NCBI RefSeq assembly: GCF_017916365.1
Contig: NZ_JAFMSU010000001.1
Coordinates: forward strand, 1,488,001-1,552,000
DNA length: 64,000 nt
Source of the DNA: Rufibacter roseolus
GTDB lineage: Bacteria; Bacteroidota; Bacteroidia; Cytophagales; Hymenobacteraceae
Reading direction: 5' to 3'
The notes under the pieces were generated by a model. The model made no database searches. It saw nothing but the letters and a program-made list of their open reading frames with translations, and was not told where the DNA came from. The position numbers were made by a program, and so were the translations under genes. This document shows, in pieces, positions 1 through 64,000 of this stretch. Every line of letters begins with the position of its first letter. The stretch's first letter is position 1.

Positions 1-2307
1 TTTCTGTTGCTCCCGCTCACGGGTTTGGCCCAGAGACACACCATCAGCGGCTACGTGCGTGATGCCCAGACGGGCGAAAACCTCATTGGGGTAGCCATCC
101 TCAACACCGTCACGGGGCAGGGCACTGCCACCAACGCTTACGGCTTCTACAGCCTTACCCTTCCCAAAGACTCTGTGAAACTGGTGCTTTCCTACGTGGG
201 CTATGAGCGCAAGACGTTTTCGGCGTATTTAGACAAAGACGTGCAGCAAAACCTCCTGCTGACCCCGTTTGCCACGGCCCTGCAGGAGGTGGAGATTGTG
301 AACACCCGCGAGGAAGACGTGCGCGAGAGCACCCGCATGAGTACCATCAACATGAGTGTGGCGCAGATAAAATCGGTGCCGGCTATGTTTGGCGAGGTGG
401 ACGTGCTCAAAACCCTGCAACTGCTGCCGGGCGTGCAGAGCGGGGGCGAGGGAAGCAGTGGCTTGTACGTACGCGGCGGCGGTCCGGACCAGAACCTCAT
501 CCTCCTGGACGGCGTGCCGGTGTACAATGCCTCGCACCTGTTCGGGTTTTTCTCAGTGTTTACCGCTGAGGCCCTCAACAACGTGGAATTGGTGAAAGGC
601 GGCTTCCCGGCGCGCTACGGCGGTAGGCTGTCCAGTGTGCTGGACATCTCCATGAAAGAGGGCAACATGAACAAGGTGGACGGCGAAGGTTCCATCGGGC
701 TCATCGCCTCGCGGCTGACTGTGGGCGGACCTTTGAAGAAAGATGTGGCTTCCTTTATCGTATCGGGCCGCCGAACCTACATTGACGTGTTGGCCCGCCC
801 GTTCATGAACAAAGAAGAGGGCGTGGGAGGCTATTATTTCTATGACCTCAATGCCAAACTGAACTGGAAAGTAAGCGAGAAAGACCGCCTGTACCTGAGT
901 GCCTACCGAGGCTACGACGAGTTTTACGCCGATATGGAACGCAGCGGCGCCGACAGGGAGAAAAGCACCGCCGGACTGGGCTGGGGAAACCTCACCTCGG
1001 CGTTCCGCTGGAACCGTGTCATCAACCAGCGCCTGTTCCTGAACACGCACCTCACCTACACCAAATACCAGTTTGATATCAGCAGTGAGGAAGAATCTAC
1101 TTACCAGGGCGAAAGCTATGACTACAAACTCAAGTACTTGTCCAACATCCGGGACCTGAGCACCAAGCTGGACTTTGACTTTATCCCCAATCCCAACCAT
1201 TACATCCGGTTTGGGACTCAGTACGTGCACCACCAGTTTCAGCCGGGCGCGCTGCAGGTACGGGACAATAACGGCGGCTCGGCCGAGGACCTGAACGTGA
1301 ATACCCAGAAAACCAATGCGCAGGAAGTAGGGCTCTACCTGGAGGATGACTTTAAGCTTTCTGACCGGGTAAAGGTGAACGTGGGCGTGCGGGCCAACGG
1401 CTTTTGGGTTAACAAAGAGACCTATTCTTCCATTGAGCCGCGGGCTTCGGTTCGGTTCATCGCCACAGAGAAGCTGAGTTTGAAAGCGTCTTACACGCAC
1501 ATGACCCAGTTCATCCACCTGCTCACCAACAGCGGCATTGGGTTGCCCACCGATCTTTGGGTGCCGTCCACTGAGAAAGTGAAACCGCAGCGCTCGCGCC
1601 AGATCGCGCTGGGTGCTACCCGTACCATCGCCGGCGATAAGCTGGAAGTCAGCCTGGAGGGCTATTACAAAACCATGCGCAACCTCATTGAATACAAAGA
1701 AGGCGCGTCTTTCATTGGCATCTCCAACAGTTGGGACACCAAGGTGACTACCGGCAAAGGCTGGGCTTATGGTATGGAGCTTTTTCTGCACAAGAAGACC
1801 GGCCGCACCAACGGCTGGGTTGGTTACACGCTGGCCTGGTCTAACCGCCAGTTCCCGGATTTAAACCGAGGCAAGGAGTTCCCTTACCGCTATGACCGGC
1901 GTCATGATTTTGAGGTGGTGGTCATCCATCAGCTTAAACCCAACCTGTCTTTGTCGGCTACGTGGGTGTACGGCACCGGCAACGCGGTTACCTTGCCCGA
2001 GGCCGAATACGTGCTGGGCGAGGCCTGGGAAGGTGGCTACGGCGGAACCCAGACCTACAAGGACTACGGCGACCGCAACGGCTACCGCATGGCCTCTTAC
2101 CATCGCGCCGATATCAGCCTTAGCCACACCAAGAAGAAACGCTGGGGCGAGGTGGTGAACAACATCAGTTTCTACAACGCCTATAACCGCAAGAACCCTT
2201 ACTTCATTTACGTGCAGGCCGGCCGAAACGAAGGCGATCCGCCCCGGTTCAAGCAGATCAGCCTGTTCCCCATCTTACCTTCTATCAGCAAAACCTTTAA
2301 GTTCTAG
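1..2307 (+). CDS. TonB-dependent receptor, 5' end cut by window edge
   Basis: Outer-membrane TonB-dependent receptor. The frame is open from base 1, and the first residues (FLLLPLTGLAQ) look like the end of a signal peptide, so the true start lies outside the window. A carboxypeptidase-like regulatory domain follows (ISGYVRDAQTGENLIGV through about residue 95). Next comes the plug domain, with QLLPGVQSGGEGSSGLYVRG and GGFPARYGGRLSSVLDI at about residues 135-210, then a long beta barrel ending in FKF at the stop, as expected for an outer-membrane porin. The substrate cannot be read from the sequence. The next gene, a DUF4249 lipoprotein, begins 75 nt downstream from its preferred start; this pairing is common in Bacteroidota and suggests a shared uptake or surface complex. 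Confidence 0.93.
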   Translation, partial: FLLLPLTGLAQRHTISGYVRDAQTGENLIGVAILNTVTGQGTATNAYGFYSLTLPKDSVKLVLSYVGYERKTFSAYLDKDVQQNLLLTPFATALQEVEIVNTREEDVRESTRMSTINMSVAQIKSVPAMFGEVDVLKTLQLLPGVQSGGEGSSGLYVRGGGPDQNLILLDGVPVYNASHLFGFFSVFTAEALNNVELVKGGFPARYGGRLSSVLDISMKEGNMNKVDGEGSIGLIASRLTVGGPLKKDVASFIVSGRRTYIDVLARPFMNKEEGVGGYYFYDLNAKLNWKVSEKDRLYLSAYRGYDEFYADMERSGADREKSTAGLGWGNLTSAFRWNRVINQRLFLNTHLTYTKYQFDISSEEESTYQGESYDYKLKYLSNIRDLSTKLDFDFIPNPNHYIRFGTQYVHHQFQPGALQVRDNNGGSAEDLNVNTQKTNAQEVGLYLEDDFKLSDRVKVNVGVRANGFWVNKETYSSIEPRASVRFIATEKLSLKASYTHMTQFIHLLTNSGIGLPTDLWVPSTEKVKPQRSRQIALGATRTIAGDKLEVSLEGYYKTMRNLIEYKEGASFIGISNSWDTKVTTGKGWAYGMELFLHKKTGRTNGWVGYTLAWSNRQFPDLNRGKEFPYRYDRRHDFEVVVIHQLKPNLSLSATWVYGTGNAVTLPEAEYVLGEAWEGGYGGTQTYKDYGDRNGYRMASYHRADISLSHTKKKRWGEVVNNISFYNAYNRKNPYFIYVQAGRNEGDPPRFKQISLFPILPSISKTFKF

Positions 2308-2382
2308 TAGCGCATGTTAGCTCCCGTTTTTACCCTTTTTTCTGGAAACCGACCTAAAAACACCCGTCCGCTGGGTTGGGTT

Positions 2383-3261
2383 ATGCGCTGCCTTCTGCTG
2401 GCTGGAATAGTATCTGGCTGTGAGCAGGACGTGGATATTGACGTGCCCGGGCATACCCCCAAGCTGGCGGTGCAGTACAACCTCAACACCGAGGCCCCCA
2501 AGCAGAACATGTACATCGGGCGAAGCCAATCTGTGCTGGCCAGCGACGATCTCTGGCGGAGCGGCTTGGTGAAAAATGCCTCCATCACCATCACCGACGG
2601 CAACGGTACCCTGCGGCAGGGCTTTGTATTCGTGCCCCTGGAGTACAATCATGAAATAGGCAACTACAAGCCTACGAACGAGTTTACGCCTGTGCCGGGC
2701 CAGCAATACAGCCTTACCGTAAGCGCTCCGGGTTTTGAGACGATTGAAGGAAAACTCACCATGCCCACCGAGGTGCCCGTGGCATCGGCCTCGTTCGTGC
2801 CCGATACCAAGAACGATGGATATAATTTCAATGGGCTGCTTCGCGTCCAGTTCAACGACCTGGCAGGCCAGCAGGACTATTACCGCCTGCATGTGCGGCT
2901 GGTAGATGAAACAGGCCAGCCCGTAGGCAACCTCTATTCCAGGGACGACAACGATGACATCTTCGGGGAGGAAGTGGAGAAGATAAAGCTGTCTACGGTC
3001 TTTGACGACGGCTGGGCAAAACAGGGCGTCATCACTTTCTCAGACAAAGTGGGTGCTTACGTTGGAAGCGGCTTGGCGCCCAAGTACATTGAGATCACGC
3101 TGCAGCACCTTACCTCAGACCTGTACCTGTACGAGCGCTCCAAAAACAACTACCAGGAAGACAACCCCTTCGCAGAGCCGCTGAACCTGCACAGCAACAT
3201 CCGGAACGGCTACGGCAACTTCGGAGGCATCACCGCCACCAAATACCGGATTCCGCTGTAA
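2383..3261 (+). CDS. DUF4249 domain-containing lipoprotein
   Basis: A 292-residue protein resembling DUF4249 lipoproteins, which are usually encoded directly after TonB receptors. From the chosen start it has MRCLLLAGIVSGC, a short lipoprotein signal with lipobox VSGC. It continues into the typical CEQDVDIDVPGHTPKLAVQ opening and an Ig-like beta-rich region (ITITDGNG, YSLTVSAPGF). The ATG at 2314 would add 23 residues before the signal peptide. That stretch is built from an intergenic box (about 2336-2362) seen throughout the window, so I prefer 2383. A perfect inverted-repeat terminator lies about 86 nt past the stop. Function is unknown; a partner role for the upstream receptor is inferred. 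Confidence 0.85.
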   Translation: MRCLLLAGIVSGCEQDVDIDVPGHTPKLAVQYNLNTEAPKQNMYIGRSQSVLASDDLWRSGLVKNASITITDGNGTLRQGFVFVPLEYNHEIGNYKPTNEFTPVPGQQYSLTVSAPGFETIEGKLTMPTEVPVASASFVPDTKNDGYNFNGLLRVQFNDLAGQQDYYRLHVRLVDETGQPVGNLYSRDDNDDIFGEEVEKIKLSTVFDDGWAKQGVITFSDKVGAYVGSGLAPKYIEITLQHLTSDLYLYERSKNNYQEDNPFAEPLNLHSNIRNGYGNFGGITATKYRIPL

Positions 3262-3347
3262 GTTTTCCCAGCGGTTGGTTTCTGTTTCAGAAGCGTTTTT
3301 GCTAAAGCCGTCCGGAAACGTGAGCCACCGCAGCCTTGGTTAAAGGT

Positions 3348-3405
3348 GATACAAAAAACAGAAGGTCCATTTACCCAGGTAAATGGACCTTCTGTTTTTT
3401 GTATC
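3348..3405. terminator. Perfect 28-bp inverted repeat, bidirectional terminator
   Basis: Arms 3348-3375 and 3378-3405 are perfectly complementary over 28 bp. Each contains an A6 or T6 run inside the arm, so transcripts from either side give a GC-rich stem followed by a U-run. It lies between the convergent DUF4249 and metF genes. Confidence 0.85.
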
Positions 3406-3434
3406 TGTTTTGTGAAAATAAGCCGCTAAATTGC

Positions 3435-4388
3435 CTAGAAAATGGCCTTGGCTACCGCCACTGTGGCGTCTGATTTACTCATGGTGTAGAAGTGCAGGCA
3501 TGGTACCCCGAATTCCATCAACTCTTTGCACTGCTGGATGGTCCATTCAATGCCCACCTGCTTCACGTCTTTGGGATTGGTGCAGGCTTCCACGGCGTTC
3601 ACCAGGTCCTCGGGCAGGTCAATGTTGAAGTAGCGCGGCAGCACGTTGAGCTGGTTTCTGGTGGTGAGCGTTTTCAGGCCCGGGATGATGGGAACTGTGA
3701 TACCGGCGGCGCGACAGGACTTCACGAAATCAAAAAAGCACCGGTTGTCAAAGAACATCTGCGTGATGATATAGTCAGCGCCCAGGTCTACTTTCTGTTT
3801 CAGGTAACGCAGGTCGGTAGCCAGGTTGGGGGCCTCCATGTGTTTCTCAGGGTAACCCGCCACCCCGATGCAGAAATCCGTAGGCACGGGGTTTTCCATC
3901 TCCTCGTCCAGGTAGTGGCCGTGGTTCAGCTGCACTACTTGCTTGATGAGGTCAGAGGCGTAGGCGTGCCCGTCTTTGTGCGGCCGGAAACCGGGCTCGG
4001 TCTTCACCGCATCGCCGCGCAGCAACAGCACGTTGTCAATGCCCAGGAAGTTAAGATCCATCAAGGCGTTCTCGGTCTCTTCCCGGCTAAAGCCCCCGCA
4101 AATGATGTGCGGTACGGCATCCACGTGGTACTTGTTCATGATCGCCGAACAGATACCTACCGTACCCGGCCGCTTTCTGATGGTGATTTTCTCCAGCAAC
4201 CCGTTCTCGCGCTCCTTGAACACGTACTCCTCGCGGTGGTAGGTCACGTTGATGAACGGCGGCTTGAACTCCATCAAAGGGTCAATGCCCTGGTAAATAG
4301 ACTGAATGCTGGTGCCCTTCACCGGCGGCAGAATCTCAAAAGAGAACAGGGTATTGGTGGCGTTCTGTAAATGCTCAGTAACTTTCAT
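3435..4388 (-). CDS. metF: Methylenetetrahydrofolate reductase
   Basis: Reduces 5,10-methylene-THF to 5-methyl-THF, the methyl donor for MetH; cytoplasmic flavoprotein with a TIM barrel. The 317 residues match the usual bacterial length. Visible signatures are SFEILPP with Glu18, the likely catalytic acid, then FINVTYHREE, LLLRGD, CIGVAGYPEKH and GADYIITQMFFDN. The gene is downstream of metH on the same strand, separated by 360 nt that hold a REP-like element. It may therefore be read through from the SAM-riboswitch-controlled metH transcript or have its own promoter; I could not identify one. Confidence 0.97.
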   Translation of the reverse strand: MKVTEHLQNATNTLFSFEILPPVKGTSIQSIYQGIDPLMEFKPPFINVTYHREEYVFKERENGLLEKITIRKRPGTVGICSAIMNKYHVDAVPHIICGGFSREETENALMDLNFLGIDNVLLLRGDAVKTEPGFRPHKDGHAYASDLIKQVVQLNHGHYLDEEMENPVPTDFCIGVAGYPEKHMEAPNLATDLRYLKQKVDLGADYIITQMFFDNRCFFDFVKSCRAAGITVPIIPGLKTLTTRNQLNVLPRYFNIDLPEDLVNAVEACTNPKDVKQVGIEWTIQQCKELMEFGVPCLHFYTMSKSDATVAVAKAIF

Positions 4389-4532
4389 TGAAGTTAGGTA
4401 TGTCTTAGGCCAAGGCCTTTCTTATTGCTTTTGTTTCCGCTCTCTTGTTTTTGGAGAAAGCAGGGTGTTTTTAGGCAAATTGCCCCGATGGTTTTATATC
4501 TTACTTCCTTTTGCTTTCTCGTTCTCCTCATT

Positions 4533-4621
4533 TGTCATCCTGAAAGGATCTTGTGAGCGAGCTGTAGCAACGCTTCTACAACGCTTTTCTAGTTCGTCCA
4601 CAAGTTCCTTTCAGGATGACA
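4533..4621. repeat. REP-like inverted repeat between metH and metF
   Basis: Arms 4533-4555 and 4599-4621 match at 22 of 23 positions when one is reverse-complemented (TGTCATCCTGAAAGG core, then ATCTTGTG or AACTTGTG). The 43-nt interior carries a smaller repeat (CAACGCTTCT / CAACGCTTTT). A third half-copy core, GTGTCATCC, follows at about 4651. The type recalls the REP elements of Hymenobacter relatives. No RAYT transposase is visible in the window. The rest of the 4389-4748 spacer shows no gene. Confidence 0.8.
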
Positions 4622-4748
4622 GTAGGGAACCAAGATGACAGTAGAGAGGGAGTGTCATCCCAAAGAGAGCCTTTTTATACTTCCTCTTTTAGAAGGGATT
4701 TCCTGTTTCAGAGCCATTCTCACTAAACCAACCCCGAAACAGAAAACG

Positions 4749-7700
4749 CTAGTAATTCAAATTAGGCGACAGCCAGCGCTCGGTTTCCTCCACGCTCATG
4801 CCTTTGCGCTGCGCGTAATCCGTTACCTGGTCTTTCTCAATCTTGCCCAGCCCGAAGTACCGTGACTGTTTGTGCGCGAAGTACATTCCTGAAACGGCTG
4901 CGGTTGGATACATGGCCAGGCTCTCGGTTAAGGTGATGCCGGTGTGCTTCTCCACATCCAGTAACTGGAACAGTGTTGTTTTCTCGGTATGGTCCGGACA
5001 GGCCGGATAACCGGGCGCCGGACGGATGCCCTGGTATTTTTCTTTGATGAGGTCTTCATTGGTGAGGCTTTCCTCCGGCTCGTAGGCCCAAATCTCTTTC
5101 CGGACAATCTCGTGCAGTTTCTCGGCGAAGGCTTCGGCCAAACGGTCAGCCAGGGCTTTGGCCATGATGCTGTGGTAATCGTCATGGTCAGCTTCAAACT
5201 GTTGCACCAGCTCGTCCAGGCCAATACCAGCGGTTACCGCGAAGCCGCCGGTGTAATCTTGAAGGCCCGTTTCTTTGGGTGCCACGAAATCAGCCAGGGC
5301 TAAGTTAGGTACGTTCGGGCCTTTCTGGCCTTGCTGGCGAAGGGTGCGGAAGTGCGTTAACACTTGGGTGCGCTGTTCATCCGTGTAGATTTCCACGTCA
5401 TCGTCGCCTACAGAGTTAGCCGGGAACAAGCCGGCCACGCCGTTGGCGGTGAGCAGTTTCTCGTCCACAATGCGCTTGAGCAGGACTTGGGCATCGGCGT
5501 ACAGTTTGGTAGCTGCTTCGCCTACTACGGCGTCTTCCAGCAGTTTCGGGAATTTACCGTGCAGTTCCCAGGCCTGGAAGAACGGCGTCCAGTCTATGTA
5601 CGGTACCAGTTCCTCCAGCGGGAAGTTCTGGAACACCTGCACGCCGGTTTTGGCCGGGGTATACACGTCCTCGGCTTTCCAGTCAACAGGTAGTTTGTTC
5701 GCGCGCGCTTGCGGCAGCGGCAAGTATTTCTTGTCTTTCTGACGGCTCAGGTAACCTTCCCGCATCTGGTCGTACTCCAGACGGGTTTCCTGGGCGAATT
5801 TTTCTTTATTATCGGGGCTCAGCAGGTTGCCTACTACGGGCACGCTGCGCGAGGCATCCAAGACGTGCACCACGGTGCCGTTGTAGGCCGGCGCCACTTT
5901 CACGGCGGTATGCGCGCGCGAAGTAGTGGCTCCGCCAATCAGCAAGGGAACGTTGAAATTCTGTCGCTGCATTTCGCGGGCTACGTGCACCATCTCGTCC
6001 AGGGACGGGGTAATCAAACCGCTGAGTCCGATCACGTCCACGTTGTGTTCACGGGCGGCATCCAGGATTTTATCGGCGGGCGTCATCACGCCCAAATCAA
6101 TCACCTCGTAGTTGTTACAGGCCAGTACCACGCCCACAATGTTTTTCCCGATGTCATGCACGTCGCCTTTCACCGTCGCCATCAGGATTTTTCCGTTGGT
6201 CTGGCGGGTAGAAGTGTCTCCGTTGGCGGCAGCGCGTACCTTCTCTTCTTCAATATAAGGCAGCAAATAGGCTACCGCTTTTTTCATCACGCGGGCGCTT
6301 TTCACCACCTGCGGAAGGAACATTTTGCCTTCCTGGAACAGGTCACCTACCACGTTCATGCCGTCCATGAGCGGACCTTCAATCACTTCCAGCGGTTTCT
6401 GGTACAGGTGGCGGGCTTCCTCCACGTCCTGGTCAATGTATTCTACCAGTCCTTTCACCAACGCGTGCGTTAAACGCTGCTGCACCGGCTCGTTGCGCCA
6501 GGCCTCGTCCCGCACCACTTCCTTGCCTTTGTTTTTCACCGTCTCGGCGAATTCCACCAGGCGCTCGGTAGCATCCGGTCTTCTGTTCAACAGCACGTCC
6601 TCCACACGCTCCAGCAGGTCCTTCGGGATTTCCTCGTAGACTTCCAGCATGCCCGCGTTCACGATGCCCATGTCCAGACCGGCTTTGATGGCGTGGTACA
6701 GGAACACAGAGTGCATGGCCTCGCGCACGGGGTCATTGCCCCGGAACGAGAAGGAAATATTGCTCACCCCGCCGCTCACTTTGGCACCCGGCAGGTTCTG
6801 CTTGATCCAGCGGGTGGCGTTGATGAAGTCTACGGCGTAGTTGTTGTGCTCCTCCATGCCCGTGGCCACGGTGAGGATGTTGGGGTCAAAGATGATGTCC
6901 TCAGCGGGGAAACCCACTTCTTTGGTTAATATGTTGTAAGCGCGTTCGCAGATCTGGATACGACGCTCGTAGTTATCGGCCTGGCCTTCTTCATCAAACG
7001 CCATTACCACCACGGCAGCACCGTAGCTGCGCACTTTGCGGGCATGCTCTTTGAACACCGCTTCGCCTTCTTTTAAGCTGATGGAGTTCACGATGGCTTT
7101 CCCCTGCACGCATTTCAGACCGGCCTCAATCACGCTCCATTTAGAGGAGTCAATCATGATAGGCACACGGGCGATGTCTGGCTCAGAGGCAATCAGGTTC
7201 AGGAACAAAGTCATAGCCGCCTCAGAGTCCAGCATGCCTTCGTCCATGTTCACGTCAATGATCTGAGCACCGTTCTCCACCTGCTGGCGGGCAATGGCCA
7301 GGGCTTCCTCGTACTGCTCGTTCAGAATCAGACGCTTGAATTGCTTGGAGCCGGTTATGTTGGTGCGCTCGCCAATGTTGATGAAGTTAGAGCCTTCAAA
7401 CACCGTGAGTGGCTCCAGACCTGAATAGGTAGGAACAGCCGGTAATTGCGGTAACGGACGAGGTGGGTATTGCTTCGCAATCTCGGCGATGGCTTTGATG
7501 TGCGGCGGCGTAGTTCCGCAGCAACCACCCACGATGTTCACGAAGTTGTTATCCAGGAAGTCTTTGATGTGCTGGCCCATCTGCTCCGGTGTCTCGTCGT
7601 ACGCCCCGAAGGCGTTGGGCAGACCAGCATTGGGGTAGGCGCTGATGTGGAATTTAGACGCCTTGCTCAAAGACTGCAAGTGCGGGCGCAGCTGCTTCGC

Positions 7701-8447
7701 CCCGAGGGCGCAGTTAAAGCCCACGCTCAACAACGGCATGTGCGACACGGAGTACAGGAACGCTTCTACGGTCTGGCCAGATAAAGTACGTCCGCTGGCA
7801 TCGGTGATGGTGCCGGATACCATTAAAGGCAAACGCTTGCCGGTTTGCTGGCTGTATTGGTCAATGGCGAACAGCGCCGCCTTGGCATTCAACGTGTCAA
7901 AGATGGTTTCCACCAACAACAGATCCACGCCTCCGTCTACCAGGCCGCGTACCTGCTCGGTGTAGGCTTCTACGAGCTCATCATACGTGATAGCCCTGAA
8001 ACCTGGGTTGTTCACGTCTGGCGACAAAGAAGCGGTACGGTTGGTGGGCCCGATGGCTCCGGCCACGAAACGTGGTTTCTCCGGGGTTCTGGCGGTCCAC
8101 TCCTCGGCGGCTTCGCGGGCGATGCGCGCTGATTCATAGTTCAGCTCGTACACCAGGTCCTGCATGTCGTAATCGGCCATGGCAATGGAGGTGCCGCTGA
8201 AGGTGTTGGTCTCGGCAATATCAGCGCCGGCCTCAAAATAGAGGCTATGTATTTCCTTGATGATGTGGGGCTGGGTGAGGGAGAGCAAATCGTTGTTGCC
8301 CTTCACGTCCAGGTGGTAGTCTTTGAAACGCTCTCCGCGGTAATCGGCCTCTTGGAGGTTGTACCGCTGGATCATGGTGCCCATGGCGCCGTCTAAGACT
8401 AATATTCGCTTCTTTACTTCTTCCTCAATGCGGGTCATCTTGTGCAA
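4749..8447 (-). CDS. metH: Cobalamin-dependent methionine synthase
   Basis: Transfers the methyl group of 5-methyl-THF to homocysteine via cobalamin; cytoplasmic. At 1232 residues it is full length. Domains in order: homocysteine-binding domain (residues 1 to about 330, zinc ligands in [10 protein letters not shown]), pterin-binding barrel (about 350-640), B12 cap (about 650-740), B12-binding domain with DVHDIGK, whose His764 corresponds to the cobalt ligand of E. coli MetH, and the C-terminal AdoMet reactivation domain ([15 protein letters not shown]). A SAM-I riboswitch lies in its leader, so high SAM should lower expression. Its 3' end faces metF, which supplies its substrate. Confidence 0.98.
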
Positions 8448-8520
8448 ACCTAAAGGGTTAGTTGCGGCTCAAGAAAGGGCAGAGGAAAGTGGCGGGCGCA
8501 GGTGCGTAGGAGTTCCGTCA

Positions 8521-8624
8521 CTTATCTCCCCCGGCGCGTAGGTGCAGCGGGTAGGAAGTAGCACCCAACTGAATTGGGTTGCTAAGACATCACAGGGCCT
8601 AATCCCTCCGTCTTTCTTGATAAG
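8521..8624 (-). ncRNA. SAM-I (S-box) riboswitch upstream of metH
   Basis: Read on the minus strand, the element opens with CTTATCAAGAAAGACGGAGG, continues with GGCCCTGTGATG and TTAGCAACC, has a P3/P4-type part with GGTGCTACTTCCTACC, and closes with GAGATAAG. CTTATC and GATAAG pair as P1. These are the conserved blocks of the S-box aptamer. The 73 nt between P1 and the metH ATG show no hairpin with a U-run, so control may be translational; that is inferred. Confidence 0.95.
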
Positions 8625-8630
8625 CATTAG

Positions 8631-8662
8631 CAAAGATACGGGCTGCGGTTGGATTCTGCAAA
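8631..8662 (-). promoter_or_regulatory. Bacteroidota promoter of metH
   Basis: On the minus strand, TTTG (8659-8662) is followed by 20 nt and TATCTTTG (8631-8638), matching the TTTG / TAnnTTTG promoter of Bacteroidota sigma factor. Six bases separate the -7 box from the first base of riboswitch P1, so the transcript should start almost exactly at the aptamer. Confidence 0.8.
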
Positions 8663-8865
8663 CGCCTTGAAACCCAGCCAACATCCCCTGTTTACCTTTT
8701 TGCGGTAACGATTTTTACAGACCCGCGGATTGGTGCCGTATACCTGCGGCGTTGAGGCAAGTTTTACGTAAACTATTGAGAACCAACTAAGGAAGCATGG
8801 CTGGCTTCCCATCTCAGAAATGCGTTACAAAACTTAACTATCTGCAGCTTGCTGATACCTCAACC

Positions 8866-9909
8866 ATGAAACGGAATGTATGCAGCCGCCCCTTTGTCTT
8901 GACTGTACTTTTCTGCCTTAGTTTTCTGGGATGCCATAAATCTGGGGAGAATGCGCGTGACAGCCAGCACAAACAGGAAGTAGCCTCCAACCCAATTGAT
9001 TTGGGGGAATTTACTTCTAAGACCACCAGAAAGGAAAAGCGGATTGACATGACGCAGTTCAAAAAGACCGCGCTGGATATTCCGTATGCGGGAACCCAGA
9101 ACCCCAGGCAGACGCTGGACATTATCTATCCCAGCCGGGGAGTGGCGCCTTACAAAACCATTGTGCTGTTCCACGGGGGCGGCTGGATGGCCGGAGACAA
9201 ACGGTCAGAAGCAGTAGCACCCGTTTTCCAGGCTACTGACCAAGGGTACGCGGTTGTATCAGTGAATTACCGGTTGTCTGATGAAGTGAAATGGCCCAAG
9301 CCCTTGCACGATGCCAAAGCCGCCATTAGGTTCCTCAGGGCCAACGCCGGCAAGTACCAGTTAGATGCGAAGAACCTGGTGGTGTGGGGTGCCTCGGCAG
9401 GAGGCCATATCGCCGAGATGCTGGCCGCCACCAATCACAAGCCCTCTTTTGAAGATTTGACTATGGGCAGCAAAGACAGTTCCAGCGCAGTACAAGGCGT
9501 TGTAAGCTGGTGCGCGGTGCACGATGTGAGCGCCCTCACTGATGCCGGAACCCCGCCCGCAAACAAAATCATGGGCTTTGACGTGCGCACCAACCGAACC
9601 AAAACCCACAATGCCAACCCCATTGAATTAGTAACCCCCAGGTTCCCGCCCATTCTCCTGGTGCACGGCACCGGCGACCAGGTAGTGCCTTACCAGCAGT
9701 CGGTGGACATGCAGAGAAAGGTGAACGAGGTTACGCGTAAACCCACAGCCCGGCTCATCACCTTTGAAGGCGCCATTCACGGGGACCCCGTCATTAAGAC
9801 CAACCGCAACGTACACGAAAACCTTGATTTTGTAGACCGCATTCTATATCCAGAAGGCCGGAATCCTTACCGTCACGCAGGCCATCTGGAAATAAAGCTG
9901 CTGGAGTAG
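8866..9909 (+). CDS. Alpha/beta-hydrolase lipoprotein (esterase-like)
   Basis: A 347-residue putative esterase of the alpha/beta-hydrolase fold, probably anchored to a membrane by lipid. It carries HGGGW (oxyanion hole), the nucleophile elbow GASAGGH, an acidic residue in LVHGTGDQVV and a late histidine in EGAIHGD. I chose the ATG at 8866 because it gives a compact signal peptide, with Cys24 in SFLGC as the likely lipidation site. The ATG at 8797 would put 23 unrelated residues before it. The substrate is unknown; BD-FAE-type carbohydrate esterases and carboxylesterases share this layout. It is divergent from metH and has no obvious operon partner. Confidence 0.87.
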   Translation: MKRNVCSRPFVLTVLFCLSFLGCHKSGENARDSQHKQEVASNPIDLGEFTSKTTRKEKRIDMTQFKKTALDIPYAGTQNPRQTLDIIYPSRGVAPYKTIVLFHGGGWMAGDKRSEAVAPVFQATDQGYAVVSVNYRLSDEVKWPKPLHDAKAAIRFLRANAGKYQLDAKNLVVWGASAGGHIAEMLAATNHKPSFEDLTMGSKDSSSAVQGVVSWCAVHDVSALTDAGTPPANKIMGFDVRTNRTKTHNANPIELVTPRFPPILLVHGTGDQVVPYQQSVDMQRKVNEVTRKPTARLITFEGAIHGDPVIKTNRNVHENLDFVDRILYPEGRNPYRHAGHLEIKLLE

Positions 9910-9962
9910 CCTGCAGAGGAATGAAGTCCACGGGTGAACAAATCCCAAAATCACGTTATAGT

Positions 9963-9992
9963 AATCCCCTTACTTAGAGGGGCAGGGGTGGA
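9963..9992 (+). repeat. CCCCTCC/GAGGGG short repeat, copy 1
   Basis: AATCCCCTTACTTAGAGGGG followed by CAGGGGTGG. It is one of six copies of a G-rich palindromic spacer repeat in this window (others near 10271, 21904, 52957, 56748 and 57391). Confidence 0.65.
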
Positions 9993-10161
9993 TGTTCTTT
10001 TTGCCGAAGCCACATTCGTTACAAGTCTGGAAAACCATTTTAGCCATGTTTCCCGGAAAACAGTCCCAAAACACAAAGTATCAAAAATGGGAACCTTTCA
10101 TTCTATATTTTTTTCTGTTCCAAGGCAGTAGCATGAGGAGCTTAATCTCAAGCCATTTCCT

Positions 10162-10228
10162 GAGGTTATCACCTCACTGAAGTTGAAAACTTCAGCCTAT
10201 GGTAGGTCCAAGTTTAAAACTTGAACCA
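10162..10228 (+). repeat. Three-hairpin repeat, copy 1
   Basis: Three consecutive hairpins in 67 bp: GAGGTTATCACCTC; CTGAAGTT-GAA-AACTTCAG; and GGTCCAAGT...ACTTGAACC. Four relatives are at 21791, 31601, 31989 and 56622. The second stem pairs through different bases from the other copies, which is compensatory change. Confidence 0.8.
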
Positions 10229-10270
10229 GAGACTTTGGAGAAAGAAATTGAAGAAAGAACTACAGGCAGA

Positions 10271-10304
10271 AAATTCCCCTCCTGAGAGGGGTAGGGTTAG
10301 GTTT
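10271..10304 (+). repeat. CCCCTCC/GAGGGG short repeat, copy 2
   Basis: AAATTCCCCTCCTGAGAGGG with a GTAGGGTTAGGTTT tail. It lies 43 nt after a three-hairpin repeat. The remainder of the 9910-10463 spacer holds no gene I can support. Confidence 0.65.
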
Positions 10305-10418
10305 GTTTCAAGAATTCAAAGGCGCTACTTGAATGCCGGAATGTGCAAGGCCATAATCGGCAACGTTTCAGGCCTGTTCTACCAAAATTGGCCCGGAAAC
10401 GGAAAAGCCGGAAATAGA

Positions 10419-10443
10419 AAAAGCCTGCACGAGGCAGGCTTTT
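10419..10443 (-). terminator. Terminator of the 10464-10973 gene
   Basis: Stem AAAGCCTGC / GCAGGCTTT with a 5-nt loop. On the minus-strand transcript it is followed by a U-run. It lies about 20 nt past the stop codon. Confidence 0.8.
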
Positions 10444-10463
10444 CAAGTAGGTTCGGGGAAGCA

Positions 10464-10973
10464 TTAGAATGTGTAGCGGACGGTCAGAGCTCCGTCGCCA
10501 TACAAGAAAAGTCCCGCTCTGTTGGTTTCGATAAATGGCTTAAAATCGACCCCAAGTGAAATCGGAATTTCCGTAATCTGATATTCCAAACCTACAATTC
10601 CGTCTATCCCCACCGTAGCGAGGTTTCTGTCATAGTTTTCTACATAGTGTTTGTTTGAGGACTTGAAGTAGTACCTTCCGCGGAAAGCGCCTACGTGTGC
10701 GCCGCCTCCGTAAAACCACTGCAGGCCCGGTACGGCAAACGCCGGGGCATGCAACTCAAACAAACCGGTTAACTGAAAACCCCTCCGGCCGAGGCCTGTT
10801 CCCAGGATTCCCTCAAACGCAACGGCGTCTCTGAAGAAATATTTCCCCGAGATGCCGGCCGAGTAACCGCCCACCCGCAGGCCTAAGCCCGCTTTCTGGG
10901 CCTGGGCGATTTGCAGGTTCGCAAAGGAGAGCATCAGTATTCCCAGCCCAAAAATAAGATGTTTGTTTCTCAT
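10464..10973 (-). CDS. Small outer-membrane beta-barrel-like protein
   Basis: A 169-residue hypothetical protein. Residues 1-25 (MRNKHLIFGLGILMLSFANL, ending near AQA) form a clear Sec signal peptide. The mature part alternates hydrophobic and polar residues with many Gly and aromatic residues (GLGLRVGGYSAGISGKYFF, QWFYGGGAHVGAF) and ends in VRYTF, an aromatic-terminated strand typical of outer-membrane barrels. No family can be named with confidence; OmpW- or PorT-like small barrels are alternatives. It is a single gene with its own terminator. Confidence 0.75.
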   Translation of the reverse strand: MRNKHLIFGLGILMLSFANLQIAQAQKAGLGLRVGGYSAGISGKYFFRDAVAFEGILGTGLGRRGFQLTGLFELHAPAFAVPGLQWFYGGGAHVGAFRGRYYFKSSNKHYVENYDRNLATVGIDGIVGLEYQITEIPISLGVDFKPFIETNRAGLFLYGDGALTVRYTF

Positions 10974-11112
10974 AGTAAAAAGAATCTTTGCAAAAGAGAG
11001 CAGAACGGTACTTGTCTCTCTAAAACTGCTGAGAACCCGCTATTATTTTACCTGTGCATAAAAACAGGCAAAGACACCTTATGGCTTTCTGGCTGAAAAC
11101 CCGGCTGGCAAG

Positions 11113-11898
11113 TTAGCCTTTTTTGTACGATTGCAGGTAAGCCTCGCGGGAGGTGCGTTGGCCTACCAGCCGGAAGAAGCTGATCTGGTGGTCGGTATCT
11201 TTTTTGAGCCCGCGCGCAAAAGGGTCTTTTTTCTGGCCGTGTTCCTCAAAATCGCGCACGTATTGTTCCCTGATCAGGTCGGCGGCGGGCAGCAGTTCGG
11301 CGTTCTTGATCTGCACCAAACCCGTCTTTTCCCACAGTTTGCGCCACCAGGCCACCGAGTGGACGTAGTACCAGTAGTTCTGGAAATCGGCGCGCAGGAA
11401 TTCGGGCACCTGGTCAATGGTCTCTATCTCCTCCTTGAAACAAACGTCCACTATGCCAATGTATCCGTCTGATTTCAGGAAACGGCAGATATAGGGCAGG
11501 TACTTGTCATCGGTCCCGAAGTAGGTGTACGAGTCAATGACCAGCACCACATCAAAGTATTCCTCGGGGAAAGGCAGGGAGCGGGCATCGGCCTGGAGCG
11601 GAAACACTTGGTCTTCCAGGTTTTCTTCCTGTACCCGTTTGTAGTTGGCCGTGGCCGTGATGGCTTCATCCACGGCCCAGACCTGCACCCCAAACTCTTT
11701 GGCCAGGAAAATGGAGCTGGCCGCCTTGCCGCAGCCCAGGTCCAGCACGCGCATGCCTTTCTGCAATGGAATGAGCGAGGTGATGCTTTCCAGGTTGAAG
11801 AGCACGTTCTCGCCCATGGAATGCTCGCGCACCCATGTGGGGTCATATTGGGTACTGCGGGGGAAATGGTGTTGTATCTGGTGTTGGGCGGCGTCCAT
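11113..11898 (-). CDS. Class I SAM-dependent methyltransferase
   Basis: A 261-residue methyltransferase of the UbiE/methyltransf_11 type. Motif I is MRVLDLGCGKAASSIFLAKE, followed by VWAVDEA (motif II acidic loop), LQADARSLPFPEEYFDVVLV and DGYIGIVDV. The substrate cannot be told. The frame can be extended to a TTG at 11979, but the first ATG (11898, MDAAQHQIQHHFP) gives a normal family-like start and is preferred. It stands alone between spacers on the minus strand. Confidence 0.85.
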   Translation of the reverse strand: MDAAQHQIQHHFPRSTQYDPTWVREHSMGENVLFNLESITSLIPLQKGMRVLDLGCGKAASSIFLAKEFGVQVWAVDEAITATANYKRVQEENLEDQVFPLQADARSLPFPEEYFDVVLVIDSYTYFGTDDKYLPYICRFLKSDGYIGIVDVCFKEEIETIDQVPEFLRADFQNYWYYVHSVAWWRKLWEKTGLVQIKNAELLPAADLIREQYVRDFEEHGQKKDPFARGLKKDTDHQISFFRLVGQRTSREAYLQSYKKG

Positions 11899-12029
11899 GG
11901 AACAGGGAATTGGTTCTGCAGACTTTACGCGCAGCCAAGTTCTAATGTTGAGTAATTGCTTTTCATGGGAACTTGACAAGCCATTTCAAAGTCTGTTCCC
12001 CTTCAAATTAATTACTTGAAGGCAAAAAG

Positions 12030-12062
12030 ATAAGTCCTTGGCTTATGGAGCCAAGGACTTAT
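12030..12062 (-). terminator. Terminator of the metalloprotease gene
   Basis: Perfect 14-bp stem ATAAGTCCTTGGCT (12030-12043) with AGCCAAGGACTTAT (12049-12062) and a 5-nt loop. On the minus strand it is followed by CTTTTTGCC. It is 33 nt past the stop of the 12095-15922 gene. Confidence 0.88.
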
Positions 12063-12094
12063 AGATGTTCATGAATCAGAAGGAGTAACCAAAC

Positions 12095-15000
12095 CTACCT
12101 CTTCATGACCCTTAGGGTTTGCACCCCTTGTTTAGACTCCAGGCGTACAAAATACAAACCTGCTGCCGTCTGCTTATCTACCCATTTAACCTGCATGATT
12201 GATTTAGCCTTTGCTTTACCTGTGGTGAGCGTTTTAACCAAGGTGCCGTTGGCACTATAGATCTTTACACTATATTCTTCATCCTGGGCAAAAGCAAATT
12301 CAATCGTAGCGTCATCAGTGAATGGGTTAGGATATACCCGTAAAGTATTGCCGGATCCACTTTGTAATCCCGCTTCACTTACTGCCGAGTTGATAGCGGA
12401 AACCGTAGGAGTAGTGGGGGTGTTAATGGTGATGGTGTAATCTTCGGCCTCGCCATAAGAGATAGAACTACAGGCATCGGTGCTGGCCAGGATGGCGTTG
12501 TAGCGGCTTCTAACCCGCATTTGCCTTGGACCTGCTACGGCGGTGGTTGGAATGGTGATGGTGGCCGTTAAAAGGCTTGTTGTTGCGGAAGAGGATTTGT
12601 ACACAAACTCGCCCGCATCATTGAAATCCCTGTCGCCATTGTAATCTATCCAGACGCCTAGTCCCTGCGGATAAGCCGCCCCTGACTGTACTTTAAGCGT
12701 GTAGGCTTGCCCCGGCGTAACGGCGGTAGTATAAGTTCCTGAAGCAGGGTAGATGGTGTATCCTGTTGCAGTTCCGCCGCCGCAGCCTGAGTTGTCGTTC
12801 ACTAGGGTGTTAAAGCTGAAGTTGTTGATGAAATCCCCGTCTGAGCAGCCCATGGTATAAGTAGGGGCACAGCTGGTAATTGTAACCGAAACAACGGCTG
12901 AAGTGGTCACCTTGCCCAGGTTATCAGTTGCTTTGGCTGTAAGGGAATAGGTGCCCATGGCTACTCCAGACCAACTGTAGGAATAAGGGGCGGTAAGGTC
13001 TTCGCGCAGTTTGGTGGTTCCAACATAGAATTCCACCTTTGACACTGTTCCATCTGGATCTGTGGCGTTAGCCGTGATGTTGATGGTGGCTTGTGCAGAG
13101 AAGGTAGCTCCGGCGGTAGGTGAGGTGATTGATACAATAGGGCCCGCATTTCCGGCAACGGTAATAGATCTGGCAGAAGAAGTAGTAGCCTTCCCTTGAT
13201 TGTCTATTGCTTTGGCGGTGATGGAGTAGGTGCCAGCCGCAGCCCCGGTCCAGCTGTAGGAGTAGGGGGCAATCAAATCCTCGCCCACCTTGGTAGATCC
13301 AGCATAGAACTCCACTTTGGCTACCGTGCCGTCAGGGTCTGCGGCGTTGGCGGAGATGGTAACAGTTGCCGGAATGGTGAAAATGGCTCCGGCAGCTGGC
13401 GCAGTCAAACTGACAGTAGGAGCGGCATTGTCTGTAACTATTATAGATACGGCAGCTGAAGTAGCAGTTGCTCCTATGTTATCAATGGCCTTGGCGGTGA
13501 GGGAATAGGTGCCAACAGTTGCTCCCGTCCAGGTGTAGGAGTACGGTGCTGTCAAATCCTCGCCCAGCTTGGTTGTCCCGCGATAGAACTCCACTTTGGC
13601 TATGGTCCCATCAGTGTCTGCGGCGTTGGCATTAATGGTGATGGTAGCAGGAACGGAGAAAGTTGATCCCGCTATGGGAGAAGTCAGGCTTACGGTAGGA
13701 GGAGTTGTGGTCTTCACCGTGATTGATTTGGAAGATGAAGTAGTAAACTTGCCTTGATTATCTGTCACCCTGGCGGTGAGGGAGTAGGTGCCAGCGGCAG
13801 CTCCGGCCCAGCTGTAGGAGTAGGGGGCCGTGAGGTCTTCACCCAGTTTAATAGTTCCTGCAAAGAATTCCACCTTGGCTACCGTACCATCTGGGTCTGC
13901 AGCGTTGGCGGTGATATTGATTGCGGCCGGGTTAATGAAAACAGCTCCTGCTGCCGGTGCGGTAAGGCTTACGGTAGGAGAGGTATTAAAGCTTATTGAA
14001 ATGGTGTAATCCTCAGCCTCACCATAAGCAAATGAACTACAGGCTTCGGTGCTGGTGAGGGTGGCATTGTACCGGCTTCTTACCCGCATCCGGGTTGTAC
14101 CTGGGGTTGCCGTAGTGGGGATGGTGACGTTAGTGGTTAAAAGACTGGTAGTGGCTGAGGGTGAGCCGTATATAAACTCGCCCGCATCATCAAAGTCCTT
14201 GTCTTGGTTATAATCAATCCAGACGCCAAACCCCTGAGGGTAAGATGTTCCAGACTGTAGTTTAAGGCTATAAGCTACGCCTTTGTTTACAGCGGTGGTA
14301 AAAGTGCCGCTAGGGGCGTAGTTAGTGTATCCGGTTGCGGTTCCGCTGCCACAGCCAGAGTTGTTGTTTACCAAGGTATTGAAGCTAAAGTTGTTTATGA
14401 AATCCAGACTAGAACAACTTGTGGCATATAGAGGAATGCAGTAGCTGGAGGAGGCGATGGAGTAGGAACCCAGAGAGCCATAGTCAGAGTTGGCGCCCAA
14501 TGATCCGGTGCCTCCATCAATGGATAGGTAATAGGTTCCGGCTGCTAAGGTCGTACTCAGGGATGCTGCAAGGGTAGAAGGATCGGCAGTTGCTACTACT
14601 GTGCCGGCAGAGTTACGGAGCGTAAGTGAGATGTCCAGGTTAGGGTGGCTGGGATCAGGACTCACGGTAAGGGCTGTCAATCCACCAGGAGAAGTAAAGG
14701 AAAAGACATCCACATCGGTGCGGGTGGAAATGACTCCTTTGTTATTATCCGCAAAAACATCTCCGTTGGTTCCTACAACCAACGGGGTAGCTGTTGTAGA
14801 GGTGTTGCCATGGTCATCTAGGCGGTAGCCAAAACCATTTAGGGTAGATATTTTAGATAAGTCATCTTCTGTGTTGTTGGCATAGGGGTATTCGCCTTTG
14901 CTCCACTGCACTACTGGTACATAGTACCCTGCCCCCATCACGGGCGCCCAGGAGCCTTGTCCCTCAAAATAACCTTCAACCGGGTTGGTTCGGCCATCAT

Positions 15001-15922
15001 GTGATAACTGAAGCGTATGTCCGGCTTCATGGGTACCTGCCTCTCCGGCCCCCTTTATGCTAGTATTCCACACAAAGCAAGGTGTTTCACCGTAGGAGGT
15101 GCCTGCCCAGGTAAACGAACCAACGTAAGCCGCGCCTCCCGCATTAGGGTAAAAATAGTTTGTAGGGGTGAAGATCACCCGCATGCGGCGATTAGCGGGA
15201 ACGCTATTGAAAACGGCTTCACTAGTGGTCACATTGAGGGCGAAGGGACGGAAATCTTCACTGATCAGTTTCCATGCCTCAGTTATTTCAGCTTCGCTCA
15301 GGGTAGAAGGCGCTGCCACAATGGGGTTGCCGCTGTTGAAGTTTGAGTTCCATAGGGTGTTGGAAACGGTTTGGCCATCAAAGTCAAGGTACAGCACTGC
15401 TCCGGCTCCAGGCAGACTTTGAAGGATGGGAACGGCGGTTGCAACCGTGGGTGCTTGGGCTGGTTCAACCCGCCCCTTTTCCTTTCTTTTCTCATCTTTG
15501 GGTATGCCCACACAGAGCACCTTGTCTATGTCTTCTTCTGTCAGGTAAACTGATCCATCTGGAGTGGAAGAATAACGGAAAAGCCTTTTTTCCTCCCTCA
15601 TGATGATGGAACCAGAAACGTTGCGACCGCTCACGGCCAGGTTGAAACTACTGTATCTTGAGTCAGAGACTTCTCCGTAAAATAAGGAGGCAACCCCTTC
15701 CAACTTACTTGATTTCAATTTAAGTGTTAGAGGTTTGCCCCCTGGAAGTAGGTGGCTAACCTGGGCGCCAGGTGTCCCTGAGGTATTGGCTTGTTGCGCC
15801 TTTGTCTTATAAGTTGCAGCTATATCTTTTAATTTTCCGATATAGATGGGCGCCTGAGCGAAGGCAGAACTTGTGACCCATGTAAATAGCAAAGTTGATA
15901 GAAATAGATAGAATTTTTTCAT
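12095..15922 (-). CDS. Secreted zinc metalloprotease with PPC, GEVED, Ig-like repeats and T9SS tail
   Basis: A 1275-residue secreted protein. Signal peptide at residues 1-22. The catalytic domain carries HEAGHTLQLSHD with His298, His302 and His308, a metzincin-type zinc site with Glu299 as catalytic base. A pre-peptidase C-terminal-like domain follows (about 370-470, DVDVFSFTSPGG), then a first GEVED domain (about 494-640). Four Ig-like repeats of about 94 residues (about 646-1020, each with YSYSW/YSYTW and GTYSLTA) come next. A second GEVED domain (about 1020-1170) precedes a C-terminal type IX sorting domain (LRVYPNPF through GLYFVRLESKQGVQTLRVMKR region, about 1190-1275). Export should be through the Sec and type IX systems to the surface or medium. 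Substrate unknown. The Ig repeats are close copies at DNA level. Confidence 0.9.
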   Translation of the reverse strand: MKKFYLFLSTLLFTWVTSSAFAQAPIYIGKLKDIAATYKTKAQQANTSGTPGAQVSHLLPGGKPLTLKLKSSKLEGVASLFYGEVSDSRYSSFNLAVSGRNVSGSIIMREEKRLFRYSSTPDGSVYLTEEDIDKVLCVGIPKDEKRKEKGRVEPAQAPTVATAVPILQSLPGAGAVLYLDFDGQTVSNTLWNSNFNSGNPIVAAPSTLSEAEITEAWKLISEDFRPFALNVTTSEAVFNSVPANRRMRVIFTPTNYFYPNAGGAAYVGSFTWAGTSYGETPCFVWNTSIKGAGEAGTHEAGHTLQLSHDGRTNPVEGYFEGQGSWAPVMGAGYYVPVVQWSKGEYPYANNTEDDLSKISTLNGFGYRLDDHGNTSTTATPLVVGTNGDVFADNNKGVISTRTDVDVFSFTSPGGLTALTVSPDPSHPNLDISLTLRNSAGTVVATADPSTLAASLSTTLAAGTYYLSIDGGTGSLGANSDYGSLGSYSIASSSYCIPLYATSCSSLDFINNFSFNTLVNNNSGCGSGTATGYTNYAPSGTFTTAVNKGVAYSLKLQSGTSYPQGFGVWIDYNQDKDFDDAGEFIYGSPSATTSLLTTNVTIPTTATPGTTRMRVRSRYNATLTSTEACSSFAYGEAEDYTISISFNTSPTVSLTAPAAGAVFINPAAINITANAADPDGTVAKVEFFAGTIKLGEDLTAPYSYSWAGAAAGTYSLTARVTDNQGKFTTSSSKSITVKTTTPPTVSLTSPIAGSTFSVPATITINANAADTDGTIAKVEFYRGTTKLGEDLTAPYSYTWTGATVGTYSLTAKAIDNIGATATSAAVSIIVTDNAAPTVSLTAPAAGAIFTIPATVTISANAADPDGTVAKVEFYAGSTKVGEDLIAPYSYSWTGAAAGTYSITAKAIDNQGKATTSSARSITVAGNAGPIVSITSPTAGATFSAQATINITANATDPDGTVSKVEFYVGTTKLREDLTAPYSYSWSGVAMGTYSLTAKATDNLGKVTTSAVVSVTITSCAPTYTMGCSDGDFINNFSFNTLVNDNSGCGGGTATGYTIYPASGTYTTAVTPGQAYTLKVQSGAAYPQGLGVWIDYNGDRDFNDAGEFVYKSSSATTSLLTATITIPTTAVAGPRQMRVRSRYNAILASTDACSSISYGEAEDYTITINTPTTPTVSAINSAVSEAGLQSGSGNTLRVYPNPFTDDATIEFAFAQDEEYSVKIYSANGTLVKTLTTGKAKAKSIMQVKWVDKQTAAGLYFVRLESKQGVQTLRVMKR

Positions 15923-16216
15923 AAATATTTAGTTTAATTAAAAAGGGGATTGTTTATTATTTTAGGTAATTCTATTCAGTGCTAAATAAATGAGTATGTG
16001 GTGAGATGTTTTATGATTGTATGTTAACTATTGCTGTTTTTGTTTTGAGGTAAAGGTTATAATGGTGTAGTAAATTGAGTCTATGTGAATAGACTTATGT
16101 TGATGTTTTTTTGTAAGAGTTGCTTTATTAAATAAGGTAATAGTGAGATTTGTAATTAGGAATGTAGTTCTAATTGAGTGTGTTGATTTTGTTTGTTGAA
16201 TTGTAAGGATCTTATT
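15923..16216. other. AT-rich spacer
   Basis: A 294-nt spacer, strongly AT-rich compared with the rest of the window, between the divergent metalloprotease and small lipoprotein genes. No ORF, hairpin or consensus TAnnTTTG promoter stood out. Confidence 0.6.
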
Positions 16217-16672
16217 ATGAAAAGGTATAAGACTGTATTGTATTCTTTGATTGGCTATTATGTGCTCATTTCTTTAAGCTGTACTGCCTCTGATAGTGCA
16301 AGTGTTTCCAAAGCGAATGAGCCAAAAACCGCCTCCCTTATGGGTACTTGGGTGGTGATAGAACAAGCAAATACCCCGCTGTCTATCTTGCCTCTCTGTA
16401 AGTCTATTAAACAAGGGGCTATTTTTAAGTTTTCTCAAGACAAACTTGAGGTATATGTTTCTGGTTCAGGAAATCCCTGTGATGTTTTCCCATTCAGAGT
16501 TAGTGGTAATACCATCAGTTACTTTAAAAATGATATGGTTTGGGTGTGTACCTATCAGTTAAGTTCAGATAGTTTAAAGTTGATTTCTAATAATTTTATA
16601 ACTCCTGATAATCCAAAAGAAAAATCATCAGATGCTCTGTCTGAAATTGCGGTGGTTCTTAAAAGAAAATGA
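16217..16672 (+). CDS. Small putative lipoprotein in AT-rich patch
   Basis: A 151-residue protein I do not recognise with certainty. From the ATG at 16217 it starts MKRYKTVLYSLIGYYVLISL, then SCTASDS, a signal sequence with a possible lipidated Cys. The body (MGTWVVIEQ, IFKFSQDKLEVYVSG, WVCTYQLSSDSLKLISN) resembles the lipocalin-like small lipoproteins of Bacteroidota. An ATG-less extension to 16193 is possible but breaks the signal peptide. Codon use is markedly AT-rich (many TTA, AAA, AAT codons), unlike its neighbours, which suggests acquisition from elsewhere. No operon partners. Confidence 0.7.
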   Translation: MKRYKTVLYSLIGYYVLISLSCTASDSASVSKANEPKTASLMGTWVVIEQANTPLSILPLCKSIKQGAIFKFSQDKLEVYVSGSGNPCDVFPFRVSGNTISYFKNDMVWVCTYQLSSDSLKLISNNFITPDNPKEKSSDALSEIAVVLKRK

Positions 16673-17463
16673 AAATCGACTTTGGTTAGGTGATGCTTTG
16701 ATTGTTTGTGTTTGTCCTGAAGGTTTGTAGTTTAATTGTTTTTAAAAGGTAAGTTAGGTGTTGATAAAATTTATTAATTAAGTGGATTTTTGGATGAATA
16801 ATGTTGTAAGATGAAAATAAGAATTGTTGTATTGTTTTTGTAAACAGCGGCGCTAATGAAGGTTTTCATTCTTGTAAATAGTGTTGCTAATAGTGAATAA
16901 AATTGTTGTAAGCGGCTTTGTTAATATCAAATAAAATATGTATCTGTGTTGAAGTGTTTTAATACTTGTTCCGTAAAAGGCAAAAGGATTCAAGGGTTAC
17001 TTAGATGTAGTAACCTTTCTGGATGCTCTAGCAAAATTATAAATGTTATTGATAATGGGTCAAATTTATCTTGATAAAGTATAATATACAATACTTACTT
17101 CTTTGTATATTGTAGGTTATCACTTACCTAACTCTAGCAAAGGAACTTTACAAATGATCCTAAGATTGATTTTCTGACAGTTCAGTTCCCAAGAAGATTT
17201 AAGAAGAGGGAGAAATGCTTGTCCCAATATCTTGGAGTTAAAGGCTGTTTAAACAGGGTTTCTAGCAGTTTTTGTAAACGGCTTTCCACGATTTATGACA
17301 GGGGCTTTGATTCTCTGGATTTAGGGGAGTAGAGAAGATATCTAAGTTTTGCTCTGTGAATGTCTATTCTTTATTCCCTCAGTTTTGTGCCTGTATTCTG
17401 GAAAACAGACGCAAAACGCTTCCGCTAAAGGAGCAAACAACCATTAATAATCAGCAATCAGTT
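16673..17463. other. 791-nt AT-rich gene-free stretch
   Basis: No supportable ORF. It contains the 34-nt periodic units, a small hairpin (GGTTACT / AGTAACC, 16995-17015) and, at its right end, a copy of the GTTTTC/GAAAAC box (about 17387-17418). Composition returns to normal from about 17.4 kb. Confidence 0.6.
16804..16939. repeat. Four imperfect 34-nt tandem units
   Basis: TTGTAA occurs at 16804, 16838, 16872 and 16906, exactly 34 nt apart. Units 2-4 also share a GNNNTGCTAAT-like stretch and a trailing AATAAAAT-like stretch. Divergence is high, so this may be an old array. Confidence 0.45.
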
Positions 17464-18126
17464 TCAGGCGTACCGCTGCATCTGCTCAGAAGGGTGGACC
17501 AGCACCCCGCCGCCGTCTTGTTTAGCGGCCTCCAGCATGGCTTTGGCTACAGTCTGGGCGTGGATAGCTTTGTACTTGCGCAGCGGGCCATTGAACAGGA
17601 AACCCGCTCCCTTCATGAAAACTTCGGCGGCTTTCTCGCCCAGCCTTAATTCCTGCCGCTCGCCTAAGAGCAATGAGGGTTGAAAGATGTGCACGGCAGT
17701 AAAAGGCAGCTTTTTCACATCCTCTTCCATCTCACCTTTCACCCGGTTGTAGAAGATACGGGAATGGGCATCTGCACCCAGCGCGGAGACTACCAGAAAT
17801 TGGGTGGCGAAGTGGGAGGAGGTGATTTTGGCCAGGTTCACCACGTAGGTGTAGTCTACCTGCCGGAACTTCTCTTTTGAGCCTGCTTTTTTAATAGTAG
17901 TGCCTAAACAGCAATATACGTCATCGGCGATGAGGCTGTGACGGTGCTTCTCCAGATTGTCAAAATCCACGATGATCTGCTGCAGTTTGGGGTGCTCTAC
18001 GTCCAGTTTCTTGCGGCCCACGGAGATTACCTTGTTGTAACGTGGGCTTTGCAGCAGCAGTTTGAGGCAGTGACTGCCTACCAGGCCGCTGGCACCAGCA
18101 ATAAGAGCAGCTTTGGCAGATACCAT
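17464..18126 (-). CDS. NAD(P)-binding oxidoreductase, extended-SDR-like
   Basis: A 220-residue Rossmann-fold protein of the atypical/extended SDR group (HTATIP2/NAD(P)H-binding type). Visible are the nucleotide-binding GASGLVGSHCLKLLL at residues 9-23, VISVGRKKL, LVVSALGADAHS and YNRVKGEMEED with a YxxxK pair. Substrate unknown. It lies 9 nt after the DUF5916 gene and probably shares its transcript. Confidence 0.82.
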   Translation of the reverse strand: MVSAKAALIAGASGLVGSHCLKLLLQSPRYNKVISVGRKKLDVEHPKLQQIIVDFDNLEKHRHSLIADDVYCCLGTTIKKAGSKEKFRQVDYTYVVNLAKITSSHFATQFLVVSALGADAHSRIFYNRVKGEMEEDVKKLPFTAVHIFQPSLLLGERQELRLGEKAAEVFMKGAGFLFNGPLRKYKAIHAQTVAKAMLEAAKQDGGGVLVHPSEQMQRYA

Positions 18127-18135
18127 ATCTCCGGG

Positions 18136-20628
18136 TTAGGTTTTAAGGGCTCTTCTGAGCACTTGGTAGTCAAGGTAATATAGCACCTTAACGGAGAAAC
18201 TATTCAATTGTTTAGCGTGCAGGGTGTTCCTGAGGTTCAGGAAGTAATCGGGGCGGTCTGGCACCGTGCTGTCATAGATGGCGTTTTTCCAGACCACGCT
18301 CACTTCACTGCCCGGGGCAAAACGCCAACTGTAGACCAGGTCAATGTTGAAGGCGTTGAAGTTACGGGCATTGGCAGAGGGAGAGGCCGGGCGGTAATCC
18401 AGCGGGCGGCCATTGCCGTCTTCCTGCAGCAGGTAATACTTGTCAAATGTGGCGTTAGACCAGTAATGGCGCATGTTGAGGTTAAGGGCGGTGCGGGCGT
18501 TGAAAATGTAGGTGCCCGTAAGGGTGTTGCTTACGGTTCTCACCTTGCGGCGACCAAAGAAAATGCTGTCCTGTACCCCGTTGCCGGCAAACCCGAACCC
18601 GCGTGGGGTGTCATTGTAGCGGACGCCGTACACTAACTGCAAGTGGTCATTGACCCGTACCCGGGGGCTGATGCCAAGCCATCTGTCCATTTCGCTGTAC
18701 TCAGGAGCCCAATAGAAACCAAAGTCCAGGTCTACGGCCAACTTCTTGCGGTAGTCGCTGGAGATGTATGAATTTACCTCCCACCCGGCAGGTTTGCGCC
18801 ATTTCTGATCAGGAACCCCGTCTTTGTAAGAGCGGGGCTCAAAGTAGTCGTAGCCGTCTTTGGGCAGCCAGACAATGGTGTACCCAAACGAGATGAAATT
18901 TTTGGTGGTGGCATTGGTCTCCAGGAAATACGCTAGCTGGGTGAAGGCAGCCGGCTTGTAGAGCATGCGGTGCTGCACCCCCAGCGCGTTGTAGGCGTTG
19001 TTCAGCTTCCAGAAGGGCTTGTAGAAATTGTAGGCCACTAAAGCCTGTGACTCGCGGGAGTTGTTGTTGTCAAGGTAACCCAGGTCGTTGATGTCATAGG
19101 TGTGGTTCTCGGCGATATGCCTTAGTCTGAACTGGAAATTTCCGCTGGTCTTGCCAAAGGTGGCCGAGTAGGCGTGACCCAGTTCCACCTTGTCGGTGCC
19201 TACGGGGAGTTCTCCTTTGTTGTAGTGCTGACTCAGGTTCCCCGATAGGTTAAGGGTGTAGGAGTTCTTCTTGTTCGTGAGCTTGGTCATGAGGCCCGTC
19301 ACGTTGGCGTTGTAAAAACCACTTCCGCGGGTCACGTTGGTGTTGGTGAACGTCACAAAGGAACTGTTCTTCAGGCTTTGGTCCAGCACCAGCACGTTGT
19401 AGTTCGTCACCGGATCGGTGAGTACCCTGAACTCCTCATTCGTCAGCCCGCTTCTGAGGGTGGCGTAAGTGTTGCGGGTCACGGCGTTGAACAAGCCAAT
19501 CCCCAGGCCTTTGTTTGTTCTGCCGGATATTTTGGTGGCGTTGACCAGGCTGGTTCTCTCGGGGTTTTCCACTACTTCCACCTGTTCGCCGTAGCGCTCC
19601 TTGTCATAGGAGAGGTTGTAATAATTCATGGGCTGGGCCCCTATGCGGCGCGAGTAGAAAAGCCCGGCTTTGTTGAAGAGCTCGGTGCCCTCGGTGAAAA
19701 ACTGCCGGTTTTCGTTAAAACGCACCTCAAACGGAGATAAGTTGAGCACCTGCGCATCTGACTGGGTCTGCCCGAAATCCGGTACCAGGGTCATGTCCAG
19801 GGTAAAGGCGTCGTTGATCCCGTATTTGATGTCCATGCCGCCATTGACGGTGGTTTTGAGGTCTTTTTTGCCGGGCTGGTCCTCCGGAAAATGGTCTACG
19901 TAGCCTGACAGATACGGCATCAGGGACAAGCGCAAAGGAGCCTTGAGGCCGGTGATACCGTGCGCCTCGCCAAACTGGTTTATCCAACCCTGAATAGAGC
20001 TGTCCACGAAATTCCAGAAGGCTTCTTCTTTATACCTACGGGTAGAGCGCCAGAAGTTAATGCCCCAGGTCTGCACGTCTTTTTTAGGGAAACGGATGGC
20101 TGAATACGGAATGCGCAGCTCCACGCTCCAACCCTGCGGATGGCGCGCCACGGCGCTCTGCCAGACGGCGTCCCAGGAGGTTTCGTTCCCGTTGCTGGTG
20201 GCCTTGAAATCGGTCTGCACGCCGGCGGTGGAAACCTCAAACCCAAAGGCGTTCTGCTTGTCCAGGTAGGTGTCAAAGTACACGCCAAACATATCAGCGT
20301 TCACCTGGCCGCCATCGCGCTGGCTCAGCTGGGAAAGGATGGAGTCTGGGGCGGTGTCAAAGAGGATGGCACCCACGTACACGGCCTCATCGTCATACAG
20401 CACCCGCACCTCGGTCTGCTGTTTGGCAGGTGAGCCGTTGGCGGGGGCCATCTGGGTGAAGCCGGTGGCGGGTTCTGTCTGTTTCCAGATTTCTTCGTCT
20501 GGAAGGCCGTCTAATTTGGGTGGGGTAGCAGTTCTGACTGCGGTGATTTGCTTTGTGACTTTTGGAGCCTGGGCATAGGTGAAGAAGGTGCTGCAAAGAC
20601 AAAGCAAAAGCAGACAGACGTATTTCAT
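18136..20628 (-). CDS. DUF5916 outer-membrane protein with CBM9-like domain
   Basis: An 830-residue protein. A signal peptide (residues 1-19, ending TYA) is followed by an N-terminal carbohydrate-binding family 9-like domain (about 30-230: PPKLDGLPDEEIWKQ, GWSVELRIPYSAIRFP, WGINFWRS). A large DUF5916 region follows (NGGMDIKYGINDAFTLDMTL, PDFGQTQSDAQVLNLSPFE, FFTEGTELF), rich in alternating strands as in an outer-membrane barrel. The role is unknown; a surface glycan or peptide-related function is often guessed for such proteins. It sits between cvfB and the SDR gene with gaps of 33 and 9 nt. Confidence 0.88.
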   Translation of the reverse strand: MKYVCLLLLCLCSTFFTYAQAPKVTKQITAVRTATPPKLDGLPDEEIWKQTEPATGFTQMAPANGSPAKQQTEVRVLYDDEAVYVGAILFDTAPDSILSQLSQRDGGQVNADMFGVYFDTYLDKQNAFGFEVSTAGVQTDFKATSNGNETSWDAVWQSAVARHPQGWSVELRIPYSAIRFPKKDVQTWGINFWRSTRRYKEEAFWNFVDSSIQGWINQFGEAHGITGLKAPLRLSLMPYLSGYVDHFPEDQPGKKDLKTTVNGGMDIKYGINDAFTLDMTLVPDFGQTQSDAQVLNLSPFEVRFNENRQFFTEGTELFNKAGLFYSRRIGAQPMNYYNLSYDKERYGEQVEVVENPERTSLVNATKISGRTNKGLGIGLFNAVTRNTYATLRSGLTNEEFRVLTDPVTNYNVLVLDQSLKNSSFVTFTNTNVTRGSGFYNANVTGLMTKLTNKKNSYTLNLSGNLSQHYNKGELPVGTDKVELGHAYSATFGKTSGNFQFRLRHIAENHTYDINDLGYLDNNNSRESQALVAYNFYKPFWKLNNAYNALGVQHRMLYKPAAFTQLAYFLETNATTKNFISFGYTIVWLPKDGYDYFEPRSYKDGVPDQKWRKPAGWEVNSYISSDYRKKLAVDLDFGFYWAPEYSEMDRWLGISPRVRVNDHLQLVYGVRYNDTPRGFGFAGNGVQDSIFFGRRKVRTVSNTLTGTYIFNARTALNLNMRHYWSNATFDKYYLLQEDGNGRPLDYRPASPSANARNFNAFNIDLVYSWRFAPGSEVSVVWKNAIYDSTVPDRPDYFLNLRNTLHAKQLNSFSVKVLYYLDYQVLRRALKT

Positions 20629-20661
20629 GGTTTTATGTGAGACAGGTTGTAGAAAGACAGA

Positions 20662-21498
20662 TCAGGAACTAACCAAAAGACTAATGCCATCTGGCAATAG
20701 TTGCACCTCGCCACGTTTATATAAGGCACCAATGGCTTTTTTGAAGGTTTTTTTGCTCATGCCCAGTGTCTGGTAGATGAGCTCCGGGCTGCTTTTGTCA
20801 GTGAGCGGAAGGCGGCCGTTCTCGGCGCGCAGACGGGCCAGGATGACCTCAGAAGCTTCCCGCACTTCGTCATAGCCTTGCTTCTGCAGGCTCACGTCTA
20901 GCTTGTTGTCTTCGCGCACTTTCTTGAGGTAGCCCTGGGTGTACTCGCCGGGCGTGAGGCTGCGGAAAACCTCGTTGCGGTACAGCATGCCCAGGTATTT
21001 GTTGTTCACGATAACCTGGAAGCCCAGCGCCTTTTCCGGCCCGATGAGCAGCTGCACCTCGTCGCCTTCTTCCAACTCAATGGGGTCATAGTTCAGGAAA
21101 GGGCCCAACTTGGTGGAGCCCACCAAGCGGTCTGAGTTCTCGTCAAGGTACACGTACACCAAGGCCCACTGACCCACGTGCAGATCCTCGTGCTGGTTGC
21201 GGTAAGGCACAAACAGGTCCTTCTCCAGGCCCCATTCCATGAACGCCCCGAAGTTACTCACGTCCCGCACCTGCAGGCAGGCAAACTGGTCTACTTTGGC
21301 TTTCGGTTCCAGGGTGGTGGCAATAAGGCGGTCCTCCGAGTCGCGGTACACGAACACCGAAATCATGTCGCCTACCTGCGCGTCTTCTGGTACGTACTTG
21401 CGGGGTAGCAGCACATCGCCGTCCTCAGAACCTAAATACATGCCGTGTTCTAATTCGCGGAGGATCTCCAGAAAGTTATAATCGCCTAAATGCAGCAT
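20662..21498 (-). CDS. cvfB: CvfB-like S1 RNA-binding protein
   Basis: A 278-residue protein of the CvfB/YitL family. Tandem S1-like modules occupy about residues 1-210 (MLHLGDYNFLEILRELEHG, VSNFGAFMEWGLEKDLFVPY, GYLKKVREDNKLDVSL). A winged-helix C-terminus (about 215-278) holds SPELIYQTLGMSKKTFKKAI and GALYKRGEVQLL. The family binds RNA and has been tied to virulence regulation in Staphylococcus; its role in Bacteroidota is unclear. It is the first gene of a probable three-gene minus-strand operon. Confidence 0.9.
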   Translation of the reverse strand: MLHLGDYNFLEILRELEHGMYLGSEDGDVLLPRKYVPEDAQVGDMISVFVYRDSEDRLIATTLEPKAKVDQFACLQVRDVSNFGAFMEWGLEKDLFVPYRNQHEDLHVGQWALVYVYLDENSDRLVGSTKLGPFLNYDPIELEEGDEVQLLIGPEKALGFQVIVNNKYLGMLYRNEVFRSLTPGEYTQGYLKKVREDNKLDVSLQKQGYDEVREASEVILARLRAENGRLPLTDKSSPELIYQTLGMSKKTFKKAIGALYKRGEVQLLPDGISLLVSS

Positions 21499-21686
21499 AC
21501 CAGAAGTGGGTTAAAACTTGAAACAAAGGTAGAAAATCTATACGGCACCTATCAAGCGTTAGCAAAACTTTGTCTCGGGAAATCCGTTTAGGGGCAGTTT
21601 CGTTAAAAACAGGCTAAAAGCAGGTGGAGTTTAATGGAGGAATATGGCTAGCAGATGATAACGCTCTGGCCTTTGGCGGATGCAGG

Positions 21687-21713
21687 GGCACCTCTTGTGG
21701 GTGCCTTTTCTTT
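21687..21713 (+). terminator. Terminator-like hairpin without an upstream gene
   Basis: GGCACC (21687-21692) pairs with GGTGCC (21700-21705), followed by TTTTCTTT. No plus-strand gene precedes it. A near-identical hairpin in reverse orientation is at 57268-57300, so it is probably a repeat. Confidence 0.5.
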
Positions 21714-21744
21714 GTAGTTTCAGCTTATTGGGGAGGACACGCGG

Positions 21745-21767
21745 GAGACAAGGCGGTGCCTGGTCTC
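21745..21767. repeat. GAGACAAGGC palindrome, copy 1
   Basis: GAGACAAGGC and GCCTGGTCTC pair with one mismatch around GGT. A perfect relative is at 57191-57212. Confidence 0.6.
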
Positions 21768-21790
21768 TACATCTGTAAATACATCTTCTC

Positions 21791-21857
21791 TGGTTCAAGT
21801 TTTCAACTTGGGCCCATCATGGGCTGGAGTTTGCAAATTCAGGGAGGCGATAGCCTC
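21791..21857 (-). repeat. Three-hairpin repeat, copy 2
   Basis: Reverse-oriented copy beginning TGGTTCAAGTTTTCAACTTG and ending GAGGCGATAGCCTC. The first and third hairpins are intact; the middle one (CTGAATTT / AACTCCAG) is weakened. Confidence 0.8.
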
Positions 21858-21903
21858 AAACCGGGTACCCCGATTCAGAAGTTCCAGGCGTCATTCCACA
21901 AGG

Positions 21904-21936
21904 AACCCACCCCTGCCCCTCCTAGGAGGGAAATCC
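21904..21936 (-). repeat. CCCCTCC/GAGGGG short repeat, copy 3
   Basis: Reverse-oriented copy with ACCCACCCCTGCCCCTCC followed by TAGGAGGGAAAT. A further palindrome, GTCGTTG / CAACGAC (21945-21971), follows at once. No gene is supported in 21499-22037. Confidence 0.65.
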
Positions 21937-22037
21937 TGGATATCGTCGTTGTTAGTATTAGCACCAACGACCAATATTCTTCAGAATGCCTTTTTGCCGT
22001 TTAGAGCCCGATTTTACAAAACCAAGCCCAAAACAGA

Positions 22038-23069
22038 TTACCAGTACTGCGACGGGGAGTAAATGCTGCGGCGGTTGCGGAGCATGAGGCCCAGCACCAG
22101 TTCATGAGATCCATAGCTCACTTGACTCAGCCCTGAGGTGGTAAGGTCATAGGCGTAGCCCAGGTGAAATTTGTGCTTGTACTGGAAGCCGGCCGTGAGC
22201 ACCGCCGCATCCTGCAACCGGTAAGAGCCACCCACCCAAAACTGATCTCGCCAGAAGACCTTCGTGTTCAGATCCACGGATAGCGGACTAGGAGATGCGT
22301 ATTTTACCACCACTGAGGGGGTCACGCTCAGGAAACTGCTCACGGCCAGCCGGTATCCGGTATGCCCGAAGAAATGCCGCTGCTGTCTCGCTGGTACGGT
22401 AGACCGCGTCTCCCGGAAACTGAAGGGGGTGGGTAGAATCTGGGCCACGGAAGCGCCCAGGTAAAAACGGGAGCTGTAGAGCAGCGCGCCCACCCCAATG
22501 CTGGGCAGCAGGCGGTTGTACTCATCGGCGTTCATGACCGGGTCTCCGGCGGTGCCGAAGGAAAGCATCTCGCGGTTCAGCCCGAACTGGGTGAACCCCG
22601 CTGCCACCCCGGCTGCCAATTTTAGGTGAGGGGTGAGCGGCTGATGGTAAGCGTAAAGCAGCTGCACCTCGGTACGTTTAAGGCCTGCGGCTTTGTCAGC
22701 CTGCATCAAAATGCCAATGCCGTGGTGCGGACGCGTTTTCTGGGCGTTGTTGCGGTACTCGGGTCGCCATTGGTTCTTGAACTTGCCCTTCACCGCGTTC
22801 TGGGGCCGGAAAGTAGTAGGCGGACTCAGGTAATCCATGCGGGCCAGGGGCATGTGCGCGCTCAGGTAATAGGAGGTAGGCGCCCCCTCCAGGCCCGTCC
22901 ACTGGTTCCTGTAGCCGGCCCGCACGTCCAGATAATTGTCGGTGCCGCTTACGGCGGGGTTCAGGAGCAGCGGGTTGAGCATGTACTGGCTGTAGTGCGG
23001 AATCTGCTGTGCCAATCCCGAGAGCGGGAGACAGAGCAGGAAAAGCAGGAAGTAGCTGTTCTTTCTCAT
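22038..23069 (-). CDS. PorP/SprF family membrane protein
   Basis: A 343-residue outer-membrane protein of the PorP/SprF family. Signal peptide at residues 1-20 (ending GLAQ), then the hallmark QIPHYSQYMLNPLLLNPAVSGTD, RNQWTGLEGAP and a series of barrel strands (SVTPSVVVKYASPSP, FQYKHKFHLGYAYDLTTSGL). Such proteins are usually encoded next to a large adhesin with a type-B T9SS signal and are thought to retain or assemble it at the surface. Here the PKD-repeat protein is 11 nt upstream, so the two very likely form one operon. Confidence 0.93.
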   Translation of the reverse strand: MRKNSYFLLFLLCLPLSGLAQQIPHYSQYMLNPLLLNPAVSGTDNYLDVRAGYRNQWTGLEGAPTSYYLSAHMPLARMDYLSPPTTFRPQNAVKGKFKNQWRPEYRNNAQKTRPHHGIGILMQADKAAGLKRTEVQLLYAYHQPLTPHLKLAAGVAAGFTQFGLNREMLSFGTAGDPVMNADEYNRLLPSIGVGALLYSSRFYLGASVAQILPTPFSFRETRSTVPARQQRHFFGHTGYRLAVSSFLSVTPSVVVKYASPSPLSVDLNTKVFWRDQFWVGGSYRLQDAAVLTAGFQYKHKFHLGYAYDLTTSGLSQVSYGSHELVLGLMLRNRRSIYSPSQYW

Positions 23070-23080
23070 AGGCTCTGGGC

Positions 23081-26000
23081 TTAGCGCAGAATAGTGAGCG
23101 GTCCGGTGATCTTTGGCCGCCCGTTGCTTGGGTCAATAATGTAGTAGTAAGCGCCAATGGGCAAATCAACGCCGTTGCGTTTGCCATCCCACGGGCTGGG
23201 ATAACCGCGCGTGGAGTACACCTGCTGGCCCCATCGGTTGTAGATCTCAATATTGATGTGCGGGTAATCCTGGATTCCTTCCAGAACCCATGTGTCATTG
23301 GAGCCGTCGCCGTTGGGCGAGAACGCCGAAGGGATTTGCAGCCGCTTGATCACCGTCACCACCATGCTGTCCACGTTGGGGCAGCCCGCCACTGAAACTG
23401 TGCTCAGATAATAGGTGGTGGTCACCAGCGGAGAGGCCACCGGGTTCCCGATGTTCTGGTTGCTCAGGTTGGTGTTTGGAGACCAGGTAAGTTGACCTTC
23501 CCCGCTACCTTCCAATTTGATGCTCTCGCCTTCAATGAGCAGGATGTCCTTGCCGGCATTTACTTTGGGGGTAGGCTGCAGTTTGATTTCCACTTCATCT
23601 GTAGCGCTGGCGCAAGGACTGTTACTCACTGTCCAGCGGAGCGTGTAATCGGTGCCCAGGTTGCCGGTGAAAGTAGTCTTAGGGCTGGCCGGGTTGGCAA
23701 AGTTTCCGCCGGTGCCCCGCACTACCGTCCATTGGCCCGTGGCCGGTGCCGGAATATTGGCCTCCAGGGTGACGGTGGTGAATCCGCAGAGCAGTTGGTC
23801 CGGGCCTGCTTTCGCCACCGGTGCCGGGGCAATGGAAACCGCTTTGCTGATGGTATGGGTGCAGCCCAACTCAGAAGTGACCGTGAGTTTGACCTGGTAA
23901 GTACCGTCCCGTTCATATTTGTGCGTGGCGTGCTGGGTTGCCGCCGATGACCCATCCCCGAAGTCCCAGACCCAGCCGGTAAGCTGGCCGCCTGCCAGGC
24001 TGCTCATGTCCTGGAAAGAAACCGCATCCGCGAGGCAGCCCACGGTGGGCGAGAAATCGGCTTTGGGGGTTGGGGAAACGGTGATGGTGGAAGTGAAGGT
24101 CTGTTCGCAGGAGTTGGCCCCTTTCACCGTTAACCCTACCGTGTAGGTGCCGGGAGCCGTGTACAGGTGCGTAGGGCTGACCTCGGTAGAAGTAGTGCCA
24201 TCCCCGAGATCCCACCGGTAGGTGAGGGCGCCGCTGCCTCGGTCCTGAGTGGTGTTGGTAAAACGGGCTGGCGTACCCTCACAGACATTGGCCACTGTAA
24301 AGCCAGCCGCTGGGTTGGGCAAGACCACAATGGTTTTGGTAAGCGAAGCCTCGCAGACAATCCCCGACCATATCCGCAGTTGCACCTGGTAAGTCCCCGG
24401 TTTGGCGTACTGGTGAGTGGGGTTTGTTTCCTCAGACGAAGTGCCGTCGCCGAACGTCCACTGCCGCCGGATGATCTTCCCGAAAGCGATGGTGCTGGCA
24501 TCCTGGAAAACCATGCCCTGCTCCTGGCAGAAAGAAGAAGCGGTAAACCCCGGAACCGGCACCGCGCCGCTGATGGTGTAAGTATGCGAGACGCTGTCCT
24601 GGCAGCCTTTACTTGACGTCACCACCAGTTTCACCGTGTAGTTTCCCTCGGCGGTATAACGGTGGCGGGGTGCGGGCGCCGTGGAACTGGTGCCATCGCC
24701 AAAATCCCAGCGGTAGGTCATGGTGCCAGAGGCCAGGGTGGATTGGTTTACAAAAACCGCTTCGTCCTTCACACAGAGATCGGGCAGGGTAAAGGCGGCT
24801 ACGGGCCGGGGGTGGATGACTACCGTCTGCTGCGTGGAATCCTGGCAACCCTGGTCTGAGAACGCTTTGAGTTTCACGGTGTAGTTGCCCACTCCGGCAT
24901 AGACATGTCGCGGGTGCTGCTCCGTGCTGCGTGGGGTGCCGTCCCCAAAATCCCATTCCCAGCGTACTACCTGTCCCTGCGCCACCGTGGTCTGGTCCTG
25001 GAAAGCCATGGATTCTTTGTCACACGTTTGGGAGGCGCTGAAGCGGGCCGCCGGCGGGGCAAAAATGGTGACCTCCCTGGTGGTGTCTGCGACGCAGAAA
25101 TTCTGGTTCGTGACGGACAGGGTGACTTTGTAGGTGCCGGGGGCTTTGAAACGGTGGGCCGGATGCTGCTTCCGGGAGGTGGTGCCGTCCCCAAAGTTCC
25201 AGCGCCATTGGGTGATGCTGTCGCCGGTGGTGACTTTGCTTTGGTCTGTGAAGCGGGTGCTATCATTGGCGCAGGCCACTGCATAGGAAAAACCTGCCTC
25301 GGGGTTGGGCAGAACCTCTACCTCTATATTAGTGGAATCCTGCGAGTCACAGTCGTTGCCGTTTGATTTGGTAGTGACCAGGGACACATTGAACTTGCCG
25401 GCCCTGGGGAAAGCGTGGGTGGGATTCTGCTCCCTGGAGGTGGTGCCGTCCCCGAAATACCATTTCCAGGCCAACGGCTCATACACGGCAAATCCCTTGA
25501 ACCGGATGCTGCGCCCCTCGCAGATACTGTCTGAGGCTACCGTGATGTTTTGGTTCAGGTTGGTCACATTCGCGCCCGCCGAGTAGGCGTAGGATTCCAC
25601 GTTCCCAAGTCCGTACGCAATGGCGTTGAAGCCCTGGTCTGCCGTAAGGGTGTGGTTCCCCGAGGACACCGTGTTTTGGGCGTAAGAGTAGGCGGGATTG
25701 GCGGGAACAGGTGTGAATGCCACCGGCTGCCCGTCTAACCGGAAACTCCCGATATCCGCCGTTTTCATGGTCACATTAATGTAATGGCTGGAAATCTGGA
25801 AGAAAGGCGAAGAGTACAGCGTGATGTTTTTGAGGGTCTGTTCCACCGGGTTGATCAGCACCATCTCCGGGTCGCTGGGCACATCGTCGCAGAGCTGCGA
25901 TTTGGTGTACTGCGTCACCTGCACCGGTTCTGAGGTGGTGATATAATTGGCGATGGAGTTCTCAAATTCATGATACTGACCGCTGTTTTTGGTCACAGAT

Positions 26001-26935
26001 TGGCCATTCACCGTAATAACGGTGTTGTCTTTAGAGGCTAATACCCGGTAAATGTCTCCCGAGGTACGGCTCTTGAAGGGCGCGGTCATGAAGTTTTTGC
26101 CCCAGGCGCTCACCGGGTAAAGCTGCTGGTACAGGTTATCCCCGCTGAACTGGCCGGGGCAGGTGTAGGGCTCCGGAATAGCCGTGTAAGAACTGCCTGA
26201 GAAAACCGCAATCCGTTTGCAGGAGCCTATACCTGAATCAATCGACTCTACCTTGGTGCCGGTAAGGTCTCGCAGGGAGCGCACCTGGTATACTTCACCT
26301 TTCATCAAGGGCCGACTAGGGGAGAAGGGCTTTCCGGCGGGTTGGCCGCCCAGGGTCTCGGCGGTAGGCGTGATCTCCAAGGTGGTGTTGTCTTCCAGGG
26401 CCACCACCATGAGCTGGGAGGCCGCCCGGGCATCCAGGTACTGGGTTTGGTTGTAGCCGATGGCGTAATAGGAGCGCCCCAGGGTATTGGCCGGCAACAC
26501 CAGCGTGGCCCCGGATTTATTCAAGTGGTAGATATGTGAGTACACCACCACCGGCTCTGTTGAAGTCACGTGTATGGCCTTGTTCTCAATGATCTCGCTG
26601 GAACCCACGTATGCCACCGAGGGGCTCACCGGAATGACAGTAACGGAGTTGGCGGAAACCTGGTGCGTGGTGGCGGCTCCTGCGCCAACGGTTACCTGTA
26701 CCGTGGTGTTCACGTCTGAGGTGACATACAGGTTCATGCTGGAGATGCCCTGCGGTGGGTTCGGGCCAGACTCATTCTGGATGTGCGCCATGTACCCCAC
26801 CCAAAAGTCCCGCCCTTTGTTAGAGGTGACTTGGGCTACAGAACAGAAGGCGCAAAGAAGCAGCACTAACAGGCAGATGCTCCAGCGTAGATGGGGGTAA
26901 AATCTCAATTTCCAGCGCTTTTGAATTTTAACCAC
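23081..26935 (-). CDS. PKD-repeat surface protein with gliding/T9SS type-B C-terminus
   Basis: A 1284-residue secreted protein. A hydrophobic signal anchor lies at residues 14-35. An IgGFc-binding-like N-terminal domain covers about 40-470 (NKGRDFWVGYMAH, VVVYSHIYHLNKSGATLVLP). Seven PKD-type modules follow (about 480-1070), each with a WxxDFGDGT-like signature such as WKWYFGDGTTS and WVWDFGDGSS. The C-terminus is IPSAFSPNGDGSNDTWV, IYNRWGQQVY and WDGKRNG, the gliding-motility-associated type-B sorting domain. Many paired cysteines sit in the PKD region. It probably acts as a large adhesin or surface filament. Its partner PorP/SprF gene follows. Confidence 0.93.
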   Translation of the reverse strand: MVKIQKRWKLRFYPHLRWSICLLVLLLCAFCSVAQVTSNKGRDFWVGYMAHIQNESGPNPPQGISSMNLYVTSDVNTTVQVTVGAGAATTHQVSANSVTVIPVSPSVAYVGSSEIIENKAIHVTSTEPVVVYSHIYHLNKSGATLVLPANTLGRSYYAIGYNQTQYLDARAASQLMVVALEDNTTLEITPTAETLGGQPAGKPFSPSRPLMKGEVYQVRSLRDLTGTKVESIDSGIGSCKRIAVFSGSSYTAIPEPYTCPGQFSGDNLYQQLYPVSAWGKNFMTAPFKSRTSGDIYRVLASKDNTVITVNGQSVTKNSGQYHEFENSIANYITTSEPVQVTQYTKSQLCDDVPSDPEMVLINPVEQTLKNITLYSSPFFQISSHYINVTMKTADIGSFRLDGQPVAFTPVPANPAYSYAQNTVSSGNHTLTADQGFNAIAYGLGNVESYAYSAGANVTNLNQNITVASDSICEGRSIRFKGFAVYEPLAWKWYFGDGTTSREQNPTHAFPRAGKFNVSLVTTKSNGNDCDSQDSTNIEVEVLPNPEAGFSYAVACANDSTRFTDQSKVTTGDSITQWRWNFGDGTTSRKQHPAHRFKAPGTYKVTLSVTNQNFCVADTTREVTIFAPPAARFSASQTCDKESMAFQDQTTVAQGQVVRWEWDFGDGTPRSTEQHPRHVYAGVGNYTVKLKAFSDQGCQDSTQQTVVIHPRPVAAFTLPDLCVKDEAVFVNQSTLASGTMTYRWDFGDGTSSTAPAPRHRYTAEGNYTVKLVVTSSKGCQDSVSHTYTISGAVPVPGFTASSFCQEQGMVFQDASTIAFGKIIRRQWTFGDGTSSEETNPTHQYAKPGTYQVQLRIWSGIVCEASLTKTIVVLPNPAAGFTVANVCEGTPARFTNTTQDRGSGALTYRWDLGDGTTSTEVSPTHLYTAPGTYTVGLTVKGANSCEQTFTSTITVSPTPKADFSPTVGCLADAVSFQDMSSLAGGQLTGWVWDFGDGSSAATQHATHKYERDGTYQVKLTVTSELGCTHTISKAVSIAPAPVAKAGPDQLLCGFTTVTLEANIPAPATGQWTVVRGTGGNFANPASPKTTFTGNLGTDYTLRWTVSNSPCASATDEVEIKLQPTPKVNAGKDILLIEGESIKLEGSGEGQLTWSPNTNLSNQNIGNPVASPLVTTTYYLSTVSVAGCPNVDSMVVTVIKRLQIPSAFSPNGDGSNDTWVLEGIQDYPHINIEIYNRWGQQVYSTRGYPSPWDGKRNGVDLPIGAYYYIIDPSNGRPKITGPLTILR

Positions 26936-27059
26936 GTTTTCAGCCTGTTTTTTGCAAAACGGACCATATTCTCAGATTAGGTCAATATAAGCTTTTTATA
27001 GTTATATTGTTTATGCCGGGTGTTAAATTCAAAAATGATTGGAAGGAAATGGCTGAAAT

Positions 27060-28973
27060 TTACCTGAATTCGGAGATCAGGGGTTGGGTGAAGCGCAGGT
27101 CATTGAATTCATAGTACTGCCGGGTGGTCTGGAACAGTTTGAAATCCTGCTGGTTATTGACCAGGGGCAGACGCGGGTAATACCCCAGCAGCACCTGAAT
27201 GGTGTTAATAGGCAGGAACTCGTTTCTAAACCGCAGCCCCATGCCAAATCCGGTATAAGGCTTTTCTTTCAGGGGTGATTTGTTCTGGATGCTGGTAAGC
27301 CAGGCCAGATCTGCGAAACCAATGATAGCCAACCGGAAGCCCAGCAGCGTGAGGGGGGTGAAGAAGTTGGTCTCGTAGTTAAGGACGAACTTGCGGTAAC
27401 CCCGCACGGCCCCTGAACTGAACCCCCTGATGCCGTCTTCCTGGTCAATGTCCAGGGCAAACAGATCGGGGCGGCGCATGCCCAAGGAGGCGCGGTTCCA
27501 CAGGAAATGCCGCCAGCGCCAGTTCCTGAGGCGGTACAGGGGCGTGAAGTACAAAGCCTCTGAAGTGAGCACGCCTTGCTCCCAGGAATTCTGATACCGA
27601 TAACTGCCGTACTCCAGCCCTCCGTACAGATAACCAAAATTAGGCTGGTATTTGCCGAACGCGGCTTTCACCCCCAGGTACATCCGGTTCTTCTGGGCAC
27701 CGTCCTCAAAGCCTGCCGTAAGCGCGATCAGGTTCCCGGCCGGGATATCCTCGGTACGGCCAAACCCGAAAAGGTATTGGTCTTTGTAGTATTTCCTGAA
27801 ACTGAAGCCAAAAGCGGTAAGGTAAAGGCGGGCACTTTGGATAGTGGGGCCGCTGCCCTGGGTGTATTGGATGTTCATAAACCGGGCAGCCGTGATAAGC
27901 CGCGTGGGGTTGTCCATGGCCAAGTCATAGGACTTGAGCCGGAAGGCACGCCCGATCCAGAAGTCCTGGATATTATAGTCCAACGGGATGTGGTTGATGA
28001 CCTGACCTTCCCCGCCCTCGCCGTTTTCTCCTTCGCCTTGTTCGTAATAATCTGGTATAAGGGTCTGGTACCAGGCCACAGAAGCCCCGCCCGCATATTT
28101 GGTATCGGTGGAGAAGAAGTCCCTTCTAAAACTAAGGCTCTGCTGCTTATAGTAATGGGTGTTCTGGTAGAGCAGTTCCGCTGAGATAAAGGTGTGCGAT
28201 ATATTGGGGATGTAGTAGCTGCCCAGGAACTGCCAGGTCTGCGGCTCAGACAAACCAAAGCGATAGTTCGTTCTGAACTGGTGCCCGATGCCCATGAAAT
28301 TGATGTCCCGCAGGCCCAGCCGGGTACCCGAGGTGCTGGCCGAGCCCGAGCCGCTGATACTGAACACGTCTTTGGTGACAATGACTACGTCAATGCTGTC
28401 CTTGGTGGAGGTGGAGTCATTGACCAGCACCCGGGCATCTAAAAGGTAGTCAGTCTGGCGCAGCAAACGCTCAGATTCTGACAAGTCCAGGGGCTCCAGC
28501 AAATCGCCTTCCTTGAAAAGGATCTGGTTCCGGAGCAGGTTCCGTTTCGTGCGCATGTGCAGGGCATTGCCCAGGCGCTCCAGGCTGTTATCGGGCAGGG
28601 CCAGGGTATCGTTGATAGAATAGCCAAAGGCATCCAGCCTTTTGAAATAGATACTCCGGACAACTTTGTAGTTGTGTTGCGCATGGGTAGCCGGCAGCAG
28701 GGTGTTTTCCACGGGCCCCTCAATCCGGCGCGGTTTAAAGACCACCAGGGCTTTTACGGCCCGGCCAAACAGCGTTTTCTTCTGGCTTATGCGCTTCAGG
28801 GACTGCAGGAACTGTTTGTTATCAGTGGTGTCTTCCAGTGGCGGGTAGAGGGAGGGTTGCGTGGAAGGAGGGGAGACCACCTGCGCCTGTGCACAAACGC
28901 AGCTGAACCATCCTGCCATCAATAGCAGAAATAGCATTTGTGCGTGCACAGAAAATCTTGCGGCTGTCTTCAT
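27060..28973 (-). CDS. Omp85-like outer-membrane protein
   Basis: A 637-residue protein with a signal peptide (residues 1-30). The N-terminal part resembles one POTRA-type fold (YKVVRSIYFKRLDAFGYSIN, LLRNQILFKEGDLLEPLDL, VVIVTKDVFSI at about 75-205). A C-terminal barrel (about 210-637) contains EDGIRGFSSGAVRGYRKFVL, comparable to the conserved RGF motif of Omp85 strands and loop 6. It ends on an aromatic-rich strand. The family suggests membrane protein assembly or lipid-related transport, but BamA itself has five POTRA domains and this protein does not. It is divergent from the radical SAM gene; function unknown. Confidence 0.75.
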   Translation of the reverse strand: MKTAARFSVHAQMLFLLLMAGWFSCVCAQAQVVSPPSTQPSLYPPLEDTTDNKQFLQSLKRISQKKTLFGRAVKALVVFKPRRIEGPVENTLLPATHAQHNYKVVRSIYFKRLDAFGYSINDTLALPDNSLERLGNALHMRTKRNLLRNQILFKEGDLLEPLDLSESERLLRQTDYLLDARVLVNDSTSTKDSIDVVIVTKDVFSISGSGSASTSGTRLGLRDINFMGIGHQFRTNYRFGLSEPQTWQFLGSYYIPNISHTFISAELLYQNTHYYKQQSLSFRRDFFSTDTKYAGGASVAWYQTLIPDYYEQGEGENGEGGEGQVINHIPLDYNIQDFWIGRAFRLKSYDLAMDNPTRLITAARFMNIQYTQGSGPTIQSARLYLTAFGFSFRKYYKDQYLFGFGRTEDIPAGNLIALTAGFEDGAQKNRMYLGVKAAFGKYQPNFGYLYGGLEYGSYRYQNSWEQGVLTSEALYFTPLYRLRNWRWRHFLWNRASLGMRRPDLFALDIDQEDGIRGFSSGAVRGYRKFVLNYETNFFTPLTLLGFRLAIIGFADLAWLTSIQNKSPLKEKPYTGFGMGLRFRNEFLPINTIQVLLGYYPRLPLVNNQQDFKLFQTTRQYYEFNDLRFTQPLISEFR

Positions 28974-29153
28974 ACCCTATTACCCATCCCTAAAATACGG
29001 CAAATTCTGCTTAGAACCACAATAGCGTCATTTTTGCTATTTATATTAGCTTTATCCACACCCCTGTTGATAAATTGTGGCTAAAATTATTAGTTATTTA
29101 ACTCCATGAGCTGTAACTTGCTAACGTATTCAATGATTTAAATAGCATAACAT

Positions 29154-30419
29154 ATGCAGACTCCGCTTCTAGAAAAACTAAGTATTTTGGCAGATTCAGC
29201 CAAATATGATGTTTCCTGCTCTTCCAGCGGCGGTAAACGCAAAAACGAGGGCAAAGGATTAGGCAACGCCGAGGGCATGGGTATTTGCCACAGCTATACC
29301 GAGGATGGCCGTTGCGTGTCTTTGCTAAAAATATTGCTCACCAACTTCTGCATTTTTGACTGCGCCTACTGCGTGTCCCGGAAAAGCAACGACGTGAAGC
29401 GCGCCGCTTTCACGGTGCAGGAAGTGGTGGATTTGACCATCAATTTCTACCGCCGCAACTACATAGAAGGACTGTTCCTGAGCTCGGGCATTTTCAAGAA
29501 CGCAGACTACACCATGGAACGTCTGGTGCGGGTGGCCAAGAAACTGCGCCTGGAGCATAAGTTCAACGGCTACATCCATCTCAAAACCATTCCGGGCGCG
29601 AGCGAGGAACTGGTAAAGGAAGCCGGCCTCTACGCCGACAGGCTGAGTGTGAACATTGAGTTGCCCACCGAGGAGAGCCTGCAGTCTTTGGCGCCCGAGA
29701 AGAACTTCAAGGAGGTGCTCACGCCCATGGGCCATATCAAAGACCAACTGGTGCTGGTGAAGGAGGAAAAGAAGCTGTTCAAGTCAACACCTTCCTTCGC
29801 GCCGGCCGGGCAGAGCACCCAATTGATTGTAGGCGCTACCGCCGAGACTGACCGCCAGATCATGACCCTCGCCGATGGCCTGTACCAGAACTTCAACCTT
29901 AAGCGGGTTTACTACTCAGGTTACGTGCCGGTTGTCACGGACAGCCGCCTGCCCATCATCAGTACGCCGCCCATCATCCGGGAGAACCGGCTGTACCAAG
30001 CCGATTGGCTTGTGCGGCTCTACGGCTTCGGGGTGAACGAGCTGCTGGATGAACAGAACCCGCAGCTGGACCTTCAGATTGATCCCAAATTGGCCTGGGC
30101 CTTGCGCAACCGGCACGTGTTCCCACTGGAGATCAACACCGCCGATTACGAGATGATTTTGCGGGTACCCGGCATCGGGATTAAGTCTGCGAAGAAGATA
30201 GTGGCGGCCCGCCGCTTCTCCCACCTCACGTGGGAGCACCTGCGTCAGATAGGCGTAGTGCTGAAACGGGCCAAATATTTTATCACCTGCGGAGGGCGCA
30301 GTTTGGAGACGAGAGAATGGGACGAAGAAGCCATCCGGAGAAGAATCATTTTTGGGGAGAAGGGGAGCCGGGCCAGCCTGTGGGGCAGCCAAATGGACCT
30401 GTTTCAGCAAGCGGGCTAG
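29154..30419 (+). CDS. Putative DNA modification/repair radical SAM protein
   Basis: A 421-residue protein matching the TIGR03916-type family. The iron-sulfur motif is Cys66-x3-Cys70-x2-Cys73 (CIFDCAYC), inside an N-terminal radical SAM barrel. Conserved pieces include YDVSCSSSGGKRKN, LFLSSGIFKNADYTMERLV and RLSVNIELPTEESL. A C-terminal helix-hairpin-helix (about 322-360, LRVPGIGIKSAKKIVAARRF) suggests DNA contact. The substrate is not known. Its usual partner, a TIGR03915/DUF4130 protein, is encoded 240 nt downstream, and the pair is often associated with a uracil-DNA-glycosylase-like domain in other genomes. Confidence 0.9.
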   Translation: MQTPLLEKLSILADSAKYDVSCSSSGGKRKNEGKGLGNAEGMGICHSYTEDGRCVSLLKILLTNFCIFDCAYCVSRKSNDVKRAAFTVQEVVDLTINFYRRNYIEGLFLSSGIFKNADYTMERLVRVAKKLRLEHKFNGYIHLKTIPGASEELVKEAGLYADRLSVNIELPTEESLQSLAPEKNFKEVLTPMGHIKDQLVLVKEEKKLFKSTPSFAPAGQSTQLIVGATAETDRQIMTLADGLYQNFNLKRVYYSGYVPVVTDSRLPIISTPPIIRENRLYQADWLVRLYGFGVNELLDEQNPQLDLQIDPKLAWALRNRHVFPLEINTADYEMILRVPGIGIKSAKKIVAARRFSHLTWEHLRQIGVVLKRAKYFITCGGRSLETREWDEEAIRRRIIFGEKGSRASLWGSQMDLFQQAG

Positions 30420-30499
30420 AAAGCCAGAAGCCTGAAAACCTTCCTCCGCACAAGAGAAAAAGAATTGTTTTTGTAAAACCTCATAGATCATTAACCATT

Positions 30500-30643
30500 A
30501 TGCCAACAGTAGCCAACCGCCAGACCGTAGCCCCAGTATCTTTCCGTTGCAAACTCAGCACCCTGGTACCGTACCTGCGTCAACTATCGGCCCAACGCCA
30601 CGAAAACAACGGCCGCCGCTCCTCTGTGCGCATCGCCTCCTAA
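30500..30643 (+). CDS. Possible 47-residue basic peptide between the radical SAM pair
   Basis: An ATG-to-TAA ORF beginning MPTVANRQTVAPVSFRCK and ending SSVRIAS. It is Arg-rich, with no signal peptide or recognised motif. It sits in the 240-nt gap between the radical SAM gene and its partner and ends 16 nt before the latter. It could be translated as a coupling ORF, or be chance. No family is known to me. Confidence 0.35.
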   Translation: MPTVANRQTVAPVSFRCKLSTLVPYLRQLSAQRHENNGRRSSVRIAS

Positions 30644-30659
30644 CCAGTTAAAAGCGCCC

Positions 30660-31496
30660 ATGCATTTCTATACCTATGACGGTTCCTTTGAAGGCCTCCT
30701 GACGGTGGTGTTTGAAGCGTATGAGCGTAAAGAATGGCCTACCCAGATAGGCCGCGAAGGCGAGGCGCCGCCCGGTATTTTCGCGGAGCACCATTTTGTG
30801 CCTACCCAAGAAGACAAGGCCAAACGCGTTTGGGAGGGTTTGGGCAAAAAGCTGTCAAAAGCCGCCTGGGAAAACGTGTACAAAGCCTACCTCTGGGAAC
30901 AGTCCGGCTTTGAGATGCTCATCTTCCAGTTCGTGCGGATGGTTTTCTCAAGTACTCAGGAAGGAGTTGAAGAAAACTTTTCCGAGCCCTGCGTGCAGAA
31001 AATGGCGGCCGTGGGCAAGCAGATGTTCCGGGAGAAGCACCGCATGGAAGCCTTCATCCGGTTCCAGCGTACGCAAGACGGTCTCTTTATCGCGCCCATC
31101 AGCCCGGACTTCAACGTGCTCCCCTTAGTGGTGTCTCACTTTGAAAAGCGCTACGCCGATCAACACTGGCTTATCTATGACGTGCGCCGGCAGTACGGCG
31201 CGTATTATGACCTGCAGAGCGTACAAATTGTCTACCTGGAAGATGCGCCCCTGGGTCTCCGGAAAGGACAGCTCTCCCCCGAGATACTCACTTCGGTAGA
31301 GCCCTTGTACCAGCAACTCTGGCAAGTCTACTTTGATCACGTGAACATCCCCGAGCGGAAAAATCAGAAACTCCACCTCCGCCACATGCCCAAGCGCTAC
31401 TGGAAATATCTCACTGAGAAAAAGCCCCGGATGCAAGCCCACCAGCCCATCCAAAACAAGCAAGTCCCCACCGCCATGCCCAGACTAAAAGCTTAA
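30660..31496 (+). CDS. TIGR03915/DUF4130 putative DNA repair protein
   Basis: A 278-residue protein of the family that accompanies the DNA-linked radical SAM enzyme. It opens with MHFYTYDGSFEGLLTVVFEAYER, typical of the family. It includes FREKHRMEAFIRFQRTQDGLF, ISPDFNVLPLVVSHFEKRYADQ-like segments and the late PERKNQKLHLRHMPKRYWKYL stretch with basic and aromatic residues. In some species this domain is fused to a uracil-DNA-glycosylase-like domain; at 278 residues it stands alone here and no such gene is nearby. Role in DNA repair is inferred from the pairing only. Confidence 0.88.
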   Translation: MHFYTYDGSFEGLLTVVFEAYERKEWPTQIGREGEAPPGIFAEHHFVPTQEDKAKRVWEGLGKKLSKAAWENVYKAYLWEQSGFEMLIFQFVRMVFSSTQEGVEENFSEPCVQKMAAVGKQMFREKHRMEAFIRFQRTQDGLFIAPISPDFNVLPLVVSHFEKRYADQHWLIYDVRRQYGAYYDLQSVQIVYLEDAPLGLRKGQLSPEILTSVEPLYQQLWQVYFDHVNIPERKNQKLHLRHMPKRYWKYLTEKKPRMQAHQPIQNKQVPTAMPRLKA

Positions 31497-31600
31497 ATCT
31501 TTGCCTTTTCCATTTCGGAGCTGTTATAGTAAAAACGACTTAAAAGCGCTGCTTTACATCTAGTTTTCCTTATTGCTTCTTTTATCTGAAAACTTTGGTT

Positions 31601-31666
31601 GAGGCTCTCACCTCATGGCAGTTGCAAACTGCCGATCATTTTAGGTCCAAGTCACAGACTTGAACC
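31601..31666 (+). repeat. Three-hairpin repeat, copy 3
   Basis: GAGGCTCTCACCTC, then GGCAGTT-GCA-AACTGCC, then GGTCCAAGTCACAGACTTGA. The middle stem uses different pairs from copy 1 but keeps complementarity. Confidence 0.8.
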
Positions 31667-31701
31667 ATGTATAATGACAGATTGATACGGAAAAAGGCAC
31701 C

Positions 31702-31754
31702 TGCGGCAGGCCGGGGCGAAGGCCTACAGTGAGGCCGAGGCCCGGCCTGCCGCA
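31702..31754. repeat. GC-rich inverted repeat beside the 195-bp repeat, copy A
   Basis: TGCGGCAGGCCGGG (31702-31715) and its perfect complement at 31741-31754. It lies 20 nt before the 195-bp repeat. Copy B has an unrelated 20-bp inverted repeat at about the same distance. Confidence 0.7.
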
Positions 31755-31774
31755 CGGATGAACTGTTCAGGTGG

Positions 31775-31969
31775 CAGTGGCCTGCGTGGACTATGGAACA
31801 GATAGCTTTAGCCAGGTGGTACCTTGATTGAAGCCTCACTGTCCGAGCGTCAGCGAGTTTGAGGCTTCTTGATTCTTTTGGTTACTTTTCTCATCAAGGA
31901 GAAAAGTGACAAACGCCCGCAGAGCGCGGCTGCAGTAATGAGGCTTTGTAGGCAGGCGGTAGGAAGTAA
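31775..31969 (+). repeat. 195-bp structured repeat, copy A
   Basis: It matches 56822-57016 (reverse orientation) over exactly 195 bp; the core 31829-31923 is identical for 95 nt. Internal stems: GAAGCCTCA with TGAGGCTTC, and ACTTTTCTC with GAGAAAAGT. No ORF is convincing. Three-hairpin repeats flank it on both sides. The whole gene-free stretch 31497-32127 is repeat DNA. Confidence 0.85.
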
Positions 31970-31988
31970 TATCTCCTAAGTGGTTTTA

Positions 31989-32054
31989 AGGCTAACGCCT
32001 CACTGCGGTTGTAAACTGCAGGCTATGGTAGGTCCAAGTCACAGACTTGAACCA
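31989..32054 (+). repeat. Three-hairpin repeat, copy 4
   Basis: AGGCTAACGCCT, CTGCGGTT-GTA-AACTGCAG (one G-U-type pair), and GGTCCAAGTCACAGACTTGA. The third hairpin is identical to copy 3. Confidence 0.8.
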
Positions 32055-32127
32055 GGGATTGAGGGAGCACGCAAACCACCATTTCAAACGTTTTCACCCG
32101 GTTTACCGGAAAATACCCCAGAAACAC

Positions 32128-32135
32128 TATCTTTG
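32128..32135 (+). promoter_or_regulatory. Putative -7 box of purN
   Basis: TATCTTTG matches TAnnTTTG and lies only 9 nt before the TTG proposed as purN start. A weak TTTA stands 22 nt upstream. This implies an almost leaderless message or a slightly later start codon. Confidence 0.5.
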
Positions 32136-32143
32136 CTCTTCCA

Positions 32144-32773
32144 TTGACAGCACCAGCAGTTTTGGGTACCTCCGCAAAGAAAAAGAACATCGTCATTTTC
32201 GCTTCCGGCTCCGGGAGCAATGCCCAGCGCCTGCTGGAGCAGTTTGAAGACCACGCGCATATTGAGGTGGTGGCCCTTTTTTCCAACAACCCGGAGGCGT
32301 TTGCCTTGCAGCGGGCCCAGAATTTTGGCGTGCCTACTGTAATCTTTGACCGGGCGTCTTTGAAGGCGGGTGATGTGCAGGCGCAGGTACAGGCCTACGA
32401 GCCTGACTTGATTGTGCTGGCCGGTTTCCTTTGGCTATTGCCGGCTGCCTTTGTGCAGGCTTTCCCCAACAAGATCATCAACATCCATCCGTCGCTGTTA
32501 CCCAAGTTTGGCGGCAAAGGCATGCACGGCCAGCACGTGCACCAGGCCGTGATAGATGCAAGGGAAGCCCAGACCGGCATCACCATCCATTACGTGAACG
32601 AGCATTATGATGAGGGCGCGCCCATTTACCAGGAGTTCTGCGCCGTGCACCCCGATGATACCTGCGAGACCCTGGCGGCCCGCGTGCTCACCTTGGAGCA
32701 CCGGCACTTGCCCCGCGTAGTGGAGGAATTGCTCACGTCCGGCAAAAACAGCCCCGAAACGCCCGCAGCCTAA
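32144..32773 (+). CDS. purN: Phosphoribosylglycinamide formyltransferase
   Basis: Transfers a formyl group from 10-formyl-THF to GAR in purine synthesis; cytoplasmic. About 209 residues, near the family norm. Visible are IVIFASGSGSNAQRL (phosphate-binding loop), NIHPSLLPKFGGKGMHG with the catalytic histidine, and YDEGAPIYQE with the conserved Asp. No ATG exists in frame before the conserved KKKNIVIF. The start is taken as TTG at 32144, but TTG at 32162 is also possible given the nearby -7 box. purH lies downstream on the same strand. Confidence 0.93.
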   Translation: MTAPAVLGTSAKKKNIVIFASGSGSNAQRLLEQFEDHAHIEVVALFSNNPEAFALQRAQNFGVPTVIFDRASLKAGDVQAQVQAYEPDLIVLAGFLWLLPAAFVQAFPNKIINIHPSLLPKFGGKGMHGQHVHQAVIDAREAQTGITIHYVNEHYDEGAPIYQEFCAVHPDDTCETLAARVLTLEHRHLPRVVEELLTSGKNSPETPAA

Positions 32774-32787
32774 CCCCGAAGAAAGAG

Positions 32788-32991
32788 ATGAAGCGACTGA
32801 CACGGCCCTTTCTCCTGCTCTCACTGCTGCTTACGTGTCAACTGCGGGCCTTCTCTGGTCTGCTCTGCCCTTCTAATTCAATTAGAGATAATACTAAGTC
32901 CCAGTCTGTGAAATTGGGAGACAGTCTTGCTGTGTCCAGGCTTTTGCTGGGCCAAAGCCTGCCAGTTCCTTTCAGAACCTACATTTTCTAA
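32788..32991 (+). CDS. Doubtful 67-residue ORF with signal-like N-terminus
   Basis: It starts 15 nt after purN behind a purine-rich AAGAAAGAG and reads MKRLTRPFLLLSLLLTCQLR, a fair signal or lipoprotein leader. The remaining 45 residues have no recognisable features. It ends 5 nt before the purH start. It may be a small exported protein or a decayed gene. Confidence 0.25.
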   Translation: MKRLTRPFLLLSLLLTCQLRAFSGLLCPSNSIRDNTKSQSVKLGDSLAVSRLLLGQSLPVPFRTYIF

Positions 32992-32995
32992 CTAT

Positions 32996-34525
32996 ATGAA
33001 TTCCGTTAAAATCAAATCTGCCCTTATCTCGGTGTACTACAAAGACGGCCTGGAGCCGCTGGTGCGCGAGTTGCAGAAACAAGGCGTTACTTTTTACTCC
33101 ACTGGTGGTACCCAGACGTTCCTGGAAGGCCTGGGCGCTGAGGTGGTGGCCGTAGACAGCGTCACTGATTACCCGTCTATCTTCGGGGGACGCGTGAAAA
33201 CCCTGCATCCAAAGATCTTCGGGGGAATCCTGCACCGCCGGAGTCATGAGCAAGATCAGCAGGAAGTAGAGCAGTTCGAGATCCCGGCGTTAGACTTGGT
33301 GATTGTAGACCTGTACCCATTTGAGGAAACTGTGGCTTCCGGAGCTTCAGAGGAAGACGTGATTGAGAAAATCGACATTGGGGGGATTTCTTTGATCCGC
33401 GCCGCGGCCAAGAACTTCCAGGATGTCTTGATCGTGTCTTCGCGCGAGCAATACGGTGAGGTGGTAGGGTTGCTACAGGCCAAAGACGGCAGCACCGAGC
33501 TGGCCGACCGCAAGCGTTTCGCGGCCAAAGCCTTTGACGTGTCTTCGCACTATGACACCCACATCTTCAACTACCTGAGCAAAGAGCAGGACCTGGCCCC
33601 GGCCTTCAAGCAGAGTGAGCGCACGAGTCAAACCTTGCGTTATGGCGAGAACCCGCACCAAAAAGGATACTTCTACGGCGATTTAGAGGCTCTTTTTGAG
33701 AAACTGAACGGAAAAGAGCTGTCCTACAACAACCTAGTGGACGTAGACGCCGCTGTGTTGCTCATGGCTGAGTTTGCTGACCAACCGGCTGTGGCCATTC
33801 TGAAACACACCAATGCCTGTGGCGTGGCCGTGGCTGATTCTCTGCACCAGGCCTACGTGAACGCACTTGCTTGTGACCCAGTATCGGCGTTCGGGGGCGT
33901 GATCATAGTGAATAAAACCGTGGACCTTGCTACCGCCGAGGAACTGAACAAACTGTTCTTCGAGGTGCTCATTGCGCCGGGTTTTGACGTCGATGCCCTG
34001 GAACTGCTTAGATCTAAGAAAAACCGCATTCTGCTGCGCCAAAAGCCGGTTCAGTTGCCAAGTAAACTGTTCAAAACCCTCTTGAACGGCGTAATTGAGC
34101 AAGACAAAGATCTGGCCATTGAAACCGCCGCCGACTTCAAAACCGTGACTCAGCGGGCTCCATCACCGGAAGAGGTGGAAGGCCTGGAGTTCGCGCTTAA
34201 GGTTTGCAAGCATACCAAGTCCAACACCATCGTGTTGGCACGTGGAAACCAATTGCTGGCCAGCGGTGTGGGTCAAACCTCAAGGGTAGATGCTTTGCGT
34301 CAGGCCATTGAGAAAGCCCGCTCGTTCGGGTTTGATTTGCAAGGTTCGGTGATGGCCTCAGACGCGTTCTTCCCGTTCCCTGACTGCGTGGAGATCGCCG
34401 CCGAAGCCGGAATCACCGCCGTGGTGCAGCCCGGAGGTTCTATCAAAGACAAAGACTCCATTGATGCCTGCGATGCCCGTAACATGGCCATGGTCATGAC
34501 TGGCGTGCGCCATTTCAAACATTAA
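32996..34525 (+). CDS. purH: Bifunctional AICAR formyltransferase/IMP cyclohydrolase
   Basis: Catalyses the last two steps of IMP synthesis; cytoplasmic. 509 residues from the ATG at 32996, whose product MNSVKIKSALISVYYK is the standard start; an upstream extension is rejected. The N-terminal MGS-like cyclohydrolase domain has FYSTGGTQTFLEGLG and GGRVKTLHPKIFGGILHRR. The C-terminal formyltransferase domain has LRYGENPHQKGYFYG, LKHTNACGVAVAD and DAFFPFPD. It follows purN, an earlier enzyme of the same pathway, and ends at a strong terminator. Confidence 0.97.
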   Translation: MNSVKIKSALISVYYKDGLEPLVRELQKQGVTFYSTGGTQTFLEGLGAEVVAVDSVTDYPSIFGGRVKTLHPKIFGGILHRRSHEQDQQEVEQFEIPALDLVIVDLYPFEETVASGASEEDVIEKIDIGGISLIRAAAKNFQDVLIVSSREQYGEVVGLLQAKDGSTELADRKRFAAKAFDVSSHYDTHIFNYLSKEQDLAPAFKQSERTSQTLRYGENPHQKGYFYGDLEALFEKLNGKELSYNNLVDVDAAVLLMAEFADQPAVAILKHTNACGVAVADSLHQAYVNALACDPVSAFGGVIIVNKTVDLATAEELNKLFFEVLIAPGFDVDALELLRSKKNRILLRQKPVQLPSKLFKTLLNGVIEQDKDLAIETAADFKTVTQRAPSPEEVEGLEFALKVCKHTKSNTIVLARGNQLLASGVGQTSRVDALRQAIEKARSFGFDLQGSVMASDAFFPFPDCVEIAAEAGITAVVQPGGSIKDKDSIDACDARNMAMVMTGVRHFKH

Positions 34526-34550
34526 TCCTATCCTAAAGGAATATTCCAGA

Positions 34551-34583
34551 AGCCCGGCCGTTCTTTGGACAGCCGGGCTTTTT
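34551..34583 (+). terminator. purH terminator
   Basis: AGCCCGGC (34551-34558) pairs with GCCGGGCT (34572-34579), followed by TTTTT, 25 nt after the stop codon. Confidence 0.9.
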
Positions 34584-35074
34584 GCTTCCCGTTGAAAAGT
34601 CCAAATGCCGATTTAACCTGTTTTCTAAAAAACAACCATAAAACTTTGGCATAGGGAAACGAAAGTTAGGGTGATATAAGCTTTTCCGGATAAGGGCGGG
34701 CAGGAGGTGAACCCGGGTATTTTTCTAGGGTAACTGTGTCGCGCAGGAGGAGAGGGTAGGGTTCATTGGTGTAGTGTTGACCCTGAGCGAGTTAATAGCC
34801 ATTCGTTCTGAGGTATAGGCACTGCTTGTTTGAATTGTACTAGTCGCCGATGTTATATGAGTAGGAGATAGTAAAATTGTATTATGGCATTACAGAGGAA
34901 AATGGTGGTATAGAAAGAGAGCGGATGCTGGTTTTCTGAGGTACATTGCGCTACAGGACGGGCAAACCCCGAGAGGAGGGAAGTAAAACAGCCATGTTTT
35001 TGGGCTCTTTTCAGGAAAAAAGACAGAAAACAGAACTGTCTCATGCTCAAGCGTAATTATTAGCGGGAAATACG
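34584..35074. other. Gene-free spacer before mreB
   Basis: About 490 nt without a supportable ORF. It holds two copies of the GTTTTC/GAAAAC box (about 34616-34644 and 35001-35033). A minus-strand ORF at 34853-35050 has no gene-like features. Confidence 0.6.
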
Positions 35075-35082
35075 TAATTTTG
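35075..35082 (+). promoter_or_regulatory. -7 box of the mreB operon
   Basis: TAATTTTG matches TAnnTTTG, 75 nt before the mreB ATG. No clean TTTG stands at the -33 distance. Confidence 0.55.
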
Positions 35083-35157
35083 CGCCATTATAGTACCTGG
35101 TTAAGTAAATAAATTTCATATATAGCATTCTAACGGTGAGTGCACGACTGACAAATA

Positions 35158-36186
35158 ATGGGATTATTTAATTTTTTCACATCTGATATAGCCATTGATT
35201 TGGGTACGGCCAATACCCTTATCATTCATAACGATAAAATTGTAGTTGACGAGCCTTCCATCATCGCCCTTGACCGGAGAACCAACAAGGTGCTGGCTGT
35301 GGGCCGCGAGGCGCAGCAGATGCACGAGAAAACCCATGAGAACATCAAGACCATCCGTCCTTTGAAAGACGGCGTGATCGCGGACTTCACTGCCGCCGAG
35401 ATGATGATCAGGGGTTTGATCAAAATGATTGACAAAGGCAAAAAACGCCTGTTCCAGCCTTCTTACCGCATGGTGGTGTGTATCCCATCTGGGATTACCG
35501 AGGTGGAGAAACGCGCCGTAAAGGACTCTTGCGAGCACGCCGATGCCCGTGAGGTCTGGATGATCCAGGAACCGATGGCGGCAGCCATTGGGATCGGTAT
35601 TGACGTGGAACAGCCCGTGGGTACCATGGTGGTAGACATAGGAGGCGGTACAACTGAGATTGCCGTGATCGCTTTGTCCGGGATCGTGTGTGATCAGTCT
35701 ATCCGGGTGGCCGGTGACGTGTTCAACAAAGATATCCTGGACCACATGCGCCGTCAGCACAACCTGTTGATTGGGGAGCGTTCCGCTGAAAGAATCAAAA
35801 TAGAGGTAGGCGCCGTGCTTACGGAGCTGGACAACCCGCCCGCTGACTTTGAGATCAGAGGTCGCGACTTGATGACCGGTATCCCTAAGGTAATTAAGGT
35901 GACCTACCAGGAAATCGCCATTGCGCTGGATAAATCGGTGTCTAAGATTGAAGAGGCCGTGCTTAAAGCGCTGGAGATTGCGCCACCAGAACTGTCCGCC
36001 GATATCTACGACAACGGCATCCACCTGATTGGTGGGGGCGCCTTGCTCAGAGGGCTTGACAAACGTCTGGCCGCCAAAACCAAATTACCTATCCACATTG
36101 CGGAAGATCCGTTAAGAGCCGTGGTGCGGGGCACCGGCGCGGCCGTGAAAAACATTGATGGTTTCCGCAACGTGCTGTTGAGCTAA
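35158..36186 (+). CDS. mreB: Rod shape-determining protein MreB
   Basis: Bacterial actin homologue that organises lateral wall synthesis at the inner face of the membrane. 342 residues, usual length. Actin-fold motifs: phosphate 1 IDLGTANTLI (residues 12-21), phosphate 2 VVDIGGGTTEIAVI (about 160), adenosine site HLIGGGALLRGLD (about 287). It is the first gene of the mreB-mreC-mreD-PBP2-rodA operon, with tiny gaps or overlaps downstream, which indicates a co-transcribed elongasome. Confidence 0.98.
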   Translation: MGLFNFFTSDIAIDLGTANTLIIHNDKIVVDEPSIIALDRRTNKVLAVGREAQQMHEKTHENIKTIRPLKDGVIADFTAAEMMIRGLIKMIDKGKKRLFQPSYRMVVCIPSGITEVEKRAVKDSCEHADAREVWMIQEPMAAAIGIGIDVEQPVGTMVVDIGGGTTEIAVIALSGIVCDQSIRVAGDVFNKDILDHMRRQHNLLIGERSAERIKIEVGAVLTELDNPPADFEIRGRDLMTGIPKVIKVTYQEIAIALDKSVSKIEEAVLKALEIAPPELSADIYDNGIHLIGGGALLRGLDKRLAAKTKLPIHIAEDPLRAVVRGTGAAVKNIDGFRNVLLS

Positions 36187-36198
36187 GCACACGCGCCC

Positions 36199-37104
36199 AT
36201 GCGGAAACTATTTATTTTCATCTTCCGGATTAGGGCTTTCCTGGTGTTCCTGCTGTTAGAGGGCGTTTCCATTTACCTGCTGTACCGGAGCAACACCTAC
36301 CACAGTGCGGCATTCTATCAGTCGTCTAACTATTATGTGGGGCGTGTGCTGGAGATCCAGAGCCAGGTGGCTGATTATTTCCGGCTCACGGAGGTAAACC
36401 AGGCGCTGGCGCAGGAGAATGCCCAGTTACGGGCGCAGCTTACCCAGATTCAGGAGCAGAAACTCAACGACAGCCTGGGTGTTCTGAAAGACTCTGTGTT
36501 TGTGCAGGTCAGGGCCCGGGATCCGAAAGACTCACTTCAGGCATCGCGCGACTCACTGGAAGAACTGGTGTTCACCTATAGGCCGGCCCGGGTGACGAGT
36601 AACTCCGTGCGGGGGCTAAACAACCACCTGGCCCTGAATGTAGGCTCCGATGCCGGTATTAGGCCCGGGATGGGCGTGCTCACCGCCAACGGGATTGTGG
36701 GCCGGGTGAAAGCAGTCTCCAAGCACTATGCCACGGTGACCTCGCTGCTGCATTCCCAGACCCTGATCTCCGTGAAACTGAAGCGGAACAAAAGCCTGGG
36801 CTCCATCAAGTGGGATACGGAAAATCCCGAGACCGCCAGCCTGCACTATATTCCGTTGAGCGAGAAAATCTTTAAAGGAGATTCTGTGGTGACCTCTGGT
36901 GCCGGGGGTATTTATCCGCCGGGCATTATGGTGGGGCGCGTGATCAGTGTGCGCAAGGAGCTGGATAAAAGCTTTTACACCATTGTGGTGCGCCTGAGCG
37001 TGGACTTTGAGAAACTGTCTTACGTGTACGTAGTGGAAAACAAACGCAAGCCTGAGTTGGACAGCTTGCTGGTACAGTCAGGCATAACCGAAGAGAATGA
37101 ATAG
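36199..37104 (+). CDS. mreC: Rod shape-determining protein MreC
   Basis: A 301-residue periplasmic scaffold protein of the elongasome. One N-terminal membrane helix (about residues 10-30), a coiled-coil (about 60-95, EVNQALAQENAQLRAQLTQIQEQ region), then the beta-rich MreC domain (NHLALNVGSDAGIRPGMGVL, GIVGRVKAVSKHYATV, TSGAGGIYPPGIMVGRV). It begins 12 nt after mreB and overlaps mreD by 8 nt. Confidence 0.96.
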   Translation: MRKLFIFIFRIRAFLVFLLLEGVSIYLLYRSNTYHSAAFYQSSNYYVGRVLEIQSQVADYFRLTEVNQALAQENAQLRAQLTQIQEQKLNDSLGVLKDSVFVQVRARDPKDSLQASRDSLEELVFTYRPARVTSNSVRGLNNHLALNVGSDAGIRPGMGVLTANGIVGRVKAVSKHYATVTSLLHSQTLISVKLKRNKSLGSIKWDTENPETASLHYIPLSEKIFKGDSVVTSGAGGIYPPGIMVGRVISVRKELDKSFYTIVVRLSVDFEKLSYVYVVENKRKPELDSLLVQSGITEENE

Positions 37105-37621
37105 TTTTAGGTTCATACACTTAGTCCAGTTTGTGGTTTTGATGAGCCTGCAGGTGCTGCTCATGCGCAACCTGGTGCTGTTTGAGACCGGGTTCTGTTT
37201 TGTGTACATCGGGTTTATCCTGTTCCTGCCCATTGAGATGGACAAGGTGCTGCTGCTCTTGCTGGGCTTTGTGTGCGGGTTCACCATTGACCTGTTCTAT
37301 GACACGTCTGGAGTGCACGCGGCTGCCACGGTACTCATGGCCTACCTGCGGCCCTCCATGCTGAAACTGCTGACGCCCCGCGATGGCTATGAGGTCTCTG
37401 ACCATGCCAGTTTGCCTTCCATGGGGTGGCGCTGGTTTCTGACCTATGGCATGGTACTTATCTTTGTGCACCACTTCGCCCTGTTTTTTCTGGAGCTCAA
37501 CGGATTTAAACTGATCGGATTTACGTTAGCCAAGATAATAGCCAGCACATTGTTCACCGGAACGGTGCTGGTGATTTTTCAGATGTTATTTTTTGAGCGA
37601 AGAGCACGAGGTTTTAGATGA
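37097..37621 (+). CDS. mreD: Rod shape-determining protein MreD
   Basis: A 174-residue integral membrane protein with about five hydrophobic helices (FVVLMSLQVLLM, IGFILFLPIEMDKVLLLLLG, MVLIFVHHFALFFLEL). The segment GFTIDLFYDTSGVHAAATVLMAYLRP is MreD-like. It overlaps mreC by 8 nt and the next gene by 4 nt, pointing to translational coupling. Divergent in sequence as usual for MreD; identity rests partly on position. Confidence 0.92.
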   Translation: MNSFRFIHLVQFVVLMSLQVLLMRNLVLFETGFCFVYIGFILFLPIEMDKVLLLLLGFVCGFTIDLFYDTSGVHAAATVLMAYLRPSMLKLLTPRDGYEVSDHASLPSMGWRWFLTYGMVLIFVHHFALFFLELNGFKLIGFTLAKIIASTLFTGTVLVIFQMLFFERRARGFR

Positions 37622-39456
37622 AGTACTTAGAAAGCCGCAAATACGTAATCCAGGCGATTTTCATAGCCATAGGAGCGGTTTATCTCATCAAACTTTTCTA
37701 CATCCAGGTTCTGGATGACAGCTATAAAACCGCCGCCGAAAGCAACGCCATGCGCCGCGTGGTGCAGTACCCGTTCCGGGGGCTGGTCTATGACCGCCAC
37801 GGGAAACTGCTGGTGGAGAACACCCCGGTGTATGACCTCATGGTGGTGCCCAAAGAAGCCAAAGCCATTGACACGCTGAAATTCTGCCAATTGGTGGGCA
37901 TCTCTCTGCCGGAGTACCGCGAGAAAATCACCGCGGCCAAGAAGTACTCCTACGTTAAGCCCTCACCGTTCCTGCAACGCCTCACTAACGCAGAATTTGC
38001 CGCCATCCAGGACAACTTGGTGGACTTCCCTGGTTTCTACATCAACGCCCGTACCGTGCGCGGCTATCAGCATGGCAGTCTGGCCCACGCGTTGGGGTAC
38101 ATTGGGGAGATCAGCCCGCGGCAGTTGGAGGACACCACCTACCACGGTTACCGCCAAGGCGATTATCTGGGCATCAGCGGCCTGGAGCGTCAGTATGAGC
38201 AGTTTCTCATGGGTAAGCGCGGGGTGAAATACACCATGGTGAACGTGCGCGGCATTGAGAAAGGATCCTTCAAGAACGGCGAATATGACACCCTCTCGGT
38301 AGCGGGTAAGAACCTGGTTACCACCATTGACCTGGAACTGCAAAAATACGCCGAGTTGCTCATGTCAGGTGGGAAAGTGGGCAGTATCGTGGCCATTGAA
38401 CCCAAGACCGGCGAGATCCTGTCACTGGTATCGGCGCCGTATTTTGATCCTTCGCTGCTGACCGGGAAAGAGCTGGGCAACAACTACATGAAATTGCTGC
38501 GCGACCCCACCAAACCGCTGTTCAACCGGCCTCTCATGGCCACTTATCCGCCGGGCTCCATCTTCAAGCTAGCGCAGGCCTTAATCGCGATGCAGGAAGG
38601 TGTGCTGACCCCTGAGACCGGGTACCCATGTAACTGGTCTTTGGTGAAATGCTCACACCGGCACCCATACCCGGCCAACCTGGGCATTGCCATTGAGCAG
38701 TCCTGCAACCCTTATTTCTACCAGGTTTTCCGCTCGGTGGTGGCGCGGGGCCGGTCTCGCAATGTGTATGAGGATGTCCGGCTGGGCCTGGATGAGTGGA
38801 ATAAGCACATCAAAAGTTTCGGGTTTGCCGGCAATCTAGACATAGACCTGCCCGGCGAGAAAAAAGGAATGATGCCCAATGCCCGCTTCTATGATCGTAT
38901 CTACAAACGCGATGGCTGGAAATTCCCCACCATTTACTCTGTCAGCATCGGGCAGGGCGAGACGGGTGTAACGCCGCTGCAGATGGCCAACTTTGCCGCC
39001 ACTATTGCTAATAGGGGTTATTACTACAAGCCGCACATTGTGCGCTCCGTAGGAGAAAACGGGAAACCGCTGCCTGAGTACTCCGTGAAAAACTACACCT
39101 CCGTGGACCCAAGGCATTTTCCGCCGGTGATTGACGGAATGCAGTTGGTGGTGGAGAACGGAACCGGCCGGTATGCCAGCCTGAAGCACATTGGCGTAGT
39201 TCTATGCGGCAAGACCGGTACCGTGCAGAACCCGCACGGCAAAGACCACTCGGTATTCATTGCCTTCGCTCCCAAAGATGATCCCAAGATCGCGATTGCG
39301 GTGTACGTGGAGAATGCCGGGGGAGGGGCCACTGCCGCCGCGCCCATGGCCAGCCTCATGATTGAGAAATACCTCACTGATACCGTGAAGACCACTTACC
39401 GCAAGCGCTGGGAAGCAGACATGATCAACGGTAGTTTCTACAAATGGACCGATTAG
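37618..39456 (+). CDS. mrdA: Penicillin-binding protein 2 (transpeptidase)
   Basis: Class B PBP that cross-links peptidoglycan during elongation; anchored in the inner membrane by one helix (about residues 12-28). 612 residues. The N-terminal dimerisation domain has RGLVYDRHGKLLVEN. The transpeptidase domain has SxxK in PPGSIFKLAQAL, SxN in EQSCNPYFYQ, and KTG in LCGKTGTVQNP. It overlaps mreD by 4 nt and precedes rodA, its glycosyltransferase partner. Confidence 0.96.
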   Translation: MKYLESRKYVIQAIFIAIGAVYLIKLFYIQVLDDSYKTAAESNAMRRVVQYPFRGLVYDRHGKLLVENTPVYDLMVVPKEAKAIDTLKFCQLVGISLPEYREKITAAKKYSYVKPSPFLQRLTNAEFAAIQDNLVDFPGFYINARTVRGYQHGSLAHALGYIGEISPRQLEDTTYHGYRQGDYLGISGLERQYEQFLMGKRGVKYTMVNVRGIEKGSFKNGEYDTLSVAGKNLVTTIDLELQKYAELLMSGGKVGSIVAIEPKTGEILSLVSAPYFDPSLLTGKELGNNYMKLLRDPTKPLFNRPLMATYPPGSIFKLAQALIAMQEGVLTPETGYPCNWSLVKCSHRHPYPANLGIAIEQSCNPYFYQVFRSVVARGRSRNVYEDVRLGLDEWNKHIKSFGFAGNLDIDLPGEKKGMMPNARFYDRIYKRDGWKFPTIYSVSIGQGETGVTPLQMANFAATIANRGYYYKPHIVRSVGENGKPLPEYSVKNYTSVDPRHFPPVIDGMQLVVENGTGRYASLKHIGVVLCGKTGTVQNPHGKDHSVFIAFAPKDDPKIAIAVYVENAGGGATAAAPMASLMIEKYLTDTVKTTYRKRWEADMINGSFYKWTD

Positions 39457-39466
39457 CAGACATCAA

Positions 39467-40744
39467 ATGCGGACCTCCTACAAAATAGCCAATAACATAG
39501 ACTGGGTCACCATTGGGCTGTACGGCCTCATGGTGACGCTGGGCTGGATGAACATCTATGCCGCCGTCTATAACCCTGAGAACGTCACCAGCATCTTTGA
39601 CTTCACGCTTAACTCCGGGAAACAACTGGCCTGGATTGGTACCTCCGTGATCATCATCATCATGCTGTTTGCCATTGACTACAAGGCCTATGACTCGCTG
39701 GCATACGGGATCTACTGGTTCGTGATTTTGATTCTGTTGGGTACTCTGCTTTTGGCTTCGCCGATTAAAGGGTCCCGTTCCTGGCTCGTGATCACGGAAT
39801 CTGTACGCTTGCAGCCCGCGGAGTTCGCGAAGTTTGCCACGGCGCTGGCCGTCTCAAGGTTTATGAGCGGTATTAACCTGCGGCAGCAGAACTGGAAAGA
39901 TCAGGCCAAGCTGGCGGGATTGGCTTTGTTGCCGCCTATCATCATCATTCTCCAGAACGAGACCGGTTCTGCCCTGGTGTTCGCAGCCTTCACCCTGGCC
40001 TTCTTCCGCGAGGGGATGTCACCTTTGATTCTGATCATTGGTGCGGTGGCCGTGTTCGTATTTGTGCTCACGCTTTTGATTCCGCAGTGGTACCTGGCGG
40101 GCATCGTCACTGTGCTGATGGGTGCTTACCTCTGGCTCAACTTCCACCGGATTAAGCGGTATCTGCCTACTTACATCAGCATTTGGGCGGCCGTCCTGGT
40201 CATGGTGTTCAGTGTAACTTACTTCATTGACAACATCCTGCAGGAGCACCAGCAGAACCGCATCAAAGTACTCGTGGACCCCGAGGTGGATCCTCTGGGC
40301 GTGGGCTGGAACGTGACGCAGTCCAAGATTGCCATCGGTTCCGGTGGGTTCTTCGGGAAGGGTTTTCTGGAAGGCACGCAGACCAAATTTGACTTCGTGC
40401 CGGAGCAAAGCACCGACTTTATTTTTTGTACAGTGGGCGAAGAACACGGCTGGATTGGCAGTCTCATCATTGTGGCGCTCTTCATGGCCCTGCTCATCAG
40501 GATCATTTACGTGGCGGAACGGCAGCGCTCGGTTTTTGGGCGTACCTACGGCTACTGCGTGGCTTCCATCATCTTCTTCCACTTTTTGGTGAACGTGGGC
40601 ATGACCATCGGGCTGGCCCCGGTAGTGGGAATTCCGCTGCCTTTCTTCAGCTACGGCGGCTCATCGCTATGGTCGTTTACCATCCTACTGTTCATTCTGC
40701 TGGCCATTGACGCGCACCGCAAACTGGATCTGGGCCGAGGGTAA
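39467..40744 (+). CDS. rodA: Peptidoglycan glycosyltransferase RodA
   Basis: SEDS-family polymerase that makes glycan strands from lipid II with PBP2. 425 residues with about ten membrane helices. Conserved SEDS pieces: PIKGSRSWL, LQPAEFAKFATALAVSRF, QNETGSALVF, STDFIFCTVGEEHGW and FFSYGGSSL near the end. A soluble insertion lies around residues 230-300. Last gene of the mre operon, 10 nt after mrdA, followed by a palindrome and a strong terminator. Confidence 0.97.
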   Translation: MRTSYKIANNIDWVTIGLYGLMVTLGWMNIYAAVYNPENVTSIFDFTLNSGKQLAWIGTSVIIIIMLFAIDYKAYDSLAYGIYWFVILILLGTLLLASPIKGSRSWLVITESVRLQPAEFAKFATALAVSRFMSGINLRQQNWKDQAKLAGLALLPPIIIILQNETGSALVFAAFTLAFFREGMSPLILIIGAVAVFVFVLTLLIPQWYLAGIVTVLMGAYLWLNFHRIKRYLPTYISIWAAVLVMVFSVTYFIDNILQEHQQNRIKVLVDPEVDPLGVGWNVTQSKIAIGSGGFFGKGFLEGTQTKFDFVPEQSTDFIFCTVGEEHGWIGSLIIVALFMALLIRIIYVAERQRSVFGRTYGYCVASIIFFHFLVNVGMTIGLAPVVGIPLPFFSYGGSSLWSFTILLFILLAIDAHRKLDLGRG

Positions 40745-40831
40745 TTGGCGTATCAGGTAGCAAGTATCACGTAGCGAGATTGGAACCCGTTTCGGGGTTG
40801 TTTTAGAAAAAACAGCTTTAGAATGGAGGGC

Positions 40832-40864
40832 TGCAGACGCTCGCAGGACCTGCGAGCGTCTGCA
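40832..40864. repeat. Perfect 33-bp palindrome
   Basis: TGCAGACGCTCGCAGG and its complement around one central base. The half CAGACGCTCGCAGGACCT recurs in reverse at 53037-53081, so this is a dispersed family. Confidence 0.75.
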
Positions 40865-40891
40865 CAGATAAAGCGATGTTCTTCCTCTCTA

Positions 40892-40933
40892 ACGCAAAAC
40901 GCCCGCCTCTGTAGAGAGGCGGGCGTTTTGCGT
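40892..40933. terminator. Bidirectional terminator between rodA and the 349-residue protein gene
   Basis: Perfect 19-bp arms (40892-40910 and 40915-40933) with loop GTAG. GC-rich inner part (GCCCGCCTCT) and A4/T4 runs outside, so it can end both converging transcripts. Confidence 0.9.
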
Positions 40934-40962
40934 ATGTTTTTGTGAAAACGGGCGGGAAAGGC

Positions 40963-42012
40963 TTAGGCGAATTTGCGTTCTATGAGCCTGGTGAGTTTCT
41001 GCACGTGTTCTTCTTTGCGGCTCCAGTTGTATTTGCTGGCTACATCGTGTTGCAGGTACTGTTTGGCCTGGTTAGGGTTGTCGTACTCGTCCAGTTGCTT
41101 GATTACGGCATGATAGGCCATGTTATCGCCTTCAAACAGCTCGTTGATGAATGAGAACCGCTGGTTAATTGAAATAGCTTCTTTCAGGGATCCTATTTTC
41201 TGGTCCTGCTGGCGGTCGGCCATGGAAGGGACTACGGGCTGCTTCAGGCGATCGTTTAGGTTGGGTTTTTGCTCGGTTTGCAGGCGCTCGTTCAGTCTGG
41301 GCTCGGGGTTCAGCGTGGGCTGAAAACTAGGCCGCGGCGTACTTGCTACGTGTGTACTCACGGCTGGCGCTGGGGCAGGAGCCGGGGCGGGTACCAGGGT
41401 AAACAGCTCGTCTATCAGCAAAGGCTGCAGCTCATTGAATCTGGCCACTACCTCGTTCACGGTGGTGCGCTCAGCCTCGTGCTCAGCCAGGAAACGGCTC
41501 AGCCTGGGTATAATCTGGTAACGGTCAACCTCGGTGCCGGAGAGCGTGTCCAGGAAACGGCGGTACAGGTCTTTGTCAATGTCCTGGTACTTGAGGGTTT
41601 CCTGCAGTTTGGATACGGAAAGGTCGTCCAGGCGCATGAATTTTTCCTCAAAAACCGCCTCAGGCTCTAGTACAGCACGTAAAGTATCTTGGATGGCCTT
41701 GAGCAGCAGCGGCTCAAAGTGCGGGCGTTTGATGGAGATCTTGCGGGACAGCACGTTCATGAACTGTACCAGGGCGTCTTTCACCTCGGGGTGTTCAAAA
41801 TCAAAGTACGGGCTGCGCAGGTTGGCCATCTCATGGTTCCAGAGCGTGAGCAGCTCTCTGATCATGTAGAGGTTCACCTGTTTGATAGGGGTAAAGGAAA
41901 TCAGTTGTTGGGCAGTAACGTTCTCATGATGAGCAAAATGTTCTTCGCTGAGGCGTTGGGCAAGGGCCTGGCTGTACTGGGCCAGGCGTATTTGATTATA
42001 TTTGTCTTTCAT
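40963..42012 (-). CDS. Conserved hypothetical protein with Pro/Ala linker
   Basis: A 349-residue cytoplasmic-looking protein I cannot assign. The N-terminal half (residues 1 to about 205) is helical with many charged residues (MKDKYNQIRLAQYSQALAQR, FEHPEVKDALVQFMNVLSRK). A low-complexity linker follows (VPAPAPAPAPAVS), then repeats of NERL/NDRL. A C-terminal helical block (about 275-349) includes KEAISINQRFSFINELFEGD and ends NWSRKEEHVQKLTRLIERKF. No signal peptide. An ORF extension to 42351 would overlap the opposite-strand ferredoxin gene throughout and is rejected. Starts of the two divergent genes are only 34 bp apart, so its promoter must lie inside the ferredoxin gene or its start. Confidence 0.75.
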   Translation of the reverse strand: MKDKYNQIRLAQYSQALAQRLSEEHFAHHENVTAQQLISFTPIKQVNLYMIRELLTLWNHEMANLRSPYFDFEHPEVKDALVQFMNVLSRKISIKRPHFEPLLLKAIQDTLRAVLEPEAVFEEKFMRLDDLSVSKLQETLKYQDIDKDLYRRFLDTLSGTEVDRYQIIPRLSRFLAEHEAERTTVNEVVARFNELQPLLIDELFTLVPAPAPAPAPAVSTHVASTPRPSFQPTLNPEPRLNERLQTEQKPNLNDRLKQPVVPSMADRQQDQKIGSLKEAISINQRFSFINELFEGDNMAYHAVIKQLDEYDNPNQAKQYLQHDVASKYNWSRKEEHVQKLTRLIERKFA

Positions 42013-42046
42013 TGGAGGAAGCATACGCTCGTAAATATAGCGAAAT

Positions 42047-42367
42047 ATGGCCGAATTAACGGTTTCTAATCTGGGCGGAATTGTGGTGAACGTAGCCCAG
42101 GGGCAAACGGTTCTGGCCGCACTGCAAGCCGCCAGAATTGATTGGATGCACGCCTGCGGCGCCAAAGGACGCTGCACTTCCTGCCGCATGGTAGTACTGG
42201 AGGGCGCGGAGAACCTGGCCCCGGATACCGCCCCCGAAACCCGTTTCCGCAACAACGGCCGCCTCAAACCCAATGAGCGCCTCACCTGCCAGGCCACCCT
42301 CACCGGACCCGTCACCTGCCGCGTTCCCCAACAAACGAAACTCCCGCACATTTCTTATACCAAGTGA
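42047..42367 (+). CDS. 2Fe-2S ferredoxin
   Basis: A 106-residue electron carrier of the adrenodoxin/plant type. Cluster ligands are three cysteines in ACGAKGRCTSC and a distant one in RLTCQATL. Start MAELTVSNLGGIVVNV is family-like. Partner enzyme unknown. It is divergent from the 349-residue hypothetical protein with a 34-bp gap. Confidence 0.92.
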   Translation: MAELTVSNLGGIVVNVAQGQTVLAALQAARIDWMHACGAKGRCTSCRMVVLEGAENLAPDTAPETRFRNNGRLKPNERLTCQATLTGPVTCRVPQQTKLPHISYTK

Positions 42368-42405
42368 GTGGTTGAATGATTGAGAGATTGATGGATTGGA
42401 TGATT

Positions 42406-42479
42406 GATTTGAAGATGTAGAAATTTGAAGATGTCAGATTGAGCCAAGGATTATTTCCAAATCTTCACATCTTCAAATC
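42406..42479. repeat. Inverted repeat in ferredoxin-tdk spacer
   Basis: GATTTGAAGATGT (42406-42418) and its perfect complement at 42467-42479. The inner part repeats AATTTGAAGATGT directly. The remaining 42368-42673 spacer is simple GATTGA-rich sequence with no gene. Confidence 0.65.
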
Positions 42480-42673
42480 GACTAATTCTCTCATTCCTTC
42501 AATCTGTTAATTATTCAATTTTCTGAAAGCCAATGTATTGGATAACTGTGTGGAAAAATTGTTCATTAGGGAAGGGGATGGGGCTAGTACCTTCGCATCA
42601 GTTAATGTGGGTATGGCCCCAGTTTTTGGAAGGGATAGCACATTAGCACCTTTAATAATTAGCACATTAAGTT

Positions 42674-43267
42674 ATGTTCATAGAACCCCGGGTGGGAAAC
42701 CGCCAGCAGGCCCAGAGAAGAGGTTGGATTGAAGTGATTTGCGGGTCTATGTTCTCGGGGAAGACCGAAGAATTAATCCGGCGGCTCAACCGCGCCAAGA
42801 TTGCCAAGCAGTGCGTGGAGATCTTCAAGCCGGCCATTGACACCCGTTACCATGAAATTGACGTGGTCTCGCACAATGCCACCTCCATCCGTTCTACGCC
42901 CATTCAGTTTGCCAATGATATGCTCTTGCTGGGCAGCGGCTGCGATGTGCTAGGTGTTGACGAGGCTCAGTTCTTTGACGAGGCCATCACCGAGGTTTGC
43001 GTGCATTTGGCCAACACCGGCGTACGCGTGATAGTGGCCGGCCTAGACATGGATTACCTGGGCAAACCCTTCGGGCCGATGCCGGCGCTCATGGGGGTGG
43101 CCGAGTACGTGACCAAGGTACACGCCATCTGCGTGCAGTGCGGTGACATCGCCTCCTACTCCTTCCGGAAAGCCGCCTCTCAGGAGAAAGTCCTCCTGGG
43201 CGAAACAGATTCCTACGAGGCCCGCTGCCGCCACTGCTTCCAGGAAGGCCTCAAGGGAAACTACTAG
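42674..43267 (+). CDS. tdk: Thymidine kinase
   Basis: Phosphorylates thymidine in nucleoside salvage; cytoplasmic. 197 residues, usual for the type II enzyme. The P-loop region is [15 protein letters not shown] (residues 24-38). The Walker B-like segment is [10 protein letters not shown], with the catalytic Glu. The lasso zinc site is formed by ICVQCGD and ARCRHCF. Single gene followed by a terminator-like inverted repeat. Confidence 0.97.
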
Positions 43268-43313
43268 AGAGAGTCCTGAGTCTTAAGTCCTGAGTTCTAA
43301 GTCAGGATTTTGA

Positions 43314-43361
43314 AAAGCCGTTTTACCTCTGATTTTCTGAAAACAGGGGTAAAACGGCTTT
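43314..43361 (+). terminator. tdk terminator-like inverted repeat
   Basis: AAAGCCGTTTTACC (43314-43327) pairs perfectly with 43348-43361 around a 20-nt loop that itself contains a GTTTTC/GAAAAC-type box. The downstream T-run is weak (TTTCCGGTTTT). Confidence 0.6.
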
Positions 43362-43370
43362 CCGGTTTTA

Positions 43371-43679
43371 ATGACAGGTAGCATTTTCAAGAATACCGCT
43401 TTAAGTTTTTTTTATATTAGCAGAAATGAATTTTCTGGAGTGGTGATAAAAAGAATACTTCGTGTTGCAGTAGCAATTATTCTTTCTGCTTTAATGGAAG
43501 CAATGTTGCTAATTCACTTTGCCTCTGATTTTATTTCATCGCTTTTGCCTGGCTGGCACACTACAGTTTATCACTCCATTAAGATAAATTACCTGCTCTT
43601 TTTTGCCACAATCATCCTTCCTTTTTGTCTTCTTTTACTGGCAAACATGAGGTGGTTGAAATATGTCTTTCAGAGGTGA
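43371..43679 (+). CDS. Possible small two-helix membrane protein
   Basis: A 102-residue ORF with two clear hydrophobic segments (RVAVAIILSALMEAMLLIHF and YLLFFATIILPFCLLLLAN) and a basic end (WLKYVFQR). The first 27 residues are unlike a membrane N-terminus and the true start may be the GTG before IKRILRV. AT-rich relative to neighbours. No family recognised. Confidence 0.4.
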   Translation: MTGSIFKNTALSFFYISRNEFSGVVIKRILRVAVAIILSALMEAMLLIHFASDFISSLLPGWHTTVYHSIKINYLLFFATIILPFCLLLLANMRWLKYVFQR

Positions 43680-43684
43680 ATCTC

Positions 43685-43909
43685 CGCTGGCGCGAGCTTG
43701 TAGCTCATGCCTTCTGTTGTGAGCTAACTCATACTAGGAACAGAATGAGTTAGCTGAAATACCTCCACCTTGGCCTGTCCCCTGACAGGACAACGCATGT
43801 TTTTACTTTATCATTACTTCGGTCTGTCAGGGGACAGGCCGAGGAAAAGGTAATCGAAAGCCTGGGATCAGAAATACGTGCGGACACGAGCTGCAAGCTC
43901 GCGCCAGCG
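43685..43909. repeat. Nested inverted-repeat element
   Basis: Outer arms 43685-43706 and 43888-43909 match 21 of 22 (CGCTGGCGCGAGCTTG...). Inside are two further inverted repeats: AGCTAACTCAT (43722-43732 / 43745-43755) and a 21-bp pair (43768-43788 / 43824-43844, 20 of 21) containing GGCCTGTCCCCTGACAG. A fragment of the outer arm, TCGCGCCAGCGA, recurs at about 63679. No ORF inside. Confidence 0.8.
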
Positions 43910-43922
43910 ATGAATCTGATTC

Positions 43923-43998
43923 TGTAGGGGCAATCCCTTGTGGTTGCCCAGTTACGATTGCCGCTCTATTAGGTCAACCACAAGGGATTGCCCCTACA
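43923..43998. repeat. 24-bp inverted repeat TGTAGGGGCAATCCC
   Basis: Perfect 24-bp arms (43923-43946 and 43975-43998) around a 28-nt loop. A single arm recurs at 49191-49216. Confidence 0.8.
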
Positions 43999-44097
43999 CC
44001 AACATAATCACGCCTATCTGGTTTGAGGCTGTTTGTGTCAAATCAGCCTCAAAACGCCAGATAAATTTTCGTGAAAACCAACCCAGCCCCTGCTTCT

Positions 44098-44128
44098 TTT
44101 GAATAAGCAGGAACAATCGTTACATTTA
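44098..44128 (+). promoter_or_regulatory. Promoter of the tricorn-type protease
   Basis: TTTG (44098-44101), 19 nt, then TACATTTA (44121-44128), one base off TAnnTTTG. Predicted start is about 26 nt before the ATG. Confidence 0.65.
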
Positions 44129-44160
44129 GTAATCCAATCTAACAAACAACCGCTTACCTT

Positions 44161-47100
44161 ATGAAAAAGAGGTTTCTAGCCATTCTGGCTCTGTGCTGCG
44201 CAGGCAGCCTGGGAGCCATGGCCCAAACCCAAACTCCGCTCTGGCTCAACACCCCGGCAATTTCGCCCGATGGCCAGACCATTGTCTTCAGTTACAAAGG
44301 CGATCTCTACAAAGTAGCCGCGGCCGGCGGAAACGCGACGCCGCTCACCATGCACGAAGGCTACGAATACATGCCGGTCTGGTCACCAGACGGGAAATCC
44401 CTTGCCTATGCCTCTGACCGCTACGGCAACTTTGACGTGTTTGTGATACCCGCGCAGGGTGGCGAGAGCAAGCGCCTCACGTTCCATTCTTCCCCAGACC
44501 TGCCGTCAGATTTCACGCCCGATGGGAAAAGCGTGATTTTCTCCTCGGCCAGGGTAGACGCAGCCTCCAATTCCATGTTCCCGTCGGGGGCTTTTTCTGA
44601 GTTGTACAGCGTGTCTTTGGGAGGTGGCCGCAATGCCATGTTGCTGACCACGCCCGCTGAGGCGGCCCGCTACAACGCCGCCGGCGATGTGCTGGTGTAC
44701 CACGACAAGAAAAGCCCTGAGAACAGTTTCCGGAAACACCAGACTTCTTCCACCGCCCGCGATGTATGGGCCTACAACACCAAAACCAAGCAACACACCA
44801 AGCTCACCGATAACGTGGGCGAGGACCGCCAACCGATTTTATCAGCCAACGGCCAGGAGATCTACTACCTGAGCGAGCAGGTGAACGGCACATTCAACGT
44901 GCGGAAGATGAGTCTGCAGAATCCGAAGCAGAGCGCGGCGGTCACTAATTTCAGCAAACATCCGGTACGTCACCTGAGTGGTTCTAAAGATGGCGTGCTG
45001 TCGTTTACTTATAACGGCGAAATTTATACCTTAAAGCCGGGTGCGCAGCCGCAGAAAGTGGCCATCCAGCTGTATTCAGACATCCGCTCCAACCCCGAGA
45101 CCGTACTGCCCATCTCCGGCGGTATGACCGAGATGGAGGTGTCGCCTAATGGCAAGGAAGTGGTGTTTGTGAACCGGGGCGAAGTGTTCGTGTCATCAGT
45201 GGACGGGGGCATTACCCGCCGCATTACCAGCACCCCCGAGCAGGAGCGCAGCGTGAGTTTCTCGCCCGATGGCCGCAAAATCCTGTACGCCAGTGAGCGC
45301 AACGGCAGCTGGAACATCTATGAAACCAGCCTGGTGCGCAGCGCCGAGCCTTATTTCTACGCTTCCACGGTTTTGAAAGAAGAGCCCGTGATTGCCACTG
45401 CCGCCGAGGAATTCCAGCCGGCGTATTCACCCGATGGCAAGGAAGTGGCCTACTTGGAGGAGCGGGTGACCCTGAAAGTGGTGAACAAAGCCAGCAAGCA
45501 GGTGCGCACCATCTTGGGCAACGCCAACAACTACTCGTACTCAGACGGCGACCAGTATTATGAGTGGTCCCCAGACAGTAAGTGGTTTTTGGTGCAGTAC
45601 AACCAGCCCAAGCAGTGGCTGAGCGAAGTAGGCCTGATTTCGGCCAGCGGCAAAGGCGAGGTCATCAACCTGAGCCAGAGCGGCTATTATGAAAACAGTC
45701 CGCAGTGGATGATGGGGGGCAAAATGATTACCTTCTACTCTAACCGCGAAGGTTTGCGCGGCAACGGCAACAACTCCGGTACCGGCGATATTTACGCACT
45801 CTTCACCACCCAGGACGGCTTTGACCGCTTCAAACTGAGCAAAGAGGATTTCACTTTGCTGGAAGACCTGGAGAAACGCGAAACTGCGGCTGGTGGAACA
45901 TCAACTGAGAAAGCTGAACCCAAGAAGAAAGGCAAAAAAGGCGAAGCTGCTAAACCTGCCGCTCCGGCCGGTATGACGCTGGAACTGGACAATCTGCCCC
46001 AACGCAAAGCCCGCCTCACTGCTACCTCTTCAGACTTGGCTGATGCCGTGGTCACCGACAAAGGCGACCGGATGTTCTATCTGAGCCGCTTCGAGAAAGG
46101 CTATGACCTGTGGGTGACCAACCTGCGCGACAATGACACCAAACTGCTGGCCAAACTGGGTGCCCGCGGTGGCGACATGGTCATGAGCAAAGACGGCAAG
46201 AACCTTTTTGTGTTAACCGAAGGCAAGATCCTGAAAGTAGACACTGAGAACGGCAAACAGGAAACCCTCAAGGTAAACGGCGAGATGAACCTCAACGCCG
46301 CCGCCGAGCGCGCCTACATGTACGACCACGTGATCAGGGAGCTGGAAAAGAAATTCTACGTGAAAGACCTGCACGGCGTAGACTGGAAATTCTATACTGA
46401 CAATTACCGCCAGTTCCTGCCGCACATCGTCAATAACTACGACTTTGCCGATGTCCTGAGTGAATTGCTGGGCGAACTGAATGCCTCGCACACCGGCGGA
46501 AGGTACAGCCACCGTGCTACTAATCCAGATGCGACGGCTTCTTTGGGGCTTTTCTATGATGAGCAGTACACCGGCAAGGGTCTGAAAGTGAAGGAAGTCA
46601 TCAACCTGAGTCCGTTTGACCGCGCCAGCTCCAAAGTGAAACCGGGCGTCATCATCGAAAAAATTGACGGGCAGCCCATTGAAGACAACACCGATGTAGA
46701 CCAACTCCTGAACCGCAAATCAGGTAAGTACACGCTGGTGTCTTTGTACAACGAGAAAACGAAGCAGCGTTGGGAAGAGACCGCCAAGCCTATCTCGGCG
46801 GCAGACCTGAGCGAGTTGCTGTACCAGCGTTGGGTAGACAACCGCCGCAAAGAAGTGGATCGTTTATCAGGCGGACGCTTGGGTTATGTGCACATCAGGG
46901 GCATGAACGATGCCAGCTACCGCACGGTGTATGAAGACGCTTTGGGCAAGAACGCGACCAAAGAAGCTTTAGTGGTTGACACCCGCTCCAACGGCGGCGG
47001 AAACCTGCACGATGACCTCATCAGCTTCCTGAACACCAAACAGTACGCCGAGTTCATCCCGCGCGGCCAGAACCTCTCAGACGAGCCCCGTAACAAGTGG

Positions 47101-47439
47101 ACGCGTCCGTCCATCGTGGTGATGAACGAGAGCAACTACTCAGACGCGCACATCTTCCCGGTTCTGTACAAAGAGCTTGGCATCGGGAAAACCGTGGGTA
47201 TGCCCGTGGCCGGAACCGGTACCTTCGTGTGGTGGGAAACCCTGATTGACCCAACCATGGTCTTCGGGATTCCGCAGGTAGGCTACCGCACCCTGGGTGG
47301 CGGCAAGTTCCTGGAGAATTCCCAACTGGAGCCAGACTACCTCGTTGCCAATGACCCCACCCTGGTAGCCCAGGGCCGTGACCAGCAACTGGAGAAAGCC
47401 GTGGAAGTGCTGCTGAAAGAGTTGCCTGCGAAGAAGTAA
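44161..47439 (+). CDS. Tricorn-like S41 family peptidase
   Basis: A 1092-residue protein. The signal peptide (residues 1-21, MKKRFLAILALCCAG, ending AMAQ) directs it to the periplasm. N-terminal WD40/PD40-type propellers cover about 25-640, with repeats like ISPDGQTIVFSYKGDLYKV and FSPDGRKILYASERNGSWNIY. A Lys/Glu-rich linker (about 580-605) interrupts the second propeller. A PDZ-like domain (about 790-880) is followed by the S41 serine peptidase core (about 880-1092), where MNESNYSDAHIFP holds the likely nucleophile. Layout matches archaeal tricorn, which cuts peptides; the periplasmic location is inferred. Confidence 0.94.
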   Translation: MKKRFLAILALCCAGSLGAMAQTQTPLWLNTPAISPDGQTIVFSYKGDLYKVAAAGGNATPLTMHEGYEYMPVWSPDGKSLAYASDRYGNFDVFVIPAQGGESKRLTFHSSPDLPSDFTPDGKSVIFSSARVDAASNSMFPSGAFSELYSVSLGGGRNAMLLTTPAEAARYNAAGDVLVYHDKKSPENSFRKHQTSSTARDVWAYNTKTKQHTKLTDNVGEDRQPILSANGQEIYYLSEQVNGTFNVRKMSLQNPKQSAAVTNFSKHPVRHLSGSKDGVLSFTYNGEIYTLKPGAQPQKVAIQLYSDIRSNPETVLPISGGMTEMEVSPNGKEVVFVNRGEVFVSSVDGGITRRITSTPEQERSVSFSPDGRKILYASERNGSWNIYETSLVRSAEPYFYASTVLKEEPVIATAAEEFQPAYSPDGKEVAYLEERVTLKVVNKASKQVRTILGNANNYSYSDGDQYYEWSPDSKWFLVQYNQPKQWLSEVGLISASGKGEVINLSQSGYYENSPQWMMGGKMITFYSNREGLRGNGNNSGTGDIYALFTTQDGFDRFKLSKEDFTLLEDLEKRETAAGGTSTEKAEPKKKGKKGEAAKPAAPAGMTLELDNLPQRKARLTATSSDLADAVVTDKGDRMFYLSRFEKGYDLWVTNLRDNDTKLLAKLGARGGDMVMSKDGKNLFVLTEGKILKVDTENGKQETLKVNGEMNLNAAAERAYMYDHVIRELEKKFYVKDLHGVDWKFYTDNYRQFLPHIVNNYDFADVLSELLGELNASHTGGRYSHRATNPDATASLGLFYDEQYTGKGLKVKEVINLSPFDRASSKVKPGVIIEKIDGQPIEDNTDVDQLLNRKSGKYTLVSLYNEKTKQRWEETAKPISAADLSELLYQRWVDNRRKEVDRLSGGRLGYVHIRGMNDASYRTVYEDALGKNATKEALVVDTRSNGGGNLHDDLISFLNTKQYAEFIPRGQNLSDEPRNKWTRPSIVVMNESNYSDAHIFPVLYKELGIGKTVGMPVAGTGTFVWWETLIDPTMVFGIPQVGYRTLGGGKFLENSQLEPDYLVANDPTLVAQGRDQQLEKAVEVLLKELPAKK

Positions 47440-47463
47440 TTCTTCTAGAATCAATGAATAATC

Positions 47464-47500
47464 AGAAGCCCTGCCTTGATGGTGGGGCTTCTTCGTTTTT
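47464..47500 (+). terminator. Terminator of the tricorn-type protease
   Basis: AGAAGCCC (47464-47471) pairs with GGGCTTCT (47485-47492), followed by TCGTTTTT. Confidence 0.75.
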
Positions 47501-47538
47501 AAGCTATTTTGGAGAAAAATGACTGAAAAGGGAAGTAG

Positions 47539-47727
47539 ATGAACATAGAATGGGAAAACTTCATTTGGGGACTTATCCTCTCGATTGCTGGAATCATATC
47601 CATGTTGATTTGGTATTCAAATGAAAAAGTAACCAGGGCTCAATTCACAAAATCAAATGTTCAACTGATTTCTGCTGGATTGATGGGCATTGGGTTCGGG
47701 CTTTACTTCATCCTCAAGGCATTATAA
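47539..47727 (+). CDS. Small two-helix membrane protein
   Basis: A 62-residue protein with two membrane segments (FIWGLILSIAGIISMLIWY and LISAGLMGIGFGLYFIL) joined by a charged loop (SNEKVTRAQFTKSN). Start MNIEWENF is reasonable. Family unknown; such small proteins are common in Bacteroidota spacers. Confidence 0.55.
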   Translation: MNIEWENFIWGLILSIAGIISMLIWYSNEKVTRAQFTKSNVQLISAGLMGIGFGLYFILKAL

Positions 47728-47820
47728 CAGACCTGCCTTTATTTACTAGGCTTCCTAAAAAACAGGTAAAAAACGCAATGCCCTTTTCACGTATAGCCTG
47801 TAACACCAATTTGTAGGACC

Positions 47821-49044
47821 ATGGCTATTGTGCAGAACAACATCACCGTTTTCGGGGAAGAGATCATTGACCAGAGCGCTATCGATCAGTTGAAACGCTG
47901 CGTGAGCGAAGAAGACATTGGCGTGCTCACCGCCGATGCGCACTACGGCTACGCGCACCCCATCGGCGGAGCCGTGGCCTACAAAAACAAGGTTTCGCTG
48001 TCTGGGGTGGGATTTGACATTGGTTGCGGAAACAAAGCCGTGCGCACCGACATCATGGCCTCGGATGTGAAGATTGGAAGGGTGATGGATGAAATCGTAA
48101 GCACCATAGGGTTTGGGGTAGGTAGACCTAATCCCAAGCGCATTGACCACCCGGTGCTGGACCACATCAATAAAGCCGAGTTCAAACCCCAGCGCGAAAT
48201 GCGGAAACTGGCGGTAGAACAATTAGGCACCGTGGGCAGCGGAAACCACTTCATTGATTTGTTCGAGGATGAGAAAGGCTTTCTGTGGGTAGGAGTCCAC
48301 TTCGGGTCAAGAGGATTTGGGCATAAGACAGCCTCCGGGTTCATCGCGCTCTCGCAGGGGTTAAGCTTTTTTGATAAAGCGAAGGAAGGCTCTATGGATG
48401 CACCGCCCATCCTGTTTGACATCGACTCTGAGTTGGGCCAGGATTACATTGCCGCCATGTCGTTGGCGGGCGAGTACGCCTACGCGGGCCGCGATGTGGT
48501 GGTGGAGAAAGTGTTGGGGATTCTGGGCGGAAAAGCCACCGAGGTCATCCACAACCACCACAATTTTGCCTGGTTTGAGAGGCACCAGGGCGAGGATTAC
48601 TGGGTGGTGCGCAAAGGCTGCACACCGGCGTTCCCGGGGCAGAAGGGGTTTATTGGCGCGAACATGTTTGACAACTCGGTTATCATTGAGGGCGTGGAAA
48701 GCGAATTGTCCATTAGAGGTCTTTATTCCACGGTGCACGGGGCCGGACGTTTGCTTAGCCGCCGTGCTGCGGCCGGTAAAACCAAATGGATCAGGGACAA
48801 AAAAGGCGTGAAGCGCAAAACCGTGGTCTCACCGGGTCTGGTGGACTTTGACGCCGTGCAGCAGCGCATGAAAGCCAAAGGCATTGAACTGCGCGGCGCC
48901 GGGGCCGATGAAGCTCCTGAGGCCTACAAAAAGCTTGAAGACGTCCTCAAATACCAAGGTAATACCATCAAGGTGCTGCACACGCTTCGTCCGCTGGGCG
49001 TGGCCATGGCCGGCGAAGATGTTTATGATCCGTACAAAGATTAA
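47821..49044 (+). CDS. rtcB: RtcB-family RNA ligase
   Basis: Joins RNA 2',3'-cyclic phosphate or 3'-phosphate ends to 5'-OH ends using GTP and manganese. 407 residues, shorter than the ~480 of archaeal enzymes, as in many bacterial members. Visible metal and active-site pieces: DAHYGYAHPIGGA, GVGFDIGCGNKAVRTD (metal-binding Asp and Cys), VHFGSRGFGH, NHHNFAWFER and STVHGAGRLLSRRAA with the His expected to be guanylylated. No archease or RtcA gene is adjacent. Likely role is RNA repair; substrate unknown. Confidence 0.94.
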   Translation: MAIVQNNITVFGEEIIDQSAIDQLKRCVSEEDIGVLTADAHYGYAHPIGGAVAYKNKVSLSGVGFDIGCGNKAVRTDIMASDVKIGRVMDEIVSTIGFGVGRPNPKRIDHPVLDHINKAEFKPQREMRKLAVEQLGTVGSGNHFIDLFEDEKGFLWVGVHFGSRGFGHKTASGFIALSQGLSFFDKAKEGSMDAPPILFDIDSELGQDYIAAMSLAGEYAYAGRDVVVEKVLGILGGKATEVIHNHHNFAWFERHQGEDYWVVRKGCTPAFPGQKGFIGANMFDNSVIIEGVESELSIRGLYSTVHGAGRLLSRRAAAGKTKWIRDKKGVKRKTVVSPGLVDFDAVQQRMKAKGIELRGAGADEAPEAYKKLEDVLKYQGNTIKVLHTLRPLGVAMAGEDVYDPYKD

Positions 49045-49078
49045 GCACCATTTCCGGTATTTCAGCGGCGAAACTGTG

Positions 49079-49126
49079 ATATCCGATTCTCGTCTGTTTG
49101 GTGAAAATCAGGTCTGAATCGGATAT
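49079..49126 (+). terminator. Terminator-like inverted repeat after rtcB
   Basis: ATATCCGATTC (49079-49089) pairs with GAATCGGATAT (49116-49126), followed by TTTATTT. The 26-nt loop contains a GTTTTC/GAAAAC-type box. Confidence 0.6.
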
Positions 49127-49190
49127 TTTATTTAGACAACTGTTTTGGGTTATTTTCCTGAAAATAAGCAGAAAATAGCAGTATCAGAAT

Positions 49191-49216
49191 TGTAGGGGCA
49201 ATCCCTTGTGGTTGCC
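49191..49216 (+). repeat. Single arm of the TGTAGGGGCAATCCC repeat
   Basis: TGTAGGGGCAATCCCTTGTG and GTTGCC match the left arm at 43923-43946. No partner arm follows; a different palindrome starts 14 nt later. Confidence 0.7.
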
Positions 49217-49229
49217 ATTGCGTTGGCCT

Positions 49230-49275
49230 CCGCAGTGTTGGTTGTTGGTGATAACTCCAACAACCAACACTGCGG
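49230..49275. repeat. Perfect 19-bp inverted repeat
   Basis: CCGCAGTGTTGGTTGTTGG (49230-49248) and its complement (49257-49275) with loop TGATAACT. Relatives with the same TTGGTG/CACCAA-type centre are at 21945 and 57332. Confidence 0.75.
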
Positions 49276-49327
49276 TTCTGGCAAGTTCAGCAAGAAACCA
49301 GATGAATCCAAAATCAACCGCTGCTTA

Positions 49328-50467
49328 CTACTTTCCGGTTGGGTCAATCATAGGGGCAAAGGAGTGGTAGGGGCTTTCGGCGAAGCCGGTGTTGCGGGTT
49401 ACGGGCAGGCACTCGGGGTAGTTTTTCTGCACAAAGTCTACCAGTTTTTCCCGCACAAAGCAGCGCAGGTCAAAGGCGCTGGAAGAATCGGCGGCACTCA
49501 CCAGCACCCGCAGTTCCAGGGTTCTTTCCTTTGACTCGGTGACTTGTAAGATCCCAACCCGGCCATCCCAGAGGTGCGTTTCCTTCAAAACCCGCGCGAG
49601 TTCCCCGCGGAGCGCTTCTATGGGCGCGGTGTAGTCAAGGTACAGGAAAACGGTGCCCAGGAGCTCAGAGGTAGTGCGGGTCCAGTTCTGGAAGGGTTTT
49701 TCAATAAAATAGTTGATGGGCAGCACCAGTCGGCGTTGGTCCCAGATGCGGAGCACCACATAGGTGAGGGTAATCTCTTCCACCCGGCCCCACTCGTTCT
49801 CCACCACCAGCACATCGTCAATGCGCAGGGGTTGGGTAAACGCAATCTGGAACCCGGCCAGCAAGTTGCCCAGCGAGCGTTGGGCGGCGAAACCCAGGAT
49901 AACCCCCGCAATCCCCGCCGAGGTCACCAGACCGGTCCCTATTCTCCTTACCGTTGGGAAACTCATGAGTATGAGGCACACGGCCAGGAAGACAATGAGA
50001 ATGATGACCACGCGCCTTACAAACTGCAACTGCGTGAAGAGGCGTCGTTCCCTGATGTTGTCTGCTTTGTCCAGCTGGTGTTTTTTCCGGACCTGGTACT
50101 GCACCACGTTCACCCAGCCAATCAGGAACCAGGCAAAGGCGCAGGTGAGCAGGATCTCCATGATGCGCCGCACCATTTCAAACGCCGTTGGGGTGAGCGG
50201 CAGCAGGGGCAATGCGCCGGCCAGCAGCAGAAGCGGAAGTAAGTAGGAGAGTGGTTTGCTGAGTTTGGCTAAAATGGCTTCTACCCAGATATGCGGAAAC
50301 CAATGCTGGTAAGCCGACAAGACTTTGATGATCAGCCATCTGAGCACCATGCCCCCAATGAGGGCACCCACTACCACGCCGGTGCCTTGCAGTAGTTGGG
50401 GAATATGATCAAGGGCGAAGTGCCTGAGCTGGTCAAACACTTTCTCTGTTCTTAACTGTTCTAGCAT
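49328..50467 (-). CDS. Mechanosensitive ion channel, MscS family
   Basis: A 379-residue inner-membrane channel. It has about four membrane helices (VVVGALIGGMVLRWLIIK, YLLPLLLLAGALPLLPL, CAFAWFLIGWVNVV, VVIILIVFLAVCLILM) and the pore helix region VTSAGIAGVILGFAAQRSLGNLLAGFQIA. The cytosolic beta domain (IDDVLVVENEWGRVEEITLTYVVL) follows. It probably releases solutes on osmotic downshock. The trehalose synthesis gene diverges from it 250 nt away, which fits a shared osmotic theme; that link is inferred. Confidence 0.93.
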   Translation of the reverse strand: MLEQLRTEKVFDQLRHFALDHIPQLLQGTGVVVGALIGGMVLRWLIIKVLSAYQHWFPHIWVEAILAKLSKPLSYLLPLLLLAGALPLLPLTPTAFEMVRRIMEILLTCAFAWFLIGWVNVVQYQVRKKHQLDKADNIRERRLFTQLQFVRRVVIILIVFLAVCLILMSFPTVRRIGTGLVTSAGIAGVILGFAAQRSLGNLLAGFQIAFTQPLRIDDVLVVENEWGRVEEITLTYVVLRIWDQRRLVLPINYFIEKPFQNWTRTTSELLGTVFLYLDYTAPIEALRGELARVLKETHLWDGRVGILQVTESKERTLELRVLVSAADSSSAFDLRCFVREKLVDFVQKNYPECLPVTRNTGFAESPYHSFAPMIDPTGK

Positions 50468-50717
50468 TCCTTTGATCTGAAACTACAAGTTCCTGTTTAC
50501 CCGCTATCCGGTAAAAGGGTTACCTGGTCCTTCTCCAAAGCCAGGCAGGCCAAAGGAAATAGCGTTTTCCATATGTTTTAACCAATCTGCCGGTAAAGGA
50601 GTAAAAAGAGCCGGGTGCCCTCGGAAAAAGTGGACGCAGGCTGCTGTGTCCTAATCCAACTATGAAAGTGGTTCTTTTCTCCGGCAGGATGCCCCACATA
50701 CCATAAAACCATACACT

Positions 50718-52892
50718 ATGCCTAAAACGATCATCATCTCCAACCGGCTTCCCATTAAGGTACAGCGTACCGATAACGGTTTGTCTTACGAGACCAGTGA
50801 AGGCGGTCTGGCAACGGGCTTAGGGTCCATCTATAAAACCGACGACAACATCTGGATTGGCTGGCCGGGCACTTTCTTCAATGATGAGGCCGAGCAGGAG
50901 CAGGTTACCAGGGATCTCTCTGGGCAAAGCATGCACCCGGTTTTCCTCACTGAGGCCGAGATCAGGGATTTTTACGAGGGATTCAGCAACGAGACTCTGT
51001 GGCCTTCTTTCCATTACTTCAGTCAGTACGCCGTGTATGACGACACCTTCTGGGAAGCCTATCAGCAGGTGAACCGCAAGTTCTGCCAGGCTGTGATGGA
51101 GCGTGCCGAGCCCGGTGACACCATTTGGGTGCATGACTACCAATTGCTCCTGCTGCCGCAGATGGTGAGGAAGGAGGTCCCTGAGAGTACCATCGGGTTT
51201 TTCCAGCACATCCCGTTTCCGTCTTATGAGGTGTTCCGCCTGCTGCCCTGGCGCGAGGAGATCCTCAAGGGAATGCTGGGCGCCGACCTGGTAGGGTTCC
51301 ATACCTTTGACGATGCCCGCCACTTCCTCAGCTCGGTGAGCCGCATTGTGGGTTTGACTTCTTCTCAAAACCTGATTGACAACGGCCATCGGCAGATTAT
51401 GGTGGACGCCTTTCCTATGGGCATTGACTATGAGAAATATGCCTCCCTGGCCGCCTCAGAGGAAATGAAGGAAAAGCTGAATGAATACCGTGAGGCGCTG
51501 CATGATCAGAAGGTGATGTTGTCTATTGACCGGCTGGATTACTCCAAAGGAATTCCGCAGCGCCTCAGAGGGTTTGAGTTGCTGCTACAGGAGCACCCAG
51601 AGTTCCGAGAGAAAGTGACGTTGTTTATGCTGGTGGTTCCGTCCCGCGACCAGGTAGAGCAGTACCGCGAGCTGAAAGAAACCATTGATGAATTGGTGGG
51701 CCGCATTAACAGCTCTTACCGCACCATCACCTGGAACCCCATTCAGTACTTCTACCGCTCTTTCCCCTTAGAGGAACTTTCGGCGCTGTATGCCCTGGCA
51801 GACATTGCCCTAGTGACGCCCATGCGCGATGGCATGAACCTGGTCTGCAAAGAATTTGTGGCCAGCAAACTGGACCAGAGCGGCGTTCTGATTCTGAGTG
51901 AGATGGCCGGTGCCGCCAAAGAACTGTCAGATGCCATCCTCATCAACCCCAATGATTTAGGCGCCATGGTGCTGGCCATGCAAGAAGCCATGGTCATGCC
52001 CGAGGAGGAGCAGAAACTTAGGATGCAGCACATGCAGGAGATCTTGAAGCAGTATGATATCCACCACTGGGTAAGCATTTTCATGAACCGCCTGGACTAC
52101 ATCAAGATAAAGCAGATGAGCCTGGCCACAGAATACCTGTCTGAGGATGAGCGTGACGATCTTCTGAAGGCCTACAAAAAATCAGGTGAGCGCATTCTCT
52201 TCCTAGATTATGACGGCACCCTCACCTCGTTCCATAACAACCCCAAGCACGCCAAACCAGACGGGGAACTGCTGCAGGTATTGGGCTGCCTGGCCCAGGA
52301 AGAAGGAAACAAAATCGTCATCATCAGCGGGCGCGACCGCAAGACCCTGGAGGAATGGTTGGGACATCTTGAGGTAGACATTATTGCGGAGCACGGCGTC
52401 TGGGTGCGCGAGCACGGCCAGGATTGGAAAATGCTGCACCACCTCACCAGCGACTGGAAAACCGAGATCAGGCCCATCCTGGAACTGCTGGTAAGTCGCA
52501 CCCCCGGCTCGTTCATAGAGGAAAAGGATTTCTCCCTGGTGTGGCACTACCGCAAAGTAGACCCGGGCCTGGGCGAACTGCGTGCCCGCGAACTGCACAA
52601 CCATTTGCAGTACCTGGCCTCCAACATCAACCTGCAGGTCATGGAAGGCGACAAAGTTTTGGAGGTGAAAAACGTGGAGGTGAACAAAGGTCTGGCCACC
52701 CTGCGCTGGCTCGAAGAACACCCGCATGATTTCCTCCTGGGCATCGGCGATGACCGCACCGATGAAGACATGTTCCGGATCATGCCCAAAGAAGCCTTCA
52801 CCATTAAAGTAGGCAGCAAGCGCTCACTGGCCCGCTTCAACCTGAACAACACCGTGGAGGTGCGCAAACTGCTGCAGTCGCTTTGCTCCTGA
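50718..52892 (+). CDS. Bifunctional trehalose-6-phosphate synthase/phosphatase
   Basis: A 724-residue cytoplasmic fusion that makes trehalose from UDP-glucose and glucose-6-phosphate. The N-terminal GT20 synthase (residues 1 to about 465) has SNRLPIKV, EGGLATGLG, WVHDYQLLLLPQM, RLDYSKGIPQRL and TPMRDGMNLVCKEFVA. The C-terminal HAD phosphatase (about 485-724) has ILFLDYDGTLTSF, ISGRDRKTLEEWLG and GIGDDRTDEDMF. It fuses the functions of E. coli OtsA and OtsB. It converges on a GH15 gene with a shared bidirectional terminator. Confidence 0.97.
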   Translation: MPKTIIISNRLPIKVQRTDNGLSYETSEGGLATGLGSIYKTDDNIWIGWPGTFFNDEAEQEQVTRDLSGQSMHPVFLTEAEIRDFYEGFSNETLWPSFHYFSQYAVYDDTFWEAYQQVNRKFCQAVMERAEPGDTIWVHDYQLLLLPQMVRKEVPESTIGFFQHIPFPSYEVFRLLPWREEILKGMLGADLVGFHTFDDARHFLSSVSRIVGLTSSQNLIDNGHRQIMVDAFPMGIDYEKYASLAASEEMKEKLNEYREALHDQKVMLSIDRLDYSKGIPQRLRGFELLLQEHPEFREKVTLFMLVVPSRDQVEQYRELKETIDELVGRINSSYRTITWNPIQYFYRSFPLEELSALYALADIALVTPMRDGMNLVCKEFVASKLDQSGVLILSEMAGAAKELSDAILINPNDLGAMVLAMQEAMVMPEEEQKLRMQHMQEILKQYDIHHWVSIFMNRLDYIKIKQMSLATEYLSEDERDDLLKAYKKSGERILFLDYDGTLTSFHNNPKHAKPDGELLQVLGCLAQEEGNKIVIISGRDRKTLEEWLGHLEVDIIAEHGVWVREHGQDWKMLHHLTSDWKTEIRPILELLVSRTPGSFIEEKDFSLVWHYRKVDPGLGELRARELHNHLQYLASNINLQVMEGDKVLEVKNVEVNKGLATLRWLEEHPHDFLLGIGDDRTDEDMFRIMPKEAFTIKVGSKRSLARFNLNNTVEVRKLLQSLCS

Positions 52893-52956
52893 GGAGATTG
52901 CTGATTGTTAATTGCTGATTGTTGGTTGCTTTTTGAAAAAGAGGCTAGAAGCAGAA

Positions 52957-53009
52957 ACCTACCACCCCGCCCTGCGGGCACCCCTCCTGATTCAGGAGGG
53001 GAGTTTTTG
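52957..53009 (-). repeat. CCCCTCC/GAGGGG short repeat, copy 4 (extended)
   Basis: Contains CACCCCGCCCTGCGGGCACC followed by CCTCCTGATTCAGGAGGGGAG. It carries an extra CCCTGCGGG palindrome lacking in other copies. Confidence 0.65.
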
Positions 53010-53036
53010 GCTGCCAACGCTATAGCGCTAGCTCCA

Positions 53037-53081
53037 AAGACCTCGCAGCGTCCGGAGGTCCTGCGAGCGTCTGTGTCAAAG
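53037..53081. repeat. CAGACGCTCGCAGG repeat, copy 2
   Basis: Reverse relative of the perfect palindrome at 40832-40864; it shares AGGTCCTGCGAGCGTCTG, with a diverged other half (GACCTCGCAGCGTCCGG). Confidence 0.65.
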
Positions 53082-53126
53082 GCCATTTCAGCCCTGTTTT
53101 CAGGAATTCAGCCCTAAAACACTGCA

Positions 53127-53165
53127 AAAGAGAAAGGCTCACCAATCTGGTGAGCCTTTCTCTTT
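53127..53165. terminator. Bidirectional terminator between TPS/TPP and GH15 genes
   Basis: Perfect 17-bp arms AAAGAGAAAGGCTCACC (53127-53143) and 53149-53165 with loop AATCT. Serves both converging genes. Confidence 0.88.
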
Positions 53166-53181
53166 GGTAGGTTAAAAACCG

Positions 53182-54966
53182 TTATAACAGGAACGATGGT
53201 TTGTCCAGGCGTTTGGAGATGCGGTAGGCGGCATTCAGCAGACCCACGTGGCTGTAGGCCTGCGGGAAGTTACCCCATTGGCTTCCGTCTTTGGAGTCTA
53301 CGTCTTCGCTGAGCAGGCCCAGGTGGTTCGTGTATTTGAGAATGTTCTCGAACTCCGCGGTAGCTTCCTCCAGTCGGCCTACGCAGGCCAGGGCCTCAAT
53401 GTACCAGAAGGCGCAGATGAGGAACGTGCTTTGCGGCACCCCAAAGTCATCGGCGTGTTTGTAGCGGTAGAAGAGCCCCTCGGGGGTTTTAAGTTCTTTC
53501 TCCATGGCAGCCAGGTGCGACTTAGCCCGCTCAGAGGCAGGGTCAAGGTAGTGCATCATGATAAGCTGCAGGGTACTGGCGTCCATGTGGGTTTTCCCAA
53601 TGGCCTGGGTGTACACGCCCTGCTCAGGGTCAAAGCACTCCTCAATTTTGGCCGCGGCTTGGTTCATCAGGTCCGTAGCCACTTTGCCCAGTTCCTCATC
53701 GCCCATGTAGCGGGCGGCGCTGGCCGCCGCCGATGCTCCGGCCCAGTGGAACAGGTAGGTGTAGCAATGGTACTGCGCAAAATCGCGGAACTCCCAGAGG
53801 CCGGCATCCGGCTCGTGCAGGGTCTGCTTTATCTTGTCCAGCGTCTTGTAGATCAGCTTCTGCGACTCAATGCGCTCAGCGTCGTTGAAGCGCCGGTCAA
53901 TGTAGAGCGGGAGCAAAGCCACCAGAATCTGGCCGTAGACATCGTTCTGGATGTGGGTGTAGGCATCGTTGCCTATGCGCACGGGTTTGTTGCCCAGGTA
54001 ACCGTCTAGCTCCAGCTCAATCTCGGTGAGTTTGCTCTGCGCACTGATGGAGTATAGCGGCTGGTAGCGCTGCGTGTCTTTGGCCGTGATGTTGGCGATG
54101 AAGTGGAAGTACCGCTCCATTTCCTCAAAATGACCGATGTTGTTGAACGCATTGAGGATGTAGTAGGTGTCGCGCATCCAGCAGAAGCGGTAGTCCCAGT
54201 TGCGGCCGCTACCGGGGTGCTCGGGCAAGCTGGTGGTAGGCGACGCGATGATGGCGCCGGTGTCTTCGTACTGGTGTATTTTCAGGGCTAACGCAGAGCG
54301 GATCACCTGCTCCTGGAAGAAGTTGCTGATGCTGGTGTTCTTCACCCACATGCGCCAGTAGCGCGTGGTCTGCCGCAGGAACTCCTCAGCGGTGCTTTCC
54401 AGATTGGCCTCCAGCGGGGCGCCGTAGGTGAGCACAAAATACAGCGTCTCATTCAGCACGAAGGGCTGGTCTTCCAGGATGTAGCTAAGGGAGGCGTTGG
54501 TGGTGAGGCGCACTTCCTCGTCCATTCCCAGGAACGCGATGTGGTTGCTGCTGCGGCGGCGCTTGAGTTCCAGTTGCCCGTAGTTACCCACAGGCCTGCA
54601 AACCGCGCTGATGCGGGGCGACCCGGTCAGCGGTTCCACTTTCCTGATGAGCATCAGGGGTTTGTAGTAGCGCTGGTGCTGCCGGAAACGCGGAGCGAAA
54701 TCGGTGACGCGGTAGGCGCCATCCGCGCAGGTGATCTCGGTGCACAGAATGTTGGTGTTCTCCACGTAATACTGGTTCGAGGTGAAATCCTCGGCATCTG
54801 GTTTAAGGGAGAACTCGCCGCCTTTCTGCCGGTCCATCATCGGGCCGAAAACAAAGCTGCTGTCAAATCTGGGCCAGCAGAGCCATTCAATATTGGTGTC
54901 TTTGTGGATGAGGGCCAGGTAGGCGCAGTTGCCAATTAGCCCCATGTCATAGGTATGTTTCGCCAT
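53182..54966 (-). CDS. Glycoside hydrolase family 15 protein (glucoamylase/trehalase-like)
   Basis: A 594-residue enzyme without a signal peptide, so cytoplasmic. The N-terminal beta domain has MGLIGNCAYLALIHKDTNIEW and CWPRFDSSFVFGPM. The alpha/alpha-barrel catalytic domain contains GRNWDYRFCWMRDTYYILNA, LWEFRDFAQYHCYTYLFHWA and DDFGVPQSTFLICAFWYIEAL with conserved acidic residues. GH15 includes glucoamylases and the acid trehalases of actinobacteria. Facing a trehalose synthesis gene, a trehalase or alpha-glucoside hydrolase role is plausible, not shown. Confidence 0.93.
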   Translation of the reverse strand: MAKHTYDMGLIGNCAYLALIHKDTNIEWLCWPRFDSSFVFGPMMDRQKGGEFSLKPDAEDFTSNQYYVENTNILCTEITCADGAYRVTDFAPRFRQHQRYYKPLMLIRKVEPLTGSPRISAVCRPVGNYGQLELKRRRSSNHIAFLGMDEEVRLTTNASLSYILEDQPFVLNETLYFVLTYGAPLEANLESTAEEFLRQTTRYWRMWVKNTSISNFFQEQVIRSALALKIHQYEDTGAIIASPTTSLPEHPGSGRNWDYRFCWMRDTYYILNAFNNIGHFEEMERYFHFIANITAKDTQRYQPLYSISAQSKLTEIELELDGYLGNKPVRIGNDAYTHIQNDVYGQILVALLPLYIDRRFNDAERIESQKLIYKTLDKIKQTLHEPDAGLWEFRDFAQYHCYTYLFHWAGASAAASAARYMGDEELGKVATDLMNQAAAKIEECFDPEQGVYTQAIGKTHMDASTLQLIMMHYLDPASERAKSHLAAMEKELKTPEGLFYRYKHADDFGVPQSTFLICAFWYIEALACVGRLEEATAEFENILKYTNHLGLLSEDVDSKDGSQWGNFPQAYSHVGLLNAAYRISKRLDKPSFLL

Positions 54967-55189
54967 ACTTTTCTGCGGATAGGTGATAGCCAGTGAATGT
55001 CTAAGGTTACATGTACCGGATTAGAGGTATAGAGGTTTCCTTATTTTTACCGACCCCGCAAAGAGGCGCCGTTCTGGGCTTATTTCCTGAAAAACAGCCA
55101 TAAAACAAAACCTGCTTTCCTGCCTTCCATCTGGCGGAGTAGTCACAGAAAAGCAGGGAGTAGGGCAGGAGAGGCCAGAGGAGAATTTC

Positions 55190-56509
55190 TTACTGCATCC
55201 TTTCTAACTGCTCCGCGATGGATGCAAAATCAGGCCGATGGGTTGGCGCCGGGTGCATACAAATTTGTTTCAGCTGCCAGAGTTCTGCCACGCAAGCATG
55301 ATGGGCATCTTCCGGCGCTAAATGGTCCAGCAGATCTTCTAAGAGACATCCGAAGGCCCTTACTTCAATCTTTTCCAGAGCAGTGGCTTTCTGTGCGTCC
55401 GTTTTGTCATACAGCGTAGCCGCCCCAAAATCACCAAACAGCGCATGGCCTGATACATCTACCAAAGTATTATGTGCGTACAGGTCGCCGTGCATGATGC
55501 CGCGGGCATGCAGATGCGCCGCCGCCGAGGCAATGCCCCCCGCAATACTCAGGGTTTCCTGCAAAGTGAAAACGGTTCCTTCTGGGTAGACATCGCGGGT
55601 GCAGGAGGCAAAACTGGGGGAGCCCCCCAGGTTCCGGTAACCCGCCGGGATGAGTTCCAGCACCAGTCCCTGCTTCAGCGCTGGATGCTGCGTGATCTTA
55701 CCCAATACCTGCACCAGATTAGGATGTGATCCGGCGGCCATGCAGGCCTGCATCTCGTCCTCAGGCAAACCGTCGCTGGTGACTTCGCCTTTGAACACCT
55801 TTACCGCTACGTGCGCCGGGGCATCATGCGCCTTTGGGTTTGGCCAGTGGGCCCTTGAGATCACCCCCGAGGCGCCTTCGCCCAGCACATCCTCTAGCAC
55901 CAGCTCCTGCCAGGCAATCTCCTCCAGTTCCTCCATTTGGTGGTCGTGCTGGTTGCATGGGTTCCCCGAGATGGCTAGCCAGGACAAACGCGGCAAGGAA
56001 AACAGCCATTCCGGAAGCTGGGTGATCTCGTTGGCCGAGATCCGGAGCAGTTCCAGGTTCTGGCAGGCCGCCATTTCCTCAGGAAGACGGGTTAGCCTGT
56101 TACCCGCCAGCATCAGTTTCTGCATGCGGACGCATTTGCCAATGGAGGCCGGTAACTCCGCAATCTGGTTGTTGGTTAAGATGAGCCAGCGGGTATTCAC
56201 CGGAATGGCATCTTCGGCAATATGCCTGATCTTACACGCCTTAAACCCAATCATCTTCAGTTGCGGGCACTTTGCCAATACTGCCGGGAACTCAGCAAAG
56301 TCATTCTCAGAGAAGAACGCGATCTTCAGGTTTGTGAGTTGGGCAAACTCCTCCGGCAGGTGCGTTAAGCGATTGCCCGTAAGGTCCAGGATCTCCAGAG
56401 TAGCAGCGAGGGTTAAGATTTCCAGGGGAAACTCCGTCAGGTCACAGGATAGCTTCAGTCTTTTTGCCCCGGTCAGTTCGCCGGCCTGTAGTTGGGATAG
56501 GGTGTGCAT
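55190..56509 (-). CDS. Leucine-rich-repeat protein kinase
   Basis: A 439-residue fusion. About seven LRR units cover residues 20-190 (LEILDLTGNRLTHLPEEFAQL, MQKLMLAGNRLTRLPEEMAAC). A Hanks-type kinase domain follows (about 205-439) with glycine loop LGEGASGVISRA, VAVKVF with Lys237, catalytic loop HGDLYAHN (Asp342, Asn347) and FGDFGAA with Asp360. The HRD arginine is replaced by Gly, so activation-loop control is probably absent, but all catalytic residues are kept. No membrane helix or signal peptide. Possibly a cytoplasmic signalling kinase; partner unknown. Confidence 0.92.
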   Translation of the reverse strand: MHTLSQLQAGELTGAKRLKLSCDLTEFPLEILTLAATLEILDLTGNRLTHLPEEFAQLTNLKIAFFSENDFAEFPAVLAKCPQLKMIGFKACKIRHIAEDAIPVNTRWLILTNNQIAELPASIGKCVRMQKLMLAGNRLTRLPEEMAACQNLELLRISANEITQLPEWLFSLPRLSWLAISGNPCNQHDHQMEELEEIAWQELVLEDVLGEGASGVISRAHWPNPKAHDAPAHVAVKVFKGEVTSDGLPEDEMQACMAAGSHPNLVQVLGKITQHPALKQGLVLELIPAGYRNLGGSPSFASCTRDVYPEGTVFTLQETLSIAGGIASAAAHLHARGIMHGDLYAHNTLVDVSGHALFGDFGAATLYDKTDAQKATALEKIEVRAFGCLLEDLLDHLAPEDAHHACVAELWQLKQICMHPAPTHRPDFASIAEQLERMQ

Positions 56510-56621
56510 TGATGCGCGGGTTTGAAGCGGTGAAGGTAGGGATTGATTTTGGATGCTGCTGTCAGTAGCGGCCTTCTTGCTTTCTTTTAGTTCCTTTTAC
56601 TTTTCCAAGCCCTCTCTTTTC

Positions 56622-56688
56622 TGGTTCAAGTTTTCAACTTGGACCTACCATGGTCTGCAGTTTGCAACTGCAATGAGGCGCCAGCCTC
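56622..56688 (-). repeat. Three-hairpin repeat, copy 5
   Basis: Reverse-oriented: TGGTTCAAGTTTTCAACTTG at the left and GAGGCGCCAGCCTC at the right. Middle stem TTGCAGTT-GCA-AACTGCAG is nearly perfect. Confidence 0.8.
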
Positions 56689-56747
56689 AAACTCGAATTG
56701 CCCTCTGCTTGCCTGTTAATTCAACGCTTTCACTTTCCAATATCTGA

Positions 56748-56785
56748 GATTCTCCCCTTGAGGGGAGATAAAGAGGGGTGTTTAC
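56748..56785 (+). repeat. CCCCTCC/GAGGGG short repeat, copy 5
   Basis: GATTCTCCCCTTGAGGGGAG followed by ATAAAGAGGGGTGTTTA. Confidence 0.65.
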
Positions 56786-56821
56786 ACCTGCCGATCTTCT
56801 TGCAGATCCTTTAAAGAGCAG

Positions 56822-57016
56822 TTACTTCCTATTACCTTCCTTACCAAGCCTCAAGGCTGCAGATGCGTTCTGCGGGCGTTTGTCACTTTTCTCCTTGATG
56901 AGAAAAGTAACCAAAAGAATCAAGAAGCCTCAAACTCGCTGACGCTCGGACAGTGAGGCTTCAGTTCAGTACCACCTGGCTAAAGCTATCTGTTCCATAG
57001 CCAACGCAGGCCACTG
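56822..57016 (-). repeat. 195-bp structured repeat, copy B
   Basis: Reverse-oriented match to 31775-31969 at the same length, with a 95-nt identical core. As in copy A, a three-hairpin element lies nearby and a strong unrelated inverted repeat flanks one side (57037-57087). Confidence 0.85.
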
Positions 57017-57036
57017 CAGCTGGAAAAGCCACTGCC

Positions 57037-57087
57037 TGCACTCGTCGGAGGTTGGGTTACGCATGCGCCCAACCTCCGACGAGTGCA
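57037..57087. repeat. 20-bp inverted repeat flanking 195-bp repeat, copy B
   Basis: TGCACTCGTCGGAGGTTGGG (57037-57056) and its perfect complement (57068-57087), 11-nt loop. Confidence 0.75.
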
Positions 57088-57190
57088 TGTTAGCTGCCTT
57101 GCTATGGAACCGGTGCAATGCCTTTATCGTCCTGCGGACGGGTGGGAATTGCTGCTGTCCTCTTCTTGTTATAATTGGTTGTAGAATGTA

Positions 57191-57212
57191 GAGACAAGGC
57201 ATGCCTTGTCTC
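57191..57212. repeat. GAGACAAGGC palindrome, copy 2
   Basis: Perfect 22-bp palindrome, GAGACAAGGCAT then GCCTTGTCTC. Imperfect relative at 21745-21767. Confidence 0.7.
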
Positions 57213-57267
57213 CAACGGGTCCTCCGCAATAACCGGCAGCTTCTGGAAACAACCATTAGCAACCAGA

Positions 57268-57300
57268 AAGGGCACCCACAAAAGGTGCCCTTAAATTTTT
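57268..57300. terminator. Orphan bidirectional terminator-like hairpin
   Basis: AAGGGCACC (57268-57276) pairs with GGTGCCCTT (57284-57292), followed by AAATTTTTT. No gene on either side ends here. It is a relative of the hairpin at 21687-21713. Confidence 0.5.
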
Positions 57301-57331
57301 TCGTTGCCATTCCATTCTCAACCTCGCCACC

Positions 57332-57355
57332 GTTATTGGTGTTATCACCAATAAC
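57332..57355. repeat. GTTATTGGTG palindrome
   Basis: GTTATTGGTG-TTAT-CACCAATAAC. Same kind of centre as 49230-49275 and 21945-21971. Confidence 0.65.
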
Positions 57356-57390
57356 TAAGACTGCTGTTCAACCGCTTTCTGACGCATTCC

Positions 57391-57424
57391 TAAATTTCCC
57401 TCCTTAGAGGGGTAGGGGTGGGTT
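57391..57424 (+). repeat. CCCCTCC/GAGGGG short repeat, copy 6
   Basis: TAAATTTCCCTCCTTAGAGG followed by GGTAGGGGTGGGTT. The full 56510-57637 stretch holds only repeats and no supportable gene. Confidence 0.65.
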
Positions 57425-57637
57425 CATAGGGAACCAGTTCCAAATCAGGGGTTTGCGGCAGGGATGCTTTTTTGGGTGGAGTAAAGAGATAAAAGCTTGA
57501 AGCTTTAAGGCTGTTTTCAAAAAAAGAGGGCTAAAAGGGAACACTGGTTTTTGAGAATGCGTTAATGCTGGAGATGATTCATTGGGAGTTGCATAAAAAT
57601 ACGGAGGGTAGACCTCCTAAATTTTTATCTATAAACT

Positions 57638-57652
57638 CTATTAAATTGATAG
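57638..57652. promoter_or_regulatory. Palindromic operator-like site upstream of the cys operon
   Basis: CTATTAAATTGATAG reads as CTATYAA-W-TTRATAG, two 7-bp half-sites. It ends 6 nt before the -33 element of the operon promoter, a place where a DNA-binding regulator would act. The regulator is unknown; an Rrf2/CymR-like protein is a guess. Confidence 0.5.
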
Positions 57653-57658
57653 GAAAAC

Positions 57659-57688
57659 TTGATTTGTGAAGATCGGTCCCTACCTTTG
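57659..57688 (+). promoter_or_regulatory. Promoter of the sulfate assimilation operon
   Basis: TTG (57659-57661), 19 nt, then TACCTTTG (57681-57688), matching the Bacteroidota TTG / TAnnTTTG promoter. Predicted start is about 57693-57695, some 35 nt before the leader ORF. Confidence 0.75.
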
Positions 57689-57728
57689 TGTCATCTTCAT
57701 TAACAGACAGATACAGATAACAGACTAC

Positions 57729-57797
57729 ATGGTCTATTCTTCTCATACAAAGCGAATGCGCTTCTGCTGTTGCAGCTCCTGCTGCTGTTGTTGCTAA
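57729..57797 (+). CDS. Polycysteine leader peptide of the cys operon
   Basis: A 22-codon ORF from ATG to TAA. Its second half reads MRFCCCSSCCCCC: residues 13-22 contain eight cysteines and two serines, encoded by TGC and TGT. It lies between a good promoter and cysH, ending 77 nt before the cysH ATG. Cysteine is the end product of the operon downstream. This is the layout of an amino-acid-sensing leader peptide, with ribosomes pausing when charged tRNA-Cys is scarce. The Cys codons overlap a small hairpin (GCAGC-TCCT-GCTGC). No U-run terminator is visible after it, so control could be by Rho, coupling or mRNA folding. Polycysteine leaders are known from mycobacteria; I know of no described case in Bacteroidota. 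Confidence 0.8.
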   Translation: MVYSSHTKRMRFCCCSSCCCCC

Positions 57798-57874
57798 TCT
57801 CTGGCAGTCAACAAATACCTATTGCCTACTCGGGCACCCCAATAATTCAATTTCTTACCTAGTACTTTCTTGCC

Positions 57875-58630
57875 ATGGCCTCTTCAAAACAAGAGCAGGT
57901 GTCTCAATTAATACAAGAGACAGAAGGCTTAACCATAGACCAGACGTTAGCGTTGCTGGTCAATCGTTTTCCCAATGAGGTGACTTTCTCTTCCAGCTTC
58001 AGCTTTGAAGACCAGGTGATCTCGCATCATATCCTGGAGAACAACTTCCCTATCCGCATTTTCACGTTGGACACCGGCCGCCTTTTCCCCGAGACTTACT
58101 CAGTGTGGAGCAGGACCAATGAGGCGTACAATACGCGCATTAAGGCCTACTACCCTAACAATGAGCAGCTGGAGGAGTTTATCCATAACACAGGGCCCAA
58201 TTCTTTCTATGAGTCTACCCAGAACCGGAAAGACTGCTGCCACATCAGAAAGGTGGAGCCGCTGAAGCGCGCGCTGGCGGGCAACTCCATCTGGATTACC
58301 GGTCTGCGCGCCGAGCACTCTCCGGGCCGCGGCGTTCTGCCCAAGTTTGAGTGGGACGAAGGAAATCAGTTGATCAAGTTTCACCCGTTGCTGTACTGGA
58401 CCACCGATGAGGTGATGGCTTTCATCAAGCAGAACAACATTCCTTACAACAAGCTCCACGACAAAGGCTTCATTTCCATTGGTTGTGCGCCTTGCACCCG
58501 CGCTATCCAGCCAGGCGAGGATTTCCGGGCTGGGCGCTGGTGGTGGGAAGACGCCAGCAAAAAAGAGTGCGGCCTTCACGTAACTGAGGAGCAGCCAGGG
58601 GTAGCCAACTCATTAGCCAAAATTGTTTAG
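57875..58630 (+). CDS. cysH: Adenylyl-sulfate (APS) reductase
   Basis: Reduces activated sulfate to sulfite; cytoplasmic. 251 residues. Signatures: TFSSSFSFEDQVISHHIL, TLDTGRLFPETY, DCCHIRKVEPLKRAL, and the C-terminal KECGLH with catalytic Cys232. Cys121-Cys122 and Cys204-x2-Cys207 form the CC/CxxC set that binds a 4Fe-4S cluster, which marks the APS-using type rather than the PAPS-using enterobacterial type. No APS kinase (cysC) gene is seen in the operon, in agreement. First full-size gene of the operon, behind the polycysteine leader. Confidence 0.95.
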   Translation: MASSKQEQVSQLIQETEGLTIDQTLALLVNRFPNEVTFSSSFSFEDQVISHHILENNFPIRIFTLDTGRLFPETYSVWSRTNEAYNTRIKAYYPNNEQLEEFIHNTGPNSFYESTQNRKDCCHIRKVEPLKRALAGNSIWITGLRAEHSPGRGVLPKFEWDEGNQLIKFHPLLYWTTDEVMAFIKQNNIPYNKLHDKGFISIGCAPCTRAIQPGEDFRAGRWWWEDASKKECGLHVTEEQPGVANSLAKIV

Positions 58631-58647
58631 CATAGCATTTTCAGATT

Positions 58648-59556
58648 ATGTCAGCATATAAATTAGATTACCTGGATCAGTTAGAATCAGAGGCGATTCA
58701 CATTTTCAGAGAAGTGGCGGGCCAGTTTGAGCGCCCAGCTCTTCTTTTTTCCGGCGGAAAAGACTCTATTGTGTTGGTGCATTTGGCTTTGAAAGCCTTT
58801 AGACCCGGCAAGTTCCCTTTCCCGCTGGTGCACATTGACACTGGCCACAACTTCCAGGAAGCCCTGGACTTCAGAGATTACCTGGCGGAGACCATAGGCG
58901 AGAAGCTGATTGTGCGCAACGTGGAAGACACCATCAAAGCCAAAGGCCTAACTGAGCAGAAAGGCAAGCTGCCTAGCCGCAACGGTCTGCAGACCTACAC
59001 CTTGCTGGACACCATTGAGGAGTTTGAGTTCGATGCCTGCATTGGCGGCGCCCGTCGCGATGAGGAGAAAGCCCGCGCCAAAGAGCGTATCTTCTCGGTA
59101 CGTGACGAGTTCGGTTCCTGGGATCCTAAGTTGCAGCGCCCTGAGCTCTGGAACATCTACAACGGCAGAATCAACAAAGGCGAGAACGTGCGCGTGTTCC
59201 CTATCAGCAACTGGACTGAGCTGGACATCTGGAACTACATCCGCCGCGAGAACATTGAGCTGCCTTCCATCTATTTCGCCCATGAGCGCGAAGTATTGGA
59301 GTTCGATGGCCGTCTGGTAGCCACCAACGAGTTTGTACAACTGCATGAGTCTGACGTGGTGACCCGCAAAACCGTGCGGTACCGCACCGTGGGCGACATG
59401 ACCTGTACTGCCGCCGTAGAATCCAGCGCCTCTACCCTGGACGACATCATCAACGAGATCATCGCCACCAACACCAGCGAGCGCGGCCAGACCCGCATTG
59501 ACGACCGCGTGTCCGAAGCTGCTATGGAAGACCGCAAGAAAAACGGATACTTCTAA
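58648..59556 (+). CDS. cysD: Sulfate adenylyltransferase subunit 2
   Basis: ATP sulfurylase catalytic subunit, forming APS from ATP and sulfate with CysN. 302 residues, standard length. PP-loop FSGGKDSIVLVHLA at about residues 34-47, then HIDTGHNFQEALDFRD, ACIGGARRDEEKARAKERIFS and FPISNWTELDIWNYI. Begins 17 nt after cysH. A 198-nt gap to cysN contains short direct repeats and a GTTTTC/GAAAAC box. Confidence 0.97.
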   Translation: MSAYKLDYLDQLESEAIHIFREVAGQFERPALLFSGGKDSIVLVHLALKAFRPGKFPFPLVHIDTGHNFQEALDFRDYLAETIGEKLIVRNVEDTIKAKGLTEQKGKLPSRNGLQTYTLLDTIEEFEFDACIGGARRDEEKARAKERIFSVRDEFGSWDPKLQRPELWNIYNGRINKGENVRVFPISNWTELDIWNYIRRENIELPSIYFAHEREVLEFDGRLVATNEFVQLHESDVVTRKTVRYRTVGDMTCTAAVESSASTLDDIINEIIATNTSERGQTRIDDRVSEAAMEDRKKNGYF

Positions 59557-59754
59557 GTGAATGAATGATTGAGTGCTGGAGTGAATGAGAGAATTGTTCG
59601 GCTCCGCCTCATGAAAGTGAATAAATGAAGAATGTCGGCGCAGCCGATGAAAGATATAGAAAGAGCACCTTGGGGTGAGCCTCCTTTTAGGTCTGTTTTT
59701 TAGAAAGCAGGCCGAAAACAGACTCAAGACTCAGAACCCAAGACTCAGAACTCA

Positions 59755-61038
59755 TTGAAAATGGATATTCTAAGATTTTTAACCGCCGGGAGCGTAGACG
59801 ATGGCAAGAGTACTTTGATTGGGCGTTTGTTGTATGACAGCAAGTCCATCATGGTAGACCAGCTGGAAGCCATTGAGCGGAGCACCAAGAACAAGGAAGA
59901 AGGCCGTGTGGACCTGGCTTTGCTCACCGACGGGCTTCGCGCGGAGCGGGAGCAGGGCATCACCATTGACGTTGCCTACAAGTACTTCTCTACGCCTAAG
60001 CGCAAATTCATCATCGCAGATACGCCGGGCCACATCCAGTACACCCGCAACATGGTGACCGGCGCGTCTAACTCAGACCTGGCCATTATCCTCATTGATG
60101 CCCGCCACGGCGTGGTGGAGCAGACCCGCCGCCACTCCATCATCGTTTCGCTGCTCAACCTGCCGCATGTGGTGGTGGCCGTGAACAAGATGGACCTGGT
60201 GCACTACTCGCAGGACAAGTACAATGACATTGTGATCGATTACTCCCAGGTGGCGGCTTCTTTGGGCCTGAAGAATGTGACCTACATTCCCATCAGTGCG
60301 TTGAACGGCGACAACATTGTGGAGAAATCAACCTCCATGCCTTGGTACGACGGAGGTTCTCTCCTGAGTGTGCTGGAGACCGTGGAGGTATCAGAAGACA
60401 TTAACCTCACTGAGGGCCGTTTCCCGGTGCAGTATGTGATCCGCCCTCAGACCGAAGAACTGCCTGATTACCGCGGTTACGCTGGCAAAATCATCAGCGG
60501 TATCTACCGCAAAGGCGACAAGGTGGTGGTACAGCCATCGGGTATTGAGAGCACCATCTCGGCGGTTGAACTGGGCGGCAAGGAAGTAGAAGAAGCCTTC
60601 GCGCCGCAGAGCGTGGTCCTGCACCTGGCAGACGATGTGGACATCAGCCGGGGCGACATGATTGTGAAGCAGGATGCCCCGGTACAGGTGGCGCAGGAGT
60701 TTGAAGTGGTATTGTGCTGGATGAGCAACACGCCGCTGGTACCCAGAAACCGCTACCTGCTGCAGATCAACAGCCGCAACGTGCGCTGTGTGGTGAAAGA
60801 ACTGGAATACAAACTAAACGTGAACACCCTGGAGAAAGAACTCTCCCCGGTTTCTGCGGGTTTGAATGATGTAGTGAAAGCCACCATCAAAACAGCTTCA
60901 CCCATTGCCTTTGACACCTACCAGAAATTGAGGGCCAACGGCGGCGCCATCCTTATTGACGAGACCAGCAACGTAACCGTTGGTGCCTGTATGATCACCA
61001 CCCAAGCCAGCGAGAAGCCTTTCTGGCCCGAAATCTAG
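59755..61038 (+). CDS. cysN: Sulfate adenylyltransferase subunit 1 (GTPase)
   Basis: GTPase that drives APS formation by CysD. 427 residues, without a fused APS kinase domain. G1 GSVDDGKSTLIGRLL (residues 11-25), G3 DTPGH, G4 NKMDL, then EF-Tu-like beta barrels. The absence of a CysC fusion fits the APS-type reductase encoded upstream. The start MKMDILRF lies 198 nt after cysD. Confidence 0.97.
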   Translation: MKMDILRFLTAGSVDDGKSTLIGRLLYDSKSIMVDQLEAIERSTKNKEEGRVDLALLTDGLRAEREQGITIDVAYKYFSTPKRKFIIADTPGHIQYTRNMVTGASNSDLAIILIDARHGVVEQTRRHSIIVSLLNLPHVVVAVNKMDLVHYSQDKYNDIVIDYSQVAASLGLKNVTYIPISALNGDNIVEKSTSMPWYDGGSLLSVLETVEVSEDINLTEGRFPVQYVIRPQTEELPDYRGYAGKIISGIYRKGDKVVVQPSGIESTISAVELGGKEVEEAFAPQSVVLHLADDVDISRGDMIVKQDAPVQVAQEFEVVLCWMSNTPLVPRNRYLLQINSRNVRCVVKELEYKLNVNTLEKELSPVSAGLNDVVKATIKTASPIAFDTYQKLRANGGAILIDETSNVTVGACMITTQASEKPFWPEI

Positions 61039-61115
61039 AAAACGGCCCTAAAACGGAAGTTCATACCATTGCCGCCGTCGCCCGCACGGGAGGCGGCGGA
61101 CTTACAAACAAAAGC

Positions 61116-61937
61116 ATGCAAGCAGCGCCACAAAAAGGAAAAGTGATCATTGCAGGTGCCGGTCCCGGCGATCCTGACCTGATCACTGTGAAGACGGTGA
61201 AGGCGTTGCGCCAGGCCCAGGTGATTCTGGTGGACCGGTTGGTGAGCGAAGAGATCCTGGAAACGTATGCTTCGCCCTCGGCGGAGGTCGTGTACGTGGG
61301 CAAGCAGTGCCGGAGCCAAGGCACCACGCCGCAGGCGACCATCAACGAGCTGCTGGTGGAGTACGCCTTGTTGGGTAAAAACGTGTTGCGCCTGAAAGGC
61401 GGCGATGTGTCTATTTTCTCCAACGTGCTGGACGAACTGCAGAGCCTGGTGGCCCACGAGATTGAGTACGAGATCATCCCCGGCATCACCGCAGCCTTAG
61501 GGGCGGCGGCCTACGCCGGCATTCCCTTAACGGCCCGGCAGCATTCTACCGCGGTGCGTTTTCTCACCTTCTACACCTATAGCAAACTCACCGATGCCTA
61601 TTGGCAGGAACTAGCCCAGACGGAGGACACCCTGGTGTTCTACATGTCCAGTGAGCGGCTGGCTGAGGTAGTGGAGAAACTCACGCGTCACGGTATCTCA
61701 GAGGAGAAACAACTGGCTGTGGTAGAACAGGCCACTACGCCCCTGCAGCACGTGCAAACCAGCAGTTTGTACGATTATGAAAGGAACCTGGGCGGGAAGA
61801 CGTTTGTCTCACCTTCGTTGGTAATCATTGGCAAAGTGGTGAACCTGCACCATGAGTTCAAGTGGTTTTCCAACAACCCAACTAGAGAATATTACTTCAA
61901 ACCGGTCGCTGAACAAGTGGGCTTGGTAGTTCAATAA
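61116..61937 (+). CDS. cobA: Uroporphyrinogen-III C-methyltransferase
   Basis: SUMT, which methylates uroporphyrinogen III to precorrin-2, the first step to siroheme needed by sulfite reductase. 273 residues. Typical pieces: VIIAGAGPGDPDLITVKTVKAL, VYVGKQC, LRLKGGDVSIFSNVLDEL, YEIIPGITAALGAAAYAGIP and QATTPLQHVQ. Single-domain form; the dehydrogenase/chelatase part of CysG is not present and must be elsewhere. It lies between cysN and the reductase genes, which supports the siroheme role over cobalamin. Confidence 0.95.
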   Translation: MQAAPQKGKVIIAGAGPGDPDLITVKTVKALRQAQVILVDRLVSEEILETYASPSAEVVYVGKQCRSQGTTPQATINELLVEYALLGKNVLRLKGGDVSIFSNVLDELQSLVAHEIEYEIIPGITAALGAAAYAGIPLTARQHSTAVRFLTFYTYSKLTDAYWQELAQTEDTLVFYMSSERLAEVVEKLTRHGISEEKQLAVVEQATTPLQHVQTSSLYDYERNLGGKTFVSPSLVIIGKVVNLHHEFKWFSNNPTREYYFKPVAEQVGLVVQ

Positions 61938-61947
61938 TGTATCTGTC

Positions 61948-63657
61948 ATGTTAGCAGAAGCTAAATTAAAAACCTTCCTGGATCTGGTCCAGCAATCGTC
62001 TAAAGAGGAACTGTTGTGGATGAGCGGTTACCTGGCCGGAGTTACTTCTGCCCCTGGGGTAGCCGCCCCGGCCGCTGAGTCTGCGGCTCCTGCCACCAAG
62101 CCAGCGGTAGGAAAGGTAACCATCGCGTACGGCACCGAGACCGGCAACTCCAAGCGCGTGGCCACTGATCTGGCGGGCAAAGCCAAGAAAAGCGGCATCA
62201 ACGCCCGCGTGGTGAGCCTAGACCAGTACCGCCTAAATGACCTGGAGAAGGAAGAATACTTCTTAACCGTCATCAGCACGCAGGGAGAGGGAGATCCGCC
62301 GGCCGGCGCCCAGAAGTTCTATGACTACGTGCACCAAACCGATAAAAAGCTGCCCAAACTCAAGTACAGCGTACTGGCACTGGGTGACACCTCTTACCCG
62401 CTGTTCTGCAAAGCCGGGGAGGACGTGGACGCGCAACTCCAGCGGCTGGGCGGTAGTCCGTTAGTGCCCATCCAGAAGTGCGACGTGGATTACGAGGACG
62501 AAGCCAACGCCTGGTTCCAGAGCGTGCTGCAGACCCTGAACAATGCCGCAGCCCCAGCCTCGGCACCTGCTGCTGCCCCTGCTCCGGCCAAGAAAACCGG
62601 TAAGAAAATATATAACGGCACTATTCTCACCAATATCGTATTGAATGACATAGGGTCTAACAAGTCAACGCACCACATTGAGATAGAGGCCGAGGATTTG
62701 GCTTACGAACCCGGTGATGCGTTGGGCGTGGTACCCAAGAACCGTCCTTTCACGGTAGAGGCCATCCTGAAGGTGACCGGCATCTCACCGGAGGACAAAG
62801 TGACCCACCGCAACAGCGAGTCTACGGTGAGAGAACTGCTGCAGGACAAAGTAAATATCACCTACCTGCCTGAGCGCGTGGTTAAAAAGTACGCTGAGGT
62901 GGTGGAGCAGGACATTCCCGCCACCCGCATTGATTTACTGGACCTTTTGAGAATTTACCCGGTAAAAGACGCCGAGCAGTTCAAAGAGGTAATACAGATT
63001 CTGGAACCTATCGCCCCGCGTTTGTACTCTATCTCTTCGTCGCTGGAGGCCCATCCGGGCGAGATCCACGTGACGGTAGCCAGAGACGAGTTCAGAATCA
63101 ACGAGGAGCTGCTGTGCGGCCATTGTTCAGATTACCTTTCTGAGCAGAAAGAAGGCCAGCCACTGGAGTTCTACATCCACAAGAACAGCCAGTTCAAACT
63201 GCCGGCTGCTGACAAGGACGTGATCATGATCGGGCCTGGCACAGGAGTAGCGCCTTTCCGCTCTTTCCTGGCAGAGCGCGATGCCACCGGGGCCGAGGGT
63301 CGCAACTGGCTTTTCTTCGGGGACCAGCACTTCGCCACCGATTTCCTGTACCAGACCGAGATCCAGAGCTGGTACGAAACCGGTATCCTGACCAAGTTCA
63401 ACGGCGCCTTCTCCCGCGACCAAAAGGAGAAAGTGTACGTGCAGCACAAGATGCAGGAAAACGCCGACGCTTTCTATGAGTGGCTCTCTTCTGGCGCATA
63501 CGTGTACGTGTGCGGGGCCAAAGAACCCATGAGCGTTGACGTGGAGAACACCCTTCTGCAGATCATCGGGTTGGGCGCCGGTTCTTCCCCAGAAGAAGCC
63601 GCCGTGTACCTGGAGCAACTGAAAGAAGAAGGCCGCTACCTGAAAGACGTGTATTAG
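61948..63657 (+). CDS. cysJ: Sulfite reductase flavoprotein subunit
   Basis: NADPH-dependent diflavin reductase that feeds electrons to the hemoprotein encoded next. 569 residues. An Ala/Pro-rich hinge (about 33-53) precedes a flavodoxin domain (about 54-195, YGTETGNSKRVATDL, STQGEGDPP). A second Ala/Pro linker precedes the FAD domain (RLYSISSS) and the NADPH domain (GPGTGVAPFRSFLAERD, CGAKEPM). It ends in YLKDVY. It begins 10 nt after the SUMT gene. Confidence 0.96.
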   Translation: MLAEAKLKTFLDLVQQSSKEELLWMSGYLAGVTSAPGVAAPAAESAAPATKPAVGKVTIAYGTETGNSKRVATDLAGKAKKSGINARVVSLDQYRLNDLEKEEYFLTVISTQGEGDPPAGAQKFYDYVHQTDKKLPKLKYSVLALGDTSYPLFCKAGEDVDAQLQRLGGSPLVPIQKCDVDYEDEANAWFQSVLQTLNNAAAPASAPAAAPAPAKKTGKKIYNGTILTNIVLNDIGSNKSTHHIEIEAEDLAYEPGDALGVVPKNRPFTVEAILKVTGISPEDKVTHRNSESTVRELLQDKVNITYLPERVVKKYAEVVEQDIPATRIDLLDLLRIYPVKDAEQFKEVIQILEPIAPRLYSISSSLEAHPGEIHVTVARDEFRINEELLCGHCSDYLSEQKEGQPLEFYIHKNSQFKLPAADKDVIMIGPGTGVAPFRSFLAERDATGAEGRNWLFFGDQHFATDFLYQTEIQSWYETGILTKFNGAFSRDQKEKVYVQHKMQENADAFYEWLSSGAYVYVCGAKEPMSVDVENTLLQIIGLGAGSSPEEAAVYLEQLKEEGRYLKDVY

Positions 63658-63712
63658 TACACTGTTTTCCTGCAAGATCGCGCCAGCGAAAGACATCAAT
63701 CAAATTCTGTTC

Positions 63713-63746
63713 TAGGCCTGTTTCCCCGGAATCAGGCCTAAAATGG
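63713..63746 (+). repeat. GTTTTC/GAAAAC spacer box, representative copy
   Basis: TAGGCCTGTTTCCCCGGAAT followed by CAGGCCTAAAATGG. Consensus: GGCYTGTTTTC, 2-4 nt, GAAAACAGGCC, TAAAAC. Other copies at about 2336, 3405, 17387, 21591, 22003, 26941, 32093, 34616, 35001, 40795, 43326, 44024, 47501, 49090, 49147, 52923, 53090, 55073, 57507, 59690 and 61037. See findings. Confidence 0.65.
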
Positions 63747-63794
63747 TAAACAACCCAAACAGGAAACTTCCTGTCATTATTAAGACCGGTTACC

Positions 63795-64000
63795 ATGTCA
63801 ACTGAGAAAAAGAATCTGTCTCCTATAGAGAAAATAAAAGAGGTGAGCGAAGGCTTGCGCGGCACGCTGAAGGAAAGCCTGAAAGACGAGATCACGGGGG
63901 CCATCCGCGAGGATGACACTGCGCTGGTGAAGTTCCACGGCATGTACATGCAGGATGACCGTGACCGCCGTGAGGAGCGCGCCGCCAAGAAACTGGAGCG
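63795..64000 (+). CDS. cysI: Sulfite reductase hemoprotein, 3' end cut by window edge
   Basis: The first 68 codons of a protein starting [60 protein letters not shown] and AKKLER match the N-terminus of the siroheme/4Fe-4S sulfite reductase beta subunit. It reduces sulfite to sulfide with electrons from CysJ, whose gene ends 137 nt upstream. The cluster cysteines lie outside the window. Confidence 0.9.

Follow-up and report, generated by a model that had tools for sequence, protein, structure and literature searches.

A conserved polycysteine leader ORF ahead of cysH in Rufibacter and behind SAM-I riboswitches in its relatives

A 22-codon open reading frame (ORF) ending in a run of cysteine codons precedes the sulfate assimilation operon of Rufibacter roseolus, and ORFs of the same kind recur ahead of cysH in related genera and, at a nearly constant distance, behind SAM-I riboswitches. 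We consider it likely that the ORF is genuine and acts in cis, as a leader peptide that senses the level of charged tRNA-Cys, with a ribosome stalled on the cysteine codons keeping the operon on.

The stretch of DNA that we analyzed (the window) spans 64,000 nucleotides, and all features named here lie on its forward strand unless stated otherwise. The leader ORF occupies positions 57729-57797 and translates as MVYSSHTKRMRFCCCSSCCCCC followed by a stop codon, with cysteine at eight of the last ten residues. Upstream lies a Bacteroidota-type promoter at 57659-57688, composed of TTG (57659-57661), a gap of 19 nt, and TACCTTTG (57681-57688), which is conserved in the Rufibacter alignment; the predicted promoter ends 40 nt ahead of the leader ATG at 57729. 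For comparison, the flavobacterium sigma-A consensus is given as TAnnTTTG (PMC9723704). Between the end of the leader stop (57797) and the cysH ATG (57875) lies a spacer of 77 nt. The earlier note on this DNA had read the ORF, its eight terminal cysteines, its distance from cysH, and a TTG-N19-TACCTTTG promoter from the letters alone, and translation and coordinates bear out each of these. Downstream, the genes follow in the order cysH-cysD-cysN-cobA-cysJ: cysH, encoding (phospho)adenylyl-sulfate reductase (57875-58630), and then the rest of the operon (58648-63657), consisting of cysD (58648-59556), cysN (59755-61038 as listed, with a TTG start), the uroporphyrinogen-III methyltransferase gene cobA (61116-61937), and a gene for a CysJ-like flavoprotein whose profile score falls under the CysJ cut-off (61948-63657). 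The locus thereby has the first general hallmark of an amino-acid attenuator, a short ORF rich in codons for the end product and placed before a biosynthetic operon.

Immediately upstream of the promoter, adjoining its -33 element, is a block of 22 nt (CTCTATTAAATTGATAGGAAAA, 57636-57657) with few substitutions among 14 Rufibacter loci. We scanned the genome for a regulon sharing this block and found a single copy at up to three mismatches. Judged from its conservation, the block is possibly a transcription-factor site, perhaps specific to the cysH operon. Further upstream, on the minus strand (55190-56509), the window encodes a leucine-rich-repeat protein with a kinase-like C-terminal part, whose family matches are all far under their cut-offs.

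We asked how widely the leader accompanies cysH within the family Hymenobacteraceae (order Cytophagales). A search of 150 genomes of the family recovered CysH in 114, and we read 59 of the 114 upstream regions, leaving out eight genomes of genus g4 with a distant CysH (32-37% identity). A leader was scored when the 520 nt upstream held an ORF no longer than 80 aa with at least four Cys in eight residues near its end. Genus g1 is Rufibacter, as the sequence of its locus L012 recurs without a mismatch inside L031, from Rufibacter ruber, and a contig of Hymenobacter nivis includes L024 of genus g6. Under this rule leaders were present at 14/14 cysH loci in Rufibacter, where the distance from leader stop to cysH is 73-82 nt, at 16/17 in g3, at 6/7 in g5, and at 14/21 in g6. 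Misses include L142 in g3 and, in g6, L135, with the Cys cluster within a longer ORF. First-order shuffles of the same regions passed in 24 of 1770 cases (1.4%). Lowering the requirement to three Cys adds one g5 and six g6 loci, among which L017 is doubtful by eye; since 223 of 1770 shuffles also reach three Cys, these cases rest only on likeness to their neighbors. The peptides vary by genus around the same Cys-run end, being MVYSSYIKRMRFCCCSSCCCC- in Rufibacter, MQT...CCCCCC-C in g3, and ...CCCM... with a GTG start in g6. Conservation upstream of cysH in related genomes, on which the earlier note had let its proposal depend, was therefore found in all four genera. Together with recurrence before other sulfur genes, described below, it supports the note's view that a leader precedes the cysteine pathway in this Bacteroidota lineage, where it would respond to cysteine.

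Beyond the family, clear cysH leaders occur in Paraflavitalea (L032), in Chitinophagaceae and Chitinophagales metagenome-assembled genomes (L038 and L054), and in families f4, f22, f25, and f56 (L124, L179, L184, L162, L217, L194, and L195), with less clear ones at L034, L053, and L056. None of the 25 cysH loci read in f5, f11, f14, f18, f19, f36, f62, and f66 has four or more Cys, nor do any of the Larkinella, Spirosoma, and Dyadobacter cysH loci L042, L043, L052, and L055.

A scan of 20 leader loci against Rfam placed a SAM-I riboswitch (RF00162) ahead of the leader in 17, at 62.9-85.2 bits against a cut-off of 44.4; the exceptions were L005 (Rufibacter), L032, and L038. The SAM-I class has been reported in Bacteroidetes (PMC2258182). 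The window's own cysH locus has no RF00162 match. Across Rufibacter, none of ten cysH loci scanned directly has SAM-I and a whole-genome search gave no match near cysH in two more, which covers 12 of the 14. The R. roseolus genome nevertheless contains five SAM-I riboswitches. Cys-run ORFs stand behind four of these, ahead of genes for an OAH sulfhydrylase (metY), a RimK-like ATP-grasp enzyme, an M14 peptidase, and a SusC/RagA receptor. The riboswitch before metH (window 8519-8626, minus strand; 73.4 bits), 80 nt from the metH ATG, has no Cys leader ORF. At the SusC/RagA receptor (L251), two Cys-run leader ORFs lie in tandem behind one riboswitch (..LLMQACCCC and ..TFARMCCC).

To take a census of the family, we collected every above-cut-off SAM-I match in 31 genomes, which yielded 103 riboswitches in 30 genomes and none in one. 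A leader was scored when an ATG or GTG at -3 to +20 nt of the aptamer end opened an ORF of at most 80 aa with at least three Cys in eight of the last 25 residues. With genes labeled by sequence motifs, Cys leaders followed 27/27 riboswitches at metY, 12/12 at cysH, 10/10 at permease genes, 8/8 at ATP-grasp genes, and 12/13 at others (69/70), the 'others' including one gene, L281, that is also ATP-grasp-like. By the same labels, leaders followed none of the riboswitches at metH (0/30), cystathionine-type enzymes (0/2), or homoserine dehydrogenase (0/1; in sum 0/33). Nine of the proteins were checked by profile, including a nitrite/sulfite reductase (L364). The single miss among the 70 is L334, with VKSFASS...HGCCIMLRPVVCMPILGMSC. 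Only 177 of 20600 first-order shuffles (0.9%) passed the census rule, and under a looser rule, with the start anywhere up to +400, 2/33 metH-type riboswitches scored versus 70/70 of the others. Cobalamin riboswitches of the same genomes had a Cys leader in 0/30 cases, these being 30 of the 42 matches listed.

Leader geometry is nearly uniform. The start lies +6 to +12 nt from the aptamer end in 66 of 69 leaders, and at +9 in 28. The last Cys is the final codon in 46/69 and at most two codons from the stop in 64/69; Cys makes up 25.8% of the last 20 residues versus 1.2% before them, and the N-terminal parts are variable. Met, too, is commoner towards the end (6.4% versus 1.6%), by eye most strongly ahead of metY. 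In metY leaders such as L253, L332, L340, and L259, Met codons are bunched just ahead of the Cys run (MRMRMC, RMCTMSIMDICCCC), and because of this clustering, seen in the translated ORFs, metY leaders may sense methionine as well as cysteine.

The pairing also occurs beyond the family. Elsewhere in the order, where we read 68 of 95 SAM-I matches with the start window widened to +30, leaders were present at 15/22 metY, 2/2 cysH, and 7/26 other riboswitches, and at 0/14 metH, 0/3 cystathionine-type, and 0/1 metX riboswitches. Families f2, f4, f5, f9, f14, f18, and f22 have metY leaders; three f11 metY riboswitches are without one, as are three of four in f5. In f14, f18, f2, and f5 the leader stands ahead of metY, yet none occurs at the cysH loci read. 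Among 40 further places at class level, three of them overlapping the 68 of the order, leaders were found at 4/7 metY, 0/8 metH, and 0/25 other riboswitches; in f19, metY has a leader in L403 and none in L379 and L389 (1/3). The best 30 phylum-level loci, mostly from f97, f93, and f92, have no Cys leader. At L195 (f56), a SAM riboswitch is followed by a terminator-like T-run hairpin (GCACC..GGTGCTTTTTT), a polycysteine leader, and then cysH, placing two sensors in series.

The Rufibacter leader is constrained at the nucleotide level, as judged by comparing aligned codons. Synonymous differences affect 23 of 1081 same-residue comparisons at leader codons 9-22 (2.1%), compared with 112/481 (23%) at codons 2-8 and 5744/17278 (33%) in Rufibacter cysH, where the lowest 14-codon block reaches 16.9%. 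Cys codons alone differ synonymously in 13/669 leader comparisons versus 119/364 in cysH. Several predicted hairpins coincide with the constrained part. H1 (AAGCG-AATG-CGCTT, 57750-57763), in the leader immediately 5' of the Cys codons, is almost invariant. H2 (GCAGC-TCCT-GCTGC, 57772-57785) is built from the codons of Cys15-Ser16 and Cys18-Cys19, and all five of its pairs are invariant across the 14 loci. H3 (57786-57813) pairs the last Cys codons and the stop with bases immediately 3' of the stop; 91.4% of its cells are paired versus 25.7-57.9% for slid versions. Two H3 pairs changed on both sides, which 46 of 500 shuffles equaled, and its covariation score was equaled by 1 of 500. These covariation events are few, because L005, L006, and L008 supply all four both-side cells, and L005 and L006 resemble each other. 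In addition, an element in the 5' UTR, AACAGACAGA (57702-57711), is complementary to TCTGCTGTT (57763-57771), which covers the first Cys codons. Both elements occur in 14/14 loci with single substitutions in L003, L010, and L011, and they are paired in the consensus fold; since changes fall on one side only, this pairing is a predicted structure.

By eye, a hairpin across the leader stop had seemed a general property of these leaders. A stop-hairpin test confined it to Rufibacter cysH, where 14 loci gave a mean z of -1.59 with five in the 5% tail; in 97 other leaders no H3-like signal was present (mean z -0.03, five in the tail), which rules out a general stop hairpin.

How would such a leader work? 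When cysteine is short, the ribosome would stall on the Cys codons abutting the stop and the transcript would continue into the operon; with ample cysteine, the ribosome would complete the leader and depart, and the operon would be off. Termination would be the default, so that an unread leader and a completed leader would both mean off and a stalled ribosome alone would mean on. Cys codons that end at or near the stop behind variable N-termini are what a codon-starvation sensor is expected to look like. SAM binding closes the P1 stem of the SAM-I aptamer. Because the riboswitch usually ends 6-12 nt ahead of the leader start, at a nearly constant distance, P1 closure in the relatives should block leader initiation, and their riboswitch genes would open only if SAM and cysteine are both low. 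We lean, with less assurance than for the leader itself, towards a broader reading in which the polycysteine ORF of Cytophagales and some other Bacteroidota is the expression platform of a class of SAM-I riboswitches, where SAM would gate leader translation, tRNA-Cys would govern stalling, and both would act through a common output, probably Rho. The Rufibacter cysH locus would then be derived, its riboswitch lost and its function taken over by hairpins.

The output step may be Rho-dependent termination in the C/U-rich spacer, which we tentatively regard as the likeliest output. We place Rho first because we found no general intrinsic terminator and no predicted fold that would hide the cysH start, and because the genome has a rho gene. 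The C/U-rich, G-poor spacer (57798-57874) is a weak candidate for a Rho-loading region. Spacers of the 14 Rufibacter cysH loci have a median C/G of 2.45 and 11% G, compared with C/G of 1.47 upstream of window genes and 1.09 at leaderless cysH. At SAM loci the median C/G of 1.41 is not above the 1.47 control, with permease and ATP-grasp loci near 1.1, so that outside Rufibacter composition is weak evidence for Rho.

A less probable output, although one that deserves attention, is translational attenuation of the mycobacterial style, in which mRNA structure buries the start of the following gene unless a ribosome stalls on the Cys run. Polycysteine leader ORFs of mycobacteria (M. smegmatis) were reportedly tested by Canestrari et al. 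in 2020, and there the start of the next gene is said to be folded unless the ribosome stalls. A 2026 paper that cites their work reports translation attenuation for M. smegmatis cysteine genes. Consistent with this alternative, Rufibacter hairpins are conserved at the Cys run, and the consensus fold of six Rufibacter metY leaders pairs Cys codons with a site ~50 nt downstream. However, folding predictions for the 14 cysH loci put openness around the cysH start at 0.57 for free RNA versus 0.56, 0.53, and 0.57 with a ribosome footprint at Cys13, Cys19, and the stop, and three sets of metY loci (six from g1, five from g3, and six from g4) have no consensus structure linking leader and gene start.

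Classical transcription attenuation, in which an intrinsic terminator competes with an antiterminator, is improbable as the output. H2 followed by TGTTGTTGCT is terminator-like in 13/14 Rufibacter loci (shuffled mean 1.0), and between aptamer end and gene 35/64 SAM loci contain terminator-like sites, clearly above the 20.1 of shuffled sequences (sd 3.1). However, the Rufibacter match lies inside the ORF (57772-57785) and its tail is interrupted by G, and the T-rich Cys codons may account for the excess counted over the leader. Past the leader stop, 19 of 64 SAM loci with the gene start in view have such sites versus 13.7 in shuffles (sd 2.3), which is mildly above expectation. The earlier note had cautioned that this mechanism may not apply for want of a U-run terminator, and these counts agree with it. 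Scanning 57400-58000 gave three terminator-like matches, two of which are one hairpin (57603-57617) seen on both strands and the third of which is the match at 57772-57785; none lies between leader and cysH. An intrinsic terminator with an antiterminator after the ORF, the other general hallmark of an attenuator, was found neither at the window's cysH nor, as a general feature, across the SAM loci. The hairpin at 57603-57617 (GGAGG..CCTCC), upstream of the promoter with T-rich tails on both strands, is perhaps a two-way terminator.

It is very improbable that the peptide instead senses copper, zinc, heme, or redox state. Cys-rich peptides can bind metals and copper-responsive upstream ORFs containing Cys exist, but the Cys residues here mostly form plain terminal runs behind variable N-termini, most genes downstream belong to sulfur or amino-acid metabolism, and the leader is present at metY riboswitches and absent from metH riboswitches. 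A chance ORF we regard as practically negligible: CTG/TGC repeats readily yield Cys runs, and among 17 places with TGY runs tested in the R. roseolus genome the leader and one simple repeat are the sole exceptions, the rest lying inside frames of at least 100 codons. Against chance stand the conserved reading frame, the scarcity of synonymous changes, the division between gene classes, and shuffles that pass at rates of about 1%. A chance run had seemed very unlikely from the start, and ORFs at 14/14 Rufibacter loci against a four-Cys shuffle rate of 1.4% strengthen that judgment. The simple repeat (L241, C3:262290-262348) consists of ~20 TGT repeats outside ORFs of at least 100 codons.

A cysteine-codon leader here extends this kind of control to another phylum and suggests a regulon there. 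Our literature search, which covered titles and the openings of abstracts among the matches listed and few subscription journals, returned no Bacteroidota cysteine leader and, within the same scope, no SAM riboswitch coupled to a leader peptide. Since these matches show neither, we place the window's ORF among the cysteine leaders, now in a further phylum, and regard the tandem of riboswitch and leader as a new combination of known parts. Clues reported for amino-acid operons of a flavobacterium make leader-peptide attenuation likely there (PMC9723704). The candidate leader ORFs now number more than 100, comprising 69 from the family census, four at class level, 14 at Rufibacter cysH, and 24 from the rest of the order. 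They provide a testable rule, namely that in the family all metY and cysH riboswitches read carry a leader and no metH riboswitch does. They also offer a function for SAM riboswitches that lie ~200-570 nt from their gene. If the reading is correct, an aptamer and a leader at a nearly fixed distance form a natural two-input gate of riboswitch and ribosome, through which sulfur-acquisition genes would be expressed solely under a shortage of both sulfur products.

Among known systems, tnaC of E. coli undergoes arrest on free tryptophan through its nascent peptide. The polycysteine leader resembles tnaC in having its putative stall site at the leader end by the stop, no U-run terminator, and rho in the genome, and it differs in that codon starvation, rather than nascent-peptide arrest, is the presumed signal. 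The closest counterparts are the mycobacterial polycysteine leaders. A 2005 study of Actinobacteria predicted Cys-run leader ORFs lacking terminators, proposed Rho as the output, and named the tna operon as a model (PMC1262725). As described there, those leaders share with ours a short ORF, a run of Cys codons near the stop, a position before a cys operon, the lack of a conserved terminator hairpin, and Rho as the proposed output. The present leaders belong to another phylum. In reference lists of citing papers, the title of the 2020 M. smegmatis paper terms the ORFs leaderless; in Rufibacter the predicted promoter ends 40 nt short of the ATG, and the leaders of relatives follow a SAM aptamer of ~100 nt, both of which argue against a leaderless mRNA. 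Unlike in mycobacterial translational attenuation, predicted openness of the cysH start is independent of ribosome position. Where a SAM-I riboswitch (RF00162) accompanies these leaders, its neighbor is the leader ORF instead of the gene start, and the window's cysH has no such riboswitch. An RNA sensor and a leader ORF share one 5' region in mgtL-mgtA and corL-corA of enterobacteria as well (PMC11552253). There, poor translation of the leader ORF keeps mgtA on, with Rho-dependent termination reported in Salmonella, and the same source states that for E. coli mgtA Rho termination went undetected. The two inputs differ: mgtL and corL combine Mg2+ with proline or acidic codons, whereas the leaders described here combine a SAM aptamer with Cys codons, their start usually 6-12 nt past the aptamer.
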